The notes under the pieces were generated by a model. The model was not told where the DNA came from. It worked only from the letters and a program-made list of their open reading frames with translations, and did not search any database. From Planctomycetota bacterium (GTDB lineage Bacteria; Planctomycetota; JAJSAM01; JAJVHW01), in NCBI GenBank assembly GCA_021414065.1, contig JAIOPE010000081.1:51027-115026 (forward strand): DNA of 64,000 nucleotides. Direction: 5' to 3'. The translations under genes and the position numbers were made by a program. Position 1 is the first letter of the stretch. Every line of letters begins with the position of its first letter. This document shows, in pieces, positions 1 to 64,000 of the stretch.

Positions 1-216
1 GCGCGTGCCGCAAGGTGAGGCGTGATGTTCAAGTCCGGTGCTCCTCGGGTCCTGGCGAAGCTGCTGCCGCCGGGAGATGTGGCCGTGCCAACTGGATTCG
101 TACCACGAAGCGCCCCGAAGATACATCGAGCGCGCGGCGCGTGTGGTGCGAGAGACTGCCGAACCGGTCCCCCGCCCCGCGGGTTGAACGCGCTCGACAC
201 CCATTGGAGACCGCTC

Positions 217-1005
217 ATGAAGAGCCACGAGATCGACTACGTCATCCACGGCGACGACATGCAACTCGTCGAGGTCGAACTGGACCCCGGCGAGACCGTG
301 ATCGCCGAAGCCGGCGCCATGACGTACATGGAAGAAGGCATCGAGTTCGAGGCTCGCATGGGCGACGGGTCGGAGCCCGAGCGCGGCTTCTTCGGCAAGC
401 TCATCGACGCCGGCAAGCGCGTGCTCACCGGCGAGTCGATCTTCATGACCCACTTCACGAATCACGGCCGCGCGAAGAGCCACCTCGCGTTCGCTGCGCC
501 GTATCCGGGCAAGATCATCCCCCTCGACCTCGCGGCGCTCGGCGGCACGATGATCCTGCAGAAGGACTCGTTCCTCTGCGCCGCGCTCGGCACGAAGGTC
601 GGCATCGCCTTCCAGAAGCGGCTCGGCGCGGGCTTCTTCGGCGGCGAGGGTTTCATCCTGGAGCGCCTTGATGGCGACGGCCTCGCGTTCGCCCACTCCT
701 GCGGCACGATCATCCGCCGCGAGCTGACCGGGCAGACGCTTCGCGTGGACACCGGCTGCATCGTGGCGTTCACGCCGGGCATCACGTACGACATCCAGGC
801 CGCGGGCGGCCTCAAGTCGATGATCTTCGGCGGCGAGGGCATGTTCCTCGCGACGCTCTCGGGCCACGGAACCGTGTGGCTCCAGAGCCTCCCGTTCTCG
901 CGTCTCGCCGAGACGATCTACGCCCACGCGAAGTCGGGCGGAGGCAGCTCCCGCGAGGAAGGCTCCGTCCTCGGCGGTTTCTCGAACCTGTTCGAGGACA
1001 GGTAA
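217..1005 (+). CDS. AIM24 / TIGR00266-family protein
   Basis: The 262-residue protein reads as a complete AIM24 (TIGR00266) family member: an N-terminal start like [20 protein letters not shown], the conserved stretch [14 protein letters not shown], then a Gly-rich beta-structure with FGGEGFILE and FGGEGMFLA repeats. These proteins form beta-barrel-like folds and their biochemical role is not settled; bacterial members are cytoplasmic, whereas the yeast namesake is mitochondrial. I chose the ATG at 217 because GGAGA lies 7 nt upstream and family similarity begins there; an upstream ATG in frame at 22 would add residues that look non-coding. No signal peptide is visible. The gene stands alone ahead of a secreted-protein gene on the same strand. 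Confidence 0.85.
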
Positions 1006-1119
1006 CTCGACTCCAACGCATCGGACGGGAGAGCGCACCGCGTTTCATGGCGCTCGGCGGCGTCGAGCGGCACCCTACGCGCCGAGGTCCCTTCGCAGGG
1101 GGCGTCGCCCGGAGGAACC

Positions 1120-2097
1120 ATGATCCGACTCGCCGCTGTGTTCGCCATGTTCGTCGCTCTCGTCTTCGCCGCGCCGGTCGCCGCTCCGGCAGCTCCGTTC
1201 ACCACCGCGTTCGATGCGCTGAACGTGGAACTCGCGACGCGCCGCGACAACGACTTCTCCGGCACGCTCGACGCTGCGCAGAAGAAGCAGAAGTCGGCCG
1301 TCCTGAAGAGCCTCTCCACGATCGCGAAGCCGGCGAGCACCCTGGCGCAGGACCTCGCGCACGGTGTCACTGTGATCGGCCTGCTGGAGAAGCCGTATGC
1401 CGCCGAGTTCACGTCGCGGACGGGGGTCGGTGCGGCCGGACTGGCCACGATCCAGAACCTGCTCAACCTGCTCAGCGATTACGGATACGAGAACGCCGGG
1501 AAGTACGCGAGCGTCCTCAGCACGAAGCTCGCGGCCGCCGCGAGCGCCGTCAACGGCGACCTGTTCAGCGTGCCCCGAGCCACCTACCCCTCGCAGACGG
1601 CCCGCCTCAAGGCCTACCTGAAGCTGCACAAGAAGCACGTCGCGCTCGCGAAGTCCGTGACGCAGGAGTTCGCGAAGGGCGACCTCGTCCTGTGGTCGGT
1701 GAACGACACGTACCGCCGCGGCACGACGGCGCAGTGCGAGTGGTACGAGGGCGACAACACGCTCCAGATCTTCGGCTCCGTGACATCGCCCTCCGGCGTG
1801 CTCAACGAGGCGTACTTCCTCGTCGGCGGCATCGACGGCCCGGGCACGTACCCGCTCACCGGCGCATTCGTCGAGGGCACGATCCGCAGTGGAATCCCGC
1901 CGAACCTCACGACCTTCACGCTCAACCCCGGGTCCGGCAGCCTCGTCATCGAGACTGTCGATCCGGCGAAGAAGCGCTTCAAGGGCCACCTCTCCTGCAC
2001 GCTGACTGGCGGCGCCGGGCCGAGCATCATCGCCCTCGATGAGCTCCGATTCGACGTCCGCAAGGACGTCTCGATCCGCACGGGGAACGGGTTCTAA
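1120..2097 (+). CDS. Secreted protein of unknown function
   Basis: A 325-residue protein with a clear signal peptide (about residues 1-25, a hydrophobic core ending near APAAP). The middle (about 30-190) is helical and Lys/Ala rich. The C-terminal part (about 200-325) looks like a beta-sandwich, with runs such as WSVNDTYRRGTTAQCEWYEG and a GTYPLTGAFVEG segment, a layout reminiscent of DUF6252-like domains, but I cannot assign a family. It shares the style of the secreted protein at 20947-22173 (Ala/Lys-rich helical half followed by a beta half), so the two may be paralogous surface proteins. A GGAGGAACC stretch sits just before the ATG and is the likely ribosome binding site. Confidence 0.75.
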   Translation: MIRLAAVFAMFVALVFAAPVAAPAAPFTTAFDALNVELATRRDNDFSGTLDAAQKKQKSAVLKSLSTIAKPASTLAQDLAHGVTVIGLLEKPYAAEFTSRTGVGAAGLATIQNLLNLLSDYGYENAGKYASVLSTKLAAAASAVNGDLFSVPRATYPSQTARLKAYLKLHKKHVALAKSVTQEFAKGDLVLWSVNDTYRRGTTAQCEWYEGDNTLQIFGSVTSPSGVLNEAYFLVGGIDGPGTYPLTGAFVEGTIRSGIPPNLTTFTLNPGSGSLVIETVDPAKKRFKGHLSCTLTGGAGPSIIALDELRFDVRKDVSIRTGNGF

Positions 2098-2113
2098 CGG
2101 GGCCGCATCTGGG

Positions 2114-3427
2114 TCACCGCGCGCGGAACCGCACCTCGCGCCGCTTCTTCCCCTCCATCACGAACGCCTTCACCTTCTGGCCGCGGACGCACGTCTGCTC
2201 GAGGTACGAGAGGAAGCCGGTCTCGTCCATGCGCTTCGTCTCGTCGTCCACCTTCACGATGATGTCGCCGACCTTGAGCCCGTCGCGGCCGGCCTCGCTC
2301 TGGGGGCCTACGAAGCGGACCTTCAACGCCAGCGCATCGGCGGGGATCTTCAGCTTCGTCCGGGCGTTGTCGTCGAGGTCGTCGCAGCGGAACTGAGCTC
2401 GCATGTAGCCCGTGGACTCGCGCCACGAGACGTCGTTCGTGCGCCAGTCGCGATCGAGGTGGAGCGAGAGCTTCTCCGGCTTCCCGTCGCGCGTGACCTG
2501 GAACGGAACGTCGCACGGGACCTTCGTGTGGTGGAGCACCCACTGCACGTCAGCGATCGACAGGATGGGCTGGCCGGCGGCAGTAGTGATGTCGTCGCCG
2601 TCCCTGAACCCGGCCTTCTCCGCGGCGGAGCCCTTCTTCACCGTGGTGACCTTCGCGCGACTGTCGAGGTCCATCGTGAGACCGACGACGTCGGGCATCG
2701 GGTACGGGCGGAAGAGCTCGTCCGGCAGCTTCCCGTTCTTCCCGCGGACCTCGTCGCGGACGGCGTCCCACGTGAAGTGGCAGTGGACGCAGCCCTTCGC
2801 CGGCTCGTCCGGGTTCTCCGAGAACCGCGAGCGCACGGCCGGATAGTCGTCCACCGCCGGATACGAGGGCCGGGTTCCCTTCTTCCCCGCGAGCGCCGCC
2901 TTGTTCGCGGGGAACACGGCGTCGAGTTCGAGGGCGCCCTCCATCGCGGCGCAGAGGCCGGGGATCGACGACTTGTCCCACTTCTCGGTCGGCGTGCCGT
3001 CGCGCGAGGCGTAGCGGCCGTAGATCGTGCCGTCGGCGTTCATGAAGAACACCGCCCAGGAGAGGTCCCAGTCGAACTGGTACAATGAGAGATCCGCATC
3101 GCGCATCCGCACGATGCGGACGCAGACGAATCGCTCCATCAGCTTCTGGAGCTTGGGATCACCTCGACGCGCAACCTGCGCGTCCATTTCCTTTGCGGAT
3201 GTTCAAGGCACTCAACGGAAGACGATCATGAGCGGGCGGCCCGTGCGCTTCGCCACGGCGAAGCCCTCGGCCGCGTCGTCGTAGATCCAGTCGCCGACGA
3301 GTCCCATGTCGTTGAGCGAGAGCTGGAGTTCGCGCTTCACGTCGTCCTTGGCGGCGGCGACGGACCCCGCGCCGGTTGCCGCGGCCACGCCGAGGAGAAA
3401 GCCCAGGAGCCACGCGGTCTTCTTCAT
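2114..3427 (-). CDS. Trx-fold/PDZ selenoprotein with UxxU motif (two in-frame UGA)
   Basis: Read as one frame, this gene gives 437 residues with two UGA codons at residues 72 and 75 (genomic 3212-3214 and 3203-3205), making U-V-P-U where thioredoxin-fold relatives carry CxxC. Residues 1-26 are a signal peptide (MKKTAWLLGFLLGVAAATGA...). The Trx-like domain (about 30-170) runs through both UGAs without any frame change. A CVHCH motif at residues 213-217 resembles a heme c or metal site. Two PDZ domains follow (about 249-330 and 355-435). A hairpin with a GG-containing loop begins 18 nt after the second UGA (separate entry). I recall NCBI naming a Trx7/PDZ (seleno)protein family, which fits. 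The alternative is a pseudogene broken by a stop at each active-site position, which is much less likely. A periplasmic or extracytoplasmic redox role is inferred. Confidence 0.9.
3166..3184 (-). promoter_or_regulatory. Candidate bacterial SECIS hairpin
   Basis: In the mRNA the sequence GACGCGC-AGGUU-GCGCGUC folds into a perfect 7-bp stem with a 5-nt loop containing GGU. It lies inside the coding region, 18 nt after the second UGA; the loop GG is about 26 nt from that UGA and about 35 nt from the first. Bacterial SECIS elements are short coding-region hairpins just downstream of the Sec codon with a G-rich apical loop read by SelB, so spacing and loop both fit. One hairpin would have to serve both UGAs. 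Confidence 0.8.
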
Positions 3428-3582
3428 GTCTCGCCTCCGGCAGCAGTCGTCCTCGCGATAGGTCGTCGCGATAGAGGGACGTTACCCGGGCGATCCCGGT
3501 TGCGGTGCGCAGTCCCGCCGCGCCCGAGCGTCCGACGCCGACCGATCCTCCCAGGTTCCGTGACGCCGGGTAGCCTGCGTCG

Positions 3583-4431
3583 ATGCCCGCGACGCCGCTC
3601 CAGCTCGAGTGCGATTCCCGCCTCTCCCAAGCGACCGAAGCGATGCACGCCCGCCGCTTCGCCGAAGCGGAGGCGTCGCTGCTCCTCGCACAGCGCGCCG
3701 CCGCCGCGAGTGGCGCCGACGACCCACGCAATGCCGTCGTCCTCCATCACCTCGGGCTCCTCCGCGGCGGGCAGCAGCGGTTCGCCGAGGCGATCACGTT
3801 CCTGCGCGACGCGATCGCGGCCTGGGAGACGTCGCTCGGGAAGGACGACCCGCACGTCTGCGCCAGCCTGAACGCGCTCGGCCACCTCCACGCAATGGTC
3901 GGCGAACCCGAGCAGGCCCTCGACCCGTTCCGTCGCTGCCTCGGCGTGTGGGAGCGCGTGCGCGGCCCGGCGCACCAGGTCGTCGCGACGTGCCTCCACA
4001 ATCTCGCGACGCAACTCGCCGCCGCGAAGCGCCACGAGGAGGCGATCCCCCTCTTCGAGCGCGCGATCCGGATCGACGAGGAGCACCACGGGCCCGACGC
4101 CCCCGAAATCGCCGACACCCTCGAAGCCTACGCCGCGTCGATGGCCGCCCTCGGCCGCGAGGCCGTCGCGATGTCGCTCCTCGGCCGCGCCCACGCCATC
4201 CGCCGCGCCGCCGGACTCGCCGACGACGGCTCCCCGGGGATGCCCCCTGCCGGCGAGGGCGGGTGCTGCGGCGGGAACGGGTCGTGCGGCGGCGCCAAGA
4301 GCGGCGGCGGGGACTGCAAGGGCGACGGGAGTTGCGGGAGCGGCAATCACGATCACGGACACGATCACGGACACGATCACGGACACGGACACGGTCACAG
4401 TCACGAGCACGGCTCCGGCCACGGACACTGA
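3583..4431 (+). CDS. TPR protein with Cys/Gly- and His-rich metal-binding tail
   Basis: A 282-residue protein. Residues about 1-205 form kinesin-light-chain-like tetratricopeptide repeats (phrases such as AVVLHHLGLLRGGQQRFAEA and NALGHLHAMVGEPEQALDPF), a protein-interaction scaffold. The last 60 residues change character: a Cys/Gly stretch (GGCCGGNGSCGG, DCKGDGSCGSG) followed by alternating His-Asp/Gly pairs, which is typical of Ni/Zn/Co-binding tails. The tail is encoded by a 12-bp tandem repeat (separate entry). No signal peptide is seen, so it is probably cytoplasmic. The stop is 6 nt from the start of the Thg1-like gene, so the two are likely co-transcribed. A metal-storage or sensing role is only an inference. 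Confidence 0.8.
   Translation: MPATPLQLECDSRLSQATEAMHARRFAEAEASLLLAQRAAAASGADDPRNAVVLHHLGLLRGGQQRFAEAITFLRDAIAAWETSLGKDDPHVCASLNALGHLHAMVGEPEQALDPFRRCLGVWERVRGPAHQVVATCLHNLATQLAAAKRHEEAIPLFERAIRIDEEHHGPDAPEIADTLEAYAASMAALGREAVAMSLLGRAHAIRRAAGLADDGSPGMPPAGEGGCCGGNGSCGGAKSGGGDCKGDGSCGSGNHDHGHDHGHDHGHGHGHSHEHGSGHGH
4351..4386 (+). repeat. 12-bp tandem repeat encoding DHGH units
   Basis: Three exact copies of GATCACGGACAC lie head to tail, followed by degenerate units (GGACACGGTCACAG). They encode the Asp-His-Gly-His run in the tail of the TPR protein. Copy number is likely to vary between strains by slippage. Confidence 0.85.
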
Positions 4432-4437
4432 CCCGCG

Positions 4438-5217
4438 ATGAAGTTCGACGAACTCGACGTGCGGATGCGCGTCTTCGAGACCGCGCATGACCACTGCGTG
4501 CTGCCGGGCATCCACATCGTCTGCCGCCTCGACGGGCACGGCTTCACGCGGCTCACGCGGGAGACGCATCCCTTCGAGGCGCCGTTCGACGTCCGCTTCC
4601 GCGACCTGATGGTCGGCACGGTCCGCGCGCTGATGGACGCCAACTCGTCGATCGTCTACGGGTACACCGAGAGCGACGAGATCTCCGTCCTCTTCCGCCG
4701 CGACGCCGACGACTTCGGGCGGAAGGAGCGCAAGCTCAACTCCATCCTCGCCGCCGAGGCGAGCGCCGCGTTCACGCTCGCGCTTGGCGCGGCCGCGACC
4801 TTCGACTGCCGCGTCTGCCAACTGCCGACCGCGGACCTCGTCCGCGACTACTTCCGATGGCGCCAGGAAGACGCGCACCGCAACGCGCTGAGCAGTCACT
4901 GCTACTGGATCCAGCGGAAGGAAGGCGCGTCGGTGAAGGACGCGACGGCCCGCCTCATGGGCATGACGACCGCGCAGAAGAACGAGTTCCTCTTCCAGCG
5001 AGGCGTCAACTACGACACCGTCCCGTCGTGGCAGAAGCGCGGCGTCGGCGTCGTCCGCGAGACCTACGAGATCGAGGGCCGCGACCCGCGCACCGGCGCG
5101 ACGTCGAAGGCCACCCGCCGCCGCCTCCGCGTCATCGAGGATTCCACACATAGATGTCGGTGGCGCTGTGGACGCCGGTGCCGTCGTCGATCATCTGCGT
5201 CAGCGTCGGCAGGTTGA
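4438..5217 (+). CDS. tRNA-His guanylyltransferase (Thg1)-like protein
   Basis: A 259-residue member of the Thg1/Thg1-like family, which adds nucleotides to the 5' end of tRNA in the 3'-to-5' direction. Visible landmarks are RLDGHGFTRLT near the N-terminus (first metal-binding Asp), YTESDEIS (second acidic motif), and HRNALSSHCYW, which matches the position of the family's HINNLYN motif. Bacterial members usually repair tRNA 5' ends rather than add G-1. The last about 29 residues (after RVIEDST) are Arg/Cys-rich, unlike the family, and are antisense to a short minus-strand reading frame at 5132-5269, so the native C-terminus may have been replaced by neighbouring DNA. The gene is likely co-transcribed with the upstream TPR gene. 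Confidence 0.85.
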   Translation: MKFDELDVRMRVFETAHDHCVLPGIHIVCRLDGHGFTRLTRETHPFEAPFDVRFRDLMVGTVRALMDANSSIVYGYTESDEISVLFRRDADDFGRKERKLNSILAAEASAAFTLALGAAATFDCRVCQLPTADLVRDYFRWRQEDAHRNALSSHCYWIQRKEGASVKDATARLMGMTTAQKNEFLFQRGVNYDTVPSWQKRGVGVVRETYEIEGRDPRTGATSKATRRRLRVIEDSTHRCRWRCGRRCRRRSSASASAG

Positions 5218-5269
5218 ACCCGCAGAGGAACGCCGAGACGATGTAGAAGGTCGGGTTCATGCGAGGCAT
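5132..5269 (-). CDS. Short unrecognised ORF or gene remnant, 45 aa
   Basis: ATG at 5267-5269 opens a 45-codon frame: MPRMNPTFYIVSAFLCGFNL and then TLTQMIDDGTGVHSATDIY before a stop at 5132. It has a hydrophobic patch and plausible protein composition, better than the antisense Arg/Cys-rich tail of the Thg1-like gene that overlaps it by about 86 nt. It could be the 5' fragment of a larger membrane or secreted protein truncated where it meets the Thg1-like gene. A second in-frame ATG at 5258-5260 is possible. No family recognised. Confidence 0.35.
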   Translation of the reverse strand: MPRMNPTFYIVSAFLCGFNLPTLTQMIDDGTGVHSATDIYVWNPR

Positions 5270-5330
5270 GGGCGCCAGTGTAGCCGCGCGGCGGCGTCGC
5301 GGAGCCGCGAGTCGCCGGTCTCACTCAACC

Positions 5331-5369
5331 TGCCCACGACGTGGGCGATAATCGCCCACGTCGTGGGCA
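5331..5369. repeat. Perfect 39-nt palindrome (19-bp arms)
   Basis: TGCCCACGACGTGGGCGAT, one central A, then its exact reverse complement. Each arm contains a smaller palindrome (CCCACGACGTGGG), giving a nested symmetric element. It sits in the 274-bp gap between two divergent frames (start at 5269 minus, start at 5544 plus). It could be an operator, a REP-like repeat or a cruciform-forming site. The rest of this gap shows nothing else I can name. Confidence 0.85.
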
Positions 5370-5543
5370 CTTTGCCGAACCGCCGACGGTGACGAGATCG
5401 ATCTCGTCGTCCAGGGCGTGCGGCGGCACCGACGTGCTGCGCCTGACGCGAACGACGATCGCCGTGCCGCTCGGCGCGCTGATCTGACCGGCGAGATCCG
5501 CGTTGCGTCGAACTCCCCCGCGTCCGCTGGTATCATCTCCCCC

Positions 5544-7031
5544 ATGGCGAAGCCCCTGCGCTTCCTCGCCGTTCTCGCCCTTCCGCTCCTCGCGGCGGCG
5601 GCGCTCGCGCTCGACGACAAGCTCGTCACGCTCGCCAGGAGCAAGGACGCGTCCGACCGCATCGATGCCGCGCTCGGACTCGCGAAGGACGGCTCGGACG
5701 AAGCGTTCAAGCTGTTCGTGCGCCTCCTCGACGACGACGACGTGATGGTCCGCGACAACGCGATCGTCGCGTGCGATCACGTCACGAAGCCCGAACTCGT
5801 CGCGAAACTGCTCCCGCGCGCGTCGTCCGGGAAGACGTTCGAGCGCTGGAACATGGCCGAGGCGCTCGGCCGGACGAAGTGCGCGGCCGCGCTTCCCGCG
5901 CTGCGGAAACTCGCACTCGAGGACCGCGACGCCGAGGTGCGCCGCGCGGCGCTCTGGGCGCTCGACGGATTCACAGAGAACCTCGACGCGCACGCGATCG
6001 CGGTCGAGGCGATGAAGTCGACGGACCCGACGGTCCGTGCGACGGCCGTGTGGGCCGTCGGCCGCGTGCGCGCGAAGGGAGCGGCGGCCGTCGTGGAGGC
6101 CGCGCTCGCGGACCCCGACGACCGCGTGCGTGCCGTCGCCGTCTATCGGTACCGCTGGCTCGACAAAGTCGCATTCGAATCGCGACTGCTCGGACTCTCG
6201 GCCGACTCGAGTCCGCGTGTCCGCGCCGCGTGCGCCGAGGCCGCGTGGTCGCTCCAGACAGCGCCGTGCATCGACGTCCTCATCGCACTGCTCGGCGACC
6301 CCGACCTGCGCACCGCCGCGCTCGCGCACCGCTGTCTCCGGCAGGCGGCGAGGAAGTCGCTCGATCGCGACACGCAGGTCTGGAAGTCGTGGTGGGGCGG
6401 CGCCCGCGACACCTGGAAGCCGAAGTCGAACGCCGACATGAATTGGTTCTGGGACGACAAGTACGCGACGAAGGCCGAGGTCTACGGCGCCCAGTTGAAC
6501 TCACGGCGCCTCGTGATCGTCCTCGACATCTCCGCGCCGCAAGCGCTGAAGAAGCGCGCCGAAGAGGAGACCCGCTGGGACGAGATCCGCGGCAAGGTGA
6601 TGACCGCCATCGGGAACCTCGAGAGCGACGTCGAGGTGAATGTCGTCCTCGCCGACGACGACGTCCGCACGGTGTTCAAGGAGCCGCGCGCACTCGACGC
6701 GACATCGCGCCAGCGGATCGCCACGATGCTCGCCGACGTGCGCCCGCACGGCGGCTGCGACCTCTGGGGTGCGATGCGCGCCGCACTCGACCAGCCGGGC
6801 GTGGACAGCGTCCTGCTCGTCTCGTACGCCGAGCGCGACGCGGGCGACCTCCGCCACAAGGACCGCGTCCGCGAAGCGATCGAGCGCCGCGCGGAGTCGT
6901 CCCGCGCCGTCATCCACACGGTGTTCCTCACGTCGAAACGCGCGGAGTCGGGCGATTCACTCGACTCGGGCCTGATGTGGAGCATTTCGAACTCCACCCT
7001 CGGCCGGGCGCGGATGCGGACGTTCGAGTAG
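5544..7031 (+). CDS. Secreted HEAT-repeat protein with C-terminal VWA-like domain
   Basis: A 495-residue protein. Residues 1-22 are a signal peptide (MAKPLRFLAVLALPLLAAAA). Residues about 25-310 are HEAT-like helical repeats with recurring phrases such as VRDNAIVACDHVTK, VRRAALWALDGF and VRATAVWAVGRVR. After residue about 350 there is a domain resembling von Willebrand type A: LVIVLDIS at its start, then alternating strands and helices ending with VIHTVFLTSK. The MIDAS-type DxSxS appears as DISAP, so metal binding is uncertain. The combination suggests an exported scaffold or adhesion-type protein. The start at 5544 is chosen because the signal peptide begins there; no good Shine-Dalgarno sequence is visible. 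Confidence 0.8.
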   Translation: MAKPLRFLAVLALPLLAAAALALDDKLVTLARSKDASDRIDAALGLAKDGSDEAFKLFVRLLDDDDVMVRDNAIVACDHVTKPELVAKLLPRASSGKTFERWNMAEALGRTKCAAALPALRKLALEDRDAEVRRAALWALDGFTENLDAHAIAVEAMKSTDPTVRATAVWAVGRVRAKGAAAVVEAALADPDDRVRAVAVYRYRWLDKVAFESRLLGLSADSSPRVRAACAEAAWSLQTAPCIDVLIALLGDPDLRTAALAHRCLRQAARKSLDRDTQVWKSWWGGARDTWKPKSNADMNWFWDDKYATKAEVYGAQLNSRRLVIVLDISAPQALKKRAEEETRWDEIRGKVMTAIGNLESDVEVNVVLADDDVRTVFKEPRALDATSRQRIATMLADVRPHGGCDLWGAMRAALDQPGVDSVLLVSYAERDAGDLRHKDRVREAIERRAESSRAVIHTVFLTSKRAESGDSLDSGLMWSISNSTLGRARMRTFE

Positions 7032-7839
7032 TCACGCCCCGCGGCGCCCGCCGCGGAGATACGCGATCCAGTACACACCTGCGACGAGGAGGGTGCCGCC
7101 GAGGATGTTGCCCGCGGTCACGACGGCGAGGTTGCGGCAGACGCCCGCGAGCGGGACGGCGCCCTGCTCGTCGAGGACGAGCCCGTAGGGCAGGAAGAAC
7201 CAGTTCGCGATCGAGTGCTCGAGGCCGAGCGTCACGAACGCGGTCACGGGGAGGACGATCGCCGGCCCGGGGAGCTCACGAGGATTCGCGCGAGAACGGC
7301 GTGCGTCGTAGGAAACACGTGCCTCGTGCGCCGACTCGGCGCGCGGCCGCTGCGCGACGAACGGTCCTGGGCGAGATCCGCGGAGCCGACCGCGAGGCGG
7401 GACCCGCAGCGTCGGCTTCGTCACGCCACGCAAGGGTCCCAACGCCGCGGGCGGCCCGCGGGCTCGGCCAGGCGCGGAGCCTCGTGAACTGCTCGGGCTG
7501 GGATCTTGTCGGCCACGCTGCGACCGCCCATCGCGAGCCAGACGGCGAGACACACGAGGGCGTTGCACAGCACGCCGCGGGCGAGCGCTTCGCCGACGGG
7601 CAGCGCGGACTTCGACGCAGCGATCTGGAGCGCCGCCCGGCCGAACCCGCCGTTGCCCAGCCCCGCCAGGTTCCCGGCGACCGCGAGCGCCGCGGTGCCG
7701 AGGCAGCCGATCACGTTGCCGACGTAGACGATGCCCCAGTGAGACCGTCGGTCTTGGCTTTCGCGACGCCGAGACTCTCGACCTTCCGGGCGATCTCGCG
7801 GGGCGGGTGGGCGTCCGGGACGAGCGGTTCGTGGTGCAT
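7032..7839 (-). pseudogene. Formate/nitrite transporter (FNT) pseudogene, deleted and interrupted
   Basis: Three separated pieces of one FNT-family channel lie on the minus strand in different frames. The N-terminus (from ATG at 7839) has PPREIARKVESLGVAKAKTD. The middle has HWGIVYVGNVIGCLGTAAL and VCLAVWLAMGGRSVADKI. The C-terminus has VTAFVTLGLEHSIANWFF through GGTLLVAGVYWIAYLRGG. Between the N-terminal piece and HWGIVYVGN about 80 family residues (first membrane helices) are missing, near 7740-7750. Between ADKI and VTAF a repeat-bounded segment of about 240 bp is inserted (separate entry). An intact FNT protein is about 280 residues and forms a pentameric anion channel; this copy cannot be functional unless the assembly is wrong. 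Confidence 0.8.
7261..7501. mobile_element. MITE-like insertion in the FNT pseudogene
   Basis: A 241-bp non-coding segment interrupts the FNT reading frame. Its ends are imperfect inverted repeats: 7262-7283 and the complement of 7480-7501 match at 18 of 22 positions and share CACGAGG. GATC flanks both sides (7257-7260 and 7502-7505), a possible 4-bp target duplication. Joining the flanks restores an uninterrupted FNT segment (ADKI...VLPVTAFVTLG). There is no transposase inside, so this fits a miniature element mobilised in trans. Confidence 0.65.
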
Positions 7840-8047
7840 CGGCGTCCCTCGGGGACGACTGGCGCGCGGCGGCCGGCGCCGCCGCCGCCGCCGCGCCCGT
7901 TCCCGCTCCAGGCTGCGGTCCGCGCTTCGTCCCGATACGACCGGGCTCACGCGGGACGGCCAACATCACCTCCGAGCGACGCGTCAATCGCAGGGCGGGA
8001 CGCCGACGAACGCAGCGGCGACGGAGCCTCGAATCTGAACGAATTGC

Positions 8048-8069
8048 GCGGGACAAAAATTTGTCCCGC
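8048..8069 (-). terminator. Hairpin downstream of the sigma-factor gene
   Basis: GCGGGACAAA and TTTGTCCCGC form a 10-bp inverted repeat around two central bases, 35 bp after the stop of the sigma-factor fusion gene on the minus strand. No U-tract follows, so it is a terminator-like or mRNA-stabilising hairpin rather than a textbook intrinsic terminator. The remaining DNA between 7840 and 8103 holds no recognisable gene. Confidence 0.5.
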
Positions 8070-8103
8070 CTCGGTATTCAACCGGCCCGCGGGTCGAGGC
8101 CCA

Positions 8104-10065
8104 CTACTTCGCGGCCGGATCGACGACCGGGTCCCAGGTCGCCGTCTCGCCTTCGACGAGGGTGAGGGTCGTCGTGGCGAGGGACTGCCCGCGGCGTCCG
8201 AACGCGGTGACTGTGACCTGGCCCGCCGCGAGGGCGCCGACGCGGAACGTCCCGTCCTTCCGCGTCATGGCACCGGTCGCGGTGTCCGCTCCCTGGCGTC
8301 GCACCTCGATCCGGACGATCGGCACCGCCGTACCCGCCGCGTCCCTCACGGTGCCGCTGCAGACGCACTCCGGCGCGAGGACGACGTCGAGCGGTGGCGA
8401 CGGCCCGGCCGCCGCATCGAGCTCGGTCCTGACAGCCGCGAAGCCCGTTGCGCTGATGTCCACGGTTACGCGACCCGGAGGGACCGACGCGTCTGCAAAT
8501 GAGCCGTCGGCCGCAGTGCGGTGGTCATGCGGAGTGGACGGAGCCGCCCGCCCCGGCTGGACGGTGCGCCAGATAATGACGCGCGCACCGGCAACGCCGG
8601 CACCGGTCCGCGATCGCACCACGCCCTCGATCCGGGCCGCCGCGCCGCCGAGGCGGAGCTCGAGCCGTCCCGCGGCCTTCGCCGACGCGGGCGCCGCGTC
8701 CACGTAGCCCGCCTTCCGCGCGAACCACTCCGGCGACGCGAGCGGCCGGTCGATCGTCGCTTCGCCCGCGACGTTCGTCGTCGCGCGCCGCGACGGCGGC
8801 GTCGCGATCCAGACCTCCGCGCCCTCGACGGCGACACTTCGCTCGTCGAGGACCACGAACACGATCTGCTCGGGCTTCCCGTCGGGACCCGTGCGCGTCG
8901 TGGGCACACGAACGAGCGACGATTCGTCGGGCGCGGCGCCGCCCGCCGCGACGAGGACGATCCGCTTCGCCTGCACGTCCGGCGTCAGCGAGGCGAGACC
9001 TGCCACCATGCCGAGGATCACGGCCGCCGGACCCCGGTCGAACTCCATCGACGCGCGGGACTTCGAGAGAGCATCGAGCGTGGCGCGCTCGACGTAGACT
9101 TCCACTCCGGCTGCAGCCGAGATCTCGCCGACGACGTCGAGGCACGGGACGTCGCTCCACGACGCGGAGATCTGCGCGGCGTCGAGCCTCTCCTGTGCGG
9201 ACTTCTCCGGTTCGGCCGACGACGGAGGTTCCGGGACGGTCACCTTCGGCGACTCGGCGCGGGGCGTCGGCGCGACGGGCTTCTCCGCGCGCGGCGGCGC
9301 CGTGCGCGGCTGGGGATTCTGCACCGGCGCAGCGACCGTCCCCGTCCACGCGGCGACGTCCGGCGGCGCGGCGGGCGCCGTCGGTGTTCGCAATGCCCAC
9401 CACGTCCCGCCAGCGGCGACCGCGACGAGAGCCAGTGCAGCCCAGAGTTTCGCGCCCATAACGACTCCCCCTGCGGCCCCCGCCGCCGACGCGCCGACGC
9501 ATCCGGTCCCGTCCCCGCGGCCGAGCCACCCCAGCGCCACGGCGAACGTCTCACGTCCGCCGAACTCCCCCTCAAGCTGCGTTCGCAGCTTCGCGATCCC
9601 GCGCCGGAGCCGCGCCCGCGCCGTCTCCAGCGGCACACCCGTCCGCGCCGCGACCTCGGCGACGGCGAGCCCGTCGAAGTAGCGGAGCAACAGCGTCCGC
9701 CGGTACGGCTCGTCCAGCCCGACCAGCGCCTCGACGACCCGCCGGTGCGCGTCGGCGCGCGCCGCGAGCGCGGAAGCGTCCGTCCGGCCGTCGCCGTTGT
9801 CTCGGGGCGTCGCCGCCGTCTCGTGGGCGACGCGACGCCGCTCCGACCGCCTCAGCCTCGACAGCGCATGGCGTGCCGTCGTCCCGAGCCATCCGCGGAG
9901 CGACGTCCGGTGGGACGGCGGGCTCTCGAGCGCCGCGACCCAGGTCGCCTGCTCGACGTCCGCCGCTTCGTGCTCGTCGCGGGACAGCGCCAGCGCGAGG
10001 GTCCGAACCCACGCACGGTGCGCGAGGAGTTCATCGAGCGCGACGGACGGATCGGGCGCGGTCAT
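8104..10065 (-). CDS. ECF-type sigma factor fused to membrane segment and carboxypeptidase-regulatory-like domains
   Basis: A 653-residue fusion. The first about 190 residues are a sigma-70 family factor: region 2 (DEHEAADVEQATWVAALE, GWLGTTARHALSRLRR) and region 4 (LDEPYRRTLLLRYFDGLAV, helix-turn-helix AEVAARTGVPLETARARLRR). A single membrane helix follows (KLWAALALVAVAAGGTWWAL, about residue 230), then a Pro/Ala linker and an extracytoplasmic part. That part includes a secretin/STN-like stretch (DVVGEISAAAGVEVYVERA) and at least three carboxypeptidase-regulatory-like beta domains (EGVVRSRTGAGVAGARVIIW; GTVRDAAGTAVPIVRIEV). Such extended ECF factors are typical of Planctomycetota. The membrane anchor suggests signal-controlled release or tethering of the sigma domain. 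ATG at 10065 is preferred over an in-frame TTG at 10071. Confidence 0.85.
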   Translation of the reverse strand: MTAPDPSVALDELLAHRAWVRTLALALSRDEHEAADVEQATWVAALESPPSHRTSLRGWLGTTARHALSRLRRSERRRVAHETAATPRDNGDGRTDASALAARADAHRRVVEALVGLDEPYRRTLLLRYFDGLAVAEVAARTGVPLETARARLRRGIAKLRTQLEGEFGGRETFAVALGWLGRGDGTGCVGASAAGAAGGVVMGAKLWAALALVAVAAGGTWWALRTPTAPAAPPDVAAWTGTVAAPVQNPQPRTAPPRAEKPVAPTPRAESPKVTVPEPPSSAEPEKSAQERLDAAQISASWSDVPCLDVVGEISAAAGVEVYVERATLDALSKSRASMEFDRGPAAVILGMVAGLASLTPDVQAKRIVLVAAGGAAPDESSLVRVPTTRTGPDGKPEQIVFVVLDERSVAVEGAEVWIATPPSRRATTNVAGEATIDRPLASPEWFARKAGYVDAAPASAKAAGRLELRLGGAAARIEGVVRSRTGAGVAGARVIIWRTVQPGRAAPSTPHDHRTAADGSFADASVPPGRVTVDISATGFAAVRTELDAAAGPSPPLDVVLAPECVCSGTVRDAAGTAVPIVRIEVRRQGADTATGAMTRKDGTFRVGALAAGQVTVTAFGRRGQSLATTTLTLVEGETATWDPVVDPAAK

Positions 10066-10135
10066 CGGCAATCATGAAAGCCCGGCCGGGGCGCGGCGGG
10101 TGCGCGGAATCTGTCACGTACGGTGCCGCGCGCGT

Positions 10136-11164
10136 TCAGGAACGTGCGGCGCGTGTCCGCGCGCCGATCCAGCGCGCGAGGCGTTCCAGGGCGATCGCCG
10201 CGAAACGCCCCACGAGTCCGCCTGCGACGGCACCGAGGAGGAGACCGACGAGCAGCGGGGTGTCGAAGACGAAGTGACCCACGGGCGACGGGCCGGAAAG
10301 GACGCGCCGCCACGCCCACGCGGCCGCTGTCCCCACGACCGCGCCCGGTATCGCCGCCGCGAGCGTGACGAACGTCCGGAAGCCGGACGCCAGCGAGTGG
10401 CGTGCGAGTCCCACGAGCGCCGACGTCGCGGCGACCCCGAGCGCACCGCCCGCCGCGATGGCAGCGACGACCGCAACCGCGACGCCGATCGCCGCGGCAA
10501 CGAACACCGCGACGAGCAGCACGGCAATGACGACGACCGCGACGATGACGAGCAGGAGAATGGTCCCCAGCACAAGTCTCGCGACGATCTTGAGGATGCC
10601 GTCGCCGGCCGTCGGATCGCGTTTCACGTCGGCCACCGGCGCGAGCGCGGAGCGGCGCGACTCGTCCGTCGGACGAACGAAGAACAGGTAGCCGCCTTCC
10701 TCCGGATTCGACACGTCGCGCGTCGCGCTGAGCGAGTAGGGCGGCGACAGGTTCCACATCCCCAGCGCGACGCTGCGCTCGCCGACCGTCAGCGAGACGT
10801 TCTGATACCCGCCCTGCGCGACGGCGACCCGCCACGTGCCCCGAACGGTCGTCGGCGCGGCGCCGGTGCGCAGCGACGCACGCGCCGCCTCCCACTCCGG
10901 CGTGTCGGGCCGGAGCAGGTCGAACCCGTCCACGGTCGCCGAGCCGTCGGCGTCGAGAACGATGCGCAGCGGAGCCGCGGGAACGTCCCACTCCTCGCGC
11001 AGGTTGGCTTCCATCGCCTCCGACGGGCGCCACTCGCCGACGAGGTCCGCCGTCGCGGGCACGGCTGTCGTCCACTGGAGCGAGTCGAGCGAAACGCCGC
11101 CGCAACCGAGCACGAGCGCGGTGACCCACGCCCAGAACGCAACCCAGCCGAGCCGGCGACGCAT
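10136..11164 (-). CDS. Lipoprotein with C-terminal membrane helices, unknown function
   Basis: A 342-residue protein starting MRRRLGWVAFWAWVTALVLG with a lipobox-like LVLGC, so probably a lipoprotein. Residues about 25-185 are a soluble domain with beta-rich phrases (PLRIVLDADGSATVDGFDLL; GGYQNVSLTVGERSVALGMW) that look like a ligand-binding or copper-resistance-like barrel. Residues about 200-320 carry several hydrophobic Val/Ala/Ile-rich helices, including a very long one (ILLLVIVAVVVIAVLLVAVF). The frame is open upstream into the broken FG-GAP gene only because that gene is frameshifted; the ATG at 11164 is the natural start. No family recognised. Confidence 0.65.
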   Translation of the reverse strand: MRRRLGWVAFWAWVTALVLGCGGVSLDSLQWTTAVPATADLVGEWRPSEAMEANLREEWDVPAAPLRIVLDADGSATVDGFDLLRPDTPEWEAARASLRTGAAPTTVRGTWRVAVAQGGYQNVSLTVGERSVALGMWNLSPPYSLSATRDVSNPEEGGYLFFVRPTDESRRSALAPVADVKRDPTAGDGILKIVARLVLGTILLLVIVAVVVIAVLLVAVFVAAAIGVAVAVVAAIAAGGALGVAATSALVGLARHSLASGFRTFVTLAAAIPGAVVGTAAAWAWRRVLSGPSPVGHFVFDTPLLVGLLLGAVAGGLVGRFAAIALERLARWIGARTRAARS

Positions 11165-11190
11165 CGACGGTGCGGACACCGCCGGCACGA

Positions 11191-12958
11191 TCACCGCGCG
11201 CCCTGGACGCCCGCCGCCTCGAGCTTCGGTTCCGTCTCGCCCTGCACGATCGTCACGAATCGGTCGGCGGGGATGTTCTCGAACACCTGCTCGGTCCGCG
11301 CGGCGTCGGGCCAGGTGACGATCAGACGGTCCACCGTCACGGCCGCACCGAGACCGAAGATCTGCTCCGCCGTCCATGAACTTCTTCCGGTGGTCCTCGG
11401 AGAGGCGCGCGAACGAGCGGCCGACGACGATGTCCGGGTCGCCGTCGCGGTCGAAATCCCCCACCGAGAGGCCGCCGCAGCCCTCCCACCGGAAGCCCGC
11501 GGCGTCGGTCCACTCCTCGAAGGAGTGATCGGCGCGCTGGCGGTAGAGCCGCAGGAACTGGCCGTCGGGGTAGTCACCCGACGCGATGATCAGGTCCTGG
11601 AGTCCGTCGAGGTCGAAGTCGATCCACGCGGTGTGCATGTCGCCGTAGTTGAAGTTCCGCGCGTCGCGGAAGACGCGCTTCGGCAGGAACTCCTGCACCG
11701 GGTGCCGCTCGAACTTCCATCCGGACTCCGCGCCGAGATTGACGAGGAGCGACGGCGCGTCCGACGACTCACCGGCCCACGCGTGCTGGATCTCGCCGAG
11801 GAAGCAATCGACGTCGCCGTCGTTGTCGAAGTCGGCTACCGCGCAGTCGAAGGTGTTTCCGTTCGCGCGGAACGGCTGTTCCGGCTCGCGCTTCATCGAC
11901 GGCGGGTACCGCCCGTGCGTGATCGCGTCGCCGGCGAATCCGGTCTCCATGCCGACGTCGGTGAACCGCCCGTCGCCGCGGTTGCGCCATTGACGGTTCC
12001 ACTGTCGGCCGTACGAGAGTTGCATCAGGTCCGGCCATCCGTCGTTGTCGAAGTCGGCCACGGTCACGCCGTAGCTCGGGCGCGAGGAGTTCGGCAGACT
12101 CGGGTAGTCCACCACGCCCATGCCAGCGAGGACCGTGACGTCGCTGAACTTCCCGGTGCCATCGCCCTTCCAGAGGCGGTCGCCGCCGCAGCCGTAGAGC
12201 ACGCCGTAGCGGCGGTACTCGCGCCCCTCGAACAGATCGAGGCGCCCGTCGCGGTCGAAGTCCACGGCGGCGACGGCCATCGACGGGCCCCAGGTGTCGT
12301 TCGCCGTGAGTTCGGAGGCCGGTCCGCGGGTGAAGTGCGCCGCGCCGTCGTTCAGCCAGACGGTGGTCCGCGCGCCGGTGTCGCACTCGGGGACGGTCAC
12401 CCACGCCGTCGTCGCTTCGTCGAACCACTCCCAGTCCGAGTGGACGCCGCACACGGCGTCGAGGTCGCCGTCGCCGTCCACGTCGATGAAGTTCATCCAC
12501 TGCGGGACCATCTCGCGCTCGGCTGCCTTCGCCGTGTCGGGCTTGCCTTCGGCGGTCATCGGCACGACGCGACGCTTCGGGAACTCGATCCCGCAATCGG
12601 CCTCGGCGAACTGCGCGGGCCCGGTCGCGAGGAACACGCGCCGCCGGTCGAGCACGAGGTCGAGCCGCCCGTCGCCGTTCAGGTCGGCGAGCACGACCGT
12701 CTTCCCGGGGACGTCCTTGAAACCGGCGGCGTTCGCGATGTCGGTGAAGAGCGGCGCTCCGGAGGCCGGCGGCGCGTCGGCCGCAGGCTTCATGAGCGTC
12801 GGAGCGGGCGCCGCCGCGGGCATCGTCGCGACGGCGGCGTCGCCGGCATCGACGACGGCCGCCGCACCCGCCCCGGCCCCGTCGCCGGAACGCCCCGCCG
12901 CGCAGGCGACGAGCAGGACGTGGGGCAGCACCGCGAGCGCGAGGGTGTGGATCCGCAT
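11191..12958 (-). pseudogene. FG-GAP/ASPIC (UnbV-type) lipoprotein gene with internal deletion and frameshift
   Basis: The 5' part encodes a lipoprotein signal (ALAVLPHVLLVACAAG) and repeated FG-GAP/VCBS calcium-loop motifs of a beta-propeller: DLNGDGRLDLV, DVDGDGDLDAV, DFDNDGWPDLM, DFDNDGDVDCF, DFDLDGLQDLI and DFDRDGDPDIV. After DHRKKFMDG the reading frame shifts near 11380. The next frame continues with the end of an ASPIC/UnbV domain (QIFGLGAAVTVDRLIVTWP) to a stop at 11191. Relatives carry about 80 more residues between these two points, so a deletion and a frameshift coincide. The intact protein would be an extracellular repeat protein common in Planctomycetota. An assembly error cannot be excluded. 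Confidence 0.7.
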
Positions 12959-13000
12959 GGCGTAGAGGCTACGCCGCGGACGCCCGTTCGGGATCGTCGA

Positions 13001-13509
13001 TCAGCGCGACTCGTTCGCTCGCCCCCTTGAGATCAGGATCATCCCGCCGACGAGCGCAAGCGCACCGATGAACGCCGCGTACTTCGTCTCCGTGGGAACC
13101 GCCGGCTCCACCGCGCCTGCGCCTCCGAGCATCTCGACGAGTCCCTTGGTGGCCGTCCGAGAACAACTGACACACTTGGTCACGCGGCTTGCGGCCGTGG
13201 AGTCGCGAACGCGCGGTGCACGAGAGTGCAAGCCGCGCGCCGGCTTCGCCGCTGCTACTCCAGCGGTCGGCTGCTGCGTTGGGCTCGGCGCGCAACTCGC
13301 TACGTGGAGTTGGCCCGCCTCGCCCGCCTTGCAGCCGGCTCGCTGGAGCGCAGCCAAGTGCGTCCCTTGTTCTCGGACGGCCACCTGGTGAGCGGGTTCG
13401 CCTGGATCGTGTCGAAGTTCGCGGCATTCGTCTGATAGCGCTCGACCGCGATGAACGCACACACCGCTGCCACGACCAGCAGTGCGATCCCCATCCCCTT
13501 CGGTGTCAT
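13001..13509 (-). pseudogene. Small membrane-protein gene split by a MITE-like insertion
   Basis: The N-terminal half (from ATG at 13509, preceded by GGAGGAGACGAG) is MTPKGMGIALLVVAAVCAFI followed by a short soluble part ending NPLT. The C-terminal half, in another frame, is KGLVEMLGGAGAVEPAVPTE followed by a membrane helix (AAFIGALALVGGMILIS) and RGRANESR before the stop at 13001. Removing the 236-bp insert at 13149-13384 joins NPLT-S-KGLVEML in frame and gives a 90-residue protein with two membrane helices. No family recognised. The insertion almost certainly abolishes the original product. Confidence 0.65.
13149..13384. mobile_element. MITE-like insertion with 31-bp terminal inverted repeats
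   Basis: The 236-bp segment begins GTGGCCGTCCGAGAACAA and ends with its complement; the first 31 bases match the complement of the last 31 at 28 positions (13149-13179 against 13354-13384). There is no coding capacity and no clear target duplication, although CTTGG and CCTGG on the two sides are similar. Its ends differ from those of the element at 7261-7501, so it belongs to another family. Confidence 0.75.
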
Positions 13510-13560
13510 CTCGTCTCCTCCCTGGCGACCGGTTCGGCCGCAACCTCGATGCCGTCCACC

Positions 13561-14826
13561 CTACTTCGGCGGCGCCTTCGGCGGAACCGCCGGCGTCGGC
13601 GGTCGCAGCTTCGCGAGCGCCGCCTCCATCCGCGCGACGGCGTCCGTGAACTCCCGGACCGTGAAGCGGGCCTGCACCAGGCGGACCAGATCCTCCATCC
13701 GCTGCCGCAGGGACTCGCGGAGGGCCTTCAGGTACTCCTCGATCGCGCCCGGCTTCGTCAGGTCCGTCGGGGCGGGGAGAGTCGGCGCCGCCGCGGTGGC
13801 GACCTTGCCGATCGCCGCCTCCGCGGACGCAGCCGACGCCCGAGCGTGGGCGAGCGCCACGTCGAGGAGCGCCGCCGCCTCCGCCTTCAGTCCCTTCTTC
13901 GCAATCAGCCCGGCCTCGAGCTCGCCCACGCGGTAGCCGAACGACCCGCACGCCCGGCACGCGATCCGCGACGAACCGCGGCAGGCGCGACACGGTGCGA
14001 ACGCGCTGCCGAGCCCCTGGCACGTCGCGCACTTCACGATGCCCTTCTTGCAGGTTCCGCATTCGATCGTGCCGCGTTCCTCGCACGCGCCGCACTTCGT
14101 GGACGACGCCGTCGTGCCGTCTGTGTACTGCGACCGGAATCGTGCCGTGCCGAAGCACTGTGCGCAGACCACCTTCCCGATCCCGACGCACAGCACGCAG
14201 TTCGACTGTCCACGCCCGCCGCACCGGATGCAGGGCTGCACGACGTTGCCGACGTGGTCGCAGCGCGAGCAGGGGAGGTTCCCCGCGCCGGCGCACTGCC
14301 CGCACTTCGCGTCCGGCTCGGCGCAGACGACGCACGCGAGTTTGCCGGTCCCGGCGCAGTCGTCGCACGGCCCGTCCACCGTCTTGCGCCCCTTGCAGAC
14401 CGCGCAGGGCAGCGTGGCGTCCCGGCAGTCCACACACTTGAGCAGCCCGCGCCCTCCGCAGAGACGGCACTGATACGACTTCCCGTCGTCGAACTTCACC
14501 CTGCCGTCCCGGCACAGGTCGTTCGTGCATCGGATCTCGGTGCCCTTGTGGCCGAACTCCTCCATCGCATCCCGCTCCGCGGCGCTCGCCCGAGGATCGA
14601 CGCGCGCGTCACACCTCCGGCGCCCTTCGCCCCAGCACACCTCGCACGTCTGCGGTCCGCGGCCCTTTCCGGCGCACGTCGGGCAGGCCACCGACTTCGC
14701 TCCGGCGCAGAGCACGCATGCGGGCGTCGCATCGCCGCCCCCCGCGTCCTGGGCCAGGACCGGCCGCGATGCGACGACGCAGAGAAACACCCACAGAACG
14801 ACGAGAACCCGCCAGTGAACCCGCAT
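13561..14826 (-). CDS. Secreted protein with about twenty CxxC motifs (DnaJ zinc-finger-like)
   Basis: A 421-residue protein with a signal peptide (MRVHWRVLVVLWVFLCVVAS, cleaved near VLAQDA). Residues about 30-290 contain roughly twenty CxxC pairs, many as CxxCxGxG as in the zinc-binding region of DnaJ: CPTCAGKGRG, CRLCGGRGLL, CDDCAGTGKL, CGQCAGAGNL, CIRCGGRGQS and CATCQGLGSA. The C-terminal about 120 residues are helical and end in a Pro-rich tail (PPTPAVPPKAPPK). There is no J domain. A metal-rich exported protein-binding module is inferred; unpaired thiols outside the cytoplasm would need bound zinc or disulfides. The ATG at 14826 follows GGAGGTG with good spacing; an in-frame upstream start lacks a signal peptide. 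Confidence 0.8.
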   Translation of the reverse strand: MRVHWRVLVVLWVFLCVVASRPVLAQDAGGGDATPACVLCAGAKSVACPTCAGKGRGPQTCEVCWGEGRRRCDARVDPRASAAERDAMEEFGHKGTEIRCTNDLCRDGRVKFDDGKSYQCRLCGGRGLLKCVDCRDATLPCAVCKGRKTVDGPCDDCAGTGKLACVVCAEPDAKCGQCAGAGNLPCSRCDHVGNVVQPCIRCGGRGQSNCVLCVGIGKVVCAQCFGTARFRSQYTDGTTASSTKCGACEERGTIECGTCKKGIVKCATCQGLGSAFAPCRACRGSSRIACRACGSFGYRVGELEAGLIAKKGLKAEAAALLDVALAHARASAASAEAAIGKVATAAAPTLPAPTDLTKPGAIEEYLKALRESLRQRMEDLVRLVQARFTVREFTDAVARMEAALAKLRPPTPAVPPKAPPK

Positions 14827-14924
14827 CGACGACACCTCCGGAGACGCACAGAGGGTACTCGGGCGGCAGGTCGGCGCGACGTTTCGATCCCGAGACTCCA
14901 CCGCGCGGCGGCTACCCTTCGGGC

Positions 14925-16130
14925 ATGGACGAGCGATGGATCCAGCAGCGCGCTGCGGCCGGCGAGGACTCGGAGACGGAGTTCAAGTCCGCCCGCCAGC
15001 GCGACGGGAAGTTCTCCGTGAACGCGGAGTCGGTCGCCGAGTCGGTCGCCGCGTTCGCGAACACGGACGGCGGGTGCCTGCTCGTCGGCGTCGATGACGG
15101 CGGGGCCATCTCCGGCTGCGGGCGTGCGGAAGACTGCGACGCGATCCAGCGGCAGATCGTGAGCGCGTGCCGCGATCTCATCCGCCCCGGGCTCTACCCC
15201 AATCTGCGATCGGTGATCGTCGGCGGGCAGCGCGTGCTCGTGGTGACGGTGCCGGCGTTCGTGGCGGGCCGGCCGTTTGGCGTGAATGGCCGGTATCGCC
15301 TTCGCGTCGGACCGACGAAGCAGGACGCGACCCCGGCCGACCTGCGACGGATGCTCCAATCGGCCGACTTCCACTTCGATGAGCAGCCGGTGCGGGGGGC
15401 GACACGGGCCGACCTCGACGCTGAGACGCTGCAGAGCGCGTACGACGCATCCGTCGCAGGGCGCGGTCCCGGACCGGGAGTGGAGTCGTGGCTCCGCGCG
15501 ACGCACTGCGTCGCCGCGGACGGCACGCCCACCGTGGCCGGCCTGCTCATGTTCGGCGCCGCTCCGCAGACGAGCGCGGTACTCATCGACGCGCGCGTCG
15601 TGGCCGTGCGCGTGCCCGGCGTGGTGCCATCGATGACCTTCACGGACCGGCAGGAGTTCGTCGGAACGCTCCCCGTGCAGTTCGCGGCCGCAGTCGCGTT
15701 TCTGCAGCGCCACACCGAGAACCGATCGGTCCTGCAGGGCACGCAGCGCATCGATGAGCGCCCGCCCGGCATCGTTCCGGACAGCGCCCTGCGCGAGGTC
15801 GTGCTGAACGCACTCTGCCACCGCGACTACGCGATCGCCTCGCCTGTGCGGATCGTGGTCTATGACGACCGGATCGAAGTGACGAGCCCCGGCGACCTGG
15901 TGAACCGCCTGACCATCGCCGCGATCAAGGTCGGCACGGCGAGCATCTCGCGCAATCCCGTGCTGAGCGAGCGCCTTCGGCGGCACGTCCTCGGTCGCGA
16001 GGGGCTCGCCTTCGGCATCCCCACGATGATCGAGGTCGTGAAGTCCGTGGGACTGCCGGAGCCGGAGTTCGAGGTGCAGGGCGGAGTGTTCCGCGTGACG
16101 ATCTCGACCGTGCAACGAGCACGGGCATGA
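14925..16130 (+). CDS. AlbA_2 (Schlafen-type) protein with C-terminal GHKL-like domain
   Basis: A 401-residue protein. The N-terminal about 130 residues are an AlbA_2/Schlafen-type domain (DSETEFKSAR, then AFANTDGGCLLVGVDDGGAI). The C-terminal part fits the ATP-binding HATPase_c_4 domain usually attached to it: DSALREVVLNALCHRDYAI, VVYDDRIEVTSPGDLVN and GIPTMIEVVKSVGLPEPEFE. Such proteins are usually called transcriptional regulators, but Schlafen-like AlbA domains can also be nucleases. Its stop overlaps the start of the NACHT gene by 4 nt (ATGA), so the two are translationally coupled and probably act together. A role in a defence or stress system is inferred. Confidence 0.85.
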   Translation: MDERWIQQRAAAGEDSETEFKSARQRDGKFSVNAESVAESVAAFANTDGGCLLVGVDDGGAISGCGRAEDCDAIQRQIVSACRDLIRPGLYPNLRSVIVGGQRVLVVTVPAFVAGRPFGVNGRYRLRVGPTKQDATPADLRRMLQSADFHFDEQPVRGATRADLDAETLQSAYDASVAGRGPGPGVESWLRATHCVAADGTPTVAGLLMFGAAPQTSAVLIDARVVAVRVPGVVPSMTFTDRQEFVGTLPVQFAAAVAFLQRHTENRSVLQGTQRIDERPPGIVPDSALREVVLNALCHRDYAIASPVRIVVYDDRIEVTSPGDLVNRLTIAAIKVGTASISRNPVLSERLRRHVLGREGLAFGIPTMIEVVKSVGLPEPEFEVQGGVFRVTISTVQRARA

Positions 16131-18820
16131 GCGAGACCGAGACGCCTCCTGCCGACGTTCCCCGTTGGTGGGAGACGCTCCACCCGGGCGACCCGGTCGC
16201 GCTCGGGATCGTGAAGATCGATCGGAAGGGCTCGACCGACGAGAAGCGCGTCCTCGCCGCGTCGCTCGTCGCCGAACGTTACGACCGCTACACCGCGGCG
16301 GTGGAGGCCGTGGCCCGCGGATGGGACGCCGCGCCGCTCCGCTGGCAGGGCGACGGCGTGATGCTGTTCATCCCGGACGCGAAGGACGCCCTCGATCGCG
16401 TGGATCCCTGCGAGGTGCGCGCGTTCCGCGCCGCCGTGCAACTGCTCGAGTCGATCGCTTACGGCCTCGGGCTGCCGGTGCGGATCGCCGTCCATGCGGC
16501 CGAAGTGGCCTGGAACCCCGACCCGGGGAAGCTGCTGCACAGTCAGATCGACGTCTGCGGACACCTCGAACACGTCGCGCCCGTGAACGCGATCCTCGTC
16601 CACGAGGACGTTGCGGAGGCGCTCCCGCGAAGCGATGCGCAACAGGTCGCGTGGATGGGCGTCACGAAGCGAGACGGCACGCCGTGTCGCGTGTACCCGC
16701 CGGGCCTCGCGGCCACGCAGAGTCCCGACATCGATCCGACGCATCCACCGGGGAGCGACGTTCGTACGGCGGTCCTGCGGTACACCCAGGGTCCGAACGT
16801 CCGAACGTTGAAGTACGTCGGCGTGCGGCTCCGGCGGCTCGTCGATCCGCCGTCGCTCGACATCCTCGACGTGTTCGTCGAGCCGTCGGTGCGGCGCATG
16901 GGCCGCGGTTCGGGCGACCTGCGCGACGCGTTCGAGGGACGCGAGCGACGCCGCCACTTCGCCCGCGACGCAAAGGCGACGAGCGACGCCGAACTCCCGG
17001 ACGACGGTCCCGATTCCAGCGATCCGTGGTGCCGGCCGTTCGCGCGTGAGTCCATCCAGTCGTCGGCGCCGGAACGGCTCGGCGCGGTGCTCGCCCGCTC
17101 CCGCAACGTCGTGCTCGTCGGCGAGCCGGGCTCGGGGAAGTCCACGGTGTGCAAGTGGCTCGCGGTCTGCGCGGCGGGCGGACGGGCCGCGCTCCGGCGC
17201 GCCGTCGGAATCGACGAACGTGTCGTGCCGATCCTCGTGAGCGTCGGTGCGCTCGCCGAAGACTGGGAGCGGCACCACGAAGATGCCGCATGGGCCATCG
17301 CCCGCTGCCTCGCGCAGAACCACGTCGGCGAACCCGCCGCGATTCGGGAGTGGCTGCTCGCGCGGCTCGACTTCCGCGAGGCGCTCGTGATCCTCGACGG
17401 GCTCGACGAGGTCGCGTCGTCGTCGCGCGGCGCGGTCGTCTCCTGGCTCGAGTCGTTCGTCGGGCAGTACGCGGGCAATCGGTTCGTCGTGACGTCGCGG
17501 CCTGCCGGGTTCGGCGGGTTCGCCTTCGCTGGCGAGTCGGAAGTCCACACGATCGAGCCGTTCGAGGACGAGCAGGTGGACCGGTACGTGCGTCACTTCA
17601 CGCTGGCGTACCGGCATTGGGAGACGACGCAGGCCGGCTCACCGAACACGGCGGATGCGGACGGGCTGAAGCAGGCGGACGATCTGCTCGCGCGACTGCG
17701 GCAGAACGCACGACTCGCGCAGATCGTGCGGAACGCGTTCCTGCTCTCGATCGCATGTCTCGTGCATCGTGCCGAGGGCCAGCTCCCCGGCCACCGCGTC
17801 GGGTTCTACGAGATCGTGGCCGAGACGCTCGCGGAGACCTGGGAGGAAGCGCGTCGGCTCCAGGCCGGTTCGACCGGCGCGTCGGCTCGGTACTCCGACG
17901 AGGCGCGGCGCATCCTCGGCCGTCTCGGCTTCGCGATGCACCAGCGCTATCCGCGCGGACTGGCGCCGCGCGACGAGATCCTGAAACTCCTCGCGCACGC
18001 CCTGCACGAGGAGCAGGCGATCCCGATCCAGGAGTCGGCGATCGTGGCCGCGGAGTTCCTGCGACTGGTGGGCGACCGGCTCCACCTGCTCGTCGAGCGG
18101 TCACCCGGCCAGTGGGGCTTCTTCCACCTCACGTTCCAGGAGTTCTTCGCGGCCGTGTGGCTCTGCCTGGACGAGTCGCTCGAAACCGAGGGGCTGAAGC
18201 ACCTGCTCGACCCGCGGTGGGAGGAGGTGCTTCGACTCGCCGTGGGATACGCCGGCGTGCAGCAGGGCCGAACGAAGGCCGTGAGTTCCTTCCTCGAACG
18301 CGTCCTGGCGTACCACGCCGCCGGCGCCGACGCCTGGCGCACCGACGTGCTGTTCCGCCACCACGCGCTCGCCGCGCTGTTCCTCGCTGAGGCGGGACGC
18401 GCCGTCCGGCCGGAGGTTGCGGACCGCGTGGTGGAGGCGTTCGTAGAGCGGCTGTTCGCAGCCGAACTGGCACCACCCGATCGGTACGCGCGGGAGATTG
18501 GGGCCTGCGACGCAGGCTCTCGCTTCGCCGCGCGCCTCGTGAACGAGCTCGCGTCGCCCGACGCCGTTCGTCGTGCCACGGCAGCGCGGTCGCTCGCCGC
18601 GCTTCAGGCCCGCGACCAGACTCCGGCAATCCTCCCCCTCCCGACGGACACGGAGGACAGGGTTCGGAGTTCCGCGACACAGGCACTCCGCGCCATCCAT
18701 GCCCGCGACCAAGCTCCGGCGATGCTCCGCCTCCTCGACGGCTGCGTCGGCTGGGTTCGGTTCGAGGCGGCATGGGCGTTGTGGGACATCGCCGAGCGCA
18801 CGCCCCCCGCCGAGTCCTGA
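16127..18820 (+). CDS. NACHT NTPase with N-terminal nucleotide-cyclase-like domain and HEAT tail
   Basis: An 897-residue protein. Residues about 20-190 resemble a class III nucleotide cyclase: VKIDRKGST (metal Asp 32), WQGDGVMLFI (Asp 76) and LPVRIAVHAAEV. The usual Asn/Arg catalytic pair is replaced (QIDVCGHLEHV), so it may bind rather than cyclise nucleotides. A NACHT domain follows: VGEPGSGKST (Walker A, 331-340), LVILDGLDEV (Walker B, 420-429), VTSRPAGFGG and the helical GFFHLTFQEFFAAVWL motif typical of NACHT proteins. Residues after about 795 hold HEAT-like repeats (AVRRATAARSLAALQARDQT). The layout (sensor repeats, STAND switch, N-terminal output domain) is that of bacterial NLR-like immune proteins. 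It is coupled to the AlbA_2 gene. Confidence 0.85.
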   Translation: MSETETPPADVPRWWETLHPGDPVALGIVKIDRKGSTDEKRVLAASLVAERYDRYTAAVEAVARGWDAAPLRWQGDGVMLFIPDAKDALDRVDPCEVRAFRAAVQLLESIAYGLGLPVRIAVHAAEVAWNPDPGKLLHSQIDVCGHLEHVAPVNAILVHEDVAEALPRSDAQQVAWMGVTKRDGTPCRVYPPGLAATQSPDIDPTHPPGSDVRTAVLRYTQGPNVRTLKYVGVRLRRLVDPPSLDILDVFVEPSVRRMGRGSGDLRDAFEGRERRRHFARDAKATSDAELPDDGPDSSDPWCRPFARESIQSSAPERLGAVLARSRNVVLVGEPGSGKSTVCKWLAVCAAGGRAALRRAVGIDERVVPILVSVGALAEDWERHHEDAAWAIARCLAQNHVGEPAAIREWLLARLDFREALVILDGLDEVASSSRGAVVSWLESFVGQYAGNRFVVTSRPAGFGGFAFAGESEVHTIEPFEDEQVDRYVRHFTLAYRHWETTQAGSPNTADADGLKQADDLLARLRQNARLAQIVRNAFLLSIACLVHRAEGQLPGHRVGFYEIVAETLAETWEEARRLQAGSTGASARYSDEARRILGRLGFAMHQRYPRGLAPRDEILKLLAHALHEEQAIPIQESAIVAAEFLRLVGDRLHLLVERSPGQWGFFHLTFQEFFAAVWLCLDESLETEGLKHLLDPRWEEVLRLAVGYAGVQQGRTKAVSSFLERVLAYHAAGADAWRTDVLFRHHALAALFLAEAGRAVRPEVADRVVEAFVERLFAAELAPPDRYAREIGACDAGSRFAARLVNELASPDAVRRATAARSLAALQARDQTPAILPLPTDTEDRVRSSATQALRAIHARDQAPAMLRLLDGCVGWVRFEAAWALWDIAERTPPAES

Positions 18821-18889
18821 CCCCCCGCTTCTCGCGCGGATCCCCCGCAGTCCTCCCGCGGCCCGCCCCGATGCGGCATCCTCACTCCC

Positions 18890-19726
18890 ATGCGATTCAC
18901 CGGCTCCGACTCCTACGTCGCCACTCCCGATCTCCTTGCCGCGGTGAACGCCGCGCTCACGCTCGAGCGGCCGCTGCTCGTGAAAGGGGAACCGGGGACG
19001 GGGAAGACCGTGCTCGCCGAGGAAGTGGCGCGGGCGCTCGGGCGGCCGCTGTTTGCCTGGCACGTGAAGTCCACGACGAAGGCGCAGCATGGGCTCTACG
19101 AGTACGACGCGGTGGCGCGGCTCCGCGACTCGCAACTCGGCGACGCGAAGGTGCACGACGTGCGGAACTACATCCGGCGCGGACGGATGTGGGAAGCGTT
19201 CCTCGTCGAGACGGGCGCGGTGCTGCTCATCGACGAAGTGGACAAGGCGGACATCGAGTTTCCGAACGACCTGCTGCTCGAACTCGACCGGATGGAGTTC
19301 CATGTGCACGAGACGGGCGAGACGATCCGTGCGAAGAAGCGGCCGCTCGTGCTCATCACGTCGAACAACGAGAAGGAACTGCCGGACGCGTTCCTGCGGC
19401 GCTGCTTCTTCCACTACATCCGGTTCCCGGACCGCGACGTGATGGCGAAGATCGTCGGCGTTCACTTCCCCGGGATCGAGGAGTCGCTGCTGCGCGAGGC
19501 GCTCGGGCTCTTCTTCGGGCTGCGCGACGTGCCGGGGCTGAAGAAGAAGCCGTCCACGTCGGAACTGCTCGACTGGATCAAGCTGCTCGTGCACGAATGC
19601 GTGTCGCCCGAGACGCTCGCGAAGGTCGAGGGCTCGCTGCCCCCGCTCTCCGGCGCGCTGCTGAAGAGCGAGCAGGACCTCGCCGCGCTGAAGCACTCGG
19701 GGTTGCGTCGGAGCCGGCGGGTGTAG
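18890..19726 (+). CDS. MoxR-type AAA+ ATPase
   Basis: A 278-residue AAA+ protein of the MoxR group: Walker A VKGEPGTGKTVLAEEVARAL, Walker B GAVLLIDEVDKAD, sensor-1 PLVLITSNNEKELPDAFLRR, and the MoxR lid at the C-terminus. MoxR ATPases act as chaperones that load cofactors or mature complexes, usually with a VWA-domain partner. The next gene is such a partner (CoxE-like) and starts 4 nt after this stop. The C-terminus (KSEQDLAALKHSGLRRSRRV) ends with a basic tail. The gene lies 69 bp after the NACHT gene on the same strand and may or may not share its transcript. Confidence 0.9.
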   Translation: MRFTGSDSYVATPDLLAAVNAALTLERPLLVKGEPGTGKTVLAEEVARALGRPLFAWHVKSTTKAQHGLYEYDAVARLRDSQLGDAKVHDVRNYIRRGRMWEAFLVETGAVLLIDEVDKADIEFPNDLLLELDRMEFHVHETGETIRAKKRPLVLITSNNEKELPDAFLRRCFFHYIRFPDRDVMAKIVGVHFPGIEESLLREALGLFFGLRDVPGLKKKPSTSELLDWIKLLVHECVSPETLAKVEGSLPPLSGALLKSEQDLAALKHSGLRRSRRV

Positions 19727-19730
19727 TTCC

Positions 19731-20936
19731 GTGTTCGTCGCCTTCTTCCTCTCGCTCCGCGACGCGAAGGTGCCGTGTTCGCTGCGCGAGTACCTCACGC
19801 TGATCGAAGCGGTGAAGGCGGGCGTGGCCGACTTCGACGTCGAGGGCTTCTACCACCTCGCTCGCACCACGCTGGTGAAGGACGAGCGGTACTTCGACCG
19901 CTTCGACCAAGTGTTCGCGACGCACTTCGGCGCGCTCGCCGACGGCATCGGCGTCGAAGCGAAGGAACTGCCGGAAGAGTGGCTGCGCCGGATCTCGGAG
20001 CGCGTGCTCTCGGAGGAGGAGAAGGCGCTCGTCAAATCGCTCGGCGGCTGGGACAAGCTGATGGAGGAACTCGCGAAGCGGCTCCGCGAGCAGAGGGAGA
20101 GTCATCAGGGCGGCTCCAAGTGGATCGGCACCGGCGGGACGTCGCCCTTCGGCGCGTACGGCTACAACCCCGAGGGCATTCGCATCGGGCAGGACGGTTC
20201 ACGCAACCGCCGCGCGGTGAAGGTCTGGGATCGTCGCGAGTTCCGCGACCTCGACGCCGACGTCGAACTCGGCACGCGGAACATGAAGATGGCGCTGCGT
20301 CGGCTCCGCGAGTTCGTTCGCGAGGGCGCGGCGGACGAACTGGACCTCGAGGGCACGATCTCCGCGACGGCGAAGGCCGCGGGACTCCTCGACGTGAAGC
20401 TGCGCCCCGAGCGGCGGAATCGCGCGCGCGTACTGCTGTTCGTCGATGCGGGCGGATCGATGGACGACCACATCCAGGAGGTCACGCGACTGTTCTCGGC
20501 CGCGCGGGCCGAGTTCTCCGGGCTCGAGCACTTCTACTTCCACAACTGCATCTACGAGCGCGTCTGGAAGGCGAACGCAGATCGGCACGCGGTGGCGGTG
20601 CCGACGGAACAGGTGCTGCGCACGTTCGGCCGCAACTGGAAGCTCATCGTGATCGGCGATGCGTCGATGAGCCCCTACGAGCTGATGGTCCCGGGCGGCT
20701 CCGTCGAGCACATGAACCCCGAGGCGGGCGTGACCTGGCTGACGCGATTTGCGGAGCACTATCCGAAGGCCGCGTGGCTGAATCCCGTTCCGGAGGCCCG
20801 TTGGGACTGGACGGAGACGATCGGTGCGATCCGCGACGTCTTCGGCGGACGCATGTACGGGCTCACGCTGTCGGGGCTGGAGCGAGCAATGAACGACCTC
20901 GCGGGCCGACGGAAGTCCGGCGCGGCGCCGCGCTGA
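19731..20936 (+). CDS. CoxE-like VWA-domain protein, MoxR partner
   Basis: A 401-residue protein of the VWA/CoxE-like family. The first 60 residues (FFLSLRDAKVPCSLREYLTL) match the family start. The central part is acidic/basic and helical. The VWA domain begins at RARVLLFVDAGGSMDDHIQE, with a MIDAS of the form DxGxS instead of DxSxS, and includes FHNCIYERVWK and WKLIVIGDASMSPYEL. The start is a GTG 4 nt after the MoxR stop. The pair probably works as a metal-dependent maturation chaperone; the client is not evident from the neighbourhood. Confidence 0.9.
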   Translation: MFVAFFLSLRDAKVPCSLREYLTLIEAVKAGVADFDVEGFYHLARTTLVKDERYFDRFDQVFATHFGALADGIGVEAKELPEEWLRRISERVLSEEEKALVKSLGGWDKLMEELAKRLREQRESHQGGSKWIGTGGTSPFGAYGYNPEGIRIGQDGSRNRRAVKVWDRREFRDLDADVELGTRNMKMALRRLREFVREGAADELDLEGTISATAKAAGLLDVKLRPERRNRARVLLFVDAGGSMDDHIQEVTRLFSAARAEFSGLEHFYFHNCIYERVWKANADRHAVAVPTEQVLRTFGRNWKLIVIGDASMSPYELMVPGGSVEHMNPEAGVTWLTRFAEHYPKAAWLNPVPEARWDWTETIGAIRDVFGGRMYGLTLSGLERAMNDLAGRRKSGAAPR

Positions 20937-20954
20937 TCAGTGCTGATCAGCGCG
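20929..20954. terminator. Bidirectional hairpin between convergent genes
   Basis: CGCGCTGATCA and TGATCAGCGCG form a perfect 11-bp stem with the loop GTGC. Both converging stop codons (20934-20936 plus strand, 20947-20949 minus strand) lie inside the hairpin. There is no U-tract, so it may act as a terminator by structure or as a 3'-end stabiliser for both mRNAs. Confidence 0.6.
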
Positions 20955-22173
20955 AGACGGTGGCTTTGTCCGCGGTGAAGGAGAACGACGCGGAGAGGGC
21001 GTCCTTCGATCCGTTGCCGTCGGTGTCGATGTCGAGGAACGAGTTCAGCAGGACGAGTTGAAGGGGACTGAGCGTCACGCCGGCGCCGCTGATGAGCGTC
21101 TGGATCGTAGAGAGGCTGATCGAGAAGCCGATGAACCCGTCGTTCGCGGGAGCGGAGACGTTGCCCTCCACGATCACGATCGCGTTCTCAGGGAGCGAGA
21201 TGCCGCCCAGCAAGAGGCCCTGCCCGGTGAAGTCGATCCGGTAGTCACCGTTCTTCACGATCGATGTGGCAACGCGCACGGCGGGGTGCCCGTCGCCACC
21301 GAGAGTCGAGACGTCGGCGAGGAATGAACCGTTGCCGTCGAAGTTGTTGGTGGTGTCTCCGTCGGCGTCGGTCGCGTTCAGCGCCCCGGCCAGCACGAAC
21401 GGGTCACCGGCGAGCGACTGGACGTACCACATCTCGTAGAGGGCGAACTGGCCGTTCGCCGAAAGCGAGTCGGTGAGCGACTGGCTCAGGTCCACGTCGG
21501 GTGCGATCGTCGCGATGAGCGACTGCAACGACGCGAGCTGATTGTCGGGCGTGCCGTCGCCGTCAAGGTCCACTCCCCCGCTCGACGGAGCGAGCGCGAG
21601 CGACGAGATCACCCAGTCGTGCGTGGCGCCTGCGTCGTACGGCGTGTAGCCCTTCGCGGCCGCCGCGGCGGCGGCGAGGTGAACGAAGCGAGTGTCGAGC
21701 GCAGTCGGTGCCTTCGCCTTCGGAAGCGCCTTCTCGAACTTCTTCAGCGCGGCTGCGGCCTTCCCGCGGAGCTTCTTCGGGAGCGACGGTGAGCCGGCGG
21801 CGGTCTGGAGTGTCGCGCGCGCGGTCTCGAGGTCCATCGCGTACGCCGTCGCCGCGTCGTCAAACGCCCGCAGCAGCGCGGTTTGCTCCGCGAGCTTCGA
21901 CTCCGTGAGCTTCAGCGCGGCGCCGACGGACCGGATCTCGTCGGCGAGCGACCGTTCGTTCGTCTTCTTCGAGAGGAGGCCCACGACCTTCTTCGCCGAC
22001 TTCGCCTTCGCCGGGTCGCCGAGCACCGCTTGCGACGCGGCGTTGGCAGCGTCCTCCACGGGCTGGATGTGCGGAGTGATGCCGTGCGCGTAGGCCGCGA
22101 CGGTCAAGAAGCACGCAGATGCGGCCACGACTGCGCGGCGGAGACGACTGTGGGCGGCGGGATGGGCGGACAT
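20947..22173 (-). CDS. Secreted protein with calcium-loop-like motifs, unknown function
   Basis: A 408-residue protein with a signal peptide (RRAVVAASACFLTVAAYAHG). Residues about 40-180 are Ala/Lys/Leu-rich helices (KKVVGLLSKKTNERSLADEI). The C-terminal half is beta-rich and carries acidic loops resembling EF-hand or dockerin calcium sites: DLDGDGTPDN, DADGDTTNNFDGNG and DIDTDGNGSKD. There is no adhesin or enzyme motif I recognise. A strong GGAGGTG lies 9 nt before the ATG. General layout resembles the secreted protein at 1120-2097. Confidence 0.7.
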   Translation of the reverse strand: MSAHPAAHSRLRRAVVAASACFLTVAAYAHGITPHIQPVEDAANAASQAVLGDPAKAKSAKKVVGLLSKKTNERSLADEIRSVGAALKLTESKLAEQTALLRAFDDAATAYAMDLETARATLQTAAGSPSLPKKLRGKAAAALKKFEKALPKAKAPTALDTRFVHLAAAAAAAKGYTPYDAGATHDWVISSLALAPSSGGVDLDGDGTPDNQLASLQSLIATIAPDVDLSQSLTDSLSANGQFALYEMWYVQSLAGDPFVLAGALNATDADGDTTNNFDGNGSFLADVSTLGGDGHPAVRVATSIVKNGDYRIDFTGQGLLLGGISLPENAIVIVEGNVSAPANDGFIGFSISLSTIQTLISGAGVTLSPLQLVLLNSFLDIDTDGNGSKDALSASFSFTADKATVSR

Positions 22174-22267
22174 CGTGGGGGAACACCTCCGGCAGGGGAA
22201 ACCTGCGCTGCGAACCGTTCAGTCTACCCGGAATCCGGCGATGCGAGCTGGGAGCGCCTTTCGCCGA

Positions 22268-23539
22268 CTACTCCGCCGCGCGCAACTGCATCACGGACTC
22301 GACCATCGACGGTGTGACGCTGCGGGGCTTCAGCCCGAGGGCGGCGGTCGTCGAGGGGCGCTGCGTGGGATCGGGATCGAGCAGGCGGCCGATGCACTCG
22401 CGCACCGAAGACGAAACCTCCGCTCGCATCTCGTCGGCACGCGGGCGTTCGAACCGCCGCTTGGCGAGGACGAGCGACCCGATGTCGCGGGCGAGGAACG
22501 GCGGGCGGCCTTCAAGCAACTCGTAGAGCACGCAGCCGAGCGCATAGATGTCGGTCGATGCCGACGGCCGCGAGCCGACGAACATCTCGGGCGCCATGTA
22601 GCGCGGCGTTCCAGCGACCCGCGCCTGCTGGTCCGTGCCGTCCACGCGTGAGGCGATCCCGAAGTCGGTGAGGAGCACCCGACCGTCGCGGTCGAGCATC
22701 ACGTTCGCCGGCTTGACGTCGCCGTGGACCACGCCGCGATCGTGGACGTGGACGAGCGCGTCGGCGACCGCGCCGGCGACTGCGAGTGCGTCGGCGACCG
22801 GCATCCGCCCGAGAAGGCGGACGACGTCGTGCCCGGACACACCGTCCACGAACTCAATCGCGAGGAACCGAGTGCCGTACGCGCTGAAGCGTCCGTAGGA
22901 CGCTGCGATCGAGGGATGCGCGACGCGCTCGAGCATCGTGGCCTCGCGCTCGAACGACGCCATCGCCGCCCGGTCCCGCGAGAATCGGTGCGAGAGCATC
23001 TTGAGCGCCGTGCGGCGGCCGGTCGCCATCGCCGTCGCCTCGTAGACGACGGCCGTGGCGCCGCGACCGACCGGTCGGATGATGCGGTACCCCTCGAGCA
23101 CCTTGTCCCCGAGGCCGTCCTGCGCCGCGCGACCGAGGCGACCGGCGACGAGTTCCGTCAGCACGGCGACGACCTCCGGATGCAGCGCGGCGATGCGCTC
23201 GAAGTCGTCGCGCGCGAGGATCAGGGCGACACCCGCGGAGGTCGCGACGACGTCTGCGTTGCGCGGCGCGCCGGTGACGAGCGCCATCTCCCCCACCACG
23301 TCGCCGGCGACGACGCTCGCCAGCACCCGCGTGCCGCCGCTGTGGATCAGACGAACCTCCGCCGCGCCCGCCTCGATGATCCAGAGGGCGTCGCCCGGAT
23401 CGCCCTGGCGAATCAATCGGTCGCCGACCGCGAATTCACGGGCCCGCGCCGCCTCCGCGAGCGCCGACAATTCCGCCTCGTCGAGCCCCGCGAATGCAGG
23501 GACTCCACGGAGCGCGTCGAGTCGTTCGGAAAGGTCCAT
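22268..23539 (-). CDS. Cyclic-nucleotide-binding domain fused to Ser/Thr protein kinase
   Basis: A 423-residue fusion. Residues about 10-125 are a cNMP-binding domain of the CRP/PKA-regulatory type (DRLIRQGDPGDALWIIEAGA, then GEMALVTGAPRNADVVATSA). The kinase domain follows from about residue 145: Gly-rich loop RPVGRGATAVVYEA, RTALKMLSHRF (catalytic Lys), HDRGVVHGDVKPANVMLDRD, LLTDFGIAS and GTPRYMAPEMF. The catalytic HRD is HGD, which keeps the Asp base but lacks the Arg that is regulated by activation-loop phosphorylation. The fusion mirrors PKA/PKG logic in one polypeptide, and regulation by cAMP, cGMP or a similar nucleotide is inferred. Confidence 0.9.
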   Translation of the reverse strand: MDLSERLDALRGVPAFAGLDEAELSALAEAARAREFAVGDRLIRQGDPGDALWIIEAGAAEVRLIHSGGTRVLASVVAGDVVGEMALVTGAPRNADVVATSAGVALILARDDFERIAALHPEVVAVLTELVAGRLGRAAQDGLGDKVLEGYRIIRPVGRGATAVVYEATAMATGRRTALKMLSHRFSRDRAAMASFEREATMLERVAHPSIAASYGRFSAYGTRFLAIEFVDGVSGHDVVRLLGRMPVADALAVAGAVADALVHVHDRGVVHGDVKPANVMLDRDGRVLLTDFGIASRVDGTDQQARVAGTPRYMAPEMFVGSRPSASTDIYALGCVLYELLEGRPPFLARDIGSLVLAKRRFERPRADEMRAEVSSSVRECIGRLLDPDPTQRPSTTAALGLKPRSVTPSMVESVMQLRAAE

Positions 23540-23591
23540 TGGGCCGAGGGTATCGCGCCGCGCGGTCGCTCGCCCGCGCTACTTGCTCGCG

Positions 23592-24068
23592 CTACTTCCC
23601 AGCGCGCAGCTCCGTCAGTTTCGCCTGCACGAACGCCGCGTGTCCGGCCGCCTTCACGCTCTTCCAGTGGTGCGCCACGCGGCCGTTCGGATCGACGATC
23701 ACCGTGCTGCGCTTCACGCCGACGACCTCCTTCCCGTAGAGCTTCTTCGTGCCCCACGCGTCGTATGCAGCGAGCGTCTCCTTGCCCGGATCGCCCAGCA
23801 GGCGGACTTTCAGGCCGTACTTCGCGCGGAACTTCGCGAGCGCCGGCGACGCATCCGGGCTGACGCCGACGACGTCCGCGTCCATCCCTTCGAACGCACG
23901 GATCGCAGCGGTGAATTCACACGCTTCCTTGGTGCAGCCCGGCGTGTCGGCGCGTGGATAGAAGTAGAGGACGACCCAGCGTCCGGCGAACTCGCTCAGC
24001 TTCACCGTGGCGCCCGCGTCGTCTTTCAACGCGAATGCAGGGGCCTTCGAACCGATCTCGATGCTCAT
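23592..24068 (-). CDS. bcp: Peroxiredoxin, BCP/PrxQ type
   Basis: A 158-residue thioredoxin-fold peroxidase that reduces hydroperoxides. It shows the BCP signature YPRADTPGCTKEACEFTAAI, with the peroxidatic Cys in PGCT and a second Cys five residues later as the likely resolving residue, and ends with GKVDPNGR-like IVDPNGRVAHHWKSVKAAGH. The ATG at 24068 follows AAGGAG by 6 nt; an in-frame codon at 24083 would overlap the upstream stop. It is the last gene of a three-gene operon (metallopeptidase, esterase, peroxiredoxin) with gaps of 10-11 nt. It is probably cytoplasmic, as no signal peptide is present. Confidence 0.92.
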   Translation of the reverse strand: MSIEIGSKAPAFALKDDAGATVKLSEFAGRWVVLYFYPRADTPGCTKEACEFTAAIRAFEGMDADVVGVSPDASPALAKFRAKYGLKVRLLGDPGKETLAAYDAWGTKKLYGKEVVGVKRSTVIVDPNGRVAHHWKSVKAAGHAAFVQAKLTELRAGK

Positions 24069-24079
24069 TCCGATCTCCT

Positions 24080-26602
24080 TCACTTAACGAGTTCGCCGCC
24101 GAACGACAGGAACCCCCGGCCGTCGAGGTTCCAGTTACCGTCGAACCATCCCGCCGCGACGACGCCGCCGTCGCCGAGAGCGAGCGCTCGCTCATCCCAC
24201 GCGACGTAGTCCGGATACCCGGTGCCCGACGAGAAGAGTCCGTGCGCCATCGCCACGCGGCACCCGCGGGCGCCAGTGTCTGCCAGGCATCCGACCACGC
24301 TGTCCGGGTCGTCGGCCCGAGGTCGGACGAAGAAACACGCCATGTTCCCGCCGGTCCACTTGCGTGAACCAACGCGGATCGACCCGCGGTGGACATCGAC
24401 CGGGCGCTCGTTGTTCGTGCCGAGGACCGAAGCCCACGCGGCGTTCGTATCGGCGTTCCCGTAGAGGATCAGGTTGCGGCCCGCGAACCGCGGCGCATCG
24501 GCGAGGACCTCGGTGTCGAGAACGATGTCGGCGAAGCCGTTCGCGCGGTACCACCAGACGGACGCGTCGAAGCGGACCCGCGCCGTCGTCTCGCGCGTCT
24601 CGTCCTCGGTGCCGCCGGTCGGGAGTACGAGCGCGAATCGCCGGTCGAACGCGCGCTTCAGCGGACCGGACCGTTCGGGTGTCTTGAAGTGGCCGCGCAC
24701 ACGCACGCCGCCCTCGGTCCACGCGCCGTCGGCGAAGAGCAGTTGCGCGTCGCCTTCCTTCACCTCGAACGACGCGCTATCCACCACGACGCGCCACTTC
24801 GTGACGTCGGCGGCCGGACACGCAACCTGGATCCACCGCGCGTTGTCGGTCGCGAGCGTCGCCGTGGACGTCGCGGCGTCCCACGCTGCGCGGATGCGGA
24901 TCGGTCGCCCGTACACGTTCGGTTGCGTGACGGAGACCCAGTGGTGCGTCGCGTCGATCACGGGGTCCACCGTGGTCCAGTCGAAGCTCGTCGGCACCTG
25001 CGGTTCCGTGCGATCGAAGAGCGCGAAGATCCCCGGCCAGTCCACGCAGTCGGCGCCCGGCGACGCCTCGCCGTCCCACCAGTGGCCCGCGCCCTCCTGG
25101 AAGTGCGAATCCGGCTTGCCGCCTGCGTCGCGCAGGGCCTTCAGCATCGTCTCGGCCTGCGAGAGCGGGACGTTGTCGTCCTTCGTCCCGTGCAGCACGA
25201 ACGTGGGCAGCGGCGCAAGATTGCCTGCGAGCGACAGCGTGTCGGAGGCGCCGTCGGCGCCGCGCCAGAGCGCGTCGAGGATCGAACGCGGACGCGGCCC
25301 GCCGTACGAGTCGAAGCTCTCCCACCCGGCGCTCGGCGCAATCGCCAGGAACCGGTCGGGGTCGTTCGCCGCGAGGTGCCACGTGCCGTGGCCGCCCATC
25401 GAGTGGCCGGTGAGGTAGACGCGGTCTGGCGCCTCGCCACCGAGCAAGCCCGACGCCGCAAGCGTCTCGTACGCGTCGAGACGTCCCCAGTCCTGCCAGT
25501 CGAAGCCGTACGGGCGGCGGTTCGTCGGGGCGACGATCCACGTGCCGGGGTGATGCGAGTACGACCGGGCTTGTCCCAACGCATCGACGCCCGCTCCGTG
25601 CAGCGAGAGCACGACGCGGGTCGGTGTGGCGACGAGCGTCGGCGCGGGCTCGAGGACGGAGAACTCCTGCACGGACCCGTCGATGCCGGAGACGCGGGTG
25701 ACGCGGCGCGCGTCGCTGCCGCCCTTCTGCTCGAGGGAGAGACGGACGGTGCCGAAGGCGCCGTTCACGGCGGCGACGGTCGAGACCGACGCGACGCCCT
25801 TGTCGTCCGTGCCGGGCCGCTGTGCACACGGCACCTTCGTGACCCCAAACGGCAGGAGTCGCACCTGTCGCGATGCGGGAGCTTCGTCGGACGGGCCGTC
25901 GTACGGATCTGCGGAGTCGATGTCGGCCGTGACCGACGCGTCGGTCGCGTTGACGACGACCACGCCCGTGTTCACCCGCACGCCCGCTCCGCCGTTCAAC
26001 AGATCCGGCCGCGTCGCATCCCACGCGACCGGGTGCACTCCGCGCTCCGTTTCGGCCAGGGGACGCAGCTCCAGATCGAACTTGCCGTGGAGGCCCGTCA
26101 CGTAGACCCGGTTCGCCCCCTTGCGGAGCGGCACCGGCACGCCGGCGAAGCCGTACGCGTAGACGTCGCCGACGAACGGCTCGCCATTCACCCAGAGCGC
26201 GGCCGCGCCCAGAAGGTGCGCGGTCATCGCGTAATCGGCGTCGCACACGATCTCGGCATACGCGATCGCCGCCGTCCCGTCCTTCGGCACGGCCTCCTTC
26301 CACCTCACGGGCTGCATCCGCTCGCCGACGACTTCGTCGCCCGCCTTCGGCGGCGGCGCGTCGCGATCGAGCAAGTACCTGGCGAACGCGGCCGACGGCC
26401 CGAACGGCCGGCGCGCGCGGACGTCCGGCGCTTCGAGCGTGAGCCACGTCGCTGGGAAGATCACGCCTTCGGGCGGAGCGGGGGGCGCGGCGACGGCGCC
26501 GTTCCCCTCGCTCTTGCCGTCGTCGGCACGGAGCGGCACGGACGACGCAGAGAGGCACGCCGAGCCGGCGAGCGCGGAGATCAGCAGGAATCGACGTTGC
26601 AT
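24080..26602 (-). CDS. Secreted alpha/beta-hydrolase (PHB-depolymerase/esterase-like), 840 aa
   Basis: A signal peptide (RFLLISALAGSACLSASSVP) is followed by a long N-terminal beta domain (about 45-320). An alpha/beta-hydrolase domain begins near TRVVLSLHGAGVDALGQA and includes RVYLTGHSMGGHGTWHLAAN (nucleophile Ser in GHSMGG), PLPTFVLHGTKDDNVPLSQA (acid) and EGAGHWWDGE (His). This order matches secreted esterases of the prolyl-oligopeptidase/feruloyl-esterase/PHB-depolymerase group. The C-terminal about 250 residues are a further beta domain. The substrate is not determined; an extracytoplasmic polymer or ester is likely. The gene starts 10 nt after the upstream metallopeptidase stop. Confidence 0.8.
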   Translation of the reverse strand: MQRRFLLISALAGSACLSASSVPLRADDGKSEGNGAVAAPPAPPEGVIFPATWLTLEAPDVRARRPFGPSAAFARYLLDRDAPPPKAGDEVVGERMQPVRWKEAVPKDGTAAIAYAEIVCDADYAMTAHLLGAAALWVNGEPFVGDVYAYGFAGVPVPLRKGANRVYVTGLHGKFDLELRPLAETERGVHPVAWDATRPDLLNGGAGVRVNTGVVVVNATDASVTADIDSADPYDGPSDEAPASRQVRLLPFGVTKVPCAQRPGTDDKGVASVSTVAAVNGAFGTVRLSLEQKGGSDARRVTRVSGIDGSVQEFSVLEPAPTLVATPTRVVLSLHGAGVDALGQARSYSHHPGTWIVAPTNRRPYGFDWQDWGRLDAYETLAASGLLGGEAPDRVYLTGHSMGGHGTWHLAANDPDRFLAIAPSAGWESFDSYGGPRPRSILDALWRGADGASDTLSLAGNLAPLPTFVLHGTKDDNVPLSQAETMLKALRDAGGKPDSHFQEGAGHWWDGEASPGADCVDWPGIFALFDRTEPQVPTSFDWTTVDPVIDATHHWVSVTQPNVYGRPIRIRAAWDAATSTATLATDNARWIQVACPAADVTKWRVVVDSASFEVKEGDAQLLFADGAWTEGGVRVRGHFKTPERSGPLKRAFDRRFALVLPTGGTEDETRETTARVRFDASVWWYRANGFADIVLDTEVLADAPRFAGRNLILYGNADTNAAWASVLGTNNERPVDVHRGSIRVGSRKWTGGNMACFFVRPRADDPDSVVGCLADTGARGCRVAMAHGLFSSGTGYPDYVAWDERALALGDGGVVAAGWFDGNWNLDGRGFLSFGGELVK

Positions 26603-26612
26603 CAGTCGGCCC

Positions 26613-28754
26613 TCACTTCACGGCGGATGCCGGGTCGCCTGGGAGCAACGCTGACACGTCGGCGAACGCGGCGTCGATCGTGGCGCGCTCGAACTCCGGC
26701 GCGGATCCCGACACCGTCACGTCCAGCACGTACGTGCCAATTCGGACCACGTGCATCACGGCGCGCTGCGACCTTCCGCCCATCTCGAGCATCTTCACGG
26801 CGACGAAACCGTCGAGTCCGTTGCCCGCGCCGACGCCGTCGGTGTACTCGGCCGACACGGTGCGGACACGTCCCGATTTCGACTTCGCGTCCTTCGTCTC
26901 GGAGATCTTCCGTTCGAGGCGGAGCATGGCGTGCGCGGCGTCGGCGTCTTCGCATCGCATCACGGCCAGCACCAGGGAGCCGGTGACCTTCGGGTTCGAG
27001 ATGGTGAGCACGCGCATCGAGAGCAGGCGGTCCACTGCGCCATCCGTGTCGGCGAGGCCGAGTGGCTGGAGTTGCGCCCGCACCGCGGCCGCGACGACCT
27101 GAGGACGGTCGGTGACCCAGCCCTCGCCGCCGAGTTTCGCGAACCGCTCGAGCACCGCATCGATCGTCGCGTCGGCGGCCAGTGTGTCCGCGCTCGAGTT
27201 CTCGCCGCGCAGCCACATCAGCGGATGCTCGATGTCTCGGACGGACTTCGGCGGATCGCGCAACGCCCGCGCGACCGCCTCCACGCCACCGGCCTTCTCG
27301 ATCTCGTGGAAGAAGCGCAGCCCGCCCGTGTACGGAAAGCCGATCGTCGCCGAGAACGAACGGAACATGCCGTCCATCGCCGCGTCGTCGGTCTTCGGCG
27401 CCCACGCGATCGCCTGCGCCAGCTTCTCGAACGTCGCCCCGAGTCCTCGCTTCGTTGCGACCCGCTCCGCGACGAACTGCGCGTGCCCCTCGACGACCGC
27501 GCCCCACGCCGTGAACTCGTCGCTCGTCTTCATCACGTCGTACGCCTTGGCGAGGTCGTGCGCGCGGAAGTCGTGCGCGTGGACGGCCTCGTGGACGAGC
27601 AGCGTGCGGAGCGAGTCGTCGCCGAGAATCCACGGCGTCCGCATGACCTCGGCCGTGGCCTCGGCCGTGCGGGGCGACAGAAGCACCGAGTGCGTGCGAC
27701 GGTCGTACTTCGCGAGCAACGACGCCGCGGCGAACGCGATCGTGGACTCCATCTGCGCCTGCGGCAGCCCGAGCCGCGCCAGCACGGGCTCGATGTCGAG
27801 GCGCACGACCGCTTCGAGTTCGGTGAAGTCCACGATCCGGACCTTCGGACGCCCGCCGCCGACGGCGCTGCCGAGTTCGCGCTCGACGTCGTCCAGCGCC
27901 TCGGTGAACAGTGCGTCCACGCGCTTCGCGTCGCGCCAAGGGCCGTCGTACGACGGAATGTCGGCCGGGGAGATCTCGTCCGGCCGGATCGTTGACGCGC
28001 CGCGCCACGTACGGCCGTCCCGCGCCTTGGCGCCGGGCGTGGACGTGGCCAACATCCCGGGCGCGTCGGACCCAGCGTCGCACGCCGCATCCGCACTTGG
28101 ACCGTGCCCCTCGCCCGAGTACTCGGGCGCGTCCACTGCGGTGACGTCGCCGGAGGCGTCGGTGTGGAACGTGAATCGCCCCGTGCGTCCGTACGCGCGC
28201 GGCCAGGCGTAGATCGTCCAGTGCCCCTCGGCGCGTTCGACGGCGACGCCGTCCGCCCGCTTCCCCTTCGTCTCGTGGACTCCGTGCCCGTCGGCCGCGG
28301 GCAGGAACATCCGCCACACGTAGCCCGCGACGACGACCTCACCGGCGTCGTTCACGCGAGCGAAGTCCGCGTCGAGAATCGCATCGAGGCGACGCTCGCC
28401 CTTCGGGTCCTTCGGATCGGGAAGCGCGCCGGCCAGGTCCTGGAGGCAGGCGAACTCGCCGGTGCCGTTCTGGTTCGCGTCGAGACGGGCCGACGCCTGG
28501 ACCGTCGCTTGGCCGCGCTGCACGCGGAGCAGCGTCGTGTGGGCCCGCAGGTGGGCGCCGCGTTGGACGTCGCGCAGCAGTTCGACGAGCGGATGCGTCT
28601 TCGGCTTCGGCGCAGCGGGAGCCGTCGCGGGTGGCGCACCGTCGGAGACCCCCGCCGGGGGCGCGCCCACTGGCGGATCGTCCTGCGCGACGGCACCCGA
28701 CGCCCCCGCCGTCGCGAGGGCCAGGAGGAACGCCGCGCCACGGAGGAGTCGCAT
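26613..28754 (-). CDS. Secreted protein with zincin HExxH motif
   Basis: A 713-residue exported protein (signal peptide LLRGAAFLLALATAGASGAV). Around residue 390 it has LLVHEAVHAHDFRAHDL, a zinc-metallopeptidase HExxH, and about 45 residues later VVEGHAQFVAERVA, whose Glu is placed like the third ligand of gluzincins. The C-terminal about 150 residues (RVLTISNPKVTGSLVLAVMR) are a mixed alpha/beta domain of unknown type. It is the first gene of the operon with the secreted esterase and peroxiredoxin. No close family is recognised; protease activity is inferred from the motif. Confidence 0.75.
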   Translation of the reverse strand: MRLLRGAAFLLALATAGASGAVAQDDPPVGAPPAGVSDGAPPATAPAAPKPKTHPLVELLRDVQRGAHLRAHTTLLRVQRGQATVQASARLDANQNGTGEFACLQDLAGALPDPKDPKGERRLDAILDADFARVNDAGEVVVAGYVWRMFLPAADGHGVHETKGKRADGVAVERAEGHWTIYAWPRAYGRTGRFTFHTDASGDVTAVDAPEYSGEGHGPSADAACDAGSDAPGMLATSTPGAKARDGRTWRGASTIRPDEISPADIPSYDGPWRDAKRVDALFTEALDDVERELGSAVGGGRPKVRIVDFTELEAVVRLDIEPVLARLGLPQAQMESTIAFAAASLLAKYDRRTHSVLLSPRTAEATAEVMRTPWILGDDSLRTLLVHEAVHAHDFRAHDLAKAYDVMKTSDEFTAWGAVVEGHAQFVAERVATKRGLGATFEKLAQAIAWAPKTDDAAMDGMFRSFSATIGFPYTGGLRFFHEIEKAGGVEAVARALRDPPKSVRDIEHPLMWLRGENSSADTLAADATIDAVLERFAKLGGEGWVTDRPQVVAAAVRAQLQPLGLADTDGAVDRLLSMRVLTISNPKVTGSLVLAVMRCEDADAAHAMLRLERKISETKDAKSKSGRVRTVSAEYTDGVGAGNGLDGFVAVKMLEMGGRSQRAVMHVVRIGTYVLDVTVSGSAPEFERATIDAAFADVSALLPGDPASAVK

Positions 28755-28862
28755 CCCGCGGAAGGTACCCGGGCCGCCGGTGCCCGGCCTGCGGAATGCA
28801 GGGTGTGCGCGCCGTCCCGATTCTTCGGATTCACCCCCTTTTCAGCGGCGCGGGGGGTCGAT

Positions 28863-29058
28863 AAACTGCGACCCAAGTTCCGCGCAGCCGTGCGCGGAGG
28901 GACCGTAGCCCCAAGTCCGCAGGTTTGGCCACCGGCGGAGGAGGGGGAGGCCCGGGTAGCCAGAAGCGGCGCATCAAAACGCGAAGCGCCGCGGACGGCG
29001 TCCCCGAGAGGAGGTGATCATGACTCAAGGTGGCAGTACCAGGTTGACTCCCAGGTGA
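28863..29058 (+). ncRNA. Candidate structured leader RNA ending in a short ORF
   Basis: Three nested or serial hairpins can be drawn. TCCGCGCA-GCCG-TGCGCGGA (28879-28898) is perfect over 8 bp. A longer helix from 28863-28872 with 28915-28926 encloses it. GCGGCGC and GCGCCGC (28966-28972 and 28986-28992) enclose a 13-nt loop. Immediately after is AGGAGGTGATC (29009-29019), an 11-nt match to the conserved complement of the 16S rRNA 3' end, abutting an ATG. The 13-codon frame reads MTQGGSTRLTPR and stops at 29058. It does not match any riboswitch class that I know. Confidence 0.4.
29020..29058 (+). CDS. 12-residue leader-like peptide
   Basis: The ATG directly follows an unusually long Shine-Dalgarno sequence (AGGAGGTGATC). 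The frame encodes only MTQGGSTRLTPR. A leader peptide or a decoy ribosome-binding site is possible. No gene follows closely: the next is the antitoxin at 29332. A hairpin CGGCGGTC-TCCG-GACCGCCG lies downstream at 29101-29120. Confidence 0.35.
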   Translation: MTQGGSTRLTPR

Positions 29059-29158
29059 GCCGACGGGCTCGCCTTCGGGCAGCCACTCAAGTCGTGCGGG
29101 CGGCGGTCTCCGGACCGCCGCTCGCCTCGATTCTCGCTCCGGAGCTCGGTCCGGTATC

Positions 29159-29256
29159 CCGGAGCTCGGTCCTACCTCGTCGGGAGCGTCACCACGAGCG
29201 CGACATCACCGGCTCCTCGGTCCGGACCGGCTCCTCTGCCGGGCGTAACTCGCTTG
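29159..29256 (+). repeat. Direct repeat, left copy, flanking the toxin-antitoxin pair
   Basis: A roughly 97-bp sequence beginning CCGGAGCTCGGTCCTACCTC and containing the palindrome GGTCCGGACC is found again at 29848-29944 in the same orientation with most positions identical. Just before this copy the first 11 bases are already present once more (GGAGCTCGGTC near 29150). The two copies bracket the YefM/YoeB-like genes. Confidence 0.7.
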
Positions 29257-29310
29257 ACGGAACTCCGAGGGGACGCTGTTGACGTGCCGTTGACTCGCTC
29301 CCCCGGGGCA

Positions 29311-29328
29311 CGTACGCTTTCTCGTACG
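29311..29328 (+). promoter_or_regulatory. Paired CGTACG boxes upstream of the antitoxin
   Basis: Two palindromic CGTACG hexamers (29311-29316 and 29323-29328) have centres 12 bp apart and end 3 bp before the antitoxin ATG. The E. coli yefM-yoeB operator is built from palindromes with TGTACA cores at similar spacing, so this is a likely autoregulatory operator. The -35-like TTGACT lies about 20 bp upstream. Confidence 0.5.
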
Positions 29329-29331
29329 CCC

Positions 29332-29574
29332 ATGACCACCATCACCGCGACGGAGGCCCGCAAGCGCCTCTACCAGCTTCTGGCGGACCTCGCCGAGTCC
29401 CATGACCCCGTCGAGATCACCGGAAAGCGGGGAAACGCCTTCCTCGTCTCCGAGGAGGACTGGCGCGCCGTGCAGGAGACGCTGCACCTGCTCTCCGTGC
29501 CGGGGATGCGCGAGTCCATTCGCAAGGGGATGAAGACCCCCGTCGCAAAGTGCGTGAAGAAGCTCGACTGGTGA
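29332..29574 (+). CDS. YefM/Phd-type antitoxin
   Basis: An 80-residue protein with the YefM/Phd fold: MTTITATEARKRLYQLLADL at the N-terminus (DNA-binding), VEITGKRGNAFLVSEEDWRA in the middle and a toxin-wrapping C-terminal helix (MRESIRKGMKTPVAKCVKKL). It neutralises the downstream YoeB-like toxin and represses the operon, usually as a complex. Its TGA overlaps the toxin's GTG by 4 nt. Paired palindromes just upstream are the likely operator. It lies between two copies of a roughly 97-bp direct repeat, which suggests acquisition or mobility as a cassette. Confidence 0.92.
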   Translation: MTTITATEARKRLYQLLADLAESHDPVEITGKRGNAFLVSEEDWRAVQETLHLLSVPGMRESIRKGMKTPVAKCVKKLDW

Positions 29575-29834
29575 CCTGGACGGTCGTCTTCACGCGGCAG
29601 GCCGCCAAGGACGCGAAGAAGCTCGCGTCGTCCGGACTGAAGCCGAAGGCGGAGCGACTCCTCGTGGTCCTCGCCGAGAACCCGTTCAGCCCGTCGCCGC
29701 GCTACGAGAAGCTCCTGGGCGACTTGGCGGGCGCGTACTCGCGGCGGATCAACCTGCAGCACCGCCTCGTCTACCAGGTGCTGGAGGACGAGCGAACCGT
29801 GAAGGTGCTGCGGATGTGGACGCACTACGAGTAG
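29571..29834 (+). CDS. YoeB/Txe-family mRNA interferase toxin
   Basis: An 87-residue toxin of the RelE/YoeB group, which cleaves mRNA in the ribosomal A site. The start is the GTG inside the overlap GTGA. Visible family features are WTVVFTRQAAKDAKKLASSG, NPFSPSPRYEKLLGDLAGAY and RRINLQHRLVYQVLEDER, with the C-terminal WTHYE ending in the Tyr of the catalytic HY pair. YoeB uses a Glu/Arg/His set; the Arg-Arg-Ile and Arg-Leu-Val-Tyr segments are consistent with it. It is paired with the YefM-like antitoxin immediately upstream. Confidence 0.93.
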   Translation: MTWTVVFTRQAAKDAKKLASSGLKPKAERLLVVLAENPFSPSPRYEKLLGDLAGAYSRRINLQHRLVYQVLEDERTVKVLRMWTHYE

Positions 29835-29847
29835 GCGCGGGTAGTTC

Positions 29848-29944
29848 CGGAGCTCGGTCCTACCTCGTCGGGATCCCCGCCACGAGCGCGCGGTCGTCGC
29901 CTCCTCGGTCCGGACCGGCTCCTCGCCGGGCGTGACTTGCTCGC
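29848..29944 (+). repeat. Direct repeat, right copy
   Basis: This is the second copy of the repeat at 29159-29256, starting just after the toxin stop. A short fragment of the same sequence (ACTCGGTCCTACCTCG) recurs at about 30321-30336, overlapping the stop codon of the alpha/beta hydrolase gene. Confidence 0.7.
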
Positions 29945-29954
29945 GAGGTCTTGC

Positions 29955-30316
29955 GTTGATCCCCATGGCCGTCCGGATAACGGGGTCTGGCTGCCCGGGG
30001 GGAGCGACAGGCGACCGGCTTCGTTCGCCCCGAAGGGGCAGCCCAACTCAAGCCCAGGGCAACGCCCTGGGAATTCGGGATGATGAATCCCGAGCCCTGT
30101 AGGGGCGGCTCAATCCCAGAAGAATGCTGGATCGCACGCGGTCCGCGCAGGCGCCGCGGCCGAGGTCGCACTCGCGCGATTCAGTCGCCCCTACAGGGCC
30201 CGGCGAGGAGGACAACTCAAACCCAGGGCGTTGCCCTGGGCTGGAGTTACGCTGCCCCTTCGGGGCGCCGGAATCGAGGCCGCGAGCCGTTCACCGGACG
30301 GCGATGGCGTTGATCC
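29955..30316. repeat. Large imperfect inverted repeat (intergenic repeat element)
   Basis: The outer ends GTTGATCC and ATGGCCGTCCGGATAACGG are mirrored at 30290-30316 (CCGTTCACCGGACGGCGATG and GTTGATCC). Inner motifs repeat in mirrored order: GCCCCGAAGGGGCAGC with GCTGCCCCTTCGGGGC, CCCAGGGCAACGCCCTGGG with CCCAGGGCGTTGCCCTGGG, and CCCTGTAGGGGCG with CGCCCCTACAGGG. The centre (about 30120-30175) is unpaired. A diverged relative of the left arm occurs at 53511-53620. There is no coding capacity. Confidence 0.75.
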
Positions 30317-30328
30317 TGGAACTCGGTC

Positions 30329-31129
30329 CTACCTCGCCTCGATCGTCGCCAGGAACTCGCGGACGGCCGCGTTGAACGCGGCGGGCTGCTCGTAGTTCGG
30401 CAGGTGCGCCGCGGCGGGGATGAGCGCGAGGCGGGCCCCGCGACTCGCGGCCTGCATCGCCTGCGACTCCTTCGGCGGAATGAGGAGGTCGTCCGCGCCG
30501 GACACGATGAGCGTCGGCACGGCGACCGCGCGGATGGACTCCGTCGAGTCCGGTCGGTTGCGGAGGGCGCCGAGCGCCGCGACGACACCCGCCGTCGGCT
30601 GCGCGCTCATCATGTCCAGAAGCGACCGACGACGACGCTCGTCGCGTCGAGCCGTTTCTGGCGTGAGCATCTTCCCGATCATCTGCGCCGCGATCGCGGA
30701 CGCGCCTTCGGCCCGCGCGAGTGCGGCGGAAGCGTCCCGGGCGAACTTCGCCTCCGCCGAGTCGGCGCCGGCTCGCGTGTCCACGAGGACGAGTCCGATC
30801 AAGCGGTCCGCGAACCGCCGGTGGAACGCCATCGCCACGTACCCGCCCATCGACACGCCGCCGACCACGGCCTTCTTCACGCCGAGCGCGTCGAGCAGAT
30901 CGCAGACGTCAGCCGCGTAGTCATCCACGCTCGCGGTAGTCCCGCCGAGCGCCGACTCGCCGAACCCCCGCAGGTCCAACGCGATCACACGCGCGACGTC
31001 GCCCAGTCCGGCGGACTGCCCGGCCCACACGGTCCGGTCGAGCGGGAACCCGTGGATGAGGACCAGCGGAAGGCCGCTGCCGCCCGAGTCCTCGTATCCG
31101 ACCTGCCGACCGTTCACGTCGATGCGCAT
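30329..31129 (-). CDS. Alpha/beta hydrolase
   Basis: A 266-residue protein of the alpha/beta-hydrolase fold: MRIDVNGRQVGYEDSGGSG, oxyanion-region LVLIHGFPLDRTVWAGQ, nucleophile VVGGVSMGGYVAMAFHRRF (Ser in GVSMGG), acid in PTLIVSGADDLLIPPKES and His in PAAAHLPNYEQPAAFNAAV. The catalytic triad is complete. It is related to the BioH/3-oxoadipate-enol-lactonase/haloperoxidase-like group; the substrate cannot be predicted. The ATG at 31129 follows GGAGG by 6 nt. The stop lies within a fragment of the local repeat sequence, so the extreme C-terminus may have been reshaped by that repeat. Confidence 0.88.
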   Translation of the reverse strand: MRIDVNGRQVGYEDSGGSGLPLVLIHGFPLDRTVWAGQSAGLGDVARVIALDLRGFGESALGGTTASVDDYAADVCDLLDALGVKKAVVGGVSMGGYVAMAFHRRFADRLIGLVLVDTRAGADSAEAKFARDASAALARAEGASAIAAQMIGKMLTPETARRDERRRRSLLDMMSAQPTAGVVAALGALRNRPDSTESIRAVAVPTLIVSGADDLLIPPKESQAMQAASRGARLALIPAAAHLPNYEQPAAFNAAVREFLATIEAR

Positions 31130-31150
31130 CGCAAACCTCCGCCTCAACTG

Positions 31151-31200
31151 GGGCCACCGGATGCGCCCCGACTCGACTAGGGCCACCGGATGCGCCCCGA
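31151..31200. repeat. Short direct repeat upstream of the hydrolase gene
   Basis: GGGCCACCGGATGCGCCCCGA occurs twice, at 31151-31171 and 31180-31200, with starts 29 bp apart, in the 140-bp gap between the VOC gene and the hydrolase gene on the minus strand. It could be a binding-site pair or a small duplication. Confidence 0.6.
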
Positions 31201-31269
31201 ACCGCCAAGTCTACGTCGCCAACCGCCGCGTCGCCGCTGGGGTGGAACCCGCGCGTCGGGGCGCCGGGC

Positions 31270-31629
31270 TCAGGCGTGGCGAGGATCGACGAGCTGTATC
31301 CAGTGCCCGTCCGGATCGCGAAAGACCGGGCAGCCCGGACCGTCGTCGCCCTCGACGACGAGGCCGCCGGCGCGGAGACGCTCGAGCGTGCCCGCGTGAT
31401 CGTCGGTGTAGAGCACGATCGCAGGCCCCGAAGTCCCGTACCGCGCCGCGCCGTCGCGCACGGCGGCGGCGACCGCCGGACGCAGGAGCACCTGCGCGTC
31501 GCCGAGCCGCATCCAGACGATCCGCCCGCCGTGCTGGACGTCCGTGACCTCGAACCCGAGGACGCCCTCCCAGAACGCGCGCGCGGCGACGACGTCGCGA
31601 ACGAAGAGCTCGACGTGGCCGAAGCGCAT
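31270..31629 (-). CDS. VOC/glyoxalase-fold protein
   Basis: A 119-residue single-module vicinal-oxygen-chelate protein: MRFGHVELFVRDVVAARAFW, GGRIVWMRLGDAQVLLRP, and CPVFRDPDGHWIQLVDPRH, which carries the C-terminal His/Glu-type metal ligand region (here GHWIQL with Gln instead of the usual Glu). Such proteins act as glyoxalase I-like, fosfomycin-resistance or extradiol-type enzymes; this one cannot be placed. It starts 8 nt after the dxs stop, so it is probably translated from the same mRNA. Confidence 0.82.
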   Translation of the reverse strand: MRFGHVELFVRDVVAARAFWEGVLGFEVTDVQHGGRIVWMRLGDAQVLLRPAVAAAVRDGAARYGTSGPAIVLYTDDHAGTLERLRAGGLVVEGDDGPGCPVFRDPDGHWIQLVDPRHA

Positions 31630-31637
31630 CCGTGCGA

Positions 31638-33587
31638 TCAGCCGCGGAAACCGGGCGACCACGTGGCGTGAGCGTGAACCGCTTCGACGTGCGCCCTGAC
31701 GGCGGCGGCGATCGACGCAGGATCGATGCCGCACTGCTTCTTCTGGTCGCTGCGGGACCCGAACGGGATCCAGCGCTCCGGGATACCCAGGCGGCGGACG
31801 AGACGGGCATCGAGCCCGGCGTCGGCGACGGCGTCAATCACGCACGACCCGAACCCGCCCGCGAGGCCGTGGTCTTCGACCGTGACGATCGGCACGCCCG
31901 CGTCGAGCAACGAGCGCAGCAGTTCGATGTCCACCGGCTTCGCGAACCGCGCGTCGTAGACCGACACGCGGAGCGACGGCGCCAGTTCGTCGAGCGCCTT
32001 CATGGCGTCGAGCGCGCAGGTGCCGAAGGCGAAGATCGCCGCGTGCGGGTCGTGCGGGTCGGCCAGCGCCCGGGCGCGGCCGATCTCGAACGGCGGGCAG
32101 GGGTCCGACGCGAACCGATCGCTCACGGTGTCGCGCGGATAGCGGACGCACGAGATGCCGTCGTCGTAGTTCCGCATGAACTCAAGCGACGCCGCCAGAC
32201 TCGCCTCGTCCATCGCGGCCATCAGGCATGCCTTCGGGAAGACACGCAGGATGGAGACGTCGCAGAACCCGTGGTGCACCGCACCGTCGCCGCCGACGAG
32301 CCCCGCGCGGTCGAGGCAGAGCCGGACCGGAAGCCCCTGGAGCGCGACCTCCTGGAACGCCTGGTCGAAGGCGCGCTGGAGGAACGTCGAGTAGACGGCG
32401 AAGAACGGCTTCCATCCGGTCTTCGCGAGCCCCGCCATCATGTCCATCGCGTGCGACTCGCAAATTCCGGTGTCGAACGCTCGGTCGGGGAACTCGGCCA
32501 GGATCTTGTCGATGCCGGTCCCGTCGGGCATCGCGGCGGTCGCGGCGACGACCCGCGGGTCGCGGCGCATCACGTCGGCGAGAGCGGTCGCGAAGGCGGC
32601 CGTGAACGAGCGCCCCTCCTTCTTGATCTCGACGCGGCCCTCGTCGTGGACGCTGAACGGCGCGGGCGAGTGGAACCGGGTGGCGTCGTCCTCGGCGAAG
32701 CCGAAGCCCTTGCCCTTCACGGTGTGGACGTGGAGCAGCACGGGCCGATCGAGCGCCGCCGTCTCACGCAGCACGTGGACCAACCGCGGCAGGTCGTGGC
32801 CGTCCACGGGGCCGAGCGAAAGCAGGCCGAACTTCGTGAACCACGAGTCTTCGGAGACGAGGTCTTTCACGGCCTCGCCGAAGCGATGGTAGAGCCCTTC
32901 GAAGAGCGTGCCGCCCGGGAGCTTCTCGGCGAGACCGAGCGCGCGCTTCTTCGCGTCGATGTAACGCGGGTTCACGCGCAACTCGTCGAGATGCTTCGCG
33001 AGGGCGCCCTGCGGCCGGGCGATCGACATTCCGTTGTCGTTCAGCACGACGAGGAACTGACGCTTCAGCGTGCCTGCGGCGTTCAGTCCCTCCATCGCGA
33101 CGCCGTTCGCGATCGACGCGTCGCCGATGAGCGCGACGGCGTGCCGCCCGCCCGGGTTCTTCGCCGGGTCGTATCCCTCACCGTTCAGCGAGTCGCCGCG
33201 CGCCATCCCGACGGCGGTCGAGATGCTCGTTCCCGCGTGCCCGACGGAGAACAGGTCGAATCGAGACTCCGCCGGCTCCGGGAACCCTGAGATCCCGCCC
33301 GTCTGTCGCAGTGTGGCGAACCGGTCGTACCGCCCCGTGAGCAGCTTGTGCGGATAGCACTGGTGCCCCACGTCGAAGAGGAGCCGGTCGTGCCCGAAGT
33401 CGAACACGTAGTGCAGCGCCACCGTGAGCTCGACGACGCCCAGGTTCGGCGCCAGGTGCCCGCCCGACGACTTCACCTGCTCGCAGATGACGTGGCGAAT
33501 CTCGTCCGCCACCTGCTGGAGGCTCTCCACCGGGAGGGCGCGCAGGTCGTCGGGGGTCCGGAGATTCGGGAGGATCGCGTGGGCCAT
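31638..33587 (-). CDS. dxs: 1-deoxy-D-xylulose-5-phosphate synthase
   Basis: A 649-residue thiamine-diphosphate enzyme that condenses pyruvate and glyceraldehyde 3-phosphate in the first step of the MEP isoprenoid pathway. The N-terminus shows DVGHQCYPHKLLTGR, GGISGFPEPAESRFD and SVGHAGTSISTAVGMA. The ThDP-binding motif is GDASIANGVAMEGLNAAG. Around residue 375 CESHAMDMMAGLAKTGWKPF and later AFDQAFQEVALQGLPVRLCL, DRAGLVGGDGAVHHG and VTVEDHGLAGGFGSCV are diagnostic. The ATG at 33587 gives a normal N-terminus. It sits 40 nt downstream of the DUF4198-like gene. Confidence 0.95.
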   Translation of the reverse strand: MAHAILPNLRTPDDLRALPVESLQQVADEIRHVICEQVKSSGGHLAPNLGVVELTVALHYVFDFGHDRLLFDVGHQCYPHKLLTGRYDRFATLRQTGGISGFPEPAESRFDLFSVGHAGTSISTAVGMARGDSLNGEGYDPAKNPGGRHAVALIGDASIANGVAMEGLNAAGTLKRQFLVVLNDNGMSIARPQGALAKHLDELRVNPRYIDAKKRALGLAEKLPGGTLFEGLYHRFGEAVKDLVSEDSWFTKFGLLSLGPVDGHDLPRLVHVLRETAALDRPVLLHVHTVKGKGFGFAEDDATRFHSPAPFSVHDEGRVEIKKEGRSFTAAFATALADVMRRDPRVVAATAAMPDGTGIDKILAEFPDRAFDTGICESHAMDMMAGLAKTGWKPFFAVYSTFLQRAFDQAFQEVALQGLPVRLCLDRAGLVGGDGAVHHGFCDVSILRVFPKACLMAAMDEASLAASLEFMRNYDDGISCVRYPRDTVSDRFASDPCPPFEIGRARALADPHDPHAAIFAFGTCALDAMKALDELAPSLRVSVYDARFAKPVDIELLRSLLDAGVPIVTVEDHGLAGGFGSCVIDAVADAGLDARLVRRLGIPERWIPFGSRSDQKKQCGIDPASIAAAVRAHVEAVHAHATWSPGFRG

Positions 33588-33627
33588 CGAACCGGCCGAG
33601 GATAGCTGTCCGCGGTCCGGCGCCCCG

Positions 33628-34470
33628 CTACTTCGTGCCGGGCGCGGCCGGAACGGTCGCCGCAGGTTCCGGGATCTCGAACGTGAGCGAGGCCCACCAG
33701 CTCTCCCAGTCGGCGAAGGTCTTCGTCACGTCCGACCGGACCATGTGCACGCCGCCGACGAACCACGCTCCGGCGCGCGGGAGCTTCAGCTTCACGCGTC
33801 CCTCGGCGTCGGTGCGAGACTCGACCGAGGGCTCTGCCTCGGCCGCGGACAGCGCCCGGACGAGCACGCCCGCGACGGGCTTCGAGTCGAACAGCACTTG
33901 GAACGGGATCTCGTCGCCCGGCGCGGCGCGCGTCGGGTTCTTCTCGGGGAGGATCTCGATTCGGAAGCCGAGCGCCTTCGCGTGGCCGTCGCGTTGGGGG
34001 GTGCCCGCCTGCACGAACGCCTTCGCGCAGCGGACGTAGATCTCGCGCCCCTTCGCCGCGCTCTCGCCGAGCGCGGCGCGCTCCTCGATCACGTGCTCCA
34101 GGCCCTCGGACTTCAGATACGCCTCGAACTTCACGGCATCCAGAGCGACCGACGCCGGCTTGCTCCGGAACCCGGCGATCCAGAGGCCGTCGTCGTCCGG
34201 CTTGAACACGCCGGCCGGATCGGCGCCGCTCGCTCCCACGATCGCCTGCTCTTGGCCGTCCGGACCCCGCGCGACGAACGTGTCGATCCGCGCGTCGTCG
34301 CGCTTGCGCGCCTCACCCTTCGGCGCTCGCCCGTTCATCAGCCGGATGGAGACTTCCTCGCCGACCTTCGGACGCCACCCCGAGGGCGTGAGCCAGAAAT
34401 CGTTGGCCCACGCGGAGACGGCTGCGAGTGCGAGCACCACGGCTGCGGACGCACGGCGGGCGGCGGTCAT
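33628..34470 (-). CDS. DUF4198-family secreted protein
   Basis: A 280-residue protein with a signal peptide (RRASAAVVLALAAVSAWAND) followed by the DUF4198 (NikM-like) signature FWLTPSGWRPKVGEEVSIRL. The C-terminal half is an Ig-like beta domain (PGDEIPFQVLFDSKPVAGVL, TDAEGRVKLKLPRAGAWFVG). Members are often linked to nickel or cobalt uptake or to metal-stress operons. Its ATG overlaps the stop of the upstream TPR lipoprotein gene by 4 nt (ATGA), making the two translationally coupled. An operon partner of the DUF4331 gene, it is inferred to act in an extracytoplasmic process together with it. Confidence 0.88.
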   Translation of the reverse strand: MTAARRASAAVVLALAAVSAWANDFWLTPSGWRPKVGEEVSIRLMNGRAPKGEARKRDDARIDTFVARGPDGQEQAIVGASGADPAGVFKPDDDGLWIAGFRSKPASVALDAVKFEAYLKSEGLEHVIEERAALGESAAKGREIYVRCAKAFVQAGTPQRDGHAKALGFRIEILPEKNPTRAAPGDEIPFQVLFDSKPVAGVLVRALSAAEAEPSVESRTDAEGRVKLKLPRAGAWFVGGVHMVRSDVTKTFADWESWWASLTFEIPEPAATVPAAPGTK

Positions 34471-35747
34471 CTCGGGAACTCCTTCGCCAGATCGGCGGGC
34501 ACGAACGTCGGGTGGATCGCGCGGAGCCGGGCGACGTCCTCCGCGGCGGCGTCGCGGCGGCCGAGCGCGAGTGCGACGCGCGCCGAAGTCTCCAGGATCA
34601 ACGGGGTCCGCGTCCCCATCCGCCGGGCCTCGGTCACGGCCGCCGCGGCGTCGGCGGGCCGAGCGAGAGCGAGCAGCACACGTGCCCGGACGGCATGGTT
34701 CTGCGGCGTCGGCCGCACCGCGACGGCCGCGTCGATCAGTTCCAGCGCGTGCGCGAGGTCGGCGTTCGCATTCGCGGCGCTCGGCGCACGAGCGATCAGG
34801 TCGGCGAGCTCGGCGCCGTAGACGTCCGGATGCGCCTCGCACGCCGCCCGCACGACGAGCGCGGCACGAGCCGCCGCCGCGTGATCTCCGCGAAGCGCTG
34901 CAATCTGCGCGCGCTGGGCGAGTTCCCGGGGTGCGGGCCGAAGCGTCGCCGCGGCCGTCGCCAGCCGATCCGCGTCCGCGAGGCGCCCGTCCGCCGCAGC
35001 GACGTCGGCCAAGCCTCCGATCCCAGGCCCGTAGTCCGGGCACGACGTGACGGCGCGTTCGAAGTCCGCACGGGCGTCGTCGATGCGTCCCGCGCGGAAC
35101 GCAATCGCCCCCGCCGCGACGTGACACGCTGCGACTTCGTGCGGGAGCATACCGGCCGCGGCAGCCGCGCGGGCCGCGTTGCGCGCTCGCTCCGCCGCGT
35201 TCGGTCCGTCGCCGCGAAGTTCGACGAACCGGGCCCGCACGAGCATCGCCGCCGCGTCGGGCTCGCCGCCCCCAAGCGCGCCTGCCTCCTTCTCGGCGCG
35301 GCCCCAACGCCCCGCATCGAATGCGGCGGAAGCCGCCGCCGCCGACACCTGTGCCGCGCCGCCGTGGGCCTCCGCGAATGCGTCGCACACGAGGAGCGCG
35401 TCCGCATCGCGGTGCATCGCCGAGAGCGCGCGGACGAGCAGCGCCGTGGCCTGCGCGTTCGCCGGGTCGATGGCGAGGGACCTGCGCGCGGCGACCTCGG
35501 CGCGCGCGAGGTCGGCAACGTCGCCGTGCAGGTCGAAGGCACGAACGCGAAGATGCGCAAGCACCGCCCACGAGCCGGAGTCCCGCTCATCCTCGGCCAC
35601 ACGCCGCTCGAACAGGGCGATCGCCGGGTCTGCCGGGGACTGCCGAGGCACCGGAACAGTCCCGCCAGGGGATGCCGACGGGGCCGTCTTCGAACACGCG
35701 GACACGGGGAGAGCCAGAAGCAGAGCGGCGACCGCGACCGCCCGCAC
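34467..35747 (-). CDS. TPR-rich lipoprotein
   Basis: A 426-residue protein, starting at GTG 35747 with a lipoprotein signal (AVAVAALLLALPVSAC). The rest is Ala-rich tetratricopeptide-like helices: phrases such as ARRSLAIDPANAQATALLVR, GRIDDARADFERAVTSCPDY and RLATAAATLRPAPRELAQRA. It is a protein-interaction scaffold, probably at the periplasmic face. Its start overlaps the DUF4331 stop by 1 nt (TAGTG) and its stop overlaps the DUF4198 start, so all three genes form one coupled unit. Confidence 0.85.
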   Translation of the reverse strand: MRAVAVAALLLALPVSACSKTAPSASPGGTVPVPRQSPADPAIALFERRVAEDERDSGSWAVLAHLRVRAFDLHGDVADLARAEVAARRSLAIDPANAQATALLVRALSAMHRDADALLVCDAFAEAHGGAAQVSAAAASAAFDAGRWGRAEKEAGALGGGEPDAAAMLVRARFVELRGDGPNAAERARNAARAAAAAGMLPHEVAACHVAAGAIAFRAGRIDDARADFERAVTSCPDYGPGIGGLADVAAADGRLADADRLATAAATLRPAPRELAQRAQIAALRGDHAAAARAALVVRAACEAHPDVYGAELADLIARAPSAANANADLAHALELIDAAVAVRPTPQNHAVRARVLLALARPADAAAAVTEARRMGTRTPLILETSARVALALGRRDAAAEDVARLRAIHPTFVPADLAKEFPR

Positions 35748-36760
35748 TACGGATTGGCCGGGGCGAGGTACGGAAACACGCTCTGGAACGCCGAGTCGTT
35801 CGCAACGTAGTCGGTGGTGATGTCGTTGGCGCTCACCAGCGCCAGGGTGAAGTCGATCGCGTCGTCGTCGAGCTTGCGGCCGTTGCCCGCCGCGAACCCC
35901 GTGGTGGCGCCGAGCGAGAACGGGAGCACGTCCGGCAGCAGAGCGTTCGCGACGTCGGTCACGCCGGTCTGGTTGCCGTTGCGGAACGCGACGATCCGAC
36001 CGAAGACGTCCGAGCGGATGGTCTTCACGTCGTCCTTCGGTTGAATCTGGTTGAAGAGATCGCGCCTGGGCCCCGGCACGAGGAACGCCGACGTTCCGGG
36101 CCGCCCGACGCGGTCGATCTGCTTCTTCCCCCGGAGCGACGACGCCCAGACGCGGAGACCCGTGTTCGGGCCGAACTCGCCGTTCGCGACGTCGATGACG
36201 ATCGCCAGCGTGTTCATGCCGCGGAAGAAGTTCCGGGCGTTCGCGAGGACGTACTTGTTGCCGGCCTTGTGAGCCATCAGGTCGAAGAAGCACGGGTCGT
36301 CGAACAGCCCGGCCGTGCACCGCGTGCCGTTTGCAAGGGTGAACGTCTGGTTGGTTGTGCCCTTCGACTTGAACGACTTGCCGCGCCCCTTGTACGCGAC
36401 CGCCACGGACTGGGTACCGTCGATCGTCGGCTCGCCGAACGTGAACGAGTGGACGTCCTCTTCGACGCTGTCGCCGTTCAGGTCCACGTTGATTCGGTAC
36501 GTTGACTTCGTGGCGAACGTGGTGCTGCCGGTGATCCCCGCGAGCGGACTCATCGTCGCGATCATGACCGTGCGCGCCGGGTTCTCGGGCGACGTGAACA
36601 CATAGAGGTCGTTCAGGTCGAGTTGCGAGTTGATCCGCGCGAGCGGCGAATCGCCGTGGTCGCACGCCTCGAGTCGCGCCGACGCGGGCGGTCCTGCAAT
36701 CGGAACGGCCAACGCGACGGCACCCAGCGTGAGAACGGACACGAGAAGAGACGTGCGCAT
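35747..36760 (-). CDS. DUF4331-family secreted protein
   Basis: A 337-residue exported protein (signal peptide LLVSVLTLGAVALAVPIAGP). The body follows the DUF4331 pattern: HGDSPLARINSQLDLNDLYV, FTSPENPARTVMIATMSPLA, YRINVDLNGDSVEEDVHSFT, FAGLFDDPCFFDL-like AGLFDDPCFFDLMAHKAG, GMNTLAIVIDV and RPGTSAFLVPGP. The function of the family is unknown, and members are common in secreted sets of environmental bacteria. It is the first gene of the coupled DUF4331-TPR-DUF4198 unit. The upstream 140 bp to the divergent radical SAM gene probably carries both promoters. Confidence 0.9.
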   Translation of the reverse strand: MRTSLLVSVLTLGAVALAVPIAGPPASARLEACDHGDSPLARINSQLDLNDLYVFTSPENPARTVMIATMSPLAGITGSTTFATKSTYRINVDLNGDSVEEDVHSFTFGEPTIDGTQSVAVAYKGRGKSFKSKGTTNQTFTLANGTRCTAGLFDDPCFFDLMAHKAGNKYVLANARNFFRGMNTLAIVIDVANGEFGPNTGLRVWASSLRGKKQIDRVGRPGTSAFLVPGPRRDLFNQIQPKDDVKTIRSDVFGRIVAFRNGNQTGVTDVANALLPDVLPFSLGATTGFAAGNGRKLDDDAIDFTLALVSANDITTDYVANDSAFQSVFPYLAPANP

Positions 36761-36899
36761 GCGGAACCTCCCGGTCGCGCAAATCTACCCCCGTGCGTCG
36801 GCGCGGGACAACAAGGGTGCGGATTCCGGCCCCACGCAGTCGCACGTCGGTCCCCCTCGCCCGCTTCGCGAGCGCCGCGATCCGTGCGACGATCCGGCG

Positions 36900-37793
36900 A
36901 TGTCGATCCGCTACGAAGGCACCGTCTACCGCCCGCCCTCAGAGGCCGACAGCCTGATCCTCCAAGTCACGATCGGCTGCTCGTACAACGACTGCGCGTT
37001 CTGCGGGATGTATCGCGACAAGAAGTTCCGCGTGCGCCGGATCGACGAGATCCGCGCCGAGATCGAACACGTGCGGGCCGCCGCGGGCCGACGGACGGAC
37101 GCCGTGCGCAAGGTGTTCCTCGCCGACGGCGACGCGCTCATCGCCCCGCCGAAGTATCTGCACGAGGTGCTCGATGCGTTGCGCGCGGCGTTCCCGTCGC
37201 TCCGCCGCGTGTCGTGCTACGCATCGCCGCAGGCCCTCGACGTCCGGTCCGTCGAGCAGATGGCGGCGCTCCGCGAAGCCGGGCTCGGGCAGTACTACCT
37301 CGGCGTCGAGAGCGGGCACGACGACGTCCTGCGCCGCATGACGAAAGGCGTGGACGCCGCGGAGATGGTGCGCGTCGCCGCGAAGGCCACCGACGCCGGC
37401 GTGAAGCTCTCGACGATGATCCTGCTCGGCGCGGGCGGCGCCGCGCTGTCGCTGGAGCACGCTCGCGCGTCGGCTGCCGTGATCAACAAGATCCAGCCGC
37501 GATTCGTCAGCACGCTCGTCGTCACGCCGGTCGAAGGCACGCCTCTCTTCGATGAGGCGATGCGCGGCGCATTCGAGGACATGGACCCGGCGGCGATCAC
37601 GCGCGAACTGCGCGAGTTCGTCGCGGGGCTCGAGCTCCGCAGCTCCGTCTTCCGCGCAAACCACGCAAGCAACTGGCTCCCGATCGGCGGCACGCTCCCG
37701 AAGGACAAGGCTGCGATCCTCGCGATGCTCGACGACGCGCTCCGGTCGCCCGACGACGCACCGTTCGTCCCGGACGCGTGGCGCGGGTTGTAA
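36900..37793 (+). CDS. Radical SAM enzyme
   Basis: A 297-residue protein of the radical SAM superfamily. The cluster motif is CSYNDCAFC (CX4CX2C), as seen in a group of small Elp3/YgiQ-like radical SAM proteins (family phrase CxYNxCxFC), preceded by LILQVTIG. Later landmarks are KVFLADGDALIAPPKYLHEV, GLGQYYLGVESGHDDVLRRM (strand with the Glu-Ser-Gly pattern) and AGVKLSTMILLGAGG. The substrate is unknown. The start at 36900 gives a natural N-terminus; upstream in-frame codons would run into a divergent promoter region. Confidence 0.9.
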   Translation: MSIRYEGTVYRPPSEADSLILQVTIGCSYNDCAFCGMYRDKKFRVRRIDEIRAEIEHVRAAAGRRTDAVRKVFLADGDALIAPPKYLHEVLDALRAAFPSLRRVSCYASPQALDVRSVEQMAALREAGLGQYYLGVESGHDDVLRRMTKGVDAAEMVRVAAKATDAGVKLSTMILLGAGGAALSLEHARASAAVINKIQPRFVSTLVVTPVEGTPLFDEAMRGAFEDMDPAAITRELREFVAGLELRSSVFRANHASNWLPIGGTLPKDKAAILAMLDDALRSPDDAPFVPDAWRGL

Positions 37794-37796
37794 ACG

Positions 37797-39827
37797 TCAC
37801 TTCGTCTCGCGCGGGAACCACTTCTTCGCCAACGCCTCGCGCCCGAGCGCGGTCGTGCCGCAGCGGCGGATGAGCGCCTTGTAGAAGCGGTCCGCGCCCT
37901 TCGGATCGTGCCACGCCACCCAGCAACCGGCCTCCCGGAGCCACGCCGCCGTCGCGACGTCTTCGTCCGGCATGAGCGCGGCGGCCTCCCATGCAAGGTC
38001 CATTGCGAGATAGCGATAATGCCAGCGCTTCATCGGCGTTACCGCCGCAGCGGCGGCGCGCGCGGCGATCTCAGGCGGCACCGCGTCCGGCGCGTCGTCG
38101 CCGAGTTCGAACGACCCGCCGACGGCGGCCCAGTCGGGTGCCGTCTCCGTGCCGATCAAGTCGATCCCGTCCTGACGCAGCGCCCGCGCAGCCGCCATCA
38201 GCGACGAGGTCCGCGCGTCACGGGCACGTGCGGCATCGCGTCCCGCGGCGAGTTCCGCGACGTAGGTCTGCGCTTTCGCGCGGATGCCTTCCGGGTAGTG
38301 CGGCATCGCGTCGGCCCATCGGCCGGCCCGCGCGAGACGTCGTGCGAGAAGGTAGTGAAGCGCGGCGGACGAGATCGTGTCGCTCGGTTCCCACACGGAG
38401 ACGCTGGGGCTGCCCTCGGCCCGCGGATGGCGGGCGGCGACGAACTCGCGGAGTTCGTCCACCGTGAGCACGCGCTCCGCCACGAACGCCGCGTCGAGCC
38501 AGTCGCCGGCCTTCACGAGCAGGTCGAGCGACGCCACGAAGTCCCCGCGTCGCAGCTCCACCGCGCCGTTCTCTGCGAGCAGTCGCAGTGCGGGCGAGAT
38601 CCCGTACTTGTCGTCGTCCCCGTCGTACTGGACGTCGCCCCACTCCTCATCGGACGGGAACCCTCGCGCTGCCTCGGCGAGACGGCCGGACGCCTCCTGC
38701 AGACGTCCCTCGCGGAGCAGCAGTTTGGCTTCGACCCACGGGACGAGCGGAGAGCGCGTCGTCGTGCGGGCGAGCCAACGCCGGGCGCCGTCGAAGTCCC
38801 CGGCTGCGTACGAGATCCACGCGAGACGGTCGGCGTCGGCGACGGACTGTGCCGCCACGGACTCGATCGCGCCGAGCCAGGTCCGCACGATGTCGGACTC
38901 GGGATCGAGTTCGTCGCAGCCCCGCGGGCCACCGCGCGTGACGACGTAGACGGTTCCGAGCCGACGCGTGAGAGGATCGGCTGCGACGTCCTGCACCCAC
39001 TCCGGCCGCGTGAACGCAGTGCGCAGCACCGTCAGCACCGACGACGAGTCGCCCTGGGCCTGGTAAAGCGTGAGGGCGCGGACGAACTCGCGGGAACGGT
39101 AGCGGGCCCTCGCCTCCCAACCGACGGCCGCCGACGCGAGTCCGAGCGGATCCGGCGCGCCGTTCCGCACGAGTTCGCGCAACGACGTGAACCACGCGAT
39201 CGCCTCCGCGGGCTTCTCGTCCACGAGACTGCGACCGAGCATGTACTCGGCCCAGACGGCGCGGGGTCGGCGCTCGTCGGGAGGCAGTGCGACGACCGCG
39301 CGCCACGCGGTTCGGGCCGCTGCGACATCGCCGACCGCCCACGCCGCGGCGCCCCGTAGGTAGAGGTCGAACGCGGCCGGAAGTCCCGCCGGCGGCGTCG
39401 GCGCGGTCTGCTGCGCAACCGTGACCGGGTACTTGAGCCGACGCTCCCAGTCCCGACGCTCCTGCCGCTCCGCGACTTCGCGGAGGTTCGCCCGCCACAC
39501 GCGGAGCGCGGCGACCGTGCGCCGCCGGGAATCCGCCGCGTCGCCGCGCGCCCGCAGCGCCGCCTCGACGTCGCGCACGTCCTCGACGTCGGTGAGCGCG
39601 TCGAACTTCGGCGGGAGCTTGCTCTCCGGGATGTCCGGCTTCGGGATGCGCGCCATCTCGCGGTCGAACTGCAGCGCCGGGAGCGACTGCAACTGCTCGC
39701 CACGGTCGGAGATGACTTGGTTCGGGAACCACGGACTGCACGCCTGCGCGCCGCCGGAGACGTCGAACACGAGCACGATCGAGGCGGAGACCGCCGCGCC
39801 GAGCAGGAACCGTTCAATGAACCGCAT
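37797..39827 (-). CDS. Large secreted TPR/helical-repeat protein
   Basis: A 676-residue protein starting MRFIERFLLGAAVSASIVLV, a signal anchor or signal peptide ending in GGAQACSPWF. The rest is helical repeat structure of TPR/SEL1 character (AAAWAVGDVAAARTAWRAVV, AEAIAWFTSLRELVRNGAPD, LLAENGAVELRRGDFVASLD). No enzyme motif is seen. Its start overlaps the 3' end of the DUF3142-like gene by 14 nt (39814-39827), so the two are co-transcribed and may encode partners. Its stop lies 4 nt from the convergent radical SAM gene stop. Confidence 0.78.
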   Translation of the reverse strand: MRFIERFLLGAAVSASIVLVFDVSGGAQACSPWFPNQVISDRGEQLQSLPALQFDREMARIPKPDIPESKLPPKFDALTDVEDVRDVEAALRARGDAADSRRRTVAALRVWRANLREVAERQERRDWERRLKYPVTVAQQTAPTPPAGLPAAFDLYLRGAAAWAVGDVAAARTAWRAVVALPPDERRPRAVWAEYMLGRSLVDEKPAEAIAWFTSLRELVRNGAPDPLGLASAAVGWEARARYRSREFVRALTLYQAQGDSSSVLTVLRTAFTRPEWVQDVAADPLTRRLGTVYVVTRGGPRGCDELDPESDIVRTWLGAIESVAAQSVADADRLAWISYAAGDFDGARRWLARTTTRSPLVPWVEAKLLLREGRLQEASGRLAEAARGFPSDEEWGDVQYDGDDDKYGISPALRLLAENGAVELRRGDFVASLDLLVKAGDWLDAAFVAERVLTVDELREFVAARHPRAEGSPSVSVWEPSDTISSAALHYLLARRLARAGRWADAMPHYPEGIRAKAQTYVAELAAGRDAARARDARTSSLMAAARALRQDGIDLIGTETAPDWAAVGGSFELGDDAPDAVPPEIAARAAAAAVTPMKRWHYRYLAMDLAWEAAALMPDEDVATAAWLREAGCWVAWHDPKGADRFYKALIRRCGTTALGREALAKKWFPRETK

Positions 39828-41091
39828 CGACCGTCACCTCCGCCGCGCCGTCGAAGCGCAGCCACGCCACCAGACGATCCGAACCCGCCGCAACGCGCGC
39901 GCCCGCCGCGGGGCGCAGGAGCACCCGCCTCTCGCCGACGTCGCTCGCGACGAACCCAGCGAATGCGTCCGACGCGATCAGGCGGGCGCCGGTCCACCGC
40001 ACGTCGATGGCCGCGGGCGTCGCGCCGTCGATGCGACCCGAATTGCGAACACGCACCTCTGCCAGCGCCGGATCGCGGCGTTCCACCGTCGAGACGACCT
40101 CCGCGCGCGGAACCTTGCCGCGCCGCACGCTACGCAACGCATCGGCGGTCCAGTTCCGACGGTCCCCGGGCATCGGAAGCCGGTACCAGATCGCGCCGCG
40201 CAGGAACTCCGGGCGGTCGGCCGTCCAGCCGCGGACGAGCGAGGCGATCGCGTCCGGGTCGGCCGAGACATCGACCGTCGTCGATCCCCGGGGCCACGCC
40301 CGTGGTTCCGCTTCGGCCGAGATGCCGGCGAGAGATCCGTCCCGCCGGAACGCCGCGACGTAGCCGTACGTGGGCAGCGCGACAAGGAACGGCACGCCGA
40401 CAGCGGCCGCGCGCTCGACGTCACGCACGGCTCGCGCCGGATCGACGAGCGCGCGCACGTCACCCGAGCCGCGAGGCGCCTCGAGGGAATGGACCTGCAG
40501 CACGAAGCCGTCGGACGCCTGCGCGAGTCCGGGGAAGTCGTCGCTCCGGAGCCACGTCGGCAGCGCGGTGAACGTCACGGGCGTGGGCGCCGCCTCGCGA
40601 CGCAGGATCTCGATCCAGCGGCGGTACCCGGGGAGTTTCGATGTCGCGCAGTCGAAGTCGATCTGAAGCTCCGACGGCGTCACGCCCCGGCTGCGGGCGT
40701 CGTCGAGCAGGCGCACTGCGGTGGCGACGACGCAGCGGGTCGCGTCGGACGTTCCGTCGAATGGGCCGGGCCATGAGCCCACGCGAAGCGCAATGCCGGG
40801 CGCTTCGCCGGCGGCGCAGGCCGCAAGGTCGGTCTCCGCGCGCGCGACGTCGGGCCGCCCGTCGCGCCACGCGATCTCCGCCCCGAGCACCACCAGACGC
40901 GCGAACTCCGGGGCCTGCGTTCGGACCGACGCCGACACGCCGTCGCCCCAGGATCGTTGCCAGACATACGCTTCGTCGCGAAGCGGCCCCGCCGCGCGCG
41001 CCACGGGAGCACCGGGCCCGGCGACGCTCGCCGCAATCGCGGTGAGAACTGCGAGAGCGCACGGCGGGCGCCAGGCGCGAAAGGCGTACAT
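39814..41091 (-). CDS. DUF3142-like secreted protein (TIM-barrel fold expected)
   Basis: A 425-residue protein with an N-terminal signal peptide (ALAVLTAIAASVAGPGAPVA). The core matches the DUF3142 pattern: EAYVWQRSWGDGVSASVRTQ, RLVVLGAEIAW, PSELQIDFDCATSKLPGYRR, FTALPTWLRSDDFPGLAQAS and GFVLQVHSLEAP, typical of a glycosidase-like (beta/alpha) barrel. The acid QIDFDC could be part of the active site. The C-terminal about 100 residues are a beta domain. No catalytic activity is established for the family. It is the first gene of an operon with the TPR protein. Confidence 0.8.
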   Translation of the reverse strand: MYAFRAWRPPCALAVLTAIAASVAGPGAPVARAAGPLRDEAYVWQRSWGDGVSASVRTQAPEFARLVVLGAEIAWRDGRPDVARAETDLAACAAGEAPGIALRVGSWPGPFDGTSDATRCVVATAVRLLDDARSRGVTPSELQIDFDCATSKLPGYRRWIEILRREAAPTPVTFTALPTWLRSDDFPGLAQASDGFVLQVHSLEAPRGSGDVRALVDPARAVRDVERAAAVGVPFLVALPTYGYVAAFRRDGSLAGISAEAEPRAWPRGSTTVDVSADPDAIASLVRGWTADRPEFLRGAIWYRLPMPGDRRNWTADALRSVRRGKVPRAEVVSTVERRDPALAEVRVRNSGRIDGATPAAIDVRWTGARLIASDAFAGFVASDVGERRVLLRPAAGARVAAGSDRLVAWLRFDGAAEVTVDAVH

Positions 41092-41160
41092 CGACCGACT
41101 TGCTGAGCGAACGACACGTCCCGGGGGTGGGCCGCAGAGTCTACACGATCGCCGTCGGCT

Positions 41161-41628
41161 TCACCGGAGCAGGGCGATCCGCTCGGTCGGGGTGGTCACT
41201 TTGATCAGGTCGGGATAGAGGCAGCGCGCCTCGCGGTCGTCGTGGTGCTCGAGCAACGACAGGAACGCCTGTTCGGCGCCGATGAGCCGACCGGCGGCGC
41301 GCGCGTAGCCCGGCGTCGCGGCGTCGAGGGCGTCGGCGTCGCTGCAGAAGCGGACGAGGTACGCGCGGATGCGGTCGTGCTCCTCGCGGTAGAAGCGCGG
41401 GTCGCCTGCGCGTCCCCAGCCGCCGCGGGTTTCGAGGAGCGGGAGCACGTGGTCGTCTTCGCGTTGCGCGTGCTCGAACAGGTCGGCCTTGAGCTGATGG
41501 ATCTCGCGACGGGCATCGTCCACGTCGCCGCGCACGAGCGCATCCTGGTGGCGCAGGAGCGCCTCGATGAACTCAGCGTGGATCGCCACGAACGCCTCGA
41601 ACTCGAGCAAGTGGGAGAGATCGGGCAT
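41161..41628 (-). CDS. Hemerythrin-type HHE cation-binding protein
   Basis: A 155-residue four-helix protein. His/Glu ligands are visible in IHAEFIEALLRHQDALVRGD, LKADLFEHAQREDDHVLPLL and FYREEHDRIRAYL, and EQAFLSLLEHHDDREARCLY, placed as in hemerythrin-like di-iron oxygen-binding domains. A role in oxygen or nitric-oxide sensing is the usual suggestion. It starts 13 nt after the stop of the DUF523/DUF1722 gene on the minus strand, suggesting one mRNA. Confidence 0.88.
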   Translation of the reverse strand: MPDLSHLLEFEAFVAIHAEFIEALLRHQDALVRGDVDDARREIHQLKADLFEHAQREDDHVLPLLETRGGWGRAGDPRFYREEHDRIRAYLVRFCSDADALDAATPGYARAAGRLIGAEQAFLSLLEHHDDREARCLYPDLIKVTTPTERIALLR

Positions 41629-41641
41629 CGGAGAACTCCCG

Positions 41642-42634
41642 TCAGACGTGGTTGCGAACCATCAGTTCCTTCGGATACGGGCTCAGGTAGACCTGGTCGA
41701 AGGCCCACGCCGCCTCGGGTTCGCGACGCAGGTGGTGCCGCAGGAGCGTGAGCGGCGCGACGAGCGGAAGGAGTCCGGCGCCGTAGTCCGTGATCGACTG
41801 CTGCAACTCGGTCTTGTCGTCGTCCGCGAGTGCGCGCTTCAGGAAGCCTGCGAGATGCTGCAACACGTTCACGTGGCGTCCGCGCGTGGTCGGCACGGCC
41901 ATCGCCGCCATGAACATCTTGCCGTAGTCGGCGCACAACGCCGCGGGCCGGTGCTTCCCCGCTTCGGCGACGACGCGACCGAGGCTCCGGTAGTGCTCCG
42001 TGCTGTGCGACATGATCGTGAGTTTGTGGACCGTGTGGAACCGCACGAGCCCCTTCCGCGAGCCATCCTCGGCGACGAACCGGGTCCAACGCTCGTGGGC
42101 GAAGATGCGGTCAACGAAGTTCTCGCGCAGCTTCGCGTCGCAGAGTCGGCCTTCCTCCTCGACGGGCAGAAGCGGATCGGCCTCGGTGAGCGCCGCGGCC
42201 CACAGCCCGCGCCCCTTCTTCTCGGAAGCCGTCTCGCTCACGTGTACGCGGACCGCGAACAGGCCGCAGGAGGGCGAGTTCTTCGTCAGGACGAACCCGT
42301 GCAAGCTCAACGCACGCAGTTGCTCGATGCGCGTCGCAGCCCAGCGCTGGAGGTCGTCCGTCCAGTCCCGGCGGGTCTTGCGGCCCAGCATCCGCGGCGA
42401 CGCAACGGTTCCGACGAGCTGCACGGCCTCGCGCGGAGTTCCCATCCCCACTTCCACCTCGGGGCAGACGGGCACCCACTCGACCCACGGGGCCAAGCCG
42501 ACGGTGAGGAACGTGTCGCGCTTGTGGCCGCCGTCGTACCGCACCTTCTCGCCGAGGAGGCACGAGCTGATCCCGAGGCGCAGGCGGGGTCCGTGCGGCG
42601 TGGTGGTGGAGCCTTGCTGCGGGGCGGTCGGCAT
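41642..42634 (-). CDS. DUF523 and DUF1722 (YbgA-like) fusion protein
   Basis: A 330-residue protein. The N-terminal 160 residues are DUF523: RLRLGISSCLLGEKVRYDGG, WVPVCPEVEVGMGTPREAVQ and TKNSPSCGLFAVRVHV. The C-terminal about 150 residues are DUF1722 (YbgA-like): LVRFHTVHKLTIMSHSTEHY and LQHLAGFLKRALADDDKTEL. The Cys-rich DUF523 part (SSCLLG, PVCPE, SPSCG) suggests metal or thiol chemistry. Orthologs often neighbour photolyase or deazaflavin genes in other bacteria. Function is uncertain. The ATG at 42634 is preferred; the longer in-frame extension lacks similarity. Confidence 0.88.
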   Translation of the reverse strand: MPTAPQQGSTTTPHGPRLRLGISSCLLGEKVRYDGGHKRDTFLTVGLAPWVEWVPVCPEVEVGMGTPREAVQLVGTVASPRMLGRKTRRDWTDDLQRWAATRIEQLRALSLHGFVLTKNSPSCGLFAVRVHVSETASEKKGRGLWAAALTEADPLLPVEEEGRLCDAKLRENFVDRIFAHERWTRFVAEDGSRKGLVRFHTVHKLTIMSHSTEHYRSLGRVVAEAGKHRPAALCADYGKMFMAAMAVPTTRGRHVNVLQHLAGFLKRALADDDKTELQQSITDYGAGLLPLVAPLTLLRHHLRREPEAAWAFDQVYLSPYPKELMVRNHV

Positions 42635-42821
42635 CCCTGAGATTCGAGCGTCCCGCAGGCTCGGGCGCGCGTCGTTTCGGCGCGCCGGGTCGCGATTTCC
42701 GATCCCGCCGGCGACGACGGCGCGAGATTCAGCGGAATCGGACCTGCGAGGGGCCGCCCTGTTCGCGGGGACCCCCACAGCGCCCGTCGCCGCCCCTGAA
42801 GGCGTCGAAGGAGCCACCGCC

Positions 42822-44807
42822 GTGGTCGATCGTGTCAAGCGTGCCCTGTTCGGCGCCCCGCGGGACCTGCGGGACCCACAGACGTACCACACCCTGTCGC
42901 TCGTGGCGTTCCTCGCGTGGGTCGGGCTGGGCGCCGACGGACTCTCGTCGTCGTCGTACGGCCCCGAGGAGACGTTCCGGGCGCTGGGCCAACACACGTA
43001 TCTCGCGCTCGCGCTCGCCGCCGCCAACGCGATCACCGTCGCCGTCATCTCGATCGCGTACTCGCGGATCATCGAGGCGTTCCCGTTCGGCGGCGGCGGG
43101 TACGTCGTCGCCACGCGCATCCTGGGGCCGCGTGCGGGCGTCGTCTCGGGCGCGGCACTCCTCGTGGACTACGTGCTGACGATCTCCGTCTCGATCTCGA
43201 GCGGATGCGACCAACTCTTCAGCGTGCTCCCGCAGGAATGGGCCCACTGGAAGTTGGTCGCCGCGTCGGCCGTGCTCGCGCTCTTCGTGGTCCTCAATCT
43301 GCGCGGCGTGAAGGAGTCGGTCACGTTCCTCACTCCCATCTTCGCCCTCTTCCTGCTGACCCACGCCATCATGATCTTCGGCGGCATCGGGAGCCATCTG
43401 GACGACATCCCCCACGTCGCGGATGACCTGTCGAAGGGTTACTCCGACGGCCTCGGGACGATCGGGCTCCTCGGGATGGGTGCGATCTTCCTGCGCGCCT
43501 ATTCGATGGGCGGCGGCACGTACACCGGGATCGAGGCGGTCTCGAACGGCCTCCAGATCATGCGAGAGCCGAAGGTGAAGACGGCGAAGCGCACGATGCT
43601 CCTCATGGCGGTCTCGCTCGCGATCTGCGCGGGCGGCATCCTCCTCGGCTACCTCCTCTTCCACGTCGCCCCGGAGCCGGGGAAGACACTCAACGCGGTG
43701 CTCCTCGAGCGGTTCGCCGGCGGATGGGCCCCCGGCGGCGTCCCGGCCGGACGGATCTTCATCGTCACCACGCTCGGGTCCGCCGCGGCGCTCCTCTTCG
43801 TGGCCGCGCAGGCGGGCTTCATCGACGGTCCCCGCGTGATGGCGAACATGGCCCACGACAACTGGGTCCCCCACCGCTTCGGCCAGATCTCGGACCGCCT
43901 CTCGATGCAGAACGGCGTGATCCTGATGGCCGTCGCCGCGCTCGCGACGCTCATCTACACCGGCGGCAGCGTGACGGCCCTCGTCACGATGTACTCGATC
44001 AACGTGTTCCTGACCTTCTCGCTCTCGCAGTTCGCAATGCTGCGGTACTGGCGCGCCCGCCGCGCCGAGGCCGGGTACCGCCGCGGGCTCCTGCTCCACG
44101 GCGTGGCCTTCCTGCTCTGCGCAGGCATCCTCGCAGGCACCGTGTGGGAGAAGTTCAGCGAGGGCGGTCGCGTCACGATCGCCGTCACGGCCGCGGTCGT
44201 CGGCGTGTGTTTCTGGGTGCGGAGCCGGTACCGCCGCGTTTCCGAGAACCTCGGCCGTCTCGACCGGATCCTCGAACTCGTCCCGAAGCGCGCCGACGGC
44301 AAGGCCCCCGCGATGGACCCGTCGCAGCCGACGGCCGTGCTGATGGTCGGGAGCTTCTCCGGTCTCGGAATCCACGCGCTCTTCTCGATCCGCAAGCTGT
44401 TCGGCACGCACTTCCGCAACGTGGTGTTCGTGGGCGTCGGGGTCATCGACTCCGCCACCATGTCGGGCATCCAGGAAGTCGAACAGGTGCGGGAACGGAC
44501 GGAGGACGGTCTCGCCAAGTTCGTGGACCTCGCCGAGCGCCTCGGGTTCGCCGCGTCGTCACGCACCGCACTCGCCACCGAGGTCGTGCCCGAGGCCGTG
44601 CGCCTCTGCACCGAGGTCTGCTGCGAGCACACGAAGGGCGTCGTCTTCTCCGGCAAGCTCGTGTTCGAGCGCGAGCACTGGTACCAGCGGATCATGCACA
44701 ACGAGACGGCCTACATGATCCAGCGCGAGCTCCAGTTCGTCGGGATCTCGTGCATGGTGCTGCCGGTCCGCGTGCTCGACGACGCGGCCCCCGCCAAGCC
44801 GGCGTAG
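42822..44807 (+). CDS. APC-family permease with C-terminal soluble domain
   Basis: A 661-residue membrane protein starting at GTG, with AAGGAG 8 nt upstream. Residues about 20-480 hold about 12 membrane helices of the amino-acid/polyamine/organocation superfamily: GLGADGLSSSSYGPEETFRA, FPFGGGGYVVATRILGP, GVVSGAALLVDYVLTISVSI, NLRGVKESVTFLTPIFALFL, and GGTYTGIEAVSNGLQIMREP. The cytosolic C-terminal part (about 500-661) has an alternating strand/helix pattern similar to a universal-stress-type domain (TAVLMVGSFSGLGIHALFSI). Transport substrate (amino acid or potassium) is not resolved. It diverges from the DUF523/DUF1722 gene across a 187-bp gap. Confidence 0.88.
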   Translation: MVDRVKRALFGAPRDLRDPQTYHTLSLVAFLAWVGLGADGLSSSSYGPEETFRALGQHTYLALALAAANAITVAVISIAYSRIIEAFPFGGGGYVVATRILGPRAGVVSGAALLVDYVLTISVSISSGCDQLFSVLPQEWAHWKLVAASAVLALFVVLNLRGVKESVTFLTPIFALFLLTHAIMIFGGIGSHLDDIPHVADDLSKGYSDGLGTIGLLGMGAIFLRAYSMGGGTYTGIEAVSNGLQIMREPKVKTAKRTMLLMAVSLAICAGGILLGYLLFHVAPEPGKTLNAVLLERFAGGWAPGGVPAGRIFIVTTLGSAAALLFVAAQAGFIDGPRVMANMAHDNWVPHRFGQISDRLSMQNGVILMAVAALATLIYTGGSVTALVTMYSINVFLTFSLSQFAMLRYWRARRAEAGYRRGLLLHGVAFLLCAGILAGTVWEKFSEGGRVTIAVTAAVVGVCFWVRSRYRRVSENLGRLDRILELVPKRADGKAPAMDPSQPTAVLMVGSFSGLGIHALFSIRKLFGTHFRNVVFVGVGVIDSATMSGIQEVEQVRERTEDGLAKFVDLAERLGFAASSRTALATEVVPEAVRLCTEVCCEHTKGVVFSGKLVFEREHWYQRIMHNETAYMIQRELQFVGISCMVLPVRVLDDAAPAKPA

Positions 44808-44993
44808 CCGGGGCCGACGACGGCGGCAGGCCACGCGCACGATCGTGGCGCCGCCCGTCGCCGGGATCAGCGGTGGAGCGCGCCGGTCGCGACGCGATCG
44901 GCGGGTACGTCGCCGACGACCACCGCAGCGATGTGCCGCGGCGGCGGTCAGGCGGAAACGCAGCGGCCGCCGGCTACGTTTCAGGGGGCAGGG

Positions 44994-45560
44994 CTACCAC
45001 GACGTGACACGCACGAATCGCGCGAGCCCCTCATTGGCCGTGTCGGTCTCGGTACCCGGCTCCGCCATGTACGCCATGGTCACTTCGCCGAAGTTGTACT
45101 GGCTGACCTCGCCCGGCCGCCCCTCAACGCCAACGAGCAATGGCCCCGCCGGTGAGCGCATCGAGACGCCCAGGTCGTAGATCGGGCTCTTGCCGCAGTC
45201 GTTGCCGCGGTCCCAGACGCGGAAGAAGATCTCCATCGTCGGCAGCGCGGACTCTGCGACGAGGATCTCAGCGATCAATGGGTGGAACAGATCGACCTTG
45301 CTCGGTCGGCTGTCACCCGGGCCGGCGTCGCCGCAGGACGAGGTCCTCGACAGAGCCGAAGTGCTGCCGCGGGAACGACGGCGAGAGTCGAATGGGGCGG
45401 GTCCAGCGCCGGCGCACCTCAACGTGTCGATTCGGCCCCCTTGCGCCCCAGGCCGCGGTCGCGCCAGCATCGACGCAGCGTACAAGTGGCCAACGCGGGC
45501 GGGCATCGATAGCTCACAGAACAGGAGTCCATCAGTCGAAGGCGCGCTTCGCGCTGACAT
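44994..45560 (-). CDS. Unrecognised small protein or gene remnant
   Basis: An open frame of 188 codons lies 21 nt downstream of the calcineurin-type gene. Only the last about 100 residues look protein-like (KVDLFHPLIAEILVAESALP, then GPLLVGVEGRPGEVSQYNFG), and they use mostly G/C-ending codons; the first about 85 residues are Arg/Ser-rich and look like non-coding DNA. It may be the 3' part of a decayed gene on the lower-GC island. The DNA from 44808 to 44993 shows nothing recognisable. Confidence 0.35.
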   Translation of the reverse strand: MSARSAPSTDGLLFCELSMPARVGHLYAASMLARPRPGAQGGRIDTLRCAGAGPAPFDSRRRSRGSTSALSRTSSCGDAGPGDSRPSKVDLFHPLIAEILVAESALPTMEIFFRVWDRGNDCGKSPIYDLGVSMRSPAGPLLVGVEGRPGEVSQYNFGEVTMAYMAEPGTETDTANEGLARFVRVTSW

Positions 45561-45581
45561 CGCACACGAATATGGCAGCCT

Positions 45582-48500
45582 CTACGCATCGTCCACCTCG
45601 CGCCTGGGTAGGACGGAATCCGGCACTCGTTGGACTTTGGCTGGGCTCGTCGATCCCAGCCCGGCGTGTTTCGCGGCCACGAGCTTTATCAAAAACGCTA
45701 TGTCATCAAGCACTCTTGGTTTCGCGTAGCTGCAGCGATACTCGTTGCGCAGGTCGTTGCCCAAGTCCAGTAGATAGTAGGAGTTCTTCGAGCAGTCCAC
45801 GATGTACTGCTGAACGACAGCCTGCCAGCCACGAGGCCTGTTCCTCAGCACGAGGAGCGCCAACAGGTGCCTGCTCAGACCTGGAGCTTCACTCTTCAGC
45901 TTCTGCAGGAGTAGTGGCCCCATCTTCTGGGAAAGGAGATCGTCCTCGCTCCAGTTGATGATGTTCCGCGGCAACGCCGATAGGACCTGCCAGAACCGCT
46001 CTTCCGCCTTGTCGGTGAAGCTCTCATCAAGCAGGAAAGTCGCTCCGTCGTATGCGGCGGCCCCACGCTCCGCCAATAGCGGAGCAATAAGCCATAGCAC
46101 ACGGCACAACTCTACCCAACTCTCACCGATCTCGCAAAGCAACTCCTCCTTGAGTCTCGGATCAACATAATCGCTATTCCGCAGCGCCCGCGAAGCGGCC
46201 CGGAGGGTCTGCATCAGCGCCGGGAGCGACCAATCAGGCATGATGAGACGAATCTCCTGGTGGTACGGGCGGCTACGGTCGTATCGCGAGTCGGCCACCT
46301 TGTCCTTCACAGACACCGGCAGGTTCGACTCTCGAATTCCCTCGCGCAGCTCGCGGTCCATCTCTTCAATCGCGGCTCTGTCCGGCTCCCAGCGCGCCAT
46401 CGCGTACAGGTCGATACCGGCTGGAAGTCCCGTCTTCGCTTGGAGGTGCTGCCTGCTCGCGCGCACGTCTGTGATCAGAGCTCGAATCGCGTCCGCGCGC
46501 CGACGATCAATTCCCGTATAGAACTCCATGACCTCCGGGAACCGAGCATACGCGCGGTCCTTCATCATGTGCTTCGCAAAATCATCATTATTGTGCATCC
46601 TGTGCGCGCAAAAGTAGTATAGCCAATATGAGAATCGAAACCCGAACAGCTCCGCGCCTCGGCGGATCAGAATATGATTTCGAACCAGAACGTCGAAGAC
46701 AACCTCGACATCCAGGTCGATATACTGCTCGCGACAGAGCCGCTTCGTGACCTCAATGAAGTGCTCTCTCGAGAATACGGTCTCGCCATTCCGAATCAGT
46801 TGCTCGCAGAAGTACCCGAGCACATATTCGCAGTCCTTCATGTCTGGCCGGACCTTGTAATCTGGCGCGTATCCCACATCGAAGAGCAGAAAGAGGACGC
46901 GTTTGATGACCTCCGTTCGGTTCACGGGACTTTCATCGAAGTCCGCGCCGTGCACCTTCATGAGAGTGATACAATTCAATGGAGTGCGATGCAGATTGAG
47001 CGCCCTAAAATCGCTTGCGAGCCTTGCCGTGACGGAATCATCGTCGTCGCCCATCGGAGCGGAGTCGATGTACGTTCTAACGAGCTCGCGCACTCCCCCG
47101 CGCGTTAGTGACCACAGGTACAGATGGTGAAAGTCCCGTGTGCACTCACTGCTCGGACTCAGTGGAATCAGGCTCCCCGCAGTCATCGTGTGCAGAATGA
47201 CGACCGGCTTGTCGGGGAACAACTCGCAGACCCTCTCGACTATCCGCAACGCCGAGGGCTCGTCAGTACTCCACGAGTCCAGCAACACTCCCGCAATCTG
47301 GTCGTCGGAAGCTCCCAGATCCGCGAGCTCCAGCTTGACGGCCTTGGCGATGCTGTGAGCGTGGGGCTTCAGGTCAAGTGTGTCGAGCCGTATCCAGAGC
47401 CTGGGCGTTGGAAGCTGCCATGCCAGCCTGGCGATGTGGTAACCGACGCACGTAAGCCCAAACTGCGGCGGCGCGTGAATCACGGCGCTTCTAGGGGCCT
47501 CGACGAACTGGCCACAGACAATCGTGTTCGCGCGAGCGGCGTCGGTAGCGGTTTCGCCAACAGTCGAAAGCGTAGGCTCAAGCCAGAGTCGGGGTTGCTG
47601 CGGATAGGAAATGAGGGCGTCTTCGAAGCGCTTGGATAGGACTCTGTTCGTTCGGTCGTACGAGGACGCTGACGCTTCGGTTCCCGTGGGAGACGTGCCT
47701 GTTCCGCGAAACTGAACGCGCCCGTTGTCAGTGTCGGAGAATGACACACCAGTCACGAACGAGTGACGAGGTGTCCACTGACGGTAGTCAACGTGGCGGA
47801 ATCCTGTGTCAGAGGTGACACTGACGAGGGAGTATCCGAGCAGATCCTGTTTGGTAGAGAAGAGCGGCGGCGCGCCGCACTCCACTACGTGCCGGTGCCG
47901 ATAGAAGCGCTCCGATGCGGATTGCCGGTGAACGTGGCCCGACAACGACGCAGTGAACGACTTGTTCAGCATTATCTGTAGTTCCCGATCTCCCCAGTCC
48001 GAGAGCCATCCGCACGGATGATGCATCACAAGGATGCGGTGCTTCATCTTTGTAGTTCGAAGCCAGTCCTGCATAGACCTTGTGTCGATCAGAAGTCTCT
48101 TCTGATCGGTCGCCGAGGCTCCGCTTCGCGACGAACCGCCCAAACTCATGACGGCTGTGTTCAGGCAGTACACGCCGATGTCCTCTCCGAGATCCCAACC
48201 AGCACCGGCAACGCCGGAAGCTGTCAAACCGTGCGCGGCGAACCTCGCCTGGAAGTCAATGTAGTTCTTGAACTTGCTTGTGACTTGGTCGGGACGCTTC
48301 TGTATGAAGTCGTTAAACTCGGACTCCCGCAGCCCTTGCGAGATCCACCCGTCGTGGGTCGGCAAGTCGCTGCGCACGACCTTCTGGGACACGTCGTGAT
48401 TTCCTGGAACGCAGATTCGGCGGCTACGCGGAATGCCGATCTCGTTCAGACGCGAGTCGAGTCGTGCGAACAGTTCGTCGTAATCGCGGTGCTCGTCCCC

Positions 48501-48665
48501 ACCGAACACGATGTCACCTGAAACAACTAGGTACGGAGTGGCCTTCTTCCGACTTGAGAGTTGGGCGTCCACGTCCGCGAGGAACGAGTCCAGTACAGGG
48601 CCGAAGTCCTCAACGCGTTCGCGGACGAAGTGCAGATCGGCGACGTGTACGAACACTGCTTCCAT
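45582..48665 (-). CDS. Calcineurin-like phosphoesterase fused to large STAND-like region
   Basis: A 1027-residue protein. Residues 1-290 are a metallophosphoesterase: HVADLHF (6-12), SGDIVFGGDEH (49-59), PGNHD (87-91), LVMHHPCGWL and LSGHVHRQ, so the five signature motifs are intact. The central part (about 340-700) follows STAND/AAA topology but the P-loop is degenerate (HAPPQFGLTCVGYHI instead of GxxGxGKT), and a Walker-B-like PVVILHTM follows. The C-terminal part is helical. Base composition and codon use are visibly more AT-rich than the flanks, which suggests transfer. A calcineurin effector with a STAND-like sensor is a known theme in bacterial conflict systems; the specific function here is inferred. 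The ATG follows GGAGGTGCG. Confidence 0.85.
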   Translation of the reverse strand: MEAVFVHVADLHFVRERVEDFGPVLDSFLADVDAQLSSRKKATPYLVVSGDIVFGGDEHRDYDELFARLDSRLNEIGIPRSRRICVPGNHDVSQKVVRSDLPTHDGWISQGLRESEFNDFIQKRPDQVTSKFKNYIDFQARFAAHGLTASGVAGAGWDLGEDIGVYCLNTAVMSLGGSSRSGASATDQKRLLIDTRSMQDWLRTTKMKHRILVMHHPCGWLSDWGDRELQIMLNKSFTASLSGHVHRQSASERFYRHRHVVECGAPPLFSTKQDLLGYSLVSVTSDTGFRHVDYRQWTPRHSFVTGVSFSDTDNGRVQFRGTGTSPTGTEASASSYDRTNRVLSKRFEDALISYPQQPRLWLEPTLSTVGETATDAARANTIVCGQFVEAPRSAVIHAPPQFGLTCVGYHIARLAWQLPTPRLWIRLDTLDLKPHAHSIAKAVKLELADLGASDDQIAGVLLDSWSTDEPSALRIVERVCELFPDKPVVILHTMTAGSLIPLSPSSECTRDFHHLYLWSLTRGGVRELVRTYIDSAPMGDDDDSVTARLASDFRALNLHRTPLNCITLMKVHGADFDESPVNRTEVIKRVLFLLFDVGYAPDYKVRPDMKDCEYVLGYFCEQLIRNGETVFSREHFIEVTKRLCREQYIDLDVEVVFDVLVRNHILIRRGAELFGFRFSYWLYYFCAHRMHNNDDFAKHMMKDRAYARFPEVMEFYTGIDRRRADAIRALITDVRASRQHLQAKTGLPAGIDLYAMARWEPDRAAIEEMDRELREGIRESNLPVSVKDKVADSRYDRSRPYHQEIRLIMPDWSLPALMQTLRAASRALRNSDYVDPRLKEELLCEIGESWVELCRVLWLIAPLLAERGAAAYDGATFLLDESFTDKAEERFWQVLSALPRNIINWSEDDLLSQKMGPLLLQKLKSEAPGLSRHLLALLVLRNRPRGWQAVVQQYIVDCSKNSYYLLDLGNDLRNEYRCSYAKPRVLDDIAFLIKLVAAKHAGLGSTSPAKVQRVPDSVLPRREVDDA

Positions 48666-48736
48666 TGGCGCACCTCCGATAAACCGGCCTCGGCGAGTCA
48701 GCGAGCGGCGCCGCCGGCGCACGCACCGCCGCCCGG

Positions 48737-49171
48737 CTACTCCGGGCGCACGACGAGCGAGCCGAACGAGCCGAGGAGCGGGTCCACGTGGACGGCGCCG
48801 TGGCGCAGGTCCACGAGCGTGGCGCCCTTCACTCGGTCGCCCTCGACCCACGTGCCGTTCTGCGAGACGTCCACGACCTCGACGCGACCGTCGCCGAGGA
48901 GCGTCAGCTCGCAGTGGACGCGCGAGAGACGGTTGAACTCGCGCGACGTGAGCAGGGTCTCGCGGTCCTCGCGGCGCTTGAACCCAGGCGCCTTGCGGAA
49001 GGACAGGTCGCACTCGCGGCTGCGTCCGACGGTCAGCGTCGCGCCGACGCGGAGCGACATCTTCACGCCGTCGATCAGCCCGCCGCGCCCCTCCACGGTG
49101 ATGCTCCTCAGCGCCGGTTCGCCCGCGCCGCCGTTCCCGTTTCCGCCGTCATCGTCTCGCGTTTGGTTCAT
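48737..49171 (-). CDS. FHA-domain protein
   Basis: A 144-residue protein with a Gly/Asn/Asp-rich N-terminal linker (residues 1-20) and one FHA phosphothreonine-binding domain: GATLTVGRSRECDLSF, then SRVHCELTLLGDGRVEVVDV and SQNGTWVEGDRV, containing the conserved Gly-Arg-Ser, Ser-x-x-His and Asn-Gly residues. Its ATG lies in the ATGA overlap with the kinase stop, so it is coupled to that kinase and probably binds its phosphorylated sites. The upstream ATG at 49186 is in frame but less convincing. Confidence 0.88.
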   Translation of the reverse strand: MNQTRDDDGGNGNGGAGEPALRSITVEGRGGLIDGVKMSLRVGATLTVGRSRECDLSFRKAPGFKRREDRETLLTSREFNRLSRVHCELTLLGDGRVEVVDVSQNGTWVEGDRVKGATLVDLRHGAVHVDPLLGSFGSLVVRPE

Positions 49172-52100
49172 CTGCGCCTCAGCCATTCCGGATCGAGCGT
49201 ACCTGCGATCCTGAGATCGTCCATGTCGAGAGGACCGTGCGTCGAGATGACGACACGGTCGAGCAGCGGCGACGGTGGCCCCGCGGCCCCGCCCGGCTGC
49301 GGCTGGAACCGAACCGGTTCCTCGACACGGAGCTTGCCGTCCACGAAGAGTTGCGTGCGCTTCTCGTCCTTCACGACCCGGACGCGGTGGACGCGGCCCG
49401 GCTCGAACTGGAAGAACCTGGTGTCGGCTTCCCTGCGGAACGGATCGGGGTGCGCGTCGATCCAGGTCTTCCGCGTGCGCTCGTCGAACGCGCGGTCCGG
49501 CTGGTCGATGTCGGTCGCGGACCAGATCGAGACGCCGCGCCCGCCCTGGACGAAGTCCGGCGCGGAGAGCACCCCGGCGGTCGCCCCGCAGACCGAAACC
49601 GAGAGGAAGAACGGCCGCTCCGAGCGGCAGAGGAAGGAGACCTCGATCCGCTTCCGCGGGAGGAACGGGCACTCCATCCGGAGCGGCGCGTCGCGCGGGG
49701 CGCCCTGCTCGTCGGCCGACAGCCACGACGCCACGTGGTCGAGCTTCACCCCGGCTCCCTCGGCGCCCAGCGCCAAGGGGGCGCGGCCAACCCGCGCGGG
49801 GCGGTCCGCGATCACGAGCAGACGCGACCCGATCTCGACGCGCCCGCTGACCAGACCGAGCGCGGCAAGCGCGTCCGGCTTGGACACGGCGGGGTCCTCG
49901 AAGTCGTAGTAGATCTCCGCGGTGCCGTCGGCCGACTCAGTGAAGCGCGAGCCCGGAAAACGTGCGGCGATCGATCCCGACTGACGCGCGTGCTCTGCGC
50001 GGTCGAGCTGCTGGCGGATCTCGTCGCGGCGGCTGACCGCGTACTCGGTCTGGCGCAGGCGCGGCAGGTCGCGGAGCGACCGGAGGCCCTCCATCGCGAG
50101 GTCCGCCCGGCCGTCCAGCAGCTCCTGGAGCGCCGCCTCGTGGACACGCCGGGCCGTGCTCTCGGCGTCGTCCACCTCGTGCTGGGTGCGGCGGAACTGC
50201 TCGTCGCGAAGCGCCACGAGCCGCTCGACGACGGGCATCGTTCCGGCCGCGCCGCGCGCGGCGTCGAGCCACGGACCGACACCCGAGAGCACAGGGAGCC
50301 CGCGGCGCGCGTCCTGCGGCACGTGGTACTGCGTGATCCGCAGGGCGGCGGCAGCGAGCGCGCTCTCCGGATCGTCGAGCGGCACACCGGCGGCGCGGAT
50401 GACGTCGTCGAGCGGCACGTCGGCGAGGGCGCCCTGCCAGACCTGCCCCTGTCCGTAGGTGAACGCCAGCTCCGACCGTCCCACGCGCACCGACGTGATC
50501 CCGCGGTAGCGGATGCCCGTGCGGCGGTCCGACAACTCGCCGCCGGCGAGCGCGAACTGCGTGACTGCGCCGCGGAAGCGATCCCAGATTCTCTGCTCCG
50601 TCAGGACGAGCAGGCGCCGGGCTCCCTCGAGGAACGCCGTGCCCTGCGCGTCGGAGACGGCGCGCGCGGCGAGCGTGTTCTGCAACTCGTCGAGTACCTG
50701 CGCCGCACGGGTCGCGTCGAGTCGGCCGTAGGCGTCGAAGAAGAGGAGCGACGCGGCGACCGTGGCGTCGCGGGACCCGGCGACCTCCGCATCGCGCTCG
50801 GCGTCCACGCGCGACCGGAGGTCGGCGACAGCGTCCGCCTGCATCGGCAGCGCCGCCGCGGCGAACGTGTCCACGCGCGAGGCAGCGTCGGCGAACGCCT
50901 TGCGGCCGAGCATGCGCAGCACGTCCGACTCGAGCGCGGCGAGCGCGCGTTGGGCGCCTTCCGCGAGCGCCGCTCCCGCGGCGTCCCGACGTGCCGTGAA
51001 CGCGGCGGTCCAGCGTCCCGCGGGCGGCAGCCCCGCGAGCAGTGCGACGAGGTCCGTGTCGGCGGCGAACTCGGCGTCGATCGCGGCGAGCACGGAAGCG
51101 GCGTCGGCGAAGGCGCCGCGGTCGAGCGCGCCGCCGCGCGCGGATGCAGCGTCCCACGGGGCGAACATCGCGGAAATGCGGGCCGCTGCCGCCTCGAACT
51201 GCCCGGCCGTGACCGCGGCGGCCTTTGCCTGCGGCGGCTCGGCTCCTGCGAGGTACCGACTGCGGAGCGCAGATGCCAGCGACGCCCACCCGCGCGCCGC
51301 TTCGTCGAGCGTCTTCGCCGACGTGTCGGACCGGAGCGCCTCGACGTCGCGCTTGGCGCGGCTCTCCCGTCGTTCGAGAAGCGCGTCGAGTGTGACCGCC
51401 GACTGCCGCATCGCGACGCCGGCGTCGGTCTCACCCGCGAGCGCGCGCTTGCGCTCTTCGAGTTGCTGGATGATCGTCGGCCACTCGGCGTCGGACCGGT
51501 CGGCGCGGCGCGCGAGCTCCTGCACGCGACCGAGTTCGCGCTCCTGCTTGCGCCAGCGGGCGATCTCGGCCGTCGCGGCGTCGGCGGCCTCGGTGCCGAC
51601 GAACTCCGCGCGCACGCGGTCGAGACGCCGGATCATCTCGGCCACCGTGCGACCGTCCCACGACGGCTCCGGGCCGGGCAACGACTGCGTGTCGGCGAAC
51701 TCGGCCATGCCACGTTCCGCCCGCTCGCGCGTGGCCGTCTCGCCTTCCCACCAGAGCGCGAGCGCGCCCATGAGCACGGCACCCGCCACGACCGATGCGC
51801 CGGTGATCCAGAGTCGGCGACTGCGCCACCGCTCGACGTACGTCGCGATGTCGCCTTCGAACCCCGCGGGAACCTTCAGACGTCCGGCCTCGAACGCCCG
51901 CAGGTCGTGGAGCAGCGCGGCGGGCGTCGGATAGCGGTGGCGGCGGTCCTTCGCCATCATCCGCTCGACGAGATAGACGACCTCGTCGGGCAGGTCGGGA
52001 ACGAGGTCGTGGATCGGCCGCGGGCGCTCGTAGAGCACCTTGGTCAGCGTCTGCGCGAGCGTCTCGCCTTCGAACGGCGGGCGGCCCGTGAGCATGGCGT

Positions 52101-52902
52101 AGAGCGTGGCGCCGAGCGAGTAGATGTCCGATCGGATGTCGGCGTCGCGCGGGTTCCGGGCCTGCTCGGGCGCAACGTACTGCGGCGTGCCCAGCGTCGC
52201 GTCGATCGCGGTGAGCGCGTCGTCGGTCTGGCCCTTCGCGAGGCCGTAGTCCGCGAGGCGCGGCATTCCCTGCTTCGTGAGCAGCACGTTGCCCGGCTTG
52301 ATGTCCCGGTGGACGATCCCCTGCGACGCCGCGTGCTCCAGCGCTTCCGCAAGTTGCCGCGCGATGACGATCGCTTCGTCGGCGGGGATGCGTCCGCCGC
52401 GGCGGATGCGCTCGCGGAGCGTCTCGCCGTCCACGTACTCCATCGCGAACCAGACGAGTCCGTTCGTCTCGCCGGAGTCGAGTCCGCGCACGATGTGCGG
52501 GTGGTCGAGCTTCCCGACGAGCGCCGCCTCGCGGCGGAGTCGCTCGACCTGGCGCGGGTCGGCGGTCAGATCACGGCGAAGGATCTTCACTGCGACGTGC
52601 CGCTGCATCCCGCGCTGGAACGCCTTGTAGACCGACCCCATGGCGCCCGCGCCGAGCCGCGATTCCAGCGTGAACCCGGGGATCGGATCGCGGCCCGGCG
52701 CGAGGCCGGCCGCCTTCGAGACGAGCGCGGCGTCGCCCTCGCGGAGGGCCCCGCGGTTCACCAGCACGTTCCGCAGCGAGTCCTTGACGCCCATTTCCTC
52801 CATCCGCTTCTGCACGGAGAGGCTCGCCTCGATCTCCTCGCGGGAGACGAAGCCCGCCTTGACGGCGTGGTCGGCGAACAGAAGGTCGTCGTTCGTGGGC
52901 AT
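49168..52902 (-). CDS. Large transmembrane Ser/Thr protein kinase
   Basis: A 1244-residue Hanks-type kinase. Residues 1-75 are a helical N-domain. The kinase domain (about 77-345) shows RLGAGAMGSVYKAFQ, VAVKILRR (Lys 106), GIVHRDIKPGNVLL (198-200), ADYGLAKG (DFG as DYG, Asp 218) and TPQYVAPEQA. A membrane helix is near residue 375 (LWITGASVVAGAVLMGALAL). The long C-terminal part is helical (about 400-980) and ends in a concanavalin/laminin-G-like region (about 1010-1244: YYDFEDPAVS, RVDVGSRL-like GRVEIGSRLLVIADRPARVG, VVISTHGPLDMDDLRIAG). It is an extracytoplasmic sensor kinase by layout. It is coupled to the FHA gene downstream. The in-frame TTG at 52914 is less likely than ATG 52902. Confidence 0.92.
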   Translation of the reverse strand: MPTNDDLLFADHAVKAGFVSREEIEASLSVQKRMEEMGVKDSLRNVLVNRGALREGDAALVSKAAGLAPGRDPIPGFTLESRLGAGAMGSVYKAFQRGMQRHVAVKILRRDLTADPRQVERLRREAALVGKLDHPHIVRGLDSGETNGLVWFAMEYVDGETLRERIRRGGRIPADEAIVIARQLAEALEHAASQGIVHRDIKPGNVLLTKQGMPRLADYGLAKGQTDDALTAIDATLGTPQYVAPEQARNPRDADIRSDIYSLGATLYAMLTGRPPFEGETLAQTLTKVLYERPRPIHDLVPDLPDEVVYLVERMMAKDRRHRYPTPAALLHDLRAFEAGRLKVPAGFEGDIATYVERWRSRRLWITGASVVAGAVLMGALALWWEGETATRERAERGMAEFADTQSLPGPEPSWDGRTVAEMIRRLDRVRAEFVGTEAADAATAEIARWRKQERELGRVQELARRADRSDAEWPTIIQQLEERKRALAGETDAGVAMRQSAVTLDALLERRESRAKRDVEALRSDTSAKTLDEAARGWASLASALRSRYLAGAEPPQAKAAAVTAGQFEAAAARISAMFAPWDAASARGGALDRGAFADAASVLAAIDAEFAADTDLVALLAGLPPAGRWTAAFTARRDAAGAALAEGAQRALAALESDVLRMLGRKAFADAASRVDTFAAAALPMQADAVADLRSRVDAERDAEVAGSRDATVAASLLFFDAYGRLDATRAAQVLDELQNTLAARAVSDAQGTAFLEGARRLLVLTEQRIWDRFRGAVTQFALAGGELSDRRTGIRYRGITSVRVGRSELAFTYGQGQVWQGALADVPLDDVIRAAGVPLDDPESALAAAALRITQYHVPQDARRGLPVLSGVGPWLDAARGAAGTMPVVERLVALRDEQFRRTQHEVDDAESTARRVHEAALQELLDGRADLAMEGLRSLRDLPRLRQTEYAVSRRDEIRQQLDRAEHARQSGSIAARFPGSRFTESADGTAEIYYDFEDPAVSKPDALAALGLVSGRVEIGSRLLVIADRPARVGRAPLALGAEGAGVKLDHVASWLSADEQGAPRDAPLRMECPFLPRKRIEVSFLCRSERPFFLSVSVCGATAGVLSAPDFVQGGRGVSIWSATDIDQPDRAFDERTRKTWIDAHPDPFRREADTRFFQFEPGRVHRVRVVKDEKRTQLFVDGKLRVEEPVRFQPQPGGAAGPPSPLLDRVVISTHGPLDMDDLRIAGTLDPEWLRRR

Positions 52903-52944
52903 GATCGTGGGCAAGAACTGGGTCGAGCCGTCATCATACGAGCG

Positions 52945-53454
52945 ATGGGCTCAGAGGCGACCTCACTCGACGAACTCCCTCCCGAGTCGAGATTCGCGAT
53001 TCGCGCGCTCGCCGCCGGGATGGGCCCCGACGCGATCGACGCCGTGCTCCACACCGGAGGCGATTCCGGCCGCAATGCGCTCCGCACCGTCGTCCGGTGG
53101 TTCGTCGGCCCCCCGCCCGCCCGCTCCGGAGGCGACGGCGCGCTGCTCCCGCTCCTCGCGAAGCCCCTCGAGATGGCCCGGACCACCCCGCCGGGCCGTC
53201 GCTCCGGCACGGCGTGTCCGAGCGCCGACATCCTCCGCGAACTCGCCCTCGGGCGCCTTGACGGGCCGCTGATGCTCGCCGCGGCCGAGCACGCGGCCGA
53301 CTGTTCGACGTGCATGCTCGCGGTCGTCCGCGCTGCGGCGGAGCCCGCTGCGGCCCCGCCGCAGGCGCCGCGCGCCCGCGGCTTCGACGCACCGCTGGTC
53401 CTTGGCATCCTCGCTGGGACCGCGCTCGCCGTCGCGTACCTGCTGTTTTCCTGA
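52945..53454 (+). CDS. Zinc-finger anti-sigma-like membrane protein
   Basis: A 169-residue protein divergent from the large kinase. It has EHAADCSTCMLAVVRAA (an anti-sigma HxxxCxxC-type zinc-finger pattern), a Pro/Ala linker and a C-terminal membrane helix (LGILAGTALAVAYLLFS), so its N-terminal domain faces the cytoplasm. The first 60 residues are acidic/helical (MGSEATSLDELPPESRFAIR). A role as anti-sigma or kinase regulator is inferred from the zinc-finger plus anchor layout and from the shared 42-bp promoter region with the kinase. No cognate sigma gene is adjacent. Confidence 0.7.
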   Translation: MGSEATSLDELPPESRFAIRALAAGMGPDAIDAVLHTGGDSGRNALRTVVRWFVGPPPARSGGDGALLPLLAKPLEMARTTPPGRRSGTACPSADILRELALGRLDGPLMLAAAEHAADCSTCMLAVVRAAAEPAAAPPQAPRARGFDAPLVLGILAGTALAVAYLLFS

Positions 53455-53510
53455 TCCGCCGCAGTCCAGTCCGGACCCGCCGCGCGGCGGCGCGGTGTCA
53501 AGACCATCGC

Positions 53511-53620
53511 GGTCCGGTTCGCTCGCATCCGGCTGCCCGGGGAAGCGACATGCGAACGGCCTCGCTGCGCCCCTTCGGCGCGTCGGAGTCGGCGCCGCGA
53601 ACCGCTGACCGGACAGCGGT
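53511..53620. repeat. Diverged copy of the inverted-repeat element
   Basis: The stretch GTCCGGTTCGCTCGC, then CCGGCTGCCCGGGGAAGCGACA and GCGAACGGCCTCGCTGCGCC, parallels the left arm of the element at 29955-30316 (GTCCGGATAACGGGG, TGGCTGCCCGGGGGGAGCGACAGGCGACCGGC). It lies in the gap before the ArsR gene. Confidence 0.5.
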
Positions 53621-53678
53621 TGGGCGGTTGGGCGACCGTCGCCACACGTGCCCGGCACGACCCGAACTCTTTTTCTTT

Positions 53679-53714
53679 CATATGCCTATTTCGTTATATA
53701 TGATCGTGCATATG
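53679..53714 (+). promoter_or_regulatory. Probable ArsR operator and promoter
   Basis: An AT-rich stretch (TTTTTCTTTCATATGCC to GTGCATATG) in otherwise GC-rich DNA contains an inverted repeat, CATATGC at 53679-53685 and GCATATG at 53708-53714, the second overlapping the ATG. TATATAT at about 53695-53702 could serve as a -10 element. Binding of the regulator here would give autoregulation. Confidence 0.55.
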
Positions 53715-54002
53715 TCCGATCCGATCCCGGCCGAGGTCATCGCCCACTGCGCCGCGTCGCTCCGTGTGCTGGCGCACCCGGTCCGCCTGCGAATCGCCGA
53801 ACTGCTCACCGCTCGGCGGCTCTCCGTTGGGGAGCTCTCGGCGGCGCTCGGCGTCGAGCAGGCCGTCGTCTCGCAGCACCTCACCCGCATGCGGAACGCC
53901 GACCTGCTCACCGTGGAGCGCCAGGGCCGGCTCGCCTTCTACCGAGTCACCAGTCCGTCGTGCACAGCCGTGCTCGACTGCATCCGTCGCACCTGCTCCT
54001 GA
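53712..54002 (+). CDS. ArsR/SmtB-family regulator
   Basis: A 96-residue winged-helix repressor: VIAHCAASLRVLAHPVRLRI, LSVGELSAALGVEQAVVSQH (recognition helix) and RQGRLAFYRVTSPSC. Cysteines lie in the N-terminal helix (Cys 13 region) and the C-terminal helix (CTAVLDCIRRTC), which could form a metal or persulfide-sensing thiol pair as in BigR/SqrR-like members. The start is in a strongly AT-rich operator-like region and the gene precedes a sulfur-handling fusion by 13 nt, so it very likely controls that gene. The CxxC-type chemistry of the partner supports a reactive-sulfur signal. Confidence 0.9.
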   Translation: MSDPIPAEVIAHCAASLRVLAHPVRLRIAELLTARRLSVGELSAALGVEQAVVSQHLTRMRNADLLTVERQGRLAFYRVTSPSCTAVLDCIRRTCS

Positions 54003-54015
54003 GAGAGGAACACCC

Positions 54016-56289
54016 ATGTCACCCACCACACCCACCATCCTGATCGTCGGCGGCGTCGCCGGCGGCGCTTCGGCCGCGACCCGCGCCCGGCGCATGAACG
54101 AGCACGCCCGCATCGTGATGTTCGAGAAGGACGCCTACGTCTCCTTCGCGAACTGCGGACTGCCGTACCACCTCGGCGGCGAGATTCCGGACCGCGAGGC
54201 GCTGCTCGTCGCGAAGCCGGAACTCTTCGAGAAGCGGTTCCGCATCGAGGTCCGCACACGCACCGAGGTGCTGTCGATCGACCGCGCCGCGCGGACGGTC
54301 CAGGTGAAGGACCACGCGACCGGCAAGGTCTCGACGGAGCACTTCGACAAGCTGATCCTCGCGCCCGGCGCGGCCCCGATCGTGCCGTCGATGCCCGGCG
54401 CGAACGCGAAGGGCGTCTTCACGCTCCGCAACCTCGACGACACCGACCGCATCGCAGCCGCGATGCCCGCCGCGAAGCACGCCGTGGTCGTCGGCGGCGG
54501 GTTCATCGGCCTCGAAGTCGCCGAGCAGTTCCGGCACCGCGGCATGAACGTGACCCTCGTGGAGATGCAACCGCAGGTGCTGCCTCTTCTCGACGCCGAG
54601 ATGGCGGAACCGCTCCACCGTGAGATCGAGACGCGCGGTGTGCGCCTGGAACTCGGCCGCGGGATCGCGTCGATCGAAGAGAAGGACGGAGCCGCCGCTG
54701 CGGTCGTCCTGACCGACGGCACGCGCGTTCCGGCCGACCTCGTCCTCCTCGGCCTCGGTGTGCGGCCCAACGTGAAGCTCGCGCAGGACGCTGGCCTCGC
54801 GCTCGGAACGTCCGGCGGCATCGCCACCGACGCTCACATGCGCACGAACGACACCGACATCTACGCCGTCGGCGACGCCGCGGAGTACGCGTACGGCCCC
54901 ACCGGCGGTCGGATGCGCGTGCCGCTCGCCGGCCCCGCGAACCGCACCGGCCGCCTCGCCGGCGAGCACGCTGCGACGGGCGGCGCTGCGGTCGCTCCGG
55001 CCGCTTGGGGCACGTCGATCGTGCGCGTCTTCGGGAAGACGGCCGGGATCACCGGGATGTCGCGCCGCGCCGCGCTGAAGGCGGGCCTCGACGCCCGCGC
55101 CGTCCACATCACCGCGAACCACCACGCCGGGTACTTTCCGGGTGCCGAGCCGATGGTCCTGAAGCTCGTCTACGAGGCCGCGACCGGCCGCGTGCTCGGC
55201 GCGCAGGCCGTCGGCGGCGCGGGCGTGGACAAGCGCCTCGACATCATCGCGACCCTGCTGCACTTCCACGGCACCGTCCACGACCTCTCGCAACTCGACC
55301 TCGCCTACGCGCCGCCGTTCGGCTCCGCGAAGGACCCGGTCCACATGGCCGGCTTCGCCGCGCAGAACGACCTCGCCGGCGTCTCGCGCCTGCTCCCGCC
55401 CGACACCGACCTCGCGAGCTACCAGGTCGTAGACGTCCGCTCGCCCGAGGAGTCTGCGCGTCACCCGCTCGCTAACGCCCCCCACGCGAAGAAGATCCCG
55501 CTGGAACAACTCCGCGCCTGCCTCGGCGAACTCGACGCGACGAAGCCGACCGTGGTCTCGTGCCAGACCGGCGTGCGTTCGCACATCGGCACGCGCATCC
55601 TGGCGCAGAACGGCTTCGCGCAGGTCTTCAACCTCTCCGGCGCAGCCACGGTCCGCGACCTCGCGCTGAACCGCTCGACGCCAACCGCGACGGCTCTTCC
55701 GGGCGCTGTGACCGCGTGCGGTGCGACGGTCTCGGCGTGCGGCGCGACCGACGCCGGCCAGCGCATCGAGGGCGACGGCATCTCCGCCGCCGACCTCGGG
55801 TCGCACATCGACGGACCGCTCGACCTGGTGGACGTCCGCACCGGAGCGGAGTTCCGCGCGGCGCACGTGCGCGGCGCCCGCCACGTCTCCCTCGAAGCCG
55901 TGACGCCCGAGATCGTGCGCGCCGGCCGCCCCGTCGCGGCCCACGGGCCGACGTTCCTGCTCTGCAAGACCGGCGGCCGCGCTCGCATGGCGGCGTCGAA
56001 GCTCCGCGCTGCGGGGATCGACTGCATCGTCGTCGATGGCGGCACCGACGCGTGCGCCGAGGCCGGGCTCCCGATCGAACGCGACGCGTCGTCGAAGACG
56101 TGGAGCATCGACCGACAGGTCCGGCTCGTCGCGGGGCTGATGGGACTTGTCGGCGTCTCGATCGGGTACTTCGTCCACCCGGCCGGGTACGCCCTCGCCG
56201 CGTTCGTCGGCGCGGGCCTCACGTTCGCAGGCCTGACGGACTTCTGCGGCATGGCGCTCCTCCTCGGGCGCTGCCCCTGGAACAAGTAG
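54016..56289 (+). CDS. CoA-disulfide reductase fused to two rhodanese domains and DUF2892
   Basis: A 757-residue fusion. Residues 1-440 are a flavin pyridine-nucleotide disulfide oxidoreductase of the CoA-disulfide reductase group: ILIVGGVAGGASAATRARRM, SFANCGLPYHLGGE (active Cys 43), VVVGGGFIGLEVAEQFR and YAVGDAAEYAYGPTGG. Rhodanese domain 1 (about 465-555) has VVSCQTGVRSHIGTR; rhodanese domain 2 (about 595-680) has FLLCKTGGRARMAASKL; both active Cys are present. The C-terminal membrane part (RLVAGLMGLVGVSIGYFV) is a YgaP-like DUF2892 pair of helices. It would relay sulfane sulfur at the membrane. The ATG follows GAGAGAGGAACACCC. Confidence 0.93.
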   Translation: MSPTTPTILIVGGVAGGASAATRARRMNEHARIVMFEKDAYVSFANCGLPYHLGGEIPDREALLVAKPELFEKRFRIEVRTRTEVLSIDRAARTVQVKDHATGKVSTEHFDKLILAPGAAPIVPSMPGANAKGVFTLRNLDDTDRIAAAMPAAKHAVVVGGGFIGLEVAEQFRHRGMNVTLVEMQPQVLPLLDAEMAEPLHREIETRGVRLELGRGIASIEEKDGAAAAVVLTDGTRVPADLVLLGLGVRPNVKLAQDAGLALGTSGGIATDAHMRTNDTDIYAVGDAAEYAYGPTGGRMRVPLAGPANRTGRLAGEHAATGGAAVAPAAWGTSIVRVFGKTAGITGMSRRAALKAGLDARAVHITANHHAGYFPGAEPMVLKLVYEAATGRVLGAQAVGGAGVDKRLDIIATLLHFHGTVHDLSQLDLAYAPPFGSAKDPVHMAGFAAQNDLAGVSRLLPPDTDLASYQVVDVRSPEESARHPLANAPHAKKIPLEQLRACLGELDATKPTVVSCQTGVRSHIGTRILAQNGFAQVFNLSGAATVRDLALNRSTPTATALPGAVTACGATVSACGATDAGQRIEGDGISAADLGSHIDGPLDLVDVRTGAEFRAAHVRGARHVSLEAVTPEIVRAGRPVAAHGPTFLLCKTGGRARMAASKLRAAGIDCIVVDGGTDACAEAGLPIERDASSKTWSIDRQVRLVAGLMGLVGVSIGYFVHPAGYALAAFVGAGLTFAGLTDFCGMALLLGRCPWNK

Positions 56290-56302
56290 GTAACCTGGCG
56301 GG

Positions 56303-56773
56303 ATGGAACTCCCGCAGCCGACGCCCCAGCACGACCGTCTCACCGCGTTCGCGGGCACCTGGGAGGGCGACGAGACACTCGGCCCGGCGCCCGGGATACG
56401 GACGGAACCACACGCCGCCCGCGGTCGCTTCGTCAACCGCCTGGTTCTCGACGGGCTCTTCCTCCAGAACGCGTACGAGCAGACGCAGGGCGGCCGCGTC
56501 GTCTTCGCTGGCGTCGGGATGTACGGCTTCGACGTCCGCGGCGGGACGTACACGATGCACTGGTTCGACCTCATGGGCGGCGCGCCCGAAACCGTGATCC
56601 GCGGCCGCTTCGAGGGCGACGTCCTGACGTTCGCAGCGACGGCGCCATTCGGCCAGGTGCGGTACGTCTACACGCTGCACGGTGCTGACGAGTTCGGGTT
56701 CGCCATCGCGACGTCGAAGGACGGCGCGGCCTGGACGACGTTCATGGAGGGCCGCTACCGGAGGGTCGGGTGA
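56303..56773 (+). CDS. DUF1579-family protein
   Basis: A 156-residue beta-barrel protein of the DUF1579 type: DRLTAFAGTWEGDETLGPAP, LVLDGLFLQNAYEQTQGGRV and GMYGFDVRGGTYTMHWFD, closing with TSKDGAAWTTFMEGRYRRVG. Family members are lipocalin-like soluble proteins of unknown function. It starts 13 nt after the fusion-protein stop and overlaps the following membrane gene by 4 nt (GTGA), so it belongs to the same plus-strand cluster. Confidence 0.88.
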   Translation: MELPQPTPQHDRLTAFAGTWEGDETLGPAPGIRTEPHAARGRFVNRLVLDGLFLQNAYEQTQGGRVVFAGVGMYGFDVRGGTYTMHWFDLMGGAPETVIRGRFEGDVLTFAATAPFGQVRYVYTLHGADEFGFAIATSKDGAAWTTFMEGRYRRVG

Positions 56774-57183
56774 CGAAGCGCTCTTGGTGGACTGCAGGCG
56801 GCGCAGTCGTCGCCGCGCTCATCGGGCTCGTGGCGTGGATCAGCGCGACCTCGCCCCCGGTGATCGTCATCGTGCGGAACGAGTCCTCCGACGTCGTGCG
56901 AGACGTCCGCGTGCAGGCCGCGGGGCGCGAGTTCAAGGGCGGTGACGTCGCCCCGGGCGCGACCGTCGAGATCCCGATCAACGCAGACTTCCGCGGCCAG
57001 TCGTCCGTGGACATGGACCGCGCCGACGACAACGGCGGACGCATCCGGGTGTTCGCGTCCAGCTTCTCCTGGAGCCCGTTCTCTCACATCGACGAGTACT
57101 CGTTCGTCGAGGGCGGCGGCGGGGTACTGGCCAGTCGCGATTCGTCCGACGCCATCGAGCACCTGCTGCTCGGTCGTCGATGA
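56770..57183 (+). CDS. Single-pass membrane protein, unknown function
   Basis: A 137-residue protein with an N-terminal helix (GGAVVAALIGLVAWISAT) and a beta-rich extracytoplasmic part (VIVIVRNESSDVVRDVRVQA, RGQSSVDMDRADDNGGRIRV). The start is the GTG that overlaps the DUF1579 stop, so the genes are coupled. No family recognised. Its stop lies directly against the converging WbsX-like gene (57184). Confidence 0.7.
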   Translation: MTKRSWWTAGGAVVAALIGLVAWISATSPPVIVIVRNESSDVVRDVRVQAAGREFKGGDVAPGATVEIPINADFRGQSSVDMDRADDNGGRIRVFASSFSWSPFSHIDEYSFVEGGGGVLASRDSSDAIEHLLLGRR

Positions 57184-58263
57184 TCACCGCGAAGCCCGCA
57201 CCGCCTCCAGCCACCCCGTCCCGAACCGCGTGTCCGGTTCCAGGTAGTGGCCCTCGCTCCACTCGTTGAGCGACGCCACGAACACCAGCGGATCGCTCGC
57301 GTCCGTGGCCGCGGCGTACCGCACGGCCCGGGCGAGCGCCGTCTGGAACCGCTCCGGGGACTCGCCCGTCACGACGGGCCACCACGGGTACTTCGTCGGG
57401 CGCGCGTCGCCGAAGTCCGCGCCGCGGGGCGACGCGTCCCACCCCGGCGACACCGACGGCACGTAGGGCAGCCCCGACGCCGCGGCGATCCCCGCCCACT
57501 CGGCCGCGCGGAGCGCCGCCTGCTCCGTGTAGTCCTGGAGGAAGGGCCCTTTCCAGTCCGGGAGGAACACGTAGTTCGTGACGCTGTCGAAGCCGACGTC
57601 GCGGAGACGCCCGATCACGTCGCGGCCGGGTTCGATCGCCGCGAGGTGGAGCCCGGGGAAGCCGTGGTCGCGGAGCCACGCGCGGGCGCGGCGGATCGCA
57701 TCGGCTGCGGCGTCGAGGCCTAGTTCGCGGAGGAAGAAGTTCGTGTCGAAGATCGAGAAGTACGCGCGGCCGTCGCGCAGCAGGTAGTTGGGTCGCGCGA
57801 AGTAGCGCTCCGCCAGGTACGCGACGAGTTCGACGAAGTCCTCGACGTCGGACGGCACGAGCCGGTCGCCCTCGATCACCGGCAGGTCCGCGCGACGCAC
57901 CGGGAGCACGCGCCGCGGCATCCGGTTGGCCCACATCACGGCGAACGGCGCGGCGCGGCCCTCCGGCGACCCTAGGAACCCGAGGTCGAGCGCGTCCTGG
58001 AACACGCGCTTCCCGCGGCACCAGAAGAAGCCGTAGACGAACGCGCCGACGCCGTGGTCCGTCGCCAACCGCGCGCGCCGCCCGACCTCGACGGGGTCGC
58101 GGTCGTCGTAGGTGCCGAGCAGCGGCACCCGCGGTTGCGCGTGCCCCGGGAACCGCGGCGCGCAGGCCGCGACGAGATCCCACTCGGTGAAGCCCGGCCG
58201 GAACGACTCGTCCCGCTCGGGGATCGGGTGCCAGCCGGGGTAGACGTACGCCGCGATTCGCAT
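57184..58263 (-). CDS. WbsX/GH99-like glycan-processing protein
   Basis: A 359-residue protein of the WbsX (GH99-like) family: MRIAAYVYPGWHPIPERDES, FRPGFTEWDLVAACAPRFPG, YGFFWCRGKRVFQDALDLGF and LVFVASLNEWSEGHYLEPDT, the last being the diagnostic NEWxEG motif with the catalytic-type Glu. Such proteins are often found in O-antigen or exopolysaccharide clusters as glycosidase-like enzymes. Here it stands alone, with no glycosyltransferase neighbours. The ATG is at 58263. Confidence 0.9.
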   Translation of the reverse strand: MRIAAYVYPGWHPIPERDESFRPGFTEWDLVAACAPRFPGHAQPRVPLLGTYDDRDPVEVGRRARLATDHGVGAFVYGFFWCRGKRVFQDALDLGFLGSPEGRAAPFAVMWANRMPRRVLPVRRADLPVIEGDRLVPSDVEDFVELVAYLAERYFARPNYLLRDGRAYFSIFDTNFFLRELGLDAAADAIRRARAWLRDHGFPGLHLAAIEPGRDVIGRLRDVGFDSVTNYVFLPDWKGPFLQDYTEQAALRAAEWAGIAAASGLPYVPSVSPGWDASPRGADFGDARPTKYPWWPVVTGESPERFQTALARAVRYAAATDASDPLVFVASLNEWSEGHYLEPDTRFGTGWLEAVRASR

Positions 58264-58283
58264 CGTCGGCTGAGGGTAGCGCG

Positions 58284-59111
58284 TTACCGCGTCGGCGTGG
58301 GCGGCACGCCGCCCGGTGCGCCCGGCGGCACGGCCGTGCGGTTCACCTCGTCCACGATCCGCTTCATCGCTGCGACGACCGGCGCGAAGTCGCTCACGAC
58401 GATCCCCCGCCCGCCCGGGACGTCCTGGATACGGCCGATCGACGCGATCTGCGTCGTCTGCGACGTGAGCGCCTGGCGCAGACGGACCGTGTCCACCATG
58501 TCGCGGACACGCAGCACCGTCACGATGTACTTCCCGTCAGCGTGTTCGTATCCGAGCACGCGCGACTCGGGCACCCACTCCACGCCCATCTTCATCAGGG
58601 GGTTGTTCTGGTCGTAGATCATGTATCCCGCGCCGTCGCCGCCGAGCGACATCGGCATGATCACCTGGTTCGACGTGGCGAGAATGGAGCGGAGCGCGTC
58701 GATCAGGCGCGACGTCTGCACGCGCCAGGTCCCGGCCCACTCGAATCGCGTCGTCCTCAGCTTCTGGTTCCCCACGGGGTCGTACGCGATCACCGCGCCC
58801 GTCTTCTCGCTGACGAGCGCCGCGAGCTCCAAGAACGGCATCCCGCCCGGCGGACTCTTGAGCTCGATCATCTCCCCCGTCGGCGCCTCGCGCGGCAGGT
58901 TCACGGCGTCGGCCGGCGGCCACGCTTCCCATTCGATCGGCGCGGCCGGCGCCGCGGCGGTGACCGGGCGCGGCGCGAGCTTCGTCACGACCACCGGCTC
59001 CTCGTGGGTGACGTCGTTCTCCGCGACTTCGCCGCGGTGCCCGGCGCACCCGGCCAGCACGAGCACGGCGAGCGCCGAGACCGCGCCCGCCTTCATCGAC
59101 TTCGACCGCAT
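58284..59111 (-). CDS. Lipoprotein with secretin-N-like domains
   Basis: A 275-residue protein with a clear lipoprotein signal (AVSALAVLVLAGCAG). Residues about 90-180 resemble the N0 domain of type II secretion secretins (GGMPFLELAALVSEKTGAVI). Residues about 185-265 resemble an N1/N3 domain (IGRIQDVPGGRGIVVSDFAP and VVAAMKRIVDEVNRTA). No secretin pore is present, so it is a truncated or stand-alone secretin-like lipoprotein. A strong GGAGGAGG lies before the ATG at 59111. Confidence 0.78.
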   Translation of the reverse strand: MRSKSMKAGAVSALAVLVLAGCAGHRGEVAENDVTHEEPVVVTKLAPRPVTAAAPAAPIEWEAWPPADAVNLPREAPTGEMIELKSPPGGMPFLELAALVSEKTGAVIAYDPVGNQKLRTTRFEWAGTWRVQTSRLIDALRSILATSNQVIMPMSLGGDGAGYMIYDQNNPLMKMGVEWVPESRVLGYEHADGKYIVTVLRVRDMVDTVRLRQALTSQTTQIASIGRIQDVPGGRGIVVSDFAPVVAAMKRIVDEVNRTAVPPGAPGGVPPTPTR

Positions 59112-59163
59112 GGAACCTCCTCCGAGTTCGGCTAGACTGCCGCGACACGCACGACCGCGGCCC

Positions 59164-60186
59164 ATGCTCTTGTTCGACGCCGGAGGCCGCCGTGACTTGC
59201 GTCGGGAATCAGCGAGGTGCTTCTTGCCGGGCCATCGACGGACGACGTTCCTGCTTGTCGCGACGATCCTCGCGAGCACGTTCCTCGTTTCGTGTCCGGC
59301 GGACGCCGACGAGCCCGCGAAAGGGCCGGGCGCTCCCCCCGCAACGCCGCCCGCGCCCGCCGCGGAGAACGTCACCGACGTCGTCGCGAAGGTCGCCCTC
59401 GACCGGTTGGCGCGCGACATCGCGGACCCCTCGCCGAAGGTCCGCGTCGAAGCGGTCACGCGCGCTGCGATCGTCATTCACCCCACCGTCGCCAATGCGC
59501 TGCTCGACATCGGCACGAAGCACGACGAGGCGCGCATCCGCGTCATCGCGCTCCAGGGCGTCGCCCGGCAGACCCCGTCCGCGAAGGAGATCGGCCCGAA
59601 GCTGTCGAAGTACCTCGGCGCCGCCGCCGAGGAGGGCCGAAAGAAGCGCGCCCGCGGCGACTACGGCATCCGCATCGACCCGAAGACCGGCAAGACCGAC
59701 ACCGAGTCCGACGAAGGCAAGGCCGCCCTCCTCGCGAAGCGCGAGCGCGGCCAGACCCTCGCCGAGGCCGTCCGCGCACTGGACGCCCTCGGTCACCGCG
59801 ATCGCGACACCGTCGAGGTCCTGCTCGACTTCCTCTCCGACGGCAACGACGACCTCGTCGCCCACATCATGACGATGTTCGGGAAATGGAAGGAGTGGTC
59901 CGTCCTCCCCGAGTTCGTGGACCTGTACGAGATGTACCCGGCCGAAGACAAGGTGAACATGGGGTCCACGAGCGTGGACACCGGCGCCGCCGGCAGCGCC
60001 GACGCCCAGTCCGCCAAGCGCGCGTGGGCCTCGAAGTACGGCGACCCCGACCGCCGCCGCGCGCGCCCGAAGGTCGTCCGCGCGATGCGCCAGGCTGTGT
60101 TCGACATCACCGGCGAGAAGATCGAAGACGTCCAGACCTACCGCGACTTCCTCCGCAAGCCCGAGGTCAAGCGCAAGGTGAAGTGA
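59164..60186 (+). CDS. Secreted HEAT-repeat protein
   Basis: A 340-residue protein. From residue 21 there is a signal-like segment (LPGHRRTTFLLVATILASTF) followed by HEAT repeats (ALDRLARDIADPSPKVRVEA, VTRAAIVIHPTVANALLDIG, ALGHRDRDTVEVLLDFLSDG). A TTG at 59224 preceded by GAGGTG is an attractive alternative start that would place the signal peptide at the N-terminus; ATG 59164 lacks a ribosome binding site. The C-terminal part is basic (RRARPKVVRAMRQAVFDITG). It diverges from the secretin-N-like lipoprotein and may be related to the HEAT protein at 5544-7031. Confidence 0.75.
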   Translation: MLLFDAGGRRDLRRESARCFLPGHRRTTFLLVATILASTFLVSCPADADEPAKGPGAPPATPPAPAAENVTDVVAKVALDRLARDIADPSPKVRVEAVTRAAIVIHPTVANALLDIGTKHDEARIRVIALQGVARQTPSAKEIGPKLSKYLGAAAEEGRKKRARGDYGIRIDPKTGKTDTESDEGKAALLAKRERGQTLAEAVRALDALGHRDRDTVEVLLDFLSDGNDDLVAHIMTMFGKWKEWSVLPEFVDLYEMYPAEDKVNMGSTSVDTGAAGSADAQSAKRAWASKYGDPDRRRARPKVVRAMRQAVFDITGEKIEDVQTYRDFLRKPEVKRKVK

Positions 60187-60203
60187 CGCGGGCGCTGCGC
60201 TCG

Positions 60204-60539
60204 TCACCCACGCGCGCGGGGTTCGACATCCACTTCTGTGTAGCTGCCCGTCGAAGCCGAGGCGACGGCGGCCACAACGACCGAGAGGGAACGCCGGACT
60301 CGCGGCCAGCTCGTCGTACGAAGGACCACGAGCGCGATCCTGCGGTTGCGCAGGTTCTGTTGGTACTTGAGGTTCGTGTCCGTCGTGACGAGCACGTCGA
60401 ACCCAGCCGACTCCGCCGAGGCAATCAGCTCGCCGTTCTGGAGACGCGACCAGCCGCGCTCGAATGCGATCTCCACCGCGTGACCAACGAGCGCGTGGCG
60501 CAGCGGAGCAGGAGTTCCCTGGTCGAAGAGAACGCGCAC
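60204..60539 (-). CDS. DUF5615-family PIN-like toxin
   Basis: A 111-residue protein starting at GTG: MRVLFDQGTPAPLRHALVGH, GELIASAESAGFDVLVTTDT and NRRIALVVLRTTSWPRV, the pattern of DUF5615 PIN-like proteins, which pair with DUF433 antitoxins. The active-site acids of the PIN-like fold are present (LFDQG near the start and TTDTN). It starts directly after the antitoxin stop with no gap (TGAGTG). Confidence 0.85.
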   Translation of the reverse strand: MRVLFDQGTPAPLRHALVGHAVEIAFERGWSRLQNGELIASAESAGFDVLVTTDTNLKYQQNLRNRRIALVVLRTTSWPRVRRSLSVVVAAVASASTGSYTEVDVEPRARG

Positions 60540-60761
60540 TCAGGCCACAGCAAGGGAGCTGCGAGCGGCGTGTTCGAGCACGGCGCGCGCCTGCTCGACG
60601 GTCACGCCGGGGAACCACTCGACGAAGTCGTGCAGCGACGCATCGTCTTCGAGGTTCTCGAACAGCGCCGCCACGGGCACCCGCGTGCCCCGAAACACCC
60701 AAGCGCCGCTCAGAACAGCGGGGTCGCTCTCGACGGCTTCGCACGAGGACCAGTCGAACAT
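60540..60761 (-). CDS. DUF433-family antitoxin
   Basis: A 73-residue protein: DPAVLSGAWVFRGTRVPVAA, LFENLEDDASLHDFVEWFPG and TVEQARAVLEHAARS, the DUF433 fold (a small helix-turn-helix-like domain). It partners the DUF5615 protein encoded immediately downstream. A longer start at 60770 (MSAMFDW) is possible. Confidence 0.85.
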   Translation of the reverse strand: MFDWSSCEAVESDPAVLSGAWVFRGTRVPVAALFENLEDDASLHDFVEWFPGVTVEQARAVLEHAARSSLAVA

Positions 60762-60820
60762 GGCCGACATCGTACCATCGAATGCGAGGCGCCAGGACGC
60801 ACGCTCGACCCGCGCCGCCT

Positions 60821-61135
60821 CTACTCCACCGTCTCCCCGTCCGCGAGCCGCTGGACCTTCGGCCAGTCCGTCACCTTCTCGCTGAACGGACGCATGCGTC
60901 GGTACTGACGCAACCAGCCGTTGTCGCGCGCGACCGCGCCGACGAGCATCCCGGCGACGACCGCGAACGCCGTCCACGCCTGCATTGCGCCGAGGACTGC
61001 GAGCGCAGCGGTGCCCATGCTTCCGAGGATCGTGTACTGCTTCCAGGCCCGTTGCAGGAACCAGCCGAACGTCAACTCCTTCCCGCGCGCCTCGAGCATG
61101 CGCAGCGCCAGGGTCCGGTCGTCGATTCGGCTCAT
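60821..61135 (-). CDS. Small membrane protein
   Basis: A 104-residue protein with two hydrophobic helices (TILGSMGTAALAVLGAMQAW and AFAVVAGMLVGAVARD) and charged ends. No family recognised. The C-terminus is basic to neutral (SEKVTDWPKVQRLADGE). Confidence 0.65.
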   Translation of the reverse strand: MSRIDDRTLALRMLEARGKELTFGWFLQRAWKQYTILGSMGTAALAVLGAMQAWTAFAVVAGMLVGAVARDNGWLRQYRRMRPFSEKVTDWPKVQRLADGETVE

Positions 61136-61189
61136 GTGTGATCCTCGCGCGCGGCCGTCCTCAATCGTCGTCGCTGTCGCCGACCCAGT

Positions 61190-61648
61190 CTACGCGCCGT
61201 CCGGGATCTCCGGCTCGACCAGCAGCGCCAGCAGGGTCAGCGACTCCTGCCACCCGAGGTAGCAGAACTCGGTCGGGATCATCGCCGGGATGCCCTCCTG
61301 CACGATGTCGAGCTCCACGCCGCACGCGACGCGGCGGATCGTGACGCTCACCGGCATGTCTCCCGGCATCGCCGGGTCCTCGAAGCGGTCCACGTACCGG
61401 ATCCGCTCAAAGGGCGTGAGTTCGACGTACGTCCCGTTGAACGAGTGGCTGCGTCCCGTCCCGAAGTTGGTGAACGACATCCGGAACCCGCCGCCGACGC
61501 GCGCGTCCATCGAGTGCACCGTCCCCGTGAACCCGTTCGGCGGCAGCCACTTCGACATCGCGTTCGCGTCAGTGAAAGCCTTGTAGACCCGCTCGGGCGT
61601 CGCGCGGAGCACACGGTGGAGACGAACGGTGCCGGTCAGATCGGACAT
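61190..61648 (-). CDS. SRPBCC/AHSA1-like protein
   Basis: A 152-residue START/Bet v1-type protein: TVRLHRVLRATPERVYKAFT, NAMSKWLPPNGFTGTVHSMD, VGGGFRMSFTNFGTGRSHSF, YVELTPFERIRYVDRFEDPA, and a C-terminal helix with LGWQESLTLLALLVEPEI. These are hydrophobic-ligand-binding or AHSA1-type proteins in the cytoplasm. No partner is identified. Confidence 0.9.
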   Translation of the reverse strand: MSDLTGTVRLHRVLRATPERVYKAFTDANAMSKWLPPNGFTGTVHSMDARVGGGFRMSFTNFGTGRSHSFNGTYVELTPFERIRYVDRFEDPAMPGDMPVSVTIRRVACGVELDIVQEGIPAMIPTEFCYLGWQESLTLLALLVEPEIPDGA

Positions 61649-61715
61649 GGTCGGGGCTCCTCGGGGGATGACTCGTCATGCTCAGGCCTCGGCAAGCGTA
61701 CGGGTCGGAGCAAGG

Positions 61716-62102
61716 TTAGATCGTCGCATCCAACTCGCTCGTCAGACGCTCGCCGAACACGATCCGGTGACCGTCGGGAGTGACGACGGCGAACTCTCGC
61801 ATGCCCCACGGCTTGTCGGCGAGTGCGTGCCAGATCTCCACGCCGTTCCCGACGACCTCGGCGTACAGAGCGGCCGCGTCGCGCACATGGAGGTACGCGA
61901 CCCACGAGTGATCCGCACACCTCGACATCGGCGTCGCATCGGGACAGTGCCCGAGGCGCAATTGACACGCGCCGCGACTGAGGAACGCCCATCCATCGAC
62001 GCTGAAGTCCTCGGCGAATCCGAGCTTGTCCAGATAGAAGCGCCTCGACGCGGCCAGGTCATTCACCGCCAGGACGAATGTGGACTTGGTGACTTCGGAC
62101 AT
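61716..62102 (-). CDS. VOC/bleomycin-resistance-like protein
   Basis: A 128-residue single-domain glyoxalase-fold protein: STFVLAVNDLAASRRFYLDK, GACQLRLGHCPDATPMSRCA and REFAVVTPDGHRIVFGERLT. The first ligand His found in true glyoxalases is not clearly present, and the pattern is that of small ligand-binding VOC proteins. The start at 62102 is chosen over longer in-frame starts because similarity begins there. Confidence 0.85.
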   Translation of the reverse strand: MSEVTKSTFVLAVNDLAASRRFYLDKLGFAEDFSVDGWAFLSRGACQLRLGHCPDATPMSRCADHSWVAYLHVRDAAALYAEVVGNGVEIWHALADKPWGMREFAVVTPDGHRIVFGERLTSELDATI

Positions 62103-62166
62103 GATCCGGCTCCGTTGGTAAGTGCACGTATCGCTGCAATGCCGTCGCTCGTTCAGAGTACCAGCA

Positions 62167-62673
62167 TCAGCCGGAGGTGGCATCTCGTGGCGACGTCGCG
62201 CTCGCTGGTGCGCCGCCGTCGAGCCGCAGCTCCATGAATACACTGTGCGGATCTGCCCGGTAGCTGCCAAACGGACCGCATGCGGTGAATCCCTGGCTGC
62301 GATAGAGGTTGTGCGCCGGTTCGAACGCCGGATGCGTGCCGGTCTCCAGACTCAGCACCTCGTATCCACGCTGCCTCGCGACCGAGATGATGTGGTCGAG
62401 GATCGCACGCCCGGCGCCCCGGCCGCGCGCGGCCGTCGGAGTCCGCATCGACTTGATCTCGCCGTGTACGGGCGAGAGCTGCTTCAGTGCCCCGCAGCCG
62501 AGGAGTTGATCTCCCTGCCACACGGTCCAGAACGTGATCTCAGGCGCGCGCAGCTTGGCCAGATCGAGTGCGAACACCTGCTCAGGAGGTGACAGCTCGT
62601 GCATATTCTCCAGGTGCTCCTGGAGGAGCGCATGTACCTGGGGGCGCGTGAGGCCGTCGAGTTCAATTCGCAT
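62167..62673 (-). CDS. GNAT N-acetyltransferase
   Basis: A 168-residue GNAT-fold acetyltransferase similar to the YsnE-type group: LENMHELSPPEQVFALDLAK, EITFWTVWQGDQLLGCGALK, and the acetyl-CoA loop TPTAARGRGAGRAILDHIIS, then YEVLSLETGTHPAFEPAHNL. The substrate is unknown. It is one of two GNAT genes in tandem here. Confidence 0.88.
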   Translation of the reverse strand: MRIELDGLTRPQVHALLQEHLENMHELSPPEQVFALDLAKLRAPEITFWTVWQGDQLLGCGALKQLSPVHGEIKSMRTPTAARGRGAGRAILDHIISVARQRGYEVLSLETGTHPAFEPAHNLYRSQGFTACGPFGSYRADPHSVFMELRLDGGAPASATSPRDATSG

Positions 62674-62754
62674 GGGACGTGTGGATGTTCCATTCCTTGC
62701 CGCCCAACGAATGACTTCCCGCTGCGAGCCACGCGAGTCCGCTGCGTTCCGGCA

Positions 62755-63228
62755 TCATTCTCCGAGCAGGGACTTCGAGAGGTAGCGCGTGCCTTGGATG
62801 GGGTTCGGACGATAGGGCGGAATGTCGCGAAAGCCGAAGCTCTCGTAGAGGCGCTGAGCCTGGATCATGGTGGGCAGCGTGTCGAGGACGATCTCGGAGT
62901 AGCCGATGGCACGAGCCTCGTCGAGAACGAGTGTGACGAGGGCCCTCCCGACGCCGAGACCGCGAGCGTTGGGACGGGCGTAGAGCCGCTTCATCTCGCA
63001 TCTGGTGCCGCCCGCTTCCCGCAGCGCAACGCAGCCGACCGGTGCGTCGTCGCTCAGGGCGAGGAAGAGACGACCTTTCGGAGGAGCATAGGCGCCCGGG
63101 AGGTCCCGCACCTCGGCGTCGAATCCCTGGAAGCAGAGATCGACGCCCAGCAGGTCCTGGTACTCGAGCATGAGTTCGCGAACTGTGGCGACGTCGGCGG
63201 GAGAGGCGGCTTGAACGATGCGCAACAT
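62755..63228 (-). CDS. GNAT N-acetyltransferase
   Basis: A 157-residue GNAT protein: IVQAASPADVATVRELMLEY, KGRLFLALSDDAPVGCVALR, acetyl-CoA loop NARGLGVGRALVTLVLDEAR and IVLDTLPTMIQAQRLYESFG. ATG 63228 is used; the longer frame begins at a TTG. The substrate is unknown. Confidence 0.88.
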   Translation of the reverse strand: MLRIVQAASPADVATVRELMLEYQDLLGVDLCFQGFDAEVRDLPGAYAPPKGRLFLALSDDAPVGCVALREAGGTRCEMKRLYARPNARGLGVGRALVTLVLDEARAIGYSEIVLDTLPTMIQAQRLYESFGFRDIPPYRPNPIQGTRYLSKSLLGE

Positions 63229-63333
63229 GGCGTGCAAGCGGCCCTCACGTGGTGTCGGTCAGCCGAGAGCGGCGCCGAGAGTCTACCGCCCTCGCCAGAA
63301 GCGAGAACGCCGCGTGTCGGCTGCAGCGACTTG

Positions 63334-63618
63334 TCAGCCCGAGCGCCGCGCGTCGTTGCGCTCAAGTCGCTCAAGCGCGTTCTCTGCCTGACGAAACGAC
63401 TTCTGCGTGCGGGGGAGAAACACGTTGTTCACCCAGTCCTTGTGGGGCGGCAGGACGATCCCGCCTCTCCGCTTGGAGACGAACAGAGGTCGGAAACCTG
63501 GCCAATGCGCATGATCGCCGCTTTCCAAGTACTCCCGCGCTCGCACGATCGCATCCTGAATCGACGCGATGCGGTCAAGAACCGCCCGCTCTTTCGCGCT
63601 TCGTGCGTCCACGGGCAT
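63334..63618 (-). CDS. Small hypothetical protein
   Basis: A 94-residue frame starting MPVDARSAKERAVLDRIASI, with two charged amphipathic helices and a middle segment AHWPGFRPLFVSKRRGGIVL. Longer in-frame starts upstream look non-coding. No family recognised. Confidence 0.5.
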   Translation of the reverse strand: MPVDARSAKERAVLDRIASIQDAIVRAREYLESGDHAHWPGFRPLFVSKRRGGIVLPPHKDWVNNVFLPRTQKSFRQAENALERLERNDARRSG

Positions 63619-63822
63619 ACCTCTACGGTCCAACGTGTCTTGGATTGACCTGCCGTGTCCGCCGAGGCGGTTCGCTGGGTCTGTCTCACGCCGCCTCTGG
63701 ACCACGCATCCGACGACAGCAACTCACACTGCGTGCGCAGGTTACACCCCAGCACGCCGCCGTCAACCGGGAAGTTCCTCAGACCCGGCGAACGCGCTGA
63801 GCAGGGCGGTCCCCGTACACTT

Positions 63823-63842
63823 GGTGCCTTGTGCAAGGCACC
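63823..63842. terminator. Small hairpin near the window edge
   Basis: GGTGCCTT-GTGC-AAGGCACC is a perfect 8-bp stem with a 4-nt loop. No T-tract follows. The last about 380 bp of the window (63619-64000) holds nothing else I can name, and no rRNA or tRNA is visible. Confidence 0.4.
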
Positions 63843-64000
63843 CGTGCACCCCGGGCGGTCTAGCCCGCTTCTCTCACGACCGGTGTCGATCTCGCATTCG
63901 CCGGACGTCGGCGGGTCTCGCGAGCGGGCATTCGCGGTCTCGGAGACCTGCGCGCGTGGTTTCCGACGCCTTCGGTGGGCGGATTCGGCGGTCCAATCCC

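What the first reader, a model, noticed from the sequence alone, without database searches (positions are those of the whole stretch)
2114..3427. Trx-fold/PDZ selenoprotein with two UGA codons as U-x-x-U
The same reading frame spans both UGA codons with no frame shift, giving Trx-like coding sequence on both sides. Both stops fall precisely at the two redox Cys positions of the CxxC motif. A 7-bp hairpin with a GGU loop starts 18 nt downstream of the second UGA, which matches bacterial SECIS geometry. UxxU diselenide motifs are known in the SelL family (established knowledge), and I recall a named Trx7/PDZ (seleno)protein family. The CxxCH motif between the Trx and PDZ domains adds a possible heme or metal site.
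Basis: partly seen in the sequence, partly recalled or inferred. Interest (0 to 1): 0.95.

Follow-up and report, generated by a model that had tools for sequence, protein, structure and literature searches.

The report
Double-selenocysteine thioredoxin with tandem RNA hairpins
This bacterial gene carries two in-frame UGA stop codons exactly at the two redox positions of a thioredoxin-like protein, both predicted to be read as selenocysteine, and across its relatives an extra predicted RNA hairpin comes and goes with the first UGA and likely helps it to be decoded.

Summary
The gene falls in NCBIfam NF041199, "Trx7/PDZ domain-containing (seleno)protein", and its genome holds selA, selB, selC and selD. 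The literature I could search lists this family with one selenocysteine (CxxU). Among 150 members from Planctomycetota I count UxxU 66, CxxU 32, CxxC 52, UxxC 0; 74 of 75 genomes with a UGA form hold SelA and/or SelB (16 of 44 with Cys only). Sec is thus very likely at both sites. The new part is RNA. A predicted hairpin 18 nt after the second UGA with a G[G/U] loop (the SECIS) is in 59 of 66 UxxU and 27 of 32 CxxU mRNAs. A second one, squeezed between the second UGA and the SECIS, is in 58 of 66 UxxU but 2 of 32 CxxU, far above synonymous-codon controls, and follows the first UGA in 9.7 of 12 independent comparisons on a tree (opposite in 0.1). Its loop mostly lacks the SelB-type signature, so I favour a spacer that brings the one SECIS within reach of the first UGA. 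In the window gene this hairpin is weak (3 bp). No experiment supports this yet. New variant of a known kind.

The parts
2114..3427 (-). Complete gene, 437 codons plus TGA stop: signal-peptide-like N-terminus (by eye), Trx fold, linker with C-x-H-C-H, two PDZ domains
   Evidence: translation; NF041199 369.3 bits; Pfam Thioredoxin_7 and PDZ; AlphaFold2 mean pLDDT 90.5
3212..3214 (-). UGA1, codon 72, predicted Sec, first position of UxxU
   Evidence: Cys or UGA at this position in 150 of 150 members
3203..3205 (-). UGA2, codon 75, predicted Sec, second position of UxxU
3166..3184 (-). HP2: predicted SECIS hairpin, 7 bp + AGGUU (or 8 bp + GGU), base 18 nt after UGA2 and 27 nt after UGA1
   Evidence: same register in 59 of 66 UxxU and 27 of 32 CxxU relatives against 2 of 52 CxxC
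3189..3199 (-). HP1 in the window gene: weak predicted 3-bp hairpin UCC-GCAAA-GGA between UGA2 and HP2 (4-7 bp in 56 of the 58 UxxU members that have it)
   Evidence: tied to UGA1 across relatives
2900..3301 (-). Thioredoxin fold, residues 43-176
2777..2791 (-). C213-V-H215-C216-H217: CxxCH-type motif, possible c-type heme or metal site (untested)
   Evidence: C213, H215, C216, H217 identical in 150 of 150 members
2426..2689 (-). PDZ domain 1, about residues 247-334
   Evidence: Pfam PDZ_2 253-323; HtrA-family PDZ matches
2117..2401 (-). PDZ domain 2, residues 343-437

Best explanation
The gene holds two in-frame UGA codons at the two redox positions of a predicted thioredoxin-fold/PDZ protein, both predicted to be decoded as selenocysteine (U-x-x-U) by the SelA/B/C/D system whose genes this genome carries, with the predicted hairpin 18 nt after the second UGA as the likely SelB-binding SECIS for both codons. 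In most UxxU relatives a second predicted hairpin (HP1) fills the gap between UGA2 and that SECIS (HP2); it is inferred to act as a spacer. When UGA1 is in the A site, HP1 starts 9-13 nt downstream, about where the ribosome would meet it, and folding it away cuts the single strand between UGA1 and HP2 from a median of 27 to a median of 13 nt, close to the 11 nt given for the E. coli SECIS, so that SelB on HP2 would reach UGA1. When the ribosome moves on to UGA2, HP1 would be unwound and HP2 would lie about 18 nt ahead, as in CxxU genes. The protein would be exported and use its Sec pair in thiol/selenol-disulfide redox chemistry, with the PDZ domains binding partners; this function is inferred from domains only.
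For: Frame and UGA positions. Family. selC 73.2, selB 304.5, selA 488.9, selD 382.1 bits, each over cut-off. Of 150 members, UxxU 66, CxxU 32, CxxC 52, UxxC 0; no in-frame UGA elsewhere in the aligned part of any of the 150. SelA and/or SelB in 74 of 75 genomes with a UGA form (59 both over cut-off, 9 SelA only, 4 SelB only, 2 SelB plus a SelA fragment) against 16 of 44 with Cys only, Fisher p 7e-15. HP2 in the minimum-energy fold of 48 nt: UxxU 59/66 (100 synonymous redraws: mean 12.6, max 22), CxxU 27/32 (8.0, max 13), CxxC 2/52 (5.7, max 11); HP1: UxxU 58/66 (14.1, max 22), CxxU 2/32 (4.0, max 9), CxxC 9/52 (4.6, max 10). Independent pairs on a careful tree of the 98 Sec forms: 12 supported pairs that differ at the first position; HP1 goes the same way in 9.7, opposite in 0.1, no difference in 2.1; sign test median p 0.002; the control with HP2 gives median p 1. 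Covariation on the gapless UxxU alignment: 78.1% of cells paired against at most 44.4% when slid; score 0.261 against 0.155 shuffled and at most 0.151 slid. Loop signature G[G/U]: HP2 59/59 (UxxU) and 27/27 (CxxU), HP1 7/58. HP2 of the window gene meets the constraints quoted from PMC13188914 for both UGAs (loop 26 and 35 nt away, limits 16-37; -12.4 kcal/mol). The 11-nt figure for E. coli: PMC8659212, passage.
Against: The window gene's own HP1 is weak, 3 bp, and its 48-nt stretch is not strikingly stable against shuffles (z -1.77). 8 of 66 UxxU genes lack HP1 in the predicted fold. By a laxer direct-stem count, HP1-like stems of 5 bp or more occur in 49/66 UxxU, 10/32 CxxU and 4/52 CxxC. Outside the set, one UxxU (L200) has both hairpins, a divergent UxxU (L259) has neither in the usual register, and 1 of 4 CxxU genes among 28 further loci has both. 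HP2 alone is already within the published 16-37 nt of both UGAs, so HP1 need not be required. The set used to test HP1 is the one in which it was noticed. RNAalifold on all 66 UxxU rows recovers only the inner 3 pairs of HP2. Shuffle control for the count of further pair types is weaker (18 of 500). No selenium, RNA-probing or translation data exist here; the genome is a draft (87.95% complete by the tool).
Confidence: 0.6

Rival explanations
1. HP1 is a second, separate SECIS: each UGA has its own SelB-binding hairpin (HP1 for UGA1, HP2 for UGA2).
For: HP1 tracks UGA1; its base lies 9-13 nt and its loop 13-17 nt after UGA1, near the 11 nt given for the E. coli upper hairpin; [quoted passage not shown]
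Against: Only 7 of 58 HP1 loops have the G[G/U] signature against 59 of 59 HP2 loops in UxxU mRNAs, so one SelB would have to accept two unlike loops; the G often comes with the codon of Cys78, which 140 of 150 members keep; only 36 of 58 HP1 loops fall within 16-37 nt of UGA1.
Confidence: 0.2
2. HP1 is a brake: it slows the ribosome between the two Sec codons so that SelB on HP2 can be reloaded with Sec-tRNA, rather than setting distance.
For: HP1 lies in the stretch between UGA2 and HP2 and occurs with two UGAs, hardly with one; loops vary while a stem is kept.
Against: Nothing here separates it from the spacer model; HP1 stems are short (3-7 bp).
Confidence: 0.2
3. HP1 has no function: the association with UGA1 is a by-product of protein sequence, GC content or shared ancestry, and HP2 alone serves both UGAs.
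For: HP2 is within 16-37 nt of both UGAs; the window gene has a weak HP1 and 8 of 66 UxxU have none.
Against: Synonymous redraws keep the protein and pooled codon usage and give 14.1 HP1 on average, 22 at most, against 58 observed; 12 independent tree comparisons.
Confidence: 0.1
4. The gene is a pseudogene or sequencing artefact with two nonsense changes.
For: It comes from a draft assembly; public gene calls of the nearest relatives start after UGA2 (P0003, P0004).
Against: 66 UxxU and 32 CxxU genes in 75 genomes, with no in-frame UGA elsewhere in the aligned part, and Sec machinery in 74 of the 75; hairpins beyond what the protein requires.
Confidence: 0.02

Closest known systems
NF041199 Trx7/PDZ domain-containing (seleno)protein (GOS 'putative secreted serine protease MucD' selenoprotein family)
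   Same: Same family by NCBI model, over cut-off; redox motif with Sec at the second position; Trx plus PDZ. PMC2398784 (passages) reports 2 Sec sequences with a CxxU motif and a figure of a predicted SECIS for one; PMC9402790 (passages) CxxC/U; PMC9312934 (passages) CxxU; PMC13188914 (passages incl. table rows) CxxU, 1 Sec. That the MucD family of the GOS papers is NF041199 is inferred from the review table's reference and the shared motif and PDZ label.
   Different: Two Sec in UxxU, not tabulated for this family in those passages; the UGA1-linked hairpin HP1 is not mentioned in the passages I saw.
SelL and other UxxU selenoproteins (Prx-like UxxU; NF041115 metal-binding UxxU; FmdB)
   Same: UxxU motif, hence two UGAs 9 nt apart (PMC13188914 table rows; PMC2398784). 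That SelL forms a diselenide is recalled and from a reference title.
   Different: Different families: here Thioredoxin_7 + PDZ, no Prx domain. Whether those genes have an HP1-like hairpin was not tested.
E. coli fdhF SECIS / bSECIS consensus
   Same: HP2 meets the consensus.
   Different: Base 18 nt instead of 11 nt after UGA2, serves (by inference) two UGAs, preceded by HP1.
Trx-fold domains 3f9u (C-terminal domain of an exported cytochrome c biogenesis-related protein), 1sen, AGR2/AGR3
   Different: Sec pair, C-x-H-C-H linker and tandem PDZ domains.

Membership tests
NF041199 trx7_PDZ_seleno | NCBI model score over curated cut-off (300 bits), full length | tested here: met
   369.3 bits, positions 2-389 of 390
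NF041199 trx7_PDZ_seleno | CxxC/Sec motif in Trx7 domain | tested here: met
   U72-V-P-U75 aligns with the motif in 150 of 150 members
NF041199 trx7_PDZ_seleno | CxxU with one Sec, as tabulated in PMC13188914 (a description, not part of the model) | tested here: not met
   UxxU, two UGAs here and in 66 of 150; a variant inside the family
Bacterial SECIS (bSECIS consensus, PMC13188914) | loop 3-9 nt, stem 4-16 bp, G in first two loop positions, 16-37 nt from UGA, <= -7.5 kcal/mol | tested here: met
   HP2 of the window gene: 8 bp, loop GGU, 26 nt from UGA2 and 35 nt from UGA1, -12.4 kcal/mol
Bacterial SECIS (bSECIS consensus) applied to HP1 | G[G/U] loop and 16-37 nt from UGA1 | tested here: not met
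   7 of 58 loops with signature; 36 of 58 in range; window gene loop GCAAA, 15 nt
Sec-decoding genome | selA, selB, selC, selD | tested here: met
   all four over cut-off
MucD/DegP serine protease | trypsin-like protease domain | tested here: not met
   no trypsin family among the 6 Pfam matches, only PDZ, Thioredoxin_7 and two weak ones; NCBIfam and PDB matches to DegP/HtrA cover the PDZ part
SelL (Prx-like UxxU) | Prx-like domain | tested here: not met
   no AhpC-TSA, Redoxin or SelP_N match in Pfam
c-type cytochrome | CxxCH | tested here: met
   C213-V-H-C216-H217; 150 of 150 members
c-type cytochrome | covalent heme and cytochrome fold | not testable with these tools
   needs heme staining or spectroscopy; residues 177-238 were not folded or searched on their own

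The most novel reading that the evidence does not exclude
Bacteria use a dedicated second cis element, a compact spacer hairpin between the second UGA and the SECIS, to let one SelB-SECIS complex recode two UGA codons nine bases apart; it was gained or lost with the first UGA about a dozen times in Planctomycetota.
Probability: 0.5. Interest if true: 0.82.

Novelty: new variant of a known kind. Interest (0 to 1): 0.7.

Why it matters
How bacteria, whose SECIS sits right behind the UGA, decode two closely spaced UGAs was not described in what I could search. This family offers a natural experiment: CxxC, CxxU and UxxU genes in one phylum, with the first UGA changing state at least 12 times on supported branches and a predicted hairpin mostly changing with it. 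It gives a directly testable rule for double-Sec decoding and, if true, a design element for making proteins with Sec pairs. It also shows that database entries of the nearest relatives begin after UGA2 and miss the redox motif, and that the form most common in my Planctomycetota sample is absent from the published motif table.

Tried and rejected
Reading on the + strand: rejected, that frame is the antisense. Rfam over the window: 0 matches at gathering score, no tRNA; so no ready SECIS model helped. RNAalifold on 66 UxxU rows recovered 3 inner HP2 pairs only; I relied instead on per-sequence folds with synonymous controls and a named-structure count. Neighbours: of 184 flanking same-strand ORFs, 83 were drawn at random by a script and 68 of these passed on (15 left out by hand, among them ORFs that overlap family genes and near duplicates); no family recurred beyond PQQ/BamB-like propellers in 5 of 68 (lists capped at 25 families); in the window both flanking genes lie on the other strand, so context gave no function. 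Replication outside the set: 28 named genome-contig loci gave 27 with a readable motif, 23 CxxC (HP1 in 1, HP2 in 2) and 4 CxxU, but no UxxU; two class-wide searches and one on the own class brought no genome absent from the first sample, only extra loci such as L200 and L259. Rows dropped or not reached: 2 of 152 alignments shorter than about 150 residues; one search lists matches only down to about 268 bits, and those below were not fetched. PDB fold search: the Foldseek rows shown are nearly all HtrA/PDZ proteins; no separate fold for residues 177-238 was sought. The wish to test another phylum failed for lack of a handle. Literature on the double-Sec form of this family or a tandem hairpin: the searches showed none in listings, nor did the passages read; subscription papers, preprints and supplements were not covered, and figures (e.g. 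Fig. 6D of PMC2398784) could not be seen.

Full report

Is it a selenoprotein gene? The own genome (draft, 87.95% complete by the tool) has selC 73.2 bits, selB 304.5, selA 488.9 and selD 382.1, each over its cut-off. Of 75 genomes with a UGA form, 59 have SelA and SelB over cut-off, 9 SelA only, 4 SelB only, 2 SelB with a SelA fragment, and 1 neither (G211, 77% complete); of 44 with Cys only, 28 have neither (Fisher p 7e-15). SelA alone is not proof of the trait (PMC4607533, passage), so the count is of SelA and/or SelB. The nearest database relatives (P0003 95%, P0004 79% identical) begin after UGA2, as expected if gene callers stop at UGA.

The SECIS. HP2, 18 nt after UGA2, meets the bacterial SECIS constraints quoted in PMC13188914 (section 5 passage) for both UGAs: loop 26 nt from UGA2, 35 nt from UGA1, loop GGU, 8 bp, -12.4 kcal/mol. 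Taken alone, the window's 48 nt are only moderately more stable than shuffles (z -1.77). Across relatives HP2 is in the minimum-energy fold of 59 of 66 UxxU and 27 of 32 CxxU mRNAs but 2 of 52 CxxC; redrawing synonymous codons from the same pooled usage (100 runs) gives 12.6 (max 22), 8.0 (max 13) and 5.7 (max 11). The 86 HP2 loops found (59 and 27) each carry G followed by G or U near their start. The RNA therefore appears selected beyond the protein.

The second hairpin. A scan of loop positions against redraws showed one more main excess, in UxxU only: a hairpin starting 0-4 nt after UGA2 with its loop 4-8 nt after it, ending 0-9 nt before HP2 (example AAGGAC-UGCAA-GUCCUU). It is in the fold of 58 of 66 UxxU (redraws 14.1, max 22), 2 of 32 CxxU (4.0, max 9) and 9 of 52 CxxC (4.6, max 10). 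A laxer direct count of stems of 5 bp or more gives 49/66, 10/32 and 4/52. On a careful tree of the 98 Sec forms, built without the motif and hairpin columns, the first position changes 16 times (12 forced by supported branches); in 12 independent pairs HP1 goes with UGA1 in 9.7, against it in 0.1, and does not differ in 2.1 (median p 0.002); HP2, as control, does not follow (2.0 same, 0.6 opposite, 9.5 no difference; median p 1). The quick tree of all 150 agrees (15 pairs: 11.7 same, 0.2 opposite). On the gapless UxxU alignment, 78.1% of cells pair against at most 44.4% when slid, with changes on both sides at 11 of 13 pairs (6-9 when slid).

How it may work. In CxxU genes HP2 alone serves UGA2. 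In UxxU genes UGA1 lies 9 nt further up; the linear distance to the base of HP2 is a median of 27 nt. With HP1 folded, the single strand between UGA1 and HP2 is a median of 13 nt (range 9-21; 16 in the window gene by its coordinates), near the 11 nt given for the E. coli SECIS (PMC8659212, passage). HP1's loop carries the G[G/U] signature in only 7 of 58 cases, so I prefer a spacer to a second SelB site; a brake between two Sec insertions is a further alternative. These three are not separated by my data. That UxxC was not seen (0 of 150) fits an HP2 placed for UGA2 first, with UGA1 added later; this order is inferred.

Against. The window gene's own HP1 is only 3 bp, 8 of 66 UxxU lack HP1, a divergent UxxU (L259) lacks both in the usual register, and 1 of 4 further CxxU genes has both. 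The rule was found and tested on one set; outside it only one UxxU (L200) supports it. No wet data exist.

Known or new. The family as a selenoprotein is known: 2 Sec sequences with CxxU in PMC2398784 (passages), CxxC/U in PMC9402790 (passages), CxxU in PMC9312934 (passages) and CxxU with one Sec in PMC13188914 (passages incl. table rows). UxxU is known in other families. I found neither UxxU in this family nor a UGA1-linked hairpin in the searches. I rate it a new variant of a known kind, with the hairpin rule as the part worth testing.

Noticed in passing
L018 (G000:C27:4739-5683): The genome's own selD carries one in-frame TGA (GAGUACK context), which suggests a Sec-containing selenophosphate synthetase.
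   Followed up: partly
window 2777-2791 (-): C-x-H-C-H is identical in 150 of 150 family members; heme c or metal site untested.
   Followed up: partly
window 3583-4431 (+): TPR protein, divergent neighbour, with a Cys-rich stretch and a long His/Asp/Gly tail (HDHGHDHGH...), looks metal-binding.
   Followed up: no
window 4438-5217 (+): Thg1-like tRNA-His guanylyltransferase gene directly after the TPR gene.
   Followed up: no
L118, L121, L128, L058: Neighbouring family copies in G115 (two UxxU), G279 (two UxxU), G288 (UxxU with CxxC) and G044 (UxxU with CxxU); G279 has four UxxU members in the set.
   Followed up: no
L259 (G179): Divergent UxxU member without HP1 and HP2 in the usual register; how it would be decoded is unexplained.
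   Followed up: no
L195 (Verrucomicrobia MAG): CxxU gene that nevertheless folds both hairpins; may be a recent loss of UGA1 or chance.
   Followed up: no
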